Source: Synechococcus sp. GFB01 (GTDB taxonomy: Bacteria > Cyanobacteriota > Cyanobacteriia > PCC-6307 > Cyanobiaceae). Taken from it: 21,136 nt of DNA. Positions 1 to 21,136 of the stretch are shown one piece after another. Below the pieces are notes generated by a model that was not told where the DNA came from, did not search any database, and worked only from the letters and a program-made list of their open reading frames with translations. How positions within the stretch are numbered: position 1 is the first letter of the stretch; every line of letters begins with the position of its first letter. The stretch covers positions 654 through 21,789 of the forward strand of contig NZ_LFEK01000111.1 in the NCBI RefSeq assembly GCF_001039265.1, in the 5' to 3' direction. Position numbers and translations under genes: made by a program.

Positions 1-303
1 CCCCTCCAGACCGGGAAGCACCCCTCCCAGCCAGAGGATCAGCACGATCCAGCCGTTGAGCAGCAGCCCGACCCACACCAGCTGGGAAGCCCTCTGCTCA
101 CCCCAGATCTCACTGATCAGGTCGGTGCACAGGAACGTGACCGGGTAGGGCAGGGCGCCCACCGCGACCACGATCGGCCAGGAGCCGATCGAACCCAGCT
201 GCAGAAAGCGGGTGAGGCCGAGGATGTTGAGCATTCCCATCGTGCCCAGGAAGATCCCGGCCAGCACCAGAAACACCAGTTCGCGGCGCTGCTGCAGGGT
301 CAT
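1..303 (-). CDS. yhhQ: Queuosine precursor transporter (YhhQ/VUT family), 3' part outside window
   Basis: Translation of the minus strand from the ATG at 301-303 gives 101 residues and runs off the left edge. The start is supported by a GGGAGGTG ribosome-binding site a few bases upstream. Residues about 9-30 and 40-55 are hydrophobic, and the stretch ALPYPVTFLCTDLISEIWG (about 50-68) is the characteristic signature of the DUF165/VUT family. A further membrane segment covers about 78-94. Members of this family import queuosine precursors such as preQ0/preQ1 across the inner membrane for tRNA anticodon modification (known for E. coli YhhQ). It lies head to head with truB with only 36 bases between the two starts. 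Family assignment is firm; the exact substrate is inferred. Confidence 0.85.
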   Translation of the reverse strand, partial: MTLQQRRELVFLVLAGIFLGTMGMLNILGLTRFLQLGSIGSWPIVVAVGALPYPVTFLCTDLISEIWGEQRASQLVWVGLLLNGWIVLILWLGGVLPGLEG

Positions 304-339
304 CGGCACCTCCCATGGCACCCTGCAAGCCTGACGGCG

Positions 340-1236
340 ATGGTGATGGCTGACCAGCCCTGCGGCTTCCTGGTGCTCGACAAACCGGCCGGCCTGAGCT
401 CCCATGCCTGCGTGGGCCGGGTGCGGCGGGCCTACGGACTGCGTCGGGTGGGCCACGGCGGCACCCTTGATCCTGCCGTGACCGGCGTTCTGCCGATCGC
501 CCTGGGGCCCGCCACCCGCCTGCTCCCCTACCTGAGCGGCACCAAGGCCTACCGCGGCGTGGTGCAGCTGGGGCTGACCACCAGCACCGATGATCTGGAG
601 GGGGAGGTGATCCGACGGGCAGCCCTGCCGGAGGGTCTGACCTGGGCCGACCTGGAGAGGGCGCTCGGGGGCTTCCGGGGCACCATCGAGCAGGTCCCTC
701 CGCAGGTGTCAGCCGTGCACGTGAACGGCCAGCGCGCCTATCAGCGGGTGCGGCGAGGCGAGCAGCCGGCGCTGGAGGCACGCCCGGTGACGATCCACAA
801 CCTGGATCTGCTCGACTGGGATCCGCTCAGCGGTCAGCTGGAGCTGGCCCTGCGCTGCTCGGCCGGCACCTATGTGAGGTCTCTGGCCAGGGATCTGGGA
901 ACCGTGCTGGGCTGCGGCGGCGCCCTGGCCAGGCTTCGACGCACCGAGGCGCTGGGCTTCGGGCTCGAGCAGGCCATGCCCCTGGAAGCGCTGGAAGCCG
1001 GCTCTCCGCCGCCGCTTCTGGATCCCTTGCTGCCGTTGGCCCACCTGCCCCGGCGGCCGCTCAGCCCCGCGGAGCTGAGCGGCTGGCGCTGCGGCCGTGC
1101 GCTGAGCAGCGATCTGAACCTGCCGGCAGGCGCGGCCGTGGTGGTGCTTCAGCCGGATGGCAACCTGGCTGGCATGGCGCACTCCGATGGCGAAGGCCAC
1201 CTGCAGCCCAGGCTGGTACTGCACGCCGCCGCTTGA
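340..1236 (+). CDS. truB: tRNA pseudouridine(55) synthase TruB
   Basis: This 298-residue protein isomerises U55 to pseudouridine in the T-loop of tRNAs in the cytoplasm. The N-terminus has the TruB opening GFLVLDKPAGLSSH (about residues 9-22). The catalytic motif GHGGTLDPAVTGVLP follows, with the nucleophilic aspartate at about D44. The KAYRG element is near 69-73 and the AGTYVRSLARDLG motif near 180-192. Length is close to the usual bacterial size. Two in-frame ATGs (340 and 346) are possible and neither has a strong ribosome-binding site, so the start is uncertain by two codons. The C-terminal quarter is Pro/Leu-rich and less conserved. The YebC gene follows 45 bases downstream, probably in the same transcript. 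Confidence 0.95.
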   Translation: MVMADQPCGFLVLDKPAGLSSHACVGRVRRAYGLRRVGHGGTLDPAVTGVLPIALGPATRLLPYLSGTKAYRGVVQLGLTTSTDDLEGEVIRRAALPEGLTWADLERALGGFRGTIEQVPPQVSAVHVNGQRAYQRVRRGEQPALEARPVTIHNLDLLDWDPLSGQLELALRCSAGTYVRSLARDLGTVLGCGGALARLRRTEALGFGLEQAMPLEALEAGSPPPLLDPLLPLAHLPRRPLSPAELSGWRCGRALSSDLNLPAGAAVVVLQPDGNLAGMAHSDGEGHLQPRLVLHAAA

Positions 1237-1281
1237 GGAGGCCCCGCACCGTCTCTCCTGCCGTTCGTTCCGAAACCTGCG

Positions 1282-2064
1282 ATGGCCGGCCACAGCAAGT
1301 GGGCCCAGATCAAACGCACCAAGGCGGTGGTCGACGCCAGGCGCGGTGCCGTGTTCACCAGGCTCGGCCGGGAGATCATGGTGGCGGCCCGCGGCGGTGC
1401 CGATCCGGCCGGCAACTCTCAGCTGCGCACGGCGATCGAGAAAGCCAAGGCGGCCGGTGTGCCCAACGCCAACATCGAGAGGGCCATCGCCAAGGGGTCG
1501 GGCCAGCTCAGCGGTGAAGGCGCCACCTTCGAGGAGGTGCGCTACGAGGGCTATGGCCCCGGCGGCGTGGCCGTGCTGGTGGAGGCGTTCACCGACAACC
1601 GCAACCGTACGGCCGCCGACCTGCGCCTGGCCTTCAGCAAGCATGGCGGCAATCTGGGCGAAACCGGCTGCGTGGGCTATCTGTTCGAACAGCGCAGCGT
1701 GGTGCGCCTGGTCGGTGCCGATGGCGGTCCGATCGCCGAGGAGGCCCTGCTGGAGACCCTGCTGACCCTGGAGGAGCAGGGCGGCCCCGGCGCCGTGGGC
1801 TATGAGCTGCTCGGGGATGGAGCCGAGGTGTTCGGAGCCTTCGCCGACCTGGAAGCGCTTCAGGCGGGACTGCGCAACCAGGGGATGGCCGTGGAGGCCT
1901 GGGAGCACCGCTGGATTCCCCAGACCAGCTGTCCGCTCAGTGAGCCCGAGCAGCTGCGTCGCTGCCTGAAACTCCTGGATGCCCTCGAGGAGCTTGACGA
2001 CGTGCGCAGCGTGACCGCAAACCTCGAGGCCGACGAGGCGCTGCTGCATGCCCTCGCCGAGTGA
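1282..2064 (+). CDS. YebC/PmpR (TACO1-like) family protein
   Basis: This 260-residue protein opens with [20 protein letters not shown], the hallmark of the YebC/PmpR/TACO1 family. It continues with [19 protein letters not shown] (about 50-68) and the loop [19 protein letters not shown] (about 89-107). Family members have been described as transcriptional regulators (PmpR) and, more recently, as ribosome-associated factors that help translate proline-rich stretches; which applies here cannot be read from sequence. Length is normal to slightly long. It follows truB by 45 bases on the same strand and is the last intact gene before the insertion-sequence block that begins at 2101. Confidence 0.93.
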
Positions 2065-2066
2065 CG

Positions 2067-2092
2067 GCCAGACCGCTCATGGTCCCGCTGGC
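2067..2092 (+). terminator. Possible hairpin after yebC
   Basis: Immediately after the yebC stop codon GCCAGACC (2067-2074) can pair with GGTC (2081-2084) and TGGC (2089-2092) around the loop GCTCAT, leaving a CCGC bulge. There is no T-tract, so this is only a weak terminator candidate. Confidence 0.25.
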
Positions 2093-2104
2093 TGCATGGC
2101 CTAG

Positions 2105-2117
2105 GAGGCTGCTGAAA
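2105..2117 (+). repeat. IS5-family left terminal inverted repeat
   Basis: GAGGCTGCTGAAA, an exact reverse complement of 3453-3465, preceded by the CTAG target duplicate. Confidence 0.85.
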
Positions 2118-2273
2118 TAGCGGTCCATCCGAGCCTTCCTGCACCGGATTCAGAGTCCAGAGTCCCTGACGCCTCCAATCGGAAGACGGTCTTGGCGTAC
2201 TGGGCAGTGATCCCCGACGTCAGCGGCGAGGTCCAGCCGGACGATCGCTGCTGAGACCCTCGCACCTGCCCTT

Positions 2274-3409
2274 TCATGCCAGGACCTCCCGTGGGCTGAG
2301 CAGGTTGGCCAGGCGGATCAGGTTGTAGGCCACCACGTGCAGCCGAAACACCGCTCCCACCCGCGATCGCCCCCTGGTCTTGAGCTGCCGCAGTCCGGCG
2401 GCCTGTTTGATCCAGCCAAATACCTGCTCGATCCGTCTCCTGGCGTTGATCGAGCGGGCATAGCCCGCATGGCGAACGGTGCGGCCGTCGATGGCGGAGC
2501 GCCGGCGGGTCTGGATGTTCTGGGTGACATGGGGCGTGATGCCGGCGATGCGCAGATCGGCCACGAAATCCCTGGTGTCGTAGCCCTTGTCGGCCCCCAG
2601 TGTCTTCTGGTGGGCACCCGGCAGTGAGCGCGCCATCCGCACGGCCGCCGCACGCTCCCCGTAGCCGTCTGCTGGGGTGACCTCGCTGGCCACCACCAGA
2701 CCGTGCCGGTTCTCCATCAGGCAGTGCCCCAGATAGCTGAGGAACGCCCCAGTGCTGTTCGACTTGCGGAACAGACGCGCCTCCGCGTCGCTGCTGGAGC
2801 GATGCGTCTGGTTGGAGAGCAGCAGGCCGCGGAAGTCGCCCTTGGCGCGCTTCTTCTGCTTGCCAGGAGATGATCCAAACCCATTCCCGCCACTGGACGG
2901 TGGTGGATCGTCGTCGATCCCATCGATCCGCTCCAGGGAGCCATGAGAGGCCCAGGCCCGCAGCAGGGTGCCATCCACGGAGAAGTGCTCGGAGCTCAGC
3001 AGCGGCATGACCTCCGGCGAGGCCAGCAGCAGCTCCAGGAACATCGCCATCAGCTCCTCGTTGAGCAGCCGGTCGCGGTTCTTGGTGAATGTGGTGGGAT
3101 GCCAGACGGGATCGTCCGGGTTGAGGCCGACAAACCAGCGAAACAGCAGGTTGTAGTCCAGTTGCTCGATCAGCATCCGCTCCGAGCGGATGCCGTAGAT
3201 CGCCTGCAGCAACAGGGCCAGCAGCAGCTGCTCCGGCGGGATCGAGGGGCGCCCACCCTCGGGGTAGAGCCTGCAGAAGGTGGGGTTGAGGCGATCCAGG
3301 GCTTGATCGGCCAGCCGCCGCACCTGCCGCAGGGGATGGCCTTGGGGATCCGCTCTTCTGTGGAGACGTAGGAGAACAGAGGACCGGTGCGTTCCTGCTG
3401 GCCGCGCAT
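2274..3409 (-). pseudogene. IS5-family transposase, frameshifted near the N-terminus
   Basis: The long frame (start-like GTG at 3321-3323, stop at 2274) encodes about 349 residues with a DUF772-type N-terminal region followed by a DDE domain. The likely catalytic residues are D117 (FSVDGTLLRAW), D245 (GADKGYDT) and E299 (RRRIEQVFGWIK). The natural N-terminus lies in another frame, from the ATG at 3407-3409: MRGQQERTGPLFSYVSTEE, then RIPKAIP. The two frames join if one G is restored near 3336-3342 (AAGGCCATCC read as AAGGGCCATCC). So the copy carries a 1-base deletion about 22 codons in. A short Ser/Gly/Pro-rich stretch (about residues 138-155) lies in the insertion between the first and second catalytic aspartates. 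The element would be inactive unless translated from the internal GTG or unless the deletion is a sequencing error. Confidence 0.85.
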
Positions 3410-3452
3410 CCGCTCAGTGCCGTTGGGCCATTCTCCCGCGGCTGGACCAGTT

Positions 3453-3465
3453 TTTCAGCAGCCTC
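3453..3465 (-). repeat. IS5-family right terminal inverted repeat
   Basis: TTTCAGCAGCCTC, an exact reverse complement of 2105-2117, followed by CTAG. Confidence 0.85.
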
Positions 3466-4555
3466 CTAGTGTCCCGTCCCGGAGATTTGCGAACAAAGTC
3501 GCTGGAGCTTCTCCAGGATTGAATCCGCGTTTGCGGTCCAGTTGAACGGCGCTTTGGTCTTGTTGTAGGCGGCCACGAACTGCTCGATCTTGGCGATCAG
3601 CTCCTTGACGCTGGAGAAGCTGCCGCGCCGGATCGCCCGCTGGGTGATGATCCCGAACCAGCGCTCCACCTGGTTCAGCCAGGAGGCGTATGTGGGCGTG
3701 TAGTGCACGTGGAAGCGGGGCCTCTGCGCCAGCCACGCCCTGACCTTGGCGTGCTTGTGGGTGCAGGTGTTGTCCACCACCAGATGGACGTCCAGATCTT
3801 CCGGGACGGACTTCTCGATCTGCCTGAGGAACCCCAGGAACTCCTGGTGCCGGTGGCGGGGTTTGCACTGGGTGATCACTTCTCCTGTGGCCACGTCCAA
3901 AGCCGCGAACAGGGTGGTGGTGCCGTGGCGGATGTAGTCGTGAGTGACGCCTTCCACGTAGCCCAGACCCATGGGCAGGAGCGGCTGGGTGCGGTCCAGG
4001 GCCTGGATCTGCGTCTTCTCGTCGACGCAGAGCACCATCGCCTTGTCCGGCGGGTTCAGGTACAAGCCAACGATGTCCCGGACCTTCTCAACAAAGAAGG
4101 GTCGGTCGAAAGCTTGAAATGCTTCTGGCGGTGGGGCTGCACCGAGAAGGTCTGCAGCCAGCGGTGGACCGTGGTCTTGGAGATCCCAGTCGCTGCAGCC
4201 AAGTCCGAGCGCTCCACTGGGTGCTGCCATCGGTTGGCTTGGTCTGCAGGGCCCGGTTGATGACCTCGGCCACCTTGTCGTCCTCGTAGGTGCGGGGCCG
4301 GCCAGGACGCAGTTCGTCATGAAGGCCCTCGATGCCCAGATCGAGGTAGCGCTGCCGCCATTTGCCCACCGTTGAGCCGCGGACTCCAAATTGCTTGGCA
4401 ACAGCGGTGTTGGTGTCACCAGCAGCGCAGGCCAGCACGATCTGCGCCCGCTGAACGATCGAATGCGGCAAGGTCCTTGATCCAGCCAGGCTCTGGAGCT
4501 GGCTGGTCTCATCAGCCGACAGCTCCAGAGGAGCCATGGGGCGACCAGTCGGCAT
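3466..4555 (-). pseudogene. IS630-family transposase, copy 1, with two frameshifts
   Basis: The frame from ATG 4553-4555 begins MPTGRPMAPLELSADETSQL, with the helix-turn-helix region GVRGSTVGKWRQRYLDLG. It loses its frame near 4199-4203, where AAGTCC stands for AAAGTCC in the intact copy. The DDE half (VLCVDEKTQIQ, HLVVDNTCTHKHA, WLNQVERWFG) resumes in a different frame from about 4105 downward, after a second missing base near 4108 (GGGTCGG against GGATCGG plus a substitution). The intact sister gene at 5451-6542 makes the defects plain. The stop codon TAG at 3466-3468 consists of the TA target duplication plus a flanking base, not element sequence. It is non-functional as read. Confidence 0.88.
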
Positions 4556-4613
4556 GAAACGACTCCCCGAGGAGACACTTCATATTCTACCGGCTATTTG
4601 CGGGACGGCACAC
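3469..4613 (-). mobile_element. IS630-family insertion sequence, copy 1
   Basis: This 1145-bp element is flanked by TA at 3467-3468 and 4614-4615, the target duplication expected for the IS630/Tc1/mariner group. Imperfect terminal inverted repeats are visible: GTGTCCCGTCCCG at the left end and GTGTGCCGTCCCG read inward from the right end. It is a near-duplicate, in the same orientation, of the element at 5454-6600. The target TA lies inside the CTAG duplicated by the neighbouring IS5 element. Confidence 0.9.
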
Positions 4614-4617
4614 TAGC

Positions 4618-4659
4618 TGTTCTGTCTCAGCAGGTTGTTCAGTGACAAGGGTGTGAGGC
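4618..4659 (+). repeat. IS481-like left terminal inverted repeat
   Basis: Imperfect inverted repeat of 5404-5449. Shared blocks are TGT at the tip, CAGGTTGTTC, TGACAA and GGTGTGAGGC. Confidence 0.65.
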
Positions 4660-4705
4660 CGCTACGGGTTGAGGTGCGACCCACCAACCCAGACCTCACG
4701 CACCT

Positions 4706-5367
4706 ATGCAGAGCCACCCCAATGCCTGTCTGACGCAGAAGGGGCGCCTCCGCCTGGTGACCCAGCACCTGGACCACGGTCGCAGCCTGTCGGAACTCGC
4801 CTCTGAGAACGGGATCAGCGCCTCCGCTGCGCCTACCGCTGGCTGGCCCGTTACAGCTCTGGCGGTCCAGCCTCTCTGGTGGATCGACGCAGCGTTCGCC
4901 GCACCAAGCGGCGCATGCTCGATCCACGGCAACTGCAGTACGCTGTGGATCTGCGGCACCAGCGCTTGCACCTCCGGCACATCGCCCAGCTGCTCCGGGC
5001 TCCGTTCTCCACCGTCGCCAGAGCCCTCAGCCGACTCGGACTGGGGCGACTGAGGACTCTGAACCCCAAGCCTCCCGTTCAGCGCTACGAGTGGGAGCGA
5101 CCGGGCGACCTGATCCACATCGACGTCAAATCCCCCGCCCGGTTCCGCAAGGTGGGCCACCGGATCACCGGCGACCGCCAGCGCCACAGCGGTCAGGCCG
5201 AGGAAATCTGCCGCCACCGTGCCCGCGTCTACGAGCAGGCCCGTCAGCGTCAACCCCGCCGCTGGAGCCGCTCCACCCGCTGCTGGCATCAGCCGGGTGT
5301 GGTCTTGATCAATCCGCCACCACATGAAACCGAGATCAATCCAGCTACGTTGGTGATGGCCGCCTGA
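4706..5367 (+). pseudogene. IS481-family transposase remnant, frameshifted, with foreign-looking tail
   Basis: From ATG 4706 the frame reads MQSHPNACLTQKGRLRLVTQ and on to SELASENGIS, a typical IS481 helix-turn-helix start. Near 4820-4828 it must shift frame to continue as RCAYRWLARYSSGGPASLVD, then the DNA-binding second half. The start of the DDE domain follows: QRYEWERPGDLIHIDVK with the first catalytic Asp, then VGHRITGDR near 5150-5180. Beyond this the IS481 catalytic core is missing. Instead the same frame carries ARVYEQARQRQPRRWSRSTR and ends near VLINPP. That tail resembles the C-terminal end of other (IS3-like) transposases more than IS481, though the match is by eye only. The remnant cannot encode an active enzyme. 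Confidence 0.72.
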
Positions 5368-5403
5368 TCAGCAGCAGGGGCGTCATCTTTCCTGACAGTC
5401 ACC

Positions 5404-5449
5404 GCCTCACACCTCTTTGTCAGCCGGAACAACCTGGTGGCGCTACACA
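5404..5449 (-). repeat. IS481-like right terminal inverted repeat
   Basis: Imperfect inverted complement of 4618-4659, ending ...ACA next to GCTAG. Confidence 0.65.
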
Positions 5450-5450
5450 G

Positions 5451-6542
5451 CTAGTGTCCCGTCCCGGAGATTTGCGAACAAAGTCGCTGGAGCTTCTCCA
5501 GGATTGAATCCGCGTTTGCGGTCCAGTTGAACGGCGCTTTGGTCTTGTTGTAGGCGGCCACGAACTGCTCGATCTTGGCGATCAGCTCCTTGACGCTGGA
5601 GAAGCTGCCGCGCCGGATCGCCCGCTGGGTGATGATCCCGAACCAGCGCTCCACCTGGTTCAGCCAGGAGGCGTATGTGGGCGTGTAGTGCACGTGGAAG
5701 CGGGGCCTCTGCGCCAGCCACGCCCTGACCTTGGCGTGCTTGTGGGTGCAGGTGTTGTCCACCACCAGATGGACGTCCAGATCTTCCGGGACGGACTTCT
5801 CGATCTGCCTGAGGAACCCCAGGAACTCCTGGTGCCGGTGGCGGGGTTTGCACTGGGTGATCACTTCTCCTGTGGCCACGTCCAAAGCCGCGAACAGGGT
5901 GGTGGTGCCGTGGCGGATGTAGTCGTGGGTGACGCCTTCCACGTAGCCCAGGCCCATGGGCAGCAGCGGCTGGGTGCGGTCGAGAGCCTGGATCTGTGTC
6001 TTTTCGTCGACGCAGAGCACCATCGCCTTGTCGGGCGGGTTCAGGTACAGGCCAACGATGTCGCGGACCTTCTCCACAAAGAACGGATCGGTGGAGAGCT
6101 TGAACGATTTCTGCCGGTGGGGCTGGACCGAGAAGATCTGCAGCCAGCGGTGAACTGTTGTCTTTGAGATCCCAGTCGCCGCTGCCAAAGTCCGAGCGCT
6201 CCAGTGGGTGCTGCCATCGGTTGGCTTGGTCTGCAGGGCCCGGTTGATGACCTCGGCCACCTTGTCGTCCTCGTAGGTGCGGGGCCGGCCGGGACGCAGT
6301 TCGTCATGAAGGCCCTCGATGCCCAGATCGAGGTAGCGCTGCCGCCATTTGCCCACCGTTGAGCCGCGGACTCCAAATTGCTTGGCGACAGCGGTGTTGG
6401 TGTCACCAGCAGCGCAGGCCAGCACGATCTGCGCCCGCTGAACGATCGAATGCGGCAAGGTCCTTGATCCAGCCAGGCTCTGGAGCTGGCTGGTCTCATC
6501 AGCCGACAGCTCCAGAGGAGCCATGGGGCGACCAGTCGGCAT
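5451..6542 (-). CDS. IS630-family transposase (full length)
   Basis: This 363-residue protein starts at ATG 6540-6542, with GGGGAG upstream. The N-terminal half holds a helix-turn-helix pair: AVAKQFGVRGSTVGKWRQRY at about 51-70 and ATGISKTTVHRWLQIF at about 122-137. The DDE domain follows with D179 (VLCVDEKTQ), D262 (HLVVDNTCTH) and E298 (WLNQVERWFG). The D-to-E spacing of 35 residues is typical of IS630/Tc1 enzymes. It performs cut-and-paste transposition into TA dinucleotides. The last element-encoded codon is His363; the stop codon TAG is formed by the duplicated TA plus the next flanking base. It is intact and may be active. Copy 1 has the same gene with two frameshifts. Confidence 0.93.
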   Translation of the reverse strand: MPTGRPMAPLELSADETSQLQSLAGSRTLPHSIVQRAQIVLACAAGDTNTAVAKQFGVRGSTVGKWRQRYLDLGIEGLHDELRPGRPRTYEDDKVAEVINRALQTKPTDGSTHWSARTLAAATGISKTTVHRWLQIFSVQPHRQKSFKLSTDPFFVEKVRDIVGLYLNPPDKAMVLCVDEKTQIQALDRTQPLLPMGLGYVEGVTHDYIRHGTTTLFAALDVATGEVITQCKPRHRHQEFLGFLRQIEKSVPEDLDVHLVVDNTCTHKHAKVRAWLAQRPRFHVHYTPTYASWLNQVERWFGIITQRAIRRGSFSSVKELIAKIEQFVAAYNKTKAPFNWTANADSILEKLQRLCSQISGTGH

Positions 6543-6600
6543 GAAACGACTCCCCGAGGAGACACTTCATATTCTACCGGCTATTTGCGGGACGGCACAC
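5454..6600 (-). mobile_element. IS630-family insertion sequence, copy 2 (intact)
   Basis: This 1147-bp element is flanked by TA at 5452-5453 and 6601-6602, with the same GTGTSCCGTCCCG-type terminal repeats as copy 1. The target TA is the centre of the CTAG at the right end of the IS481 remnant. The two IS630 copies are direct repeats enclosing that remnant. They are nearly identical over both outer parts but differ by roughly 11% in a central patch of about 260 bp. Confidence 0.92.
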
Positions 6601-6638
6601 TAGGATTGAAAAGATCCATATGAGCAGGGTAGGCAAGC

Positions 6639-7469
6639 ATGGGATCGTTCACAGGCATTCTGCTCATCCTGCTTATCCTTCTTGGCAGCAAGGGCATCAA
6701 ACTAGATCGCGAATACCAGCGTGGCGTGATCTTTCGGCTGGGGCGGCTGAAGGGAGTGATGGGGCCGGGCCTGTACTGGATCGTGCCGTTTGTTGATCAG
6801 AAGGTGCAGCTGGATGTACGCACCAAAACCGTCAGTATCGAGCCCCAGGAAACGGTCACCGCTGACAGCGTGACCATCAAGGTCAACGCCGTTCTGTATT
6901 ACTGCATTCTCAATGGCGACATGGCCGTGATCCGCGTCGAGAACTATCAGCTGGCAGTGTATCAAGTTGCCCTGACCACACTGCGCAATGTGGTGGGGCA
7001 GAATATGCTGGATGACGTCTTGCAGAACCGCGACAAAATCAATCTGAAGGTTCAGGAGATCGTCGACGAAATCACGGCACCCTGGGGAATCGAGATTGAA
7101 CGTGTGGAGATCAAGGACGTCGAGATTCCGCTGGGCATGCAACGAGCCATGGCCAAGGAAGCGGAAGCACTGCGCGAGAAGCGCGCCCGTCTGATCAAGG
7201 CTGCCGCGGAGCAGGAGGCGTCCATCAAGCTCTCGGAAGCCTCCAAGACCATCCTGCAGAACCCCCTGGCCCTCGAGCTCAGGCGCATGCAGATGCTCAC
7301 CGAGATCGGAGCCGAGAACAACACCACCACAGTCGTGATGATCCCGTCCGACCTGATCACGCTGGCCAGGCACTGGTCGGCTCCGGCCGACAGGCCACCC
7401 AGCAAGGAGGAGGAAAACCTGGAGAACCCGCTGAGCGAATCGAGCCCATTCGATTCCGACCAGGTCTGA
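6639..7469 (+). CDS. SPFH/band-7 (stomatin/slipin-like) protein
   Basis: This 276-residue membrane-anchored protein begins with a hydrophobic anchor (about residues 5-17, GILLILLILLG). A band-7 domain follows: YQRGVIFRLGRLKGVMGPGL (about 26-45), the central strands with DVRTKTVSI (about 59-67), and RNVVGQ with the coiled helix EALREKRARLIKAAAEQEAS near the C-terminal half. The final 35 residues are acidic and look disordered. Stomatin-like proteins form oligomeric scaffolds in lipid microdomains and often work with membrane proteases; no NfeD partner gene is visible here. The start is preceded by AGGGTAGG. Only 36 bases separate the start from the end of IS630 copy 2, so its ancestral upstream region has been displaced. 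The pcm gene follows 40 bases downstream. Confidence 0.93.
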   Translation: MGSFTGILLILLILLGSKGIKLDREYQRGVIFRLGRLKGVMGPGLYWIVPFVDQKVQLDVRTKTVSIEPQETVTADSVTIKVNAVLYYCILNGDMAVIRVENYQLAVYQVALTTLRNVVGQNMLDDVLQNRDKINLKVQEIVDEITAPWGIEIERVEIKDVEIPLGMQRAMAKEAEALREKRARLIKAAAEQEASIKLSEASKTILQNPLALELRRMQMLTEIGAENNTTTVVMIPSDLITLARHWSAPADRPPSKEEENLENPLSESSPFDSDQV

Positions 7470-7509
7470 CGTTTCGATTGCCTCAATCATCTGGAAGGTG
7501 ATCATCCTC

Positions 7510-8373
7510 ATGAATGCAGCCACCACCGGCAACGCCGAGTCGACCCGCTGCCGTCACGCGATGGTGGAACGGCAGATCGCCCATCGCGGCATCACTTCCC
7601 CGGGTGTGCTCGACGCGATGCGCAGTGTGGAGCGCGAAGCCTTCCTGCCGGAAGAGCTGCGTGAATTCGTCTACGACGACACGCCATTGCCGATCGAGGC
7701 ATGACAGACGATCACGCAGCCCTACATCGTGGCGCTGATGGCGGAGGCGTTGCTGCTCAAGGGCGACGAGACGGTGCTGGAAATCGGCACCGGATCGGGA
7801 TACGGCGCGGCGGTGCTCTCCAGGCTCGCGAAAGCGGTCTACACCGTGGAGCGCTATGGCCAGCTCGCACGCCAGGCAGCCGAGACGCTGGCCTCGCAGG
7901 GGTTCGGCAACGTGCACGTGCAGCAGGGAGACGGCAGCCTGGGCTGGCCCGAGCAGGCACCGTTCGACGCGATTCTCATGGCCGCCGGTGGCCCCGACGT
8001 GCCTCGCTCGCTCAGGGAGCAGTTGAAGATCGGCGGCCGGCTCGTGATCCCGGTGGGCTCCGATCGGCGCCTGCAGGAACTGCTGCGCATCACCCGGCGC
8101 TCCCAAAGCGAGTACACAACGGAAGAACTGCTCGACGTGCGCTTCGTGCCGCTGGTCGGCGAGCAGGCATGGGAACCGGAGCCCCCGGATGAGCCGCCAC
8201 GCCCGCCAGTCCGTGCCGATCGGGCGATGGCCGACGACGTCGGCAAGGGTGCCCTGGCCACCGTGCTGGTCTGCGCTGGGCCGATCGGTTGGCTCGGCCT
8301 GGCCGGTGTCTCGATCGCCTCCGCCTACGGCAAGGCCAGCCAGCAGCCCGGCAGCAGCAGCCAGGCCGCCTGA
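7510..8373 (+). pseudogene. pcm: Protein-L-isoaspartate O-methyltransferase, interrupted by an in-frame TGA, with membrane-like C-terminal tail
   Basis: The ATG at 7510 follows GGAAGGTG with suitable spacing. The first 64 codons read MNAATTGNAESTRCRHAMVE and on to YDDTPLPIEA. A TGA at 7702-7704 then interrupts, and the same frame continues QTITQPYIVALMAEALL. The family has a glycine exactly there (PLPIGxGQTISQPY), so the change looks like GGA to TGA. The SAM-binding motif I VLEIGTGSGYGAAVLS follows, then APFDAILMAAGGPDVP, and LDVRFVPLVGEQAW, where the family normally ends. About 65 extra residues follow, Pro-rich and then hydrophobic (GALATVLVCAGPIGWLGLAG), which resembles a membrane segment. 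The enzyme repairs isoaspartyl residues in aged proteins using SAM. Unless TGA is read through or is an error, no active enzyme is made. Confidence 0.88.
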
Positions 8374-8390
8374 GCCAGAGTTTTCCACCC

Positions 8391-8921
8391 ATGTCGTTAT
8401 CCGAAACCATGAGCAGCGATCGCGACCCCTTCCGCATCCCCCAGGCCGGCATCGAAGTGGCGCCGCTGGCCGGCCTGGCCTCGATTGACCTCAATGCAAA
8501 CGGCGGCAGCTTCAGCGGCGGTGAGTTCGTCACTGAATCCACCCTCGGCGGAGTGGTGGTCTACGCCATCTACCAGGCCCTGCTCACCGGCCTGCGCACC
8601 GAGGCCCTGCGCAAGCGCGGCGCCATCAACCGGGCGGTGCAGATCCAGATGATCGCCTTCACCGTGTGGGAATCGGTGAAGCAGGGGGCCGCCGTGAGCC
8701 TCCTGCTGGGGGTGGTGCTGCTGGTCTTCCCCTGGCTCGCCTTCCCTCTGTCCGTCCTGGGGCTGGTGGGCATGGGCAAGGCCTCGTTGGATCTGTTCCA
8801 CGCCTTCTGGGATGGCCTCGATGAGCTGCAGCGCGCCGAGCTGCTGGCGGCGGCGATGGAGGCTGGTGTCAACCTGCGGCGGTTCCTCGATGGTGACCAG
8901 CCTGGGATTCAGGCGGTCTGA
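8391..8921 (+). CDS. Uncharacterised membrane protein
   Basis: This 176-residue protein is not recognised. The ATG at 8391 was chosen because it begins shortly after the pcm stop (17 bases); the open frame upstream is only shadow. Residues 1-50 are polar and Gly/Ser-rich. A Gly/Val-rich segment lies at about 52-68 (TLGGVVVYAIYQALLTG) and a long hydrophobic stretch at about 99-129 (GAAVSLLLGVVLLVFPWLAF then PLSVLGLVGMG), probably two membrane passes joined by a tight turn. The end is an amphipathic helix with DELQRAELLAAAMEAG (about 144-159). Third codon positions are strongly G/C, as in neighbouring real genes. It is probably cotranscribed with pcm. Confidence 0.75.
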   Translation: MSLSETMSSDRDPFRIPQAGIEVAPLAGLASIDLNANGGSFSGGEFVTESTLGGVVVYAIYQALLTGLRTEALRKRGAINRAVQIQMIAFTVWESVKQGAAVSLLLGVVLLVFPWLAFPLSVLGLVGMGKASLDLFHAFWDGLDELQRAELLAAAMEAGVNLRRFLDGDQPGIQAV

Positions 8922-9273
8922 GGACTGATCCCTCTTTGGTAGGCGCCGCAGGACTGCAGTCACATGACCGGGGCAACGCTCCGGGCCTTGTTGAGACGCA
9001 GGCACCAAAACCGTCAGCCAAGGCCAGCCAACAGGATCAGCCCCCCCCACGAACCCGATAGCCAGGTCAGGCCGCTCAGGTTGGCGTCGCTGAGGGTGGG
9101 GATGAGCCGCAGCCGAGCAGGGACAGTAAGGGCGGTTGTCGGTGGTGGAGACGCCGGTATCTGCAGGACCAGCTCCGGGTTTCGTTCCACTTCTTGTCCC
9201 GTTTGCGGGGACTGTTGCGTGGTGACCAGGAGCGGATTCGTGCCTACGGTCTAATCGTCAGTCATCCCGAGGC
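8922..9273. other. Intergenic stretch without a convincing gene
   Basis: About 350 bases hold a GC-rich hairpin (about 8967-8985) and low-quality open frames only. The plus-strand frame at 8964-9254 is Arg/Ser-rich and starts inside the hairpin, so it is not called as a gene. Confidence 0.5.
8967..8992 (+). terminator. Candidate terminator hairpin downstream of the 8391-8921 gene
   Basis: CCGG (8968-8971) and CCGG (8981-8984) can pair around GGCAACGCT, followed by GCCTTGTTG. The element sits about 45 bases after the stop codon. A closely related hairpin sequence occurs at 12933-12962 in the same orientation. Confidence 0.4.
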
Positions 9274-9531
9274 ATGCGGATCACGCACACGAGCCACGAG
9301 CACCTGGTGGTCCTTTCGGATCAGGAGGCATCTCTTTTGGTCGACGCCTGCGCTCTGGTGGTGCTGGCGTCACAGGCCGTTCCCACGGCGGTTCTCCCGG
9401 CTGAGATGGCTGCCGTACTCGCCCAGCTGTTTGAAGAACTGAGGTCGCCTTGTGCTGCTCACAGCGACAGGGAGAAGACTGGCTCAGAGCCATCCAGCGC
9501 CACCGATGAAGGTTTCCCGTCTTGGCGATGA
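9274..9531 (+). CDS. Small uncharacterised protein, first of a tandem pair
   Basis: This 85-residue protein is not recognised. The first 56 residues resemble the product of the next gene: EHLVVLSDQEASLLVDAC here against DHLLCLSAEEVDLLVDLC there, with matching spacing from the start (MRITHTSH against MKVSRLGD). This shared core (acidic residue, HL, LS, EE/QE, LLVD, C) is best explained by a tandem duplication, and it supports both being real genes. The C-terminal 30 residues are polar and overlap the start of the next gene by 26 bases in another frame. There is no good ribosome-binding site in front of the ATG. No signal peptide or membrane segment is evident. Confidence 0.55.
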   Translation: MRITHTSHEHLVVLSDQEASLLVDACALVVLASQAVPTAVLPAEMAAVLAQLFEELRSPCAAHSDREKTGSEPSSATDEGFPSWR

Positions 9532-9733
9532 CCATCTGCTCTGCCTGAGTGCCGAGGAGGTTGATCTGCTCGTGGATCTCTGCCACGCCGGTGCCTTCTC
9601 GGATCACATCGCTACCACGGCTGGGCGGCGTCAGCGGCTGGATGCATTGCTGTGGGAGATGCAGCAGTCGCTGTTGCCGGCAGTTCAGAAGCGCTACGGC
9701 AGAAAGGCAGTGAGGCGATCGGCGCGCCCGTAG
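9506..9733 (+). CDS. Small uncharacterised protein, second of a tandem pair
   Basis: This 75-residue protein starts at ATG 9506, inside the end of the preceding small gene, an arrangement that suggests translational coupling. The N-terminal half repeats the HL..LS.EE..LLVD.C pattern of its neighbour. The middle is helical (RRQRLDALLWEMQQSL, about 42-57) and the end is basic (KRYGRKAVRRSARP). An upstream extension of the frame to 9452 is open, but it lacks similarity to the neighbour and is not favoured. The gene converges on the antiporter, whose stop codon is 38 bases away on the other strand. Function unknown. Confidence 0.6.
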   Translation: MKVSRLGDDHLLCLSAEEVDLLVDLCHAGAFSDHIATTAGRRQRLDALLWEMQQSLLPAVQKRYGRKAVRRSARP

Positions 9734-9770
9734 GCCCGGGGGGCGTCGGCAGGTGTCAGATCGCTGGCGA

Positions 9771-11476
9771 TCAGGCCGAATCAGCAAGCCAGCGCACCGC
9801 CACATGGTCGGCATCGGCGCCGGCCTGGATCTCAATGCCACCCCAGCGGACCGGTCCAACCGGGCCGGCGTGTGCCAACACCGATCCGAGGCTCTGTGCC
9901 GCGGCTTGGGGAGTGATCCCCTGCGGCAGAGCCAGGCCGAAGAACCGATGCAGCTGCTCGAGCGTCGCCGTGGCGTTGAAGCTCAGCAGCAGGTGCGTCT
10001 TTGGTGCGAGGGGCTCGGGGTCGGGATCGAACAGCCGATCGATCAGCGGCTCGAGGCTTGTGCGCAGGGCCACGAACACATGATCGCCAGGCTCGAGGGC
10101 GGTGCTGCCGCGGGGCATGACCACCTGCCTGCCGCGCAGGATCAGCGTCACGAGCACCCCATCGGGGAGGGTGAGATCGCGCAGGTGCTGGCCGGCCACC
10201 AGGGAGCCAGGCTTGACGGTGTAGTCCACGATTTCGCCATCCACCTGCCGCAGCGCATTGATCTCCACCGAGAGGGCCGGTGTGGGATCGGCGGGGCGGC
10301 CGATCTGCAGCCAGCGGGCCACCAGCGGCAGCGACCAGCCCTGGGTGAGCGCTGAGATCAGCACCACGAAGAACACGGCATTGAAGATCTGGCCGCTCTT
10401 GGGCACCCCGGCCAGAAGCGGGAAGGTGGCCAGGGTGATCGGCACCGCGCCCTTGAGCCCCACCCAGGAGAGGAAGGTCAGATCGCGGCGGCGGAAGCGG
10501 AACGGCAGCGCCGAAACGGCGACGGCCAGGGGCCGTGCCACGGCGATCAGCACCAGGGCGATCAGCAGTCCTTCCCAGGCCACCGCCAGCAGCCGGCTGG
10601 GAAAGCTGAGCAGGCCGAGCATCACGAAGAGCACGATCTGCCCCAACCAGGCAATGGCGTCGTGAAAGGCGAAGATGCCGCGCCGGAACACGATCGAGCT
10701 GCTGCCCAGAACGATGCCGGCGATGTAGATCGCCAAAAAGCCGCTGCCACCCAGCACCGCCGCCAACCCGAAGGCCAGCAGGCCGAAGGAGAGCGCCAGC
10801 AGGGGGTAGAGCCCTGGGTAGTCGAGGTTGATGCGATTCACCGCACATGTGGCCATGCGTCCCACCAGCAGGCCAGCGATGCTGCCGACCCCGAACTGGC
10901 CGAGGAACAGCCCCAGCAGGGCTGGAGCGGAATCAACGCTGCCGGTGATCACGCCGATCAGGCCGAGGGTGAGAAAGATCGCCATCGGATCGTTGGAGCC
11001 GCTCTCCACCTCGAGGGTGGAGGTGAGGCGATCGGGGAGCTTGAGGCCACAGGCGCGCAGCACTGAGAAGACCGCCGCGGCATCGGTGGAGCCGACGATG
11101 CTTCCCACCAGCAGGCCCTGCAGGAGTGGGATCTGCAGCACCCAGCTGCCGCCAGGCCGGTGATCAGCGCGGTAAGCAGCACCCCAACGGTGGAAAGCGC
11201 CAGGGCCGGCCGCCACACCCGTTGAACGGCGGCGAGGGAAGTGCGCAGCCCGCCGTCAAAGAGGATCAGGGCGAGGGCGATGCTGCCGATGTTGTTGGCT
11301 AGGGCGTAGTCCTCGAAGGGGATCCGTCCCAGGCCTTCCGAGCCCGCCAGCATGCCGACCGAGAGGAAGAGAATCAGGACGGGCAGCCCAAGCCGGGCGG
11401 AGAACTTGCTGGAGGCGATACCCAGCAGCAGCAGCACGCCGGCCAGCAGCATCGCCGCGTTGATCGACACGCTCAC
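9771..11476 (-). pseudogene. nhaP2: K+/H+ (CPA1, NhaP2-type) antiporter, single frameshift
   Basis: Joined across one frameshift, this would be about 568 residues, normal for NhaP2-type potassium/proton antiporters of the inner membrane. The N-terminal frame (GTG 11474-11476) reads MSVSINAAMLLAGVLLLLGI with the antiporter motif ALALILFDGGLRTSL, up to TALITGLAAA. The other frame continues SWVLQIPLLQGLLVGSIVGS, then STDAAAVFSVLR and LEVESGSNDPMAIFLTLGLI, the conserved ion-binding region with the SND motif. The rest of the exchanger domain follows, then a TrkA-C/RCK-C domain (VDYTVKPGSLVAGQHLRDLT, LEPGDHVFVAL) and a C-terminal regulatory region. The frames join if one base is restored near 11149-11152. 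The rest is well preserved, so recent decay or a sequencing error are both possible. Confidence 0.85.
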
Positions 11477-11691
11477 CTGCCCGACAGGCCCCTACGAGAT
11501 TGCAGCAGAACGGCGGCGACCGCACTCTGCGCCGACCAGCAGGGGAGGATTCAGAGGCCCGGCTCCATCGGCAGAACGGCGGCACCGGCAAGGACCGGCC
11601 TGTCGGTAGCTGTCAGGCGAGATGGCGGGAGCCGCTGGCGCCAGCTCGATGCCGCTGGCTCAACACTTCAATCCGCTGTCCAGGGCAAGCC

Positions 11692-12433
11692 TCACGGTCG
11701 ATGGCATTCCCGCTGCACCGACACCCAGTAGGTGTACCAGCCATCGCTGTCTTCCAGGGGAGCGATGTCAATTTCAACCCAGAACGTGGAACCATTCTTG
11801 CGATAGTTCCGCACGATCTGACGCACCGGCTGCCAGTGGCGCAGAGCCTGATGAAAGGTGCGCAGAGCGGCCGGATCGGTCTGCGGTCCATGGAAGATTC
11901 TGGGGCTACGCCCCAGCACCTCCTCCAGCCGATAGCCGGTCTGCCGCAGGCGGCCGGGTTGGCGTAGATGATCACCGGACCTGGTGAATCCACCGGCTCA
12001 GCGGTGGTCACAATCACCGCATCTCGAACGTGCTGGAGGATGCGTTGGTGCATCAGCAGCTGTTGACTGAGGGCTCCATCGACGCCGGTGCGATCGGCAA
12101 GCAGCACGATGCCGACGCCGGAGTCGGAGCGAAACAGGCGCACCGTGTGCCAGTGGCCTCGGCAGGCCAGCCGGGTATCGAGGGGACCCGTTTCACAGGC
12201 GGCGATCGAGTGCTCCTCCAGAACCTCGGCAAGTTCCGGCCAGATCAGGGCCAGCGAATCGCCACAGCGGCAGCCCGTTTGCCGCGGCATCAGCTGGTGC
12301 GCCCTGTGGTCGAAGTAGCTGACCAGGCCATCGCCGTTCACGAGGATCAGCCGTCGCCGGGGAGCAGCATGAACTCCTCGCTGGAATCCCAGTGGCAGCG
12401 GGGAGCGACGGCGGAGGTCTGGGCAAGGGTCAT
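11692..12433 (-). pseudogene. PAS-domain sensory protein with two frameshifts
   Basis: Three frame segments joined by two missing bases give about 247 residues. Segment one starts at ATG 12431-12433 and reads MTLAQTSAVAPRCHWDSSEE to LLPGD. One C is missing near 12350 (GACGGCTG for GACCGGCTG). Segment two runs RLILVNGDGLVSYFD through RILQHVRDAVIVTTAE to YANPAA. A second base is missing near 11951-11956 (GCCGCCTG). Segment three reads LRQTGYRLEEVLGRSPRIFH and on to NYRKNGSTFWVEIDIAPLED and WYTYWVSVQRE. The second half is a LOV-like PAS domain, but where LOV photoreceptors have GRNCRFLQ this protein has GRSPRIFH, so the flavin-reactive cysteine is absent. The first half looks like a degenerate PAS fold. 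No output domain follows. Ligand and partner are unknown. Confidence 0.7.
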
Positions 12434-12983
12434 CCGGTCTGTCTGCTCTTGCCTCGTGATAGCTCCAGGGTGGAACTGGGGGGCGGTGCCCCGACATGAA
12501 GACCTGTTTCCCCTGGTGAAGAGCGGTGTCGATCCCGATGGCTGGCTTGCTGCCGAGCCCAGGCGGAGCGATTGTGACGACAACGGGATTCGGAGGCTCC
12601 ACGCATGGACGACACCCCCCCGCAGCAGCCGTCAGGAGCGCGCTGACGATCCGGCCCCTGCTCCAACACTCTCGACGGATCTCTGACGTTCCAGGCGTGG
12701 CTGTTCTGTCTGAGCAGCGCCGTCGCCGTCCATTGCACCGCTCACGGCTCTGCCTCAGGTGCCCAGGACCGAACGGAACGTCCCACTAGTCACCTGGCCC
12801 CAGGTGCCAGCGCCGGCAGCTCCGCCCCACAACTGAAGACACCCTGATCTGCCGATCAGGCAATCTCCACGCCAATCAATCGCGCAGCTGCGCCCCGATG
12901 TCCTCGAGGGCAGCGCGGCTGAGCAGGCAAACGCCCGGGGCCAACGCTCCGGGCTTTGTTGTGACGAGGGACTGCAGGCAACT
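12434..12983. other. Intergenic stretch without a convincing gene
   Basis: About 550 bases between the PAS gene and the RIC gene contain only open frames with poor, Arg/Ser/Pro-rich translations on both strands. A short minus-strand frame ending at about 12884 (LLSRAALEDIGAQLRD) could be a remnant of a lost gene's 3' end. The hairpin at 12933-12954 is listed separately. Confidence 0.45.
12931..12957 (-). terminator. Hairpin terminator downstream of the RIC gene, possibly bidirectional
   Basis: GCCCGG (12933-12938) and CCGGGC (12949-12954) form a perfect 6-bp stem. On the minus strand it is preceded by AAA and followed by GTTT; on the plus strand it is followed by TTTGTTG. It lies 27 bases beyond the stop of the RIC gene. 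Confidence 0.6.
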
Positions 12984-13697
12984 TCATGCCGCCGCCAACT
13001 GCTCCTCCAGCGCCGTCACGGCCGGGAAGAGATGGTTGTTCTCCTTGTGCACATGCAGGTGGGTATCGGCCTCCAGCTCCGCCAGGCCCGTCCTCAAGGC
13101 CCCAGTGGAGGCACAGGTGCCTGCGGGCGCCTGATACCCATGGGTGAGGGCCCGCAGCTGCTCGAGCAACCCGCCCACCACGGCGTGCTCCTGCTCCATC
13201 ACGGCGGTCGGATTGGCAATCGAGCCGCAGGGAAAGCTGGGCCGACCGTTGGCTGAGGCCAGGCTGCGAATCATCGGGAACAGCACCTCCTCCTCCTTGC
13301 GCAGATGCGGTTCCAGGTCGGCGCTGAGCTCGGCATAGACCTTTGCAACGCGGATCAGCTCGGGATGCTTCTCGCCATGCACCCGGCTCACCTTGGCGGC
13401 CAGTTCGCTCAGGCGCGGCAGCTCCTGCTTGAGATACCGGTGATGGGTGGCCTCCAGGTGGTCCACCAGCTGGGCGGGCGTGAGGCCGATCCACCCGGTG
13501 GGAGGCTCTGGTGCAGTGGGCAGGTTGCCCAGCTCAAGGAGCACGGTCTCGAGATCGAGCCCCTGCTGCTGGCAGGCCTGCTCGAGGCTGCGCTTGCCGC
13601 CGCAGCAGTAGTCGAGCCCGAGGCGCTCAAGCTCTCGGGGCCGCGATGGGTGGGTGGAGGCGATCTCCGCCAGGGTGGTGGTGGGGGTGAGTGCCAT
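12984..13697 (-). CDS. ric: Iron-sulfur cluster repair di-iron protein (RIC, YtfE/ScdA family)
   Basis: The 237-residue protein starting at ATG 13695-13697 (GGAG upstream) is preferred over an upstream in-frame GTG that would add 8 residues. The ScdA N-terminal domain occupies about 1-60, with RLGLDYCCGGKRSLEQAC and its paired cysteines (C31, C32). A hemerythrin-like four-helix domain follows with candidate iron ligands H80/H85, H131 and E135 (EPHLRKEEEVLFP), H171 (EQEHAVVGG), H215/H217 and E219 (THLHVHKENNHLFP). The family restores iron-sulfur clusters damaged by nitric oxide or oxidants. A 15-bp dyad GTGAGAACGACTCAC lies at 13723-13737, just upstream, and may be an operator. It is divergent from ynfA and intact. 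Confidence 0.93.
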   Translation of the reverse strand: MALTPTTTLAEIASTHPSRPRELERLGLDYCCGGKRSLEQACQQQGLDLETVLLELGNLPTAPEPPTGWIGLTPAQLVDHLEATHHRYLKQELPRLSELAAKVSRVHGEKHPELIRVAKVYAELSADLEPHLRKEEEVLFPMIRSLASANGRPSFPCGSIANPTAVMEQEHAVVGGLLEQLRALTHGYQAPAGTCASTGALRTGLAELEADTHLHVHKENNHLFPAVTALEEQLAAA

Positions 13698-13722
13698 GCC
13701 GTCTCCGGCCTCTGCCTCCACT

Positions 13723-13737
13723 GTGAGAACGACTCAC
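13723..13737. promoter_or_regulatory. Inverted repeat, candidate operator for the RIC gene
   Basis: GTGAG-AACGA-CTCAC is a perfect 5-5-5 dyad 26 bases upstream of the RIC start, in the 131-bp divergent region shared with ynfA. It loosely resembles CRP/FNR-type sites (TGTGA...TCAC), but the central spacing is one base longer than the CRP consensus. The binding protein is unknown. Confidence 0.4.
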
Positions 13738-13828
13738 GCCGGTGATGCGCGCTCGCAGGGATCGACACAATGCGAGGCAGCCAGCGCGGTTGGAGCCACA
13801 ACTGCAGCGTTGCAACGGGCCAGCGACG

Positions 13829-14176
13829 ATGCCCGGATGCCGCGGCACTGCATTGGTCACCACCACCGGTTTGTTTCTGTTCACGGCCGTGGCGGAGATC
13901 CTCGGCTGTTATCTCACCGATCTGGTGGTGAAGCATCAGCGCTCCCCGTGGCTGCTGATCCCTGCCGCCCTCTCCCTGGCCCTGTTCGCCTGGCTGTTGA
14001 CCCTGCACCCCACGGCATCGGGACGGGTGTATGCGGCCTACGGCGCCGTGTATGTGGCCGTGGCGTTGTTCTGGTTGCGTCTGGTGGACGGAGCACCCCT
14101 CAGCGGGCGTGATCTGCTGGGGTCGGTCGTGATTCTCACCGGCATGGGAATCCTGATGGGGAAACCACCGCCATAG
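13829..14176 (+). CDS. ynfA: YnfA family (UPF0060) small membrane protein
   Basis: This 115-residue protein has four predicted membrane segments, roughly 9-27, 37-55, 63-81 and 92-110. It carries the family-wide block [20 protein letters not shown] (about 52-71) followed by [16 protein letters not shown]. The family resembles small multidrug resistance transporters, and YnfA has been linked to efflux, but the substrate here is unknown. The ATG at 13829 gives about 8 residues more than E. coli YnfA; a TTG at 13853 would match the usual length better. It is divergent from the RIC gene. Confidence 0.92.
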
Positions 14177-14278
14177 AAGAGAAGGATCGGCGCGGTCTCG
14201 CTCCTGAGCCAAGTCGTGTCCCGAAGGGCTCATCAGGGCCTTGGCAGTGCTGATGGCGCAAAACCATTGGAATAAGCC

Positions 14279-15079
14279 TCACGGCTGCAGGGTGGCCGGA
14301 AGCAGGGCCAAGGCTGCCAGCAGCAGGAACAGCAGGGCTGTGGCACTCTCGATCGCCGCCACCCGTCCGATCGGTGCTGATCGGTAGTGCTCCAGCCGGT
14401 TCAGCAGCCAGGCGCCCTTGAGCAGGGCGACGCCGTAGGCCAGGGCCTCGAGGGGTTGCAGCAGGCCCAGCCACAAGCCGCCAGCGATCAGTGCCGTGGC
14501 AAGAGTGCCGCTCACGAGCACCATTGTGATCTCGATGGCGGGCTCGCGCCTGAACTTGAGCAGCACCACGCTGCTGCCGAAATAGAGACTGCACAGCCCC
14601 CACAACCCGAGGGCGGCGGGCTCGAGGCTGCCGCTGCCCACTGTCCATGCAAACGGCGCTGCCAGGCAGACGGCCGCAAACACAACCAGCTCATGGCTCA
14701 GTCCGCGCTGACGGCGTTGCAGCACGGCCAGGGCATCGAGGGCCAGCACCAGAAGAGCCGGCCCAGCCAGGCTGAGCAGAACAGGTGTTTGCCAGGTCAG
14801 CAGGGCACTCAGGCCCACAGCGATGGCGCCATAGAGCGACGCCCAGAGGATCAGGCGCGGCTGGAAGCTGCGGCGCCGACGGATCTGCTGCACCAGTGGA
14901 TGCTCGGCCTGAAACGCCGCCAGCACCACGACCAGTGCGAGGCTGGTGCTGGCGGTCCAGGTCTGGGACCCGGCGGCGCCCAGCAGAAACGACACCACAA
15001 GGGCGACCAGGGGCCCGTGCTGATGGGAGAGGGTGGGCTGCCACCAGGGGCGCACGTGGCTGGCGGCCGGCTGGCTCAC
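14279..15079 (-). CDS. YwiC-like family integral membrane protein
   Basis: This 266-residue, highly hydrophobic protein starts at GTG 15077-15079. The N-terminal region WWQPTLSHQHGPLVALVVSF matches the YwiC-like pattern of a histidine-glycine motif at the cytoplasmic edge of the first membrane helix. Around eight to nine membrane segments follow, with a conserved RRRRSF basic loop after the second. A RLEHYRSAPIGR loop precedes the last helix. The molecular function of the family is not established. The start overlaps the stop of the upstream Nif11-like gene (GTGA), which indicates translational coupling. Confidence 0.8.
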   Translation of the reverse strand: MSQPAASHVRPWWQPTLSHQHGPLVALVVSFLLGAAGSQTWTASTSLALVVVLAAFQAEHPLVQQIRRRRSFQPRLILWASLYGAIAVGLSALLTWQTPVLLSLAGPALLVLALDALAVLQRRQRGLSHELVVFAAVCLAAPFAWTVGSGSLEPAALGLWGLCSLYFGSSVVLLKFRREPAIEITMVLVSGTLATALIAGGLWLGLLQPLEALAYGVALLKGAWLLNRLEHYRSAPIGRVAAIESATALLFLLLAALALLPATLQP

Positions 15080-15309
15080 TGCCGGACTTTCGGCATGGCG
15101 TAGCCGGTGCAGACGGCACGATGCAGCGTGAACACCCCGAAGCGGTAGCCCTCAGCGGCGGCGATCTCCACCACCTCGTAGGGATCGACCCCTTTCAGGC
15201 GGGCCTGCAGCTCCGGGCTGCGGGCGGCATGGGCAAGGAACTGCTCGAGCTGCTGCTGTTCCTGCTCCTCCGCTGCGCGCTGCTCCGCTGCGGTTCTTCC
15301 GTCTGCCAT
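15076..15309 (-). CDS. Nif11-like domain protein
   Basis: This 77-residue protein starts at ATG 15307-15309, with GAGGG 8 bases upstream; a longer in-frame start at 15384 is less likely. Residues about 19-60 form a Nif11 domain: QLEQFLAHAARSPELQARLK, GVDPYEVVEIAAAEGYRFGV. The first 18 residues are Glu/Gln-rich. In cyanobacteria this domain occurs as leader peptides for ribosomally made peptides and as free small proteins. No Gly-Gly cleavage site and no separate core peptide are evident here, and no modifying enzyme is adjacent, so a leader role is not supported. The stop overlaps the start of the YwiC-like gene. Confidence 0.75.
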   Translation of the reverse strand: MADGRTAAEQRAAEEQEQQQLEQFLAHAARSPELQARLKGVDPYEVVEIAAAEGYRFGVFTLHRAVCTGYAMPKVRQ

Positions 15310-15393
15310 CCCCGAGACCCTCAGGAGACGTTGATGCTGCTCAATCTGGCGCGAATCAACGGTGTGCTGCTCAGGCCAGCCCACCCAACCGGA

Positions 15394-16260
15394 TCAGTGC
15401 TCCCACCACCACGAAGGCGATCGCCAGAGCGGTGATGCCGCGGATGTGCCAGGCCAGGTCACCACCCCCTGGCAATTGGGAGGCAGACCCAGCACCTCTC
15501 TGCTGCGGTAGCTCACACTGAGCGGCTCCACCCACTCGCCGCGGTGTTGCTGGGCGGCCAGGTCGGCCGTGGTGGTGGGCACACCGTCCTGACTGATCGT
15601 CTGGGCGATCGCCTCCGCCACGGGCCCTTCGTAGAAGCCAGAGCGGCCCTCCCGTGCCACGCGCTCGAGGGTGTTCGCCAGCTGCGGGAAGCGGATCAGC
15701 TGGCCGGGTTGCGGTGCGGCGCCATTGGGCAGAAGCAGCTCCCGCGCTTGCGGTGAGCTGCTGCGCTCCAGCAGGGGGGTGCCGACCATCCAGAAGCCGG
15801 CACTGGATTCACCCACCGGGTAGCCGTCGCGTGCATAGGTGATGGCCGGGTCCCAGAGCTGCTCAAGCGAGCCGGTGCCGAAGCGCTCCAGCAGCGTGCA
15901 CCAGCCGTCCACGGCACCGGGAATGGTCACCGAGGCTGCGCCGTGCTCCGGCATCAGGGTGCGCGGCGCGATGTGCTCGGGGCTGGCACCGCTCGGGGCC
16001 ATGCCGGAGCCATTCAGGCCCAGCGCCTGCTGATCCCCGGCCGACCACACCAGGATCATGGTGTCGCCGCCAAGGCCGCTCATCATCGGCTCGGCCACCG
16101 CCAGCATCCCGGCCATGGCCACGGCGGCGTCGGCAGCGTTGCCGCCCTCCTCCAGCACCCGCAAGCCCACCCGCGTCACCAGGGGCGAGCTGGAGCTCGC
16201 CATGGCGCGCCGAGCAAACACCGGCGAGCGGCGATCCAGGAATCCCATCGGGCTGGTCAT
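15394..16260 (-). pseudogene. ggt: Gamma-glutamyltransferase, N-terminal fragment
   Basis: The frame encodes 288 residues, about half of a normal 530-580-residue enzyme. It covers most of the large subunit: VTRVGLRVLEEGGNAADAAV (about 28-47), MMSGLGGDTMILVW (about 60-73), HGAASVTIPGAVDGW (about 105-119), YEGPVAEAIAQTI and EVLGLPPNCQG (about 255-266). After that it loses similarity (VVTWPGTSAASPLW) and stops. The small subunit with the catalytic threonine, which transfers gamma-glutamyl groups, is absent. From about 15463 to 15371 another frame reads GDLAWHIRGITALAIAFVVV and then GALIRLGGLA before a stop, which looks like the C-terminal membrane helix of an unrelated protein. This suggests a deletion joined two genes. 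The fragment cannot be catalytically active. Confidence 0.85.
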
Positions 16261-16289
16261 GGCAGCACAGCGGCTTCCACAACCATGCT

Positions 16290-16511
16290 TCAGCCCTGCT
16301 GGCGGATCATGTCGTCAGTCCAGCCCTTGCAGCGGTTGGTGAGGTGCTCGCCCTGGGTGATCAGGCCTTGGTGGGGCCGGCAGGTGAGCAGGGAGATGCA
16401 GTGGACCCTGGCGTGGGGGCCAAACCAGCTGCCCCAGGGGTGCCGAACCCCGACCCTGGCGGCCTCACACCTGTGATCATCGGGATCGAGGCCCAGGGCA
16501 CGATGAATCAT
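16290..16511 (-). CDS. Small Cys/His-rich protein, unknown
   Basis: This 73-residue frame from ATG 16509-16511 is not recognised. It is rich in His, Trp and Cys: DPDDHRCEAARVGVRHPWGS, then WFGPHARVHCISLLTCRPHQ, then GEHLTNRCKGWTDDMIRQQG at the C-terminus. The composition differs from the Arg/Pro/Gly-rich shadow frames around it, and the gene fills the gap exactly between lrgB (41 bases upstream) and ggt (29 bases downstream) on the same strand. The four cysteines and several histidines could bind a metal or a cofactor, but this is conjecture. There is no clear ribosome-binding site. Confidence 0.5.
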   Translation of the reverse strand: MIHRALGLDPDDHRCEAARVGVRHPWGSWFGPHARVHCISLLTCRPHQGLITQGEHLTNRCKGWTDDMIRQQG

Positions 16512-16552
16512 CCACTCGGAACGGGTGCCGCGGCCAGGTTCGTGTGAAGCGC

Positions 16553-17236
16553 TCAGCGCCGAAGCAGGGCGCCGAGCGGCATCGCCAGCAGCGCCACCGC
16601 CAGGGCCGCCAGGGCCATCGCCACCGAGGCCGCCGCGCCGGTGAGTTCTCCCTCGCGCAGAGCCTGCGCGGTGCCCTGGCCGCTGGAGATCGTGCCCATG
16701 GCCAGCCCCCTGGCTAGGGGGCTGCGGATACCCATCCGGGTGAGGAGGGCCGGGCCCACCACCGTGCCCAGCAGGGCCGAAGCCACCACGATGCCGGCCA
16801 CCACCGGCGGATCGGCCCCTACACCGCTGGCCAGGGCGATGGCCACCGGTGCCGTGGCGCTCTTGAGTCCGAGAGCCCCCTGCAGCGGAGCCGCGAGTCC
16901 CAGTAGCCGGGCCAACCCCACCCCGGTGAGCATCGCCACCAGCGTGCCGCCCAGCACCGCTCCCCCCACCCGGGCGCCGTGGTCGATCAGTACCTGCCGG
17001 TGGCGGTGCAGGGGCACCGCCAGCGCCACGGTGGCGGGCCCCAGCCACCAGGTGATCGCTGCGCTGGCATCCCGGTAGCCATCCAGCCCGAGGCCACTCA
17101 GGCTGATGGCCAGCATCACCAGGGGCGTGCTCATCAGCACCGGCACCGTGAGCGCAGAGGGATGGCGGCGGCCGATCCATCGGCTGAGGCCGTAGGCCGC
17201 CAGCGTCACCCCCACCCCGAACAGCAGGCGGATCAC
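16553..17236 (-). CDS. lrgB: LrgB family membrane protein
   Basis: This 227-residue protein starts at GTG 17234-17236; the longer open frame upstream is shadow sequence inside lrgA. It has about seven hydrophobic segments with the LrgB landmarks LSGLGLDGYRDASAAITWWLGPATVALAVPL split over about 46-76. GALGLKSATAPVAIALA (about 121-137) is the conserved KS.T.P.A motif, and RGLAMGTISSGQGTAQAL comes near the C-terminus. LrgA and LrgB act together as a membrane transporter. Relatives carry pyruvate in Bacillus, and the plastid LrgAB fusion PLGG1 carries glycolate/glycerate. A photorespiratory glycolate role in this organism is inference. It overlaps the lrgA stop (GTGA). Confidence 0.9.
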   Translation of the reverse strand: MIRLLFGVGVTLAAYGLSRWIGRRHPSALTVPVLMSTPLVMLAISLSGLGLDGYRDASAAITWWLGPATVALAVPLHRHRQVLIDHGARVGGAVLGGTLVAMLTGVGLARLLGLAAPLQGALGLKSATAPVAIALASGVGADPPVVAGIVVASALLGTVVGPALLTRMGIRSPLARGLAMGTISSGQGTAQALREGELTGAAASVAMALAALAVALLAMPLGALLRR

Positions 17237-17631
17237 GGCGAGGCCGGCGGTCTGGCCGGCGTGGCCCGCCAGGCAGCGATCCAGCCCGCCGCCGCGATGC
17301 CCGCCGCCGTGCTCAGCCCGATCACCAGCAGCAGGGCCAGTCCGTGCTCCCGCAGCAGGGTTCCGTAGGCCAGCAGGCCCACCGCGATCGGCACGAAGAA
17401 GAAGGCCAGGTGCCGGTTGAACAGTCCGGCGCCGGTGCCGATCCACCTCTCCCGCACCAGCCCCGTGCTCAGCAACAGGCTCAGCAGCAGCATGCCCACC
17501 AGATTCGAGGGAAGGGCCAGCGGCAGGTGCGGCGTCAGCACGCGGGCGAGCTGGTCAAGCCCCACCAGAGCACCGATCTGCAGCGCCGGACGGACGGTTG
17601 CCGCCAGGGCCGTGGCCACCCCGCGGTTCAC
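17233..17631 (-). CDS. lrgA: LrgA/CidA family membrane protein
   Basis: This 132-residue protein has four membrane segments. The start GTG 17629-17631 overlaps the stop of the upstream cupin gene (GTGA) and is preferred over the longer in-frame start. The LrgA pattern is clear: GALVGLDQLARVLTPHLPLA, then LPSNLVGMLLLSLLLSTGLV (the conserved P.NLVGM.LL motif), then HLAFFFVPIAVGLLAYGTLL. It is the partner of LrgB, whose gene follows with a second GTGA overlap. Holin-like effects have been proposed for LrgA/CidA, while transport of small organic acids is supported in several systems. Confidence 0.9.
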   Translation of the reverse strand: MNRGVATALAATVRPALQIGALVGLDQLARVLTPHLPLALPSNLVGMLLLSLLLSTGLVRERWIGTGAGLFNRHLAFFFVPIAVGLLAYGTLLREHGLALLLVIGLSTAAGIAAAGWIAAWRATPARPPASP

Positions 17632-18122
17632 AGCACCATCACCGCCGGCCGCCCGTGGCCCTGCTCCTCGCACAGCTGCCAGTAGGTGTCGAGACGGGCC
17701 TTGCCGAACACGATGCTGGCGATGCCGCCCTCCGCGTCAAGGTTGAGGTTGGCGCCGTGGATGTGCCAGCGCACCCGGGTGTCGTTCTCCAGGATCTGCA
17801 GGGTGTGCACCGAAGAGGCCGGTTCGAACAGAAACGATCCCGCCCGATTCACGAAATCCGATTCCAGGTACTTCCACGACCCCGAGAAGGTGTGGCCCCA
17901 GACGCTGCCGGTGTGCATGTGCATCGGGCTCTCGAAACCGGCCTGAAACACGTTCTCGGTGATCCAGATGTTGTCGGAGGGGAACACCTGCAGCACCCGC
18001 AGCAGATTGCCGCCACCGATGTCCACGAAGGGAAGATCCTCAGCCCCGATGTGCACGGCCGTGGGGGCCCGATGCACCCATTCCCGCTTGATCGGGCGTT
18101 CGCCATCCGGACTGGTGAGCAT
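17628..18122 (-). CDS. Cupin-domain protein (2,4'-dihydroxyacetophenone dioxygenase-like)
   Basis: This 164-residue single-domain cupin starts at ATG 18120-18122. The metal-binding cluster is ESPMHMHTGSVWGHTFSGSW (about 64-83), with H68, H70 and a following His, and a later SSVHTLQ (about 104-110) supplies the other side of the cupin site. The overall pattern (FPSDNIWITENVFQAGFESP, YLESDFVNRAGSFLFEPASS) resembles the dioxygenase-like ChrR/DAD cupins. Such proteins bind iron or zinc, and some cleave aromatic ketones; the substrate here cannot be told. It leads a tightly overlapping set with lrgA and lrgB, which hints at a link to the small-acid transport those proteins mediate. Confidence 0.82.
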   Translation of the reverse strand: MLTSPDGERPIKREWVHRAPTAVHIGAEDLPFVDIGGGNLLRVLQVFPSDNIWITENVFQAGFESPMHMHTGSVWGHTFSGSWKYLESDFVNRAGSFLFEPASSVHTLQILENDTRVRWHIHGANLNLDAEGGIASIVFGKARLDTYWQLCEEQGHGRPAVMVL

Positions 18123-18292
18123 GGCCGGAACTGTCCTGTGGGTTGCTTGCAGCCCTCATCCTGCACCGTGCCGGCTGCTCCCATGCCTTCCCTGGCTCCT
18201 TGCTGTCCGTCGCGCCGCCTGCTGCATGAAGGCCACTGAGGCCTGAATCACCGGCTGCGCCACCAGGTGATCACGGGTCACGTCACCACATC

Positions 18293-19864
18293 TCATGAAG
18301 CGGCCTGGTTGGCCATGGCTCTGATCGCCACACGATTCACCTTGCCCGTGGCGTTGAGTGGCAGCTGGTCGAGGACCACGATGGACGTCGGTGCCTTGTA
18401 GCCGATGCGGTCGCGGGCAAATGTGATCAACTCACTCTCCGTTGGTGCAGGGTCGTTGGGAAGCAGCGTCACGTACGCACGAACGTTTTCGCCATGGACC
18501 AGATCATGGATCCCGACCGCCACAGCACCACTGACGTCGGGATGTTCCTGAAGGGCATCCTCCACCTCCTGGGGGCAGATGTTCGAGCCGTCATGCACGA
18601 TGATCTGCTTGGTCCTGCCAACAAACGTCAGCACCCCATCGCCGTTGGTCGACATCCGGTCACCGGTTGCCAGCCAACCGTCCACGATCACCTCGGCTGT
18701 GGCTTCAGGCTGCCCCAATAGCCCTGCATCAGGCAGGGGGTGCGTGCCCAGAGATCCCCTTCTTCACCAGCCGGGAGAGCAGTGCCATCGGCGCTGCGAA
18801 TCTCCAGTTCCACTCCAGCCGCCGGAGGACCTACCGCGCCAATGCGATCGGTAGGCCCGCCGAAGTTGGCAGCCAGCATCCCGGCCTCTGTCATGGCGTA
18901 CATCTCGGTGATGTGCTGGCCCGTTAGTTGGTGGTATTCGCGGTGGAGTTCTGGAGGCACATGATCACCGGCCACGCAACACTCCCGCAGGCTGCTGAAG
19001 GCCGCTGAAGACACGTGTGGGTCGCGGACGAGGCTGAAAAGGGTCGAAGGCAGCATCTTGACAACGCTGGGGCGGCAGCTGAGCAGCATGTGAGCCAGTT
19101 CACCGGCATCCGTGGTTCGGGCTACGATCACTGGGGCGCCCAAGGTGAGACTCGAGAGGCAGCCCAGCAGGCCGCCGATATGGGCCATGGACGAAGCGAT
19201 CAGATAGTGATCATCTGGGGTGAGATTGAAGTTGTGCCCGTAGGCGTTTACCAACGCCTCCAGGCTGCCTCGGTTGTGGGTGACTCCTTTCGGGACGCCG
19301 GTGCTGCCTGATGTGAAAAAGATCAGTGCCGGGGAGTCAGCTGTGAGCTTGTGCTCAGAATCTGAGCACGGGATAGCGACGGAAGTTGGTGCGATCTGAC
19401 TGTTGACAGCAATCTGATCGACCAGTTGGCCGTCGCATCCGTCGACAACCCTCAGGGCACCGAAGTCTAGGCGCGGCACTTCACGACAATGTTCCACATC
19501 GGGCGAGCCGCTCGCCATGGAAGAGCAACAGACGAGCGCTGCTGACTCTCAGGGCTCGATCAATCTCCAGTGCTCGGTAGCGGTAGTTCAGTGGTGTCGC
19601 TACCAGACCAGCGTGGATGCAGGCCAGAACGTGCAGCACCGCATCGATCCGGTTCGGCAGGAGAGAGGCCACACGATCTCCCGGCTGGAGTCCCATTGCC
19701 CTGTAGCAGCAGGCGAGCAGACGCGAGCGCTGGTCGAGTTCGCGCCAACTGAGCTCGGCTTCAGCGGTGCTCAGCGCTGTTGAATCTGGGGTCTCCTGGA
19801 GACCGCGCGACAGCAGATCTTCAAGAGGTGTCAGCTGCGGCAGCAGGGGCCCTACCAGTGACAT
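18293..19864 (-). pseudogene. AMP-forming acyl-CoA synthetase/ligase, two frameshifts
   Basis: Three frame segments rebuild a class I adenylate-forming enzyme of about 523 residues. Segment one (ATG 19862-19864) reads MSLVGPLLPQLTPLEDLLSR to RVSSARLLLFHGERLA. Near 19505-19512 the frame must change (one extra C in GCCCGATG, or two missing bases) to continue DVEHCREVPRL. Segment two has the ATP/AMP P-loop LIFFTSGSTGVPKGVTHNRG and the EMYAMTEAGML motif, ending LMQGYWG. Near 18722 one G is missing, after which segment three reads QPEATAEVIVDGWLATGDRM, then GRTKQIIVHDGSNICPQEVE, and LPLNATGKVNR with the catalytic lysine. All catalytic motifs are present, so the indels may be recent or artefactual. 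The acyl substrate cannot be assigned. Confidence 0.85.
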
Positions 19865-20492
19865 CGGCGAAGCAGGCGCAACAACCCTGATCCTGCCGCC
19901 TCCACGCGCCAGGATTCACCTGTGAAGGGCTTGCTGTAACCGAACACGCCCAGGGATATGCCCATGGGTGTTCATGAACCAGCCACCCTCCGAGGTGATC
20001 GTCACCCAACTATCCGCCGTGAGCCGCCAACTCTGGCTGGAGATCGTATCGATGGTGTTCAATGCGGGGCCGCTGGAGGAAAGCGTCACAGCTAACAGCC
20101 TTACAGTGAATAGCTCAGGCAAGAGTTCATCAATCTTGGCTACTGAGCAGACGCCCCATTCAGCTTCACTGCGCCAGGACGACTGGCTCCAGGATGGAGC
20201 CCTCCCAGAGATGCCAGTCAGGATGGTGATCGCGGATCTGCGCGAGGTGCCGATCGGTGTTGCCGTCCACCTGAACCCTTCCATCGCCGCTTGCGGGAAG
20301 GTGCTCACCGACCCCAGCCTCAACATCCCGCTACACCCCATGGCACCACCACCGTGAAGATCAACACCCGCACCAACAACGAGCAGAGGCCTGAGGAGAA
20401 GGTGGCGAGCGTGCAGGCCCTTCTCTGATGAGCCAGGTGAGGAGGTTAAAGGCCTCCTAGCGTTTGGGCGATCCCCGCACCCGCCTGTCTCC
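19865..20492. other. Ambiguous stretch with open frames on both strands
   Basis: A plus frame (about 19974-20347) reads MNQPPSEVIVTQLSAVSRQL and later VAVHLNPSIAACGKVLTDPS. If one G is restored near 20341 it can continue as TTTVKINTRTNNEQRPEEKV to a stop at 20426-20428. The opposite strand is also open (stop near 19916, with SWRLTADSWVTITSEGGWFM) and shares the same third-position bias, so composition cannot decide. A hairpin, AGGAGG/CCTCCT, lies at 20440-20458. No family was recognised on either strand. The region is less GC-rich than its surroundings. Confidence 0.3.
20440..20458 (+). terminator. Hairpin upstream of the secreted-protein gene
   Basis: AGGAGG (20440-20445) can pair with CCTCCT (20453-20458) across the loop TTAAAGG. 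It sits 11 bases after the possible stop at 20428 and 34 bases before the next start. The T-tract is short, so terminator function is uncertain. Confidence 0.3.
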
Positions 20493-21136
20493 ATGGACTG
20501 CCGCCAGAGAGCTGTGCTGCCTCTCCGCCTGCCGCTTTTGCTGCGGTCCATGGCTCTGGGCGGCAGCGCCCTGCTGCTGGCTTCTCCCGCCACTGCAGCC
20601 CCAGCCAGCTATGAGATCCAGGCCCGCACCAGCTCTGGCATGGGAGCAGCGGCATCGGGGATGGAGATGATGCGGATGCTGATGGGTGGCGGTAAGCCGA
20701 CTGCCACCCGCAGCCTCGATCTCACCTTGAGGTCATCGCAGAGCGCCCCGAGCGTTTCGCAGGCAGAACACCTCATCCCAGCAGGGCTTGGTCTAGGCAA
20801 TTCCCTGCCGCTGCTGAGTCCAGCGCCTGCTGAAGCCTCCCGTGACATCACGTCGGACATACCCAAGGGGCGGCTGGTCATCTTCCGTGGCTGTGCCGGC
20901 ACAGCAGCAGCGGATCGCCCTGAGGTCATCGATTTCGCCACTCTCCTGCCTGACCAGCGACGGCAGGCAGAGGCCCTGGCCAGCCGCAAGAGCTGGAGCA
21001 ATCCCAAGGTCTCTGGGGCGTCATCCACCACAACCATGGGCACCTGGCCCAATCGCCAGGACAACAGACCGGTTCCGGCGAACGGCTCGCTGACGGGAGA
21101 TCACCGGGTCCTGAGCAATTACGCCCCGGAGATCCG
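20493..21136 (+). CDS. Secreted uncharacterised protein, 3' end outside window
   Basis: The frame from ATG 20493 stays open to the right edge (214 complete codons). Residues 1-36 form a signal peptide: basic MDCRQRAVLPLRLPLLLR, a hydrophobic core MALGGSALLLA, and a probable cleavage after SPATAA. The mature part starts PASYEIQARTSSGMG. It has a Met/Gly-rich run near 50-66 (MEMMRMLMGGG), the strand IPKGRLVIFRGC (about 124-135), and a C-terminal region with TWPNRQ and GDHRVLSNYAPEIR. This arrangement resembles an uncharacterised family of exported proteins I have seen in proteobacteria, but I cannot name it. It is likely periplasmic or outer-membrane associated. The ribosome-binding site is weak. 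Regular third-position G/C use supports the frame. Confidence 0.75.
   Translation, partial: MDCRQRAVLPLRLPLLLRSMALGGSALLLASPATAAPASYEIQARTSSGMGAAASGMEMMRMLMGGGKPTATRSLDLTLRSSQSAPSVSQAEHLIPAGLGLGNSLPLLSPAPAEASRDITSDIPKGRLVIFRGCAGTAAADRPEVIDFATLLPDQRRQAEALASRKSWSNPKVSGASSTTTMGTWPNRQDNRPVPANGSLTGDHRVLSNYAPEI

Follow-up and report, generated by a model that had tools for sequence, protein, structure and literature searches.

A row of CTAG-bordered insertion sequences in Synechococcus sp. GFB01, probably joined by recombination or mis-assembly

The components of the row of insertion sequences (IS) described here are already known from the literature, i.e., IS5 with YTAR, IS630 with CTAG, and a miniature element resembling IS5 that sits at CTAG or YTAA. 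Members of the IS481 family follow an NCTAGN target rule. In Shigella sonnei, IS630 targets the TA inside CTAG (Tenzen et al. 1990; Tenzen and Ohtsubo 1991), and the title of the latter paper names an IS630-associated composite transposon with preferential transposition to TA in 5′-CTAG-3′ (cited in PMC2170065). IS5 of E. coli duplicates YTAR (PMC10359306), and MITEPsy1 of Pseudomonas syringae, a 100-base miniature element that is probably IS5-derived, is found after CTAG or YTAA (PMC3189936). Our literature search retrieved neither IS nesting at CTAG with target duplication nor, by title among the matches listed, IS630 nesting at CTAG.

The stretch of DNA analysed here (21,136 nucleotides, referred to as the window) covers positions 654–21789 of contig C15 in the draft genome of Synechococcus sp. 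GFB01 (125 contigs totalling 2.34 Mb, with 78% completeness and 5.2% contamination). Between a yebC gene on the left (1282–2064, plus strand, via Pfam) and a band-7 gene on the right (6639–7469, plus strand, via Pfam), it contains a row of an IS5 element (2105–3465, minus strand, with ends GAGGCTGCTGAAA and a transposase frame at 2274–3323), an IS630 copy with an interrupted frame (3469–4613, minus strand; referred to as IS630-1), an IS481 remnant (4617–5450, plus strand), and a second IS630 copy (5454–6600, minus strand, with a transposase frame at 5451–6542 including the stop codon; referred to as IS630-2). The preliminary description had placed CTAG at the borders of these elements, and all five sites were exact, with the TA pairs right: to the left of IS5 (2101–2104), common to IS5 and IS630-1 (3466–3469), common to IS630-1 and IS481 (4613–4616), common to IS481 and IS630-2 (5451–5454), and to the right of IS630-2 (6600–6603). 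CTAG occurred only about 0.82 times per kb in stretches of the same genome (35 in 42.5 kb, with the main IS masked), i.e., more rarely than the roughly 3.2 per kb expected from the base composition of the window. Since CTAG is scarce, yet all five sites lie exactly at IS ends, a chance coincidence was ruled out.

The transposases of IS5 and IS630-2 were identified as IS5-type (NCBIfam NF033581, 233 bits vs. a cut-off of 140) and IS630-type (NF033545, 276.7 bits vs. a cut-off of 100), respectively, and IS630-1 was assigned to IS630 by its 97% DNA likeness to the second copy. The IS630 termini had TA on both sides and terminal inverted repeats (GTGTCCCGTCCCG / GTGTGCCGTCCCG). The IS481 piece (4879–5367, 162 residues) reached 45.5 bits (E of 6.7e-12), far under the model cut-off of 224, and is a family-related remnant rather than an intact member; in this it differs from the IS481 family, with which the other copies in the genome share CTAG at their ends. 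The window IS630 resembles that of Shigella sonnei in its TA target inside CTAG, but here the CTAG is often IS-made within one genome. Likewise, the IS5 copies of this genome share the YTAR duplication stated for IS5 of E. coli (as CTAG, TTAG, and CTAA), whereas the window IS5 is a hybrid and, by our own reading, belongs to another subgroup of the family.

It had been proposed that removing the four elements would leave a single ancestral CTAG, with an empty yebC to band-7 gap to be sought in related genomes. No such gap was found among 12 genus relatives, where the outer flanks were not adjacent and yebC was followed by nagB in 11 of the 12 (the 12th locus ends inside yebC). A DNA search of these relatives, which a distant band-7 gene could escape, did not find the band-7 gene save for one 30-base match. 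The pcm-like gene downstream of band-7 did not help to trace a former neighbour of band-7, as a protein search gave matches to the end portion of the query alone in 4 of the 12 relatives and a DNA search yielded short pieces only. The yebC side and the band-7 side of the row do not belong together in the relatives. Moreover, contig C41 of the same assembly reads yebC-CTAG-IS5-CTAG-nagB with an unmixed IS5, and over the first 834 bases this contig is identical to the window save for one base in a C run.

Comparison of copies further revealed that two elements of the row are mixed. The first 970 bases of the window IS5 are identical to the C41 copy and the remainder follows another IS5 lineage, while beyond position 903 of the element a single difference from the copy on contig C3 remains; together, these place a switch point at 3008–3074, with the C41 sequence leftward and the C3/C58/C64 lineage rightward. 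Similarly, IS630-1 is a hybrid of two IS630 types, changing between 3905 and 4064 from the type of C58, C59, and IS630-2 to that of C28 and C64. Given the yebC-nagB order and these hybrids, the GATTG on the band-7 side and the CTAG on the yebC side are not two halves of one site, and the idea of one ancestral site is contradicted by gene order, C41, and both hybrids.

Since IS5 and IS630-1 are hybrids and C41 carries the unmixed locus, it is very probable that the row arose when IS copies recombined or were mis-assembled, rather than through four jumps into one site. The IS5, IS630, and IS481 of this genome share CTAG as a target (YTAR in the case of IS5), whereby copies come to adjoin at common CTAGs. 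Beside yebC, a single IS5 inserted into a CTAG between yebC and nagB, as shown by C41 and the gene order. The right part of IS5, along with IS630-1, IS481, IS630-2, and band-7, was joined to this by an exchange inside IS5 (at its switch point), with a second exchange inside IS630-1 (at its switch point).

As the mechanism of joining, we lean towards an assembly chimera over recombination in the cell. A chimera, to which we give roughly an even chance, would mean that the true locus is yebC-IS5-nagB and that a C58/C59-type IS5-IS630 junction piece of about 1 kb linked this locus to a different row with band-7 at its end. In line with this, two contigs carry yebC in identical letters, the distance from an IS copy to the contig end is 41 to 834 bases in C59, C3, C97, and C41, and the IS5 lineages are identical across the 67-base switch zone. 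In addition, atpI on contig C47 matches only positions 2–103 of 217 of its family, its frame breaks at N, and the DNA after this break was read by eye as phycobilisome genes. Nevertheless, cells exchange IS copies as well, and two IS5 copies with swapped duplications (on C28 and C97) fit either course. Recombination in the cell, by which IS5 and IS630 copies were exchanged and the band-7 row moved beside yebC, perhaps within a fraction of the population, is the less favoured possibility: the switch points fall within homologous elements, the swapped duplications agree with it, and the abstract of PMC11708052 gives recombination among IS copies as a common reason for the loss of duplications, but two close exchanges would be required and yebC would still be left on two contigs. 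A history in which four elements inserted one after another into copies of a single ancestral CTAG between yebC and band-7 is highly improbable: CTAG at every junction and the family target rules fit it, but the gene order, C41, and both hybrids contradict it. That IS630-IS481-IS630 moved jointly, in the form of a composite transposon, into the CTAG to the right of an IS5 is equally hard to credit, for although two same-orientation IS630 copies surround IS481, TA bounds the whole, and an IS630 composite preferring TA in CTAG is known by title (Tenzen and Ohtsubo 1991, cited in PMC2170065), IS630-1 is a hybrid and the IS481 piece has a full-length match at a single place in the genome, leaving no second copy of the unit. 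Matching flank tetranucleotides can thus make an insertion history look simpler than gene order and copy comparison prove it to be, which calls for caution when interpreting IS rows in draft genomes.

The claimed target preferences of the families, in turn, were borne out, with YTAR for IS5 and a position after CTAG for IS481 in this genome, and mostly CTAG for IS630 in other loci. All eight IS5 copies that could be mapped at both ends had YTAR on both sides (CTAG, TTAG, or CTAA), and the flanks were the same on both sides in six of them; the swapped duplications read CTAA/CTAG on C28 and CTAG/CTAA on C97, the same kind of exchange as in the window IS5. One further IS5 copy (C15b), with a single mapped end, had the flank ATAA, outside YTAR. 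Three other IS481 copies, all on contig C28, start directly after CTAG plus one base, and two of these have identical upstream letters, so that they represent two distinct flanks. All six IS630 copies found in the genome lie at CTAG, and each adjoins another IS at one end (IS5 in five cases, the IS481 remnant in one). A second chain of CTAG and IS was present, as contig C58 carries the row CTAG-IS5-CTAG-IS630-CTAG-IS1182-CTAG. This C58 row is unmixed and, provided that the contig is right, suggests that elements with a common CTAG may form genuine rows.

Genome-wide, CTAG was estimated at about 1,930 sites (extrapolated from the 35 found in 42.5 kb, in stretches that had been selected for their IS copies), of which about 12 are contributed by IS5 copies (counted from mapped IS5 flanks). 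Finding five of six IS630 copies beside IS5 would then have a chance of 5.5e-11 if the copies were independent random picks among the CTAGs, or of 5e-6 if only a tenth of the CTAGs could be hit harmlessly, but both figures overstate the case since the six copies are not independent (sharing a pair, a junction, or a type). Specifically, C58 and C59 have the whole IS5-IS630 pair in common (99.5%), the window carries the same IS5-IS630 junction segment, and the copies on C64 and C28 are of one IS630 type; we would count two to four independent IS5-IS630 events behind the six copies. The 3′ end of the IS630 transposase points to the adjoining IS in all six, a uniform orientation that we read as shared descent of the junctions. 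At joints in other genomes, the 3′ end was found in loci L064 and L079, and the 5′ end in L072, L080, L086, and L096. A co-mobile IS5-IS630 unit was rejected as a general rule, since the IS5 and IS630 lineages disagree among C64, C28, and the window. When flank pieces were used to see whether the IS5-IS630 pairs on C64 and C28 lie between genes that adjoin in relatives, the left flank piece of C64 matched its own genome only (3 of 11 flank pieces searched).

The expectation that insertion regenerates CTAG holds for IS630 from its end letters. Wherever alignment placed both termini, these were GTG...CAC, and since IS630 starts with G and ends with C, insertion at the TA of CTAG gives C-TA-G on both sides. 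Such rebuilding would allow rows to continue and may even drive further insertions. In 68 of the 74 distinct IS630 copies with an aligned last transposase residue, the following codon was TAG or TAA. As this codon consists of the target TA plus one flanking base, the IS630 transposase stop codon is supplied by the target, and because CTAG is its own reverse complement, TAG results in either orientation of IS630. In the window, the IS630-2 transposase has the TAG within the CTAG at 5451–5454 as its stop codon. Such a target-supplied stop codon may be selected for. For some IS, stop codons supplied by the target have been described, and a literature search on those of IS630 showed nothing relevant by title or opening of the abstract among the matches listed.

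IS630 at CTAG was also surveyed in other genomes, using 29 family-relative loci and, from named genomes, the best 80 of 155 loci retrieved through the similarity of their transposases, with organisms partly overlapping. In these, 182 IS630 ends (including repeats) were placed, 159 of which had CTA. After dropping 18 repeats, along with ends that were short, contained N, or did not start with TA, 147 distinct TA-flanked ends were left, with TAG outward at 137. An IS5-like end motif, which was widened after some loci had been seen, adjoined 6 of these 137 ends vs. 1 of 759 other CTAG sides of the same loci (Fisher, 7e-5), a control from which 120 sides fitting the IS630 end pattern were excluded, and owing to the widened motif this is not a clean test; the sole control match was the far end of a miniature element in L086. 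Four of the six joints were backed otherwise, as L064 and L079 have an IS5 transposase next to the joint and L072 (141 bases) and L086 (101 bases) contain short elements with both ends, adjoining IS630. The latter two resemble MITEPsy1, except that the accessible part of its description mentions no IS630 neighbour. With the same queries, no IS5 transposase was found by the joint in L080, L096, or L208 (a plasmid locus, see below), and the other end of the partner element was not found within the stretches examined in these three loci, L064, or L079.

An IS1182-like motif adjoined 3 of the 137 ends vs. 1 of the 759 control sides in the same best 80 of 155 plus 29 loci. In one of these family relatives (L018, a single contig), IS630 at CTAG meets an end with the same letters as the C58 IS1182 has on its right, and the IS1182 transposase is 89% identical to that of the C58 copy. 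L056 has an IS1182-like end, with a nearby frame that looked IS3-like by eye. Among 386 genomes of the phylum, only the genome studied here contained the exact IS5-CTAG-IS630 joint (allowing one mismatch), in five copies.

The broader notion that CTAG serves several families as a landing site is still standing, since in some other bacteria, too, IS630 adjoins IS5, IS1182, or miniature elements at CTAG. More tentatively, and less likely than not, CTAG might act as a shared, renewable pad, which IS5, IS481, IS1182, and miniature elements would duplicate and IS630 would rebuild while taking its stop codon from it, each insertion favouring the next, so that rows might grow where CTAG is scarce. 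If true, clusters of unrelated IS could be explained by target supply alone.

Finally, a plasmid sample was drawn (16 of 564 matching records, accepting ends with at most one mismatch), in which nine ends were mapped in five loci (L207–L211) and the other 11 loci, whose ends had three to four mismatches or were absent, were dropped. TAG was outward at all nine ends, and since the flanks of L211 are the same as those of L081 in the main survey, seven ends in four loci are new. The IS5-like motif occurred at one of the nine ends (L208), the nearest annotated transposase there being of the IS256/Mutator type. One of the dropped plasmid loci (L221) carries an annotated IS5-family transposase directly upstream.

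The IS630 transposase lacks an element-encoded stop codon. In 68 of the 74 distinct copies from the window and the surveyed loci L018 to L126 (i.e., those in which the last transposase residue could be aligned), the stop codon consisted of the target TA plus the next base; for the second IS630 copy of the window, the target supplies this stop at 5451–5453.

IS630 copies in the surveyed loci L119, L122, and L080 were found in tandem, or adjoining another IS630 end, across a common TA or CTAG. In locus L094, a 260-base element (3765–4024) with GAGCCTGTTGCAC at both ends and CTAG on either side was flanked by two IS630 pieces. In addition to the row in the window, the GFB01 draft assembly contained a second CTAG-sharing row, of three elements, IS5-IS630-IS1182 (contig C58:14385–18687).

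Within the same assembly, two IS5 copies carried swapped target duplications, i.e., CTAA/CTAG (C28:29939–31300) and CTAG/CTAA (C97:6619–7980), a pattern of exchange between copies that arose either in vivo or during assembly. Moreover, two different IS630 copies were followed, beyond CTAG, by one common flank (C59:1–41 and C28:32453–32494), the 22-base core of which occurred in this assembly at these two positions only, reflecting either exchange or a contig-end artefact.

With regard to the band-7 gene (window 6639–7469), a DNA search returned no match in 12 relatives of the genus, except for one 30-base hit, and matches in nine genomes from other families of the same class. Perhaps this gene was acquired or lost.

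Finally, the ATP synthase a-subunit gene at C47:24411–24740 of the draft assembly ended abruptly at N, followed by unrelated-looking DNA, and this break is likely a misjoin.
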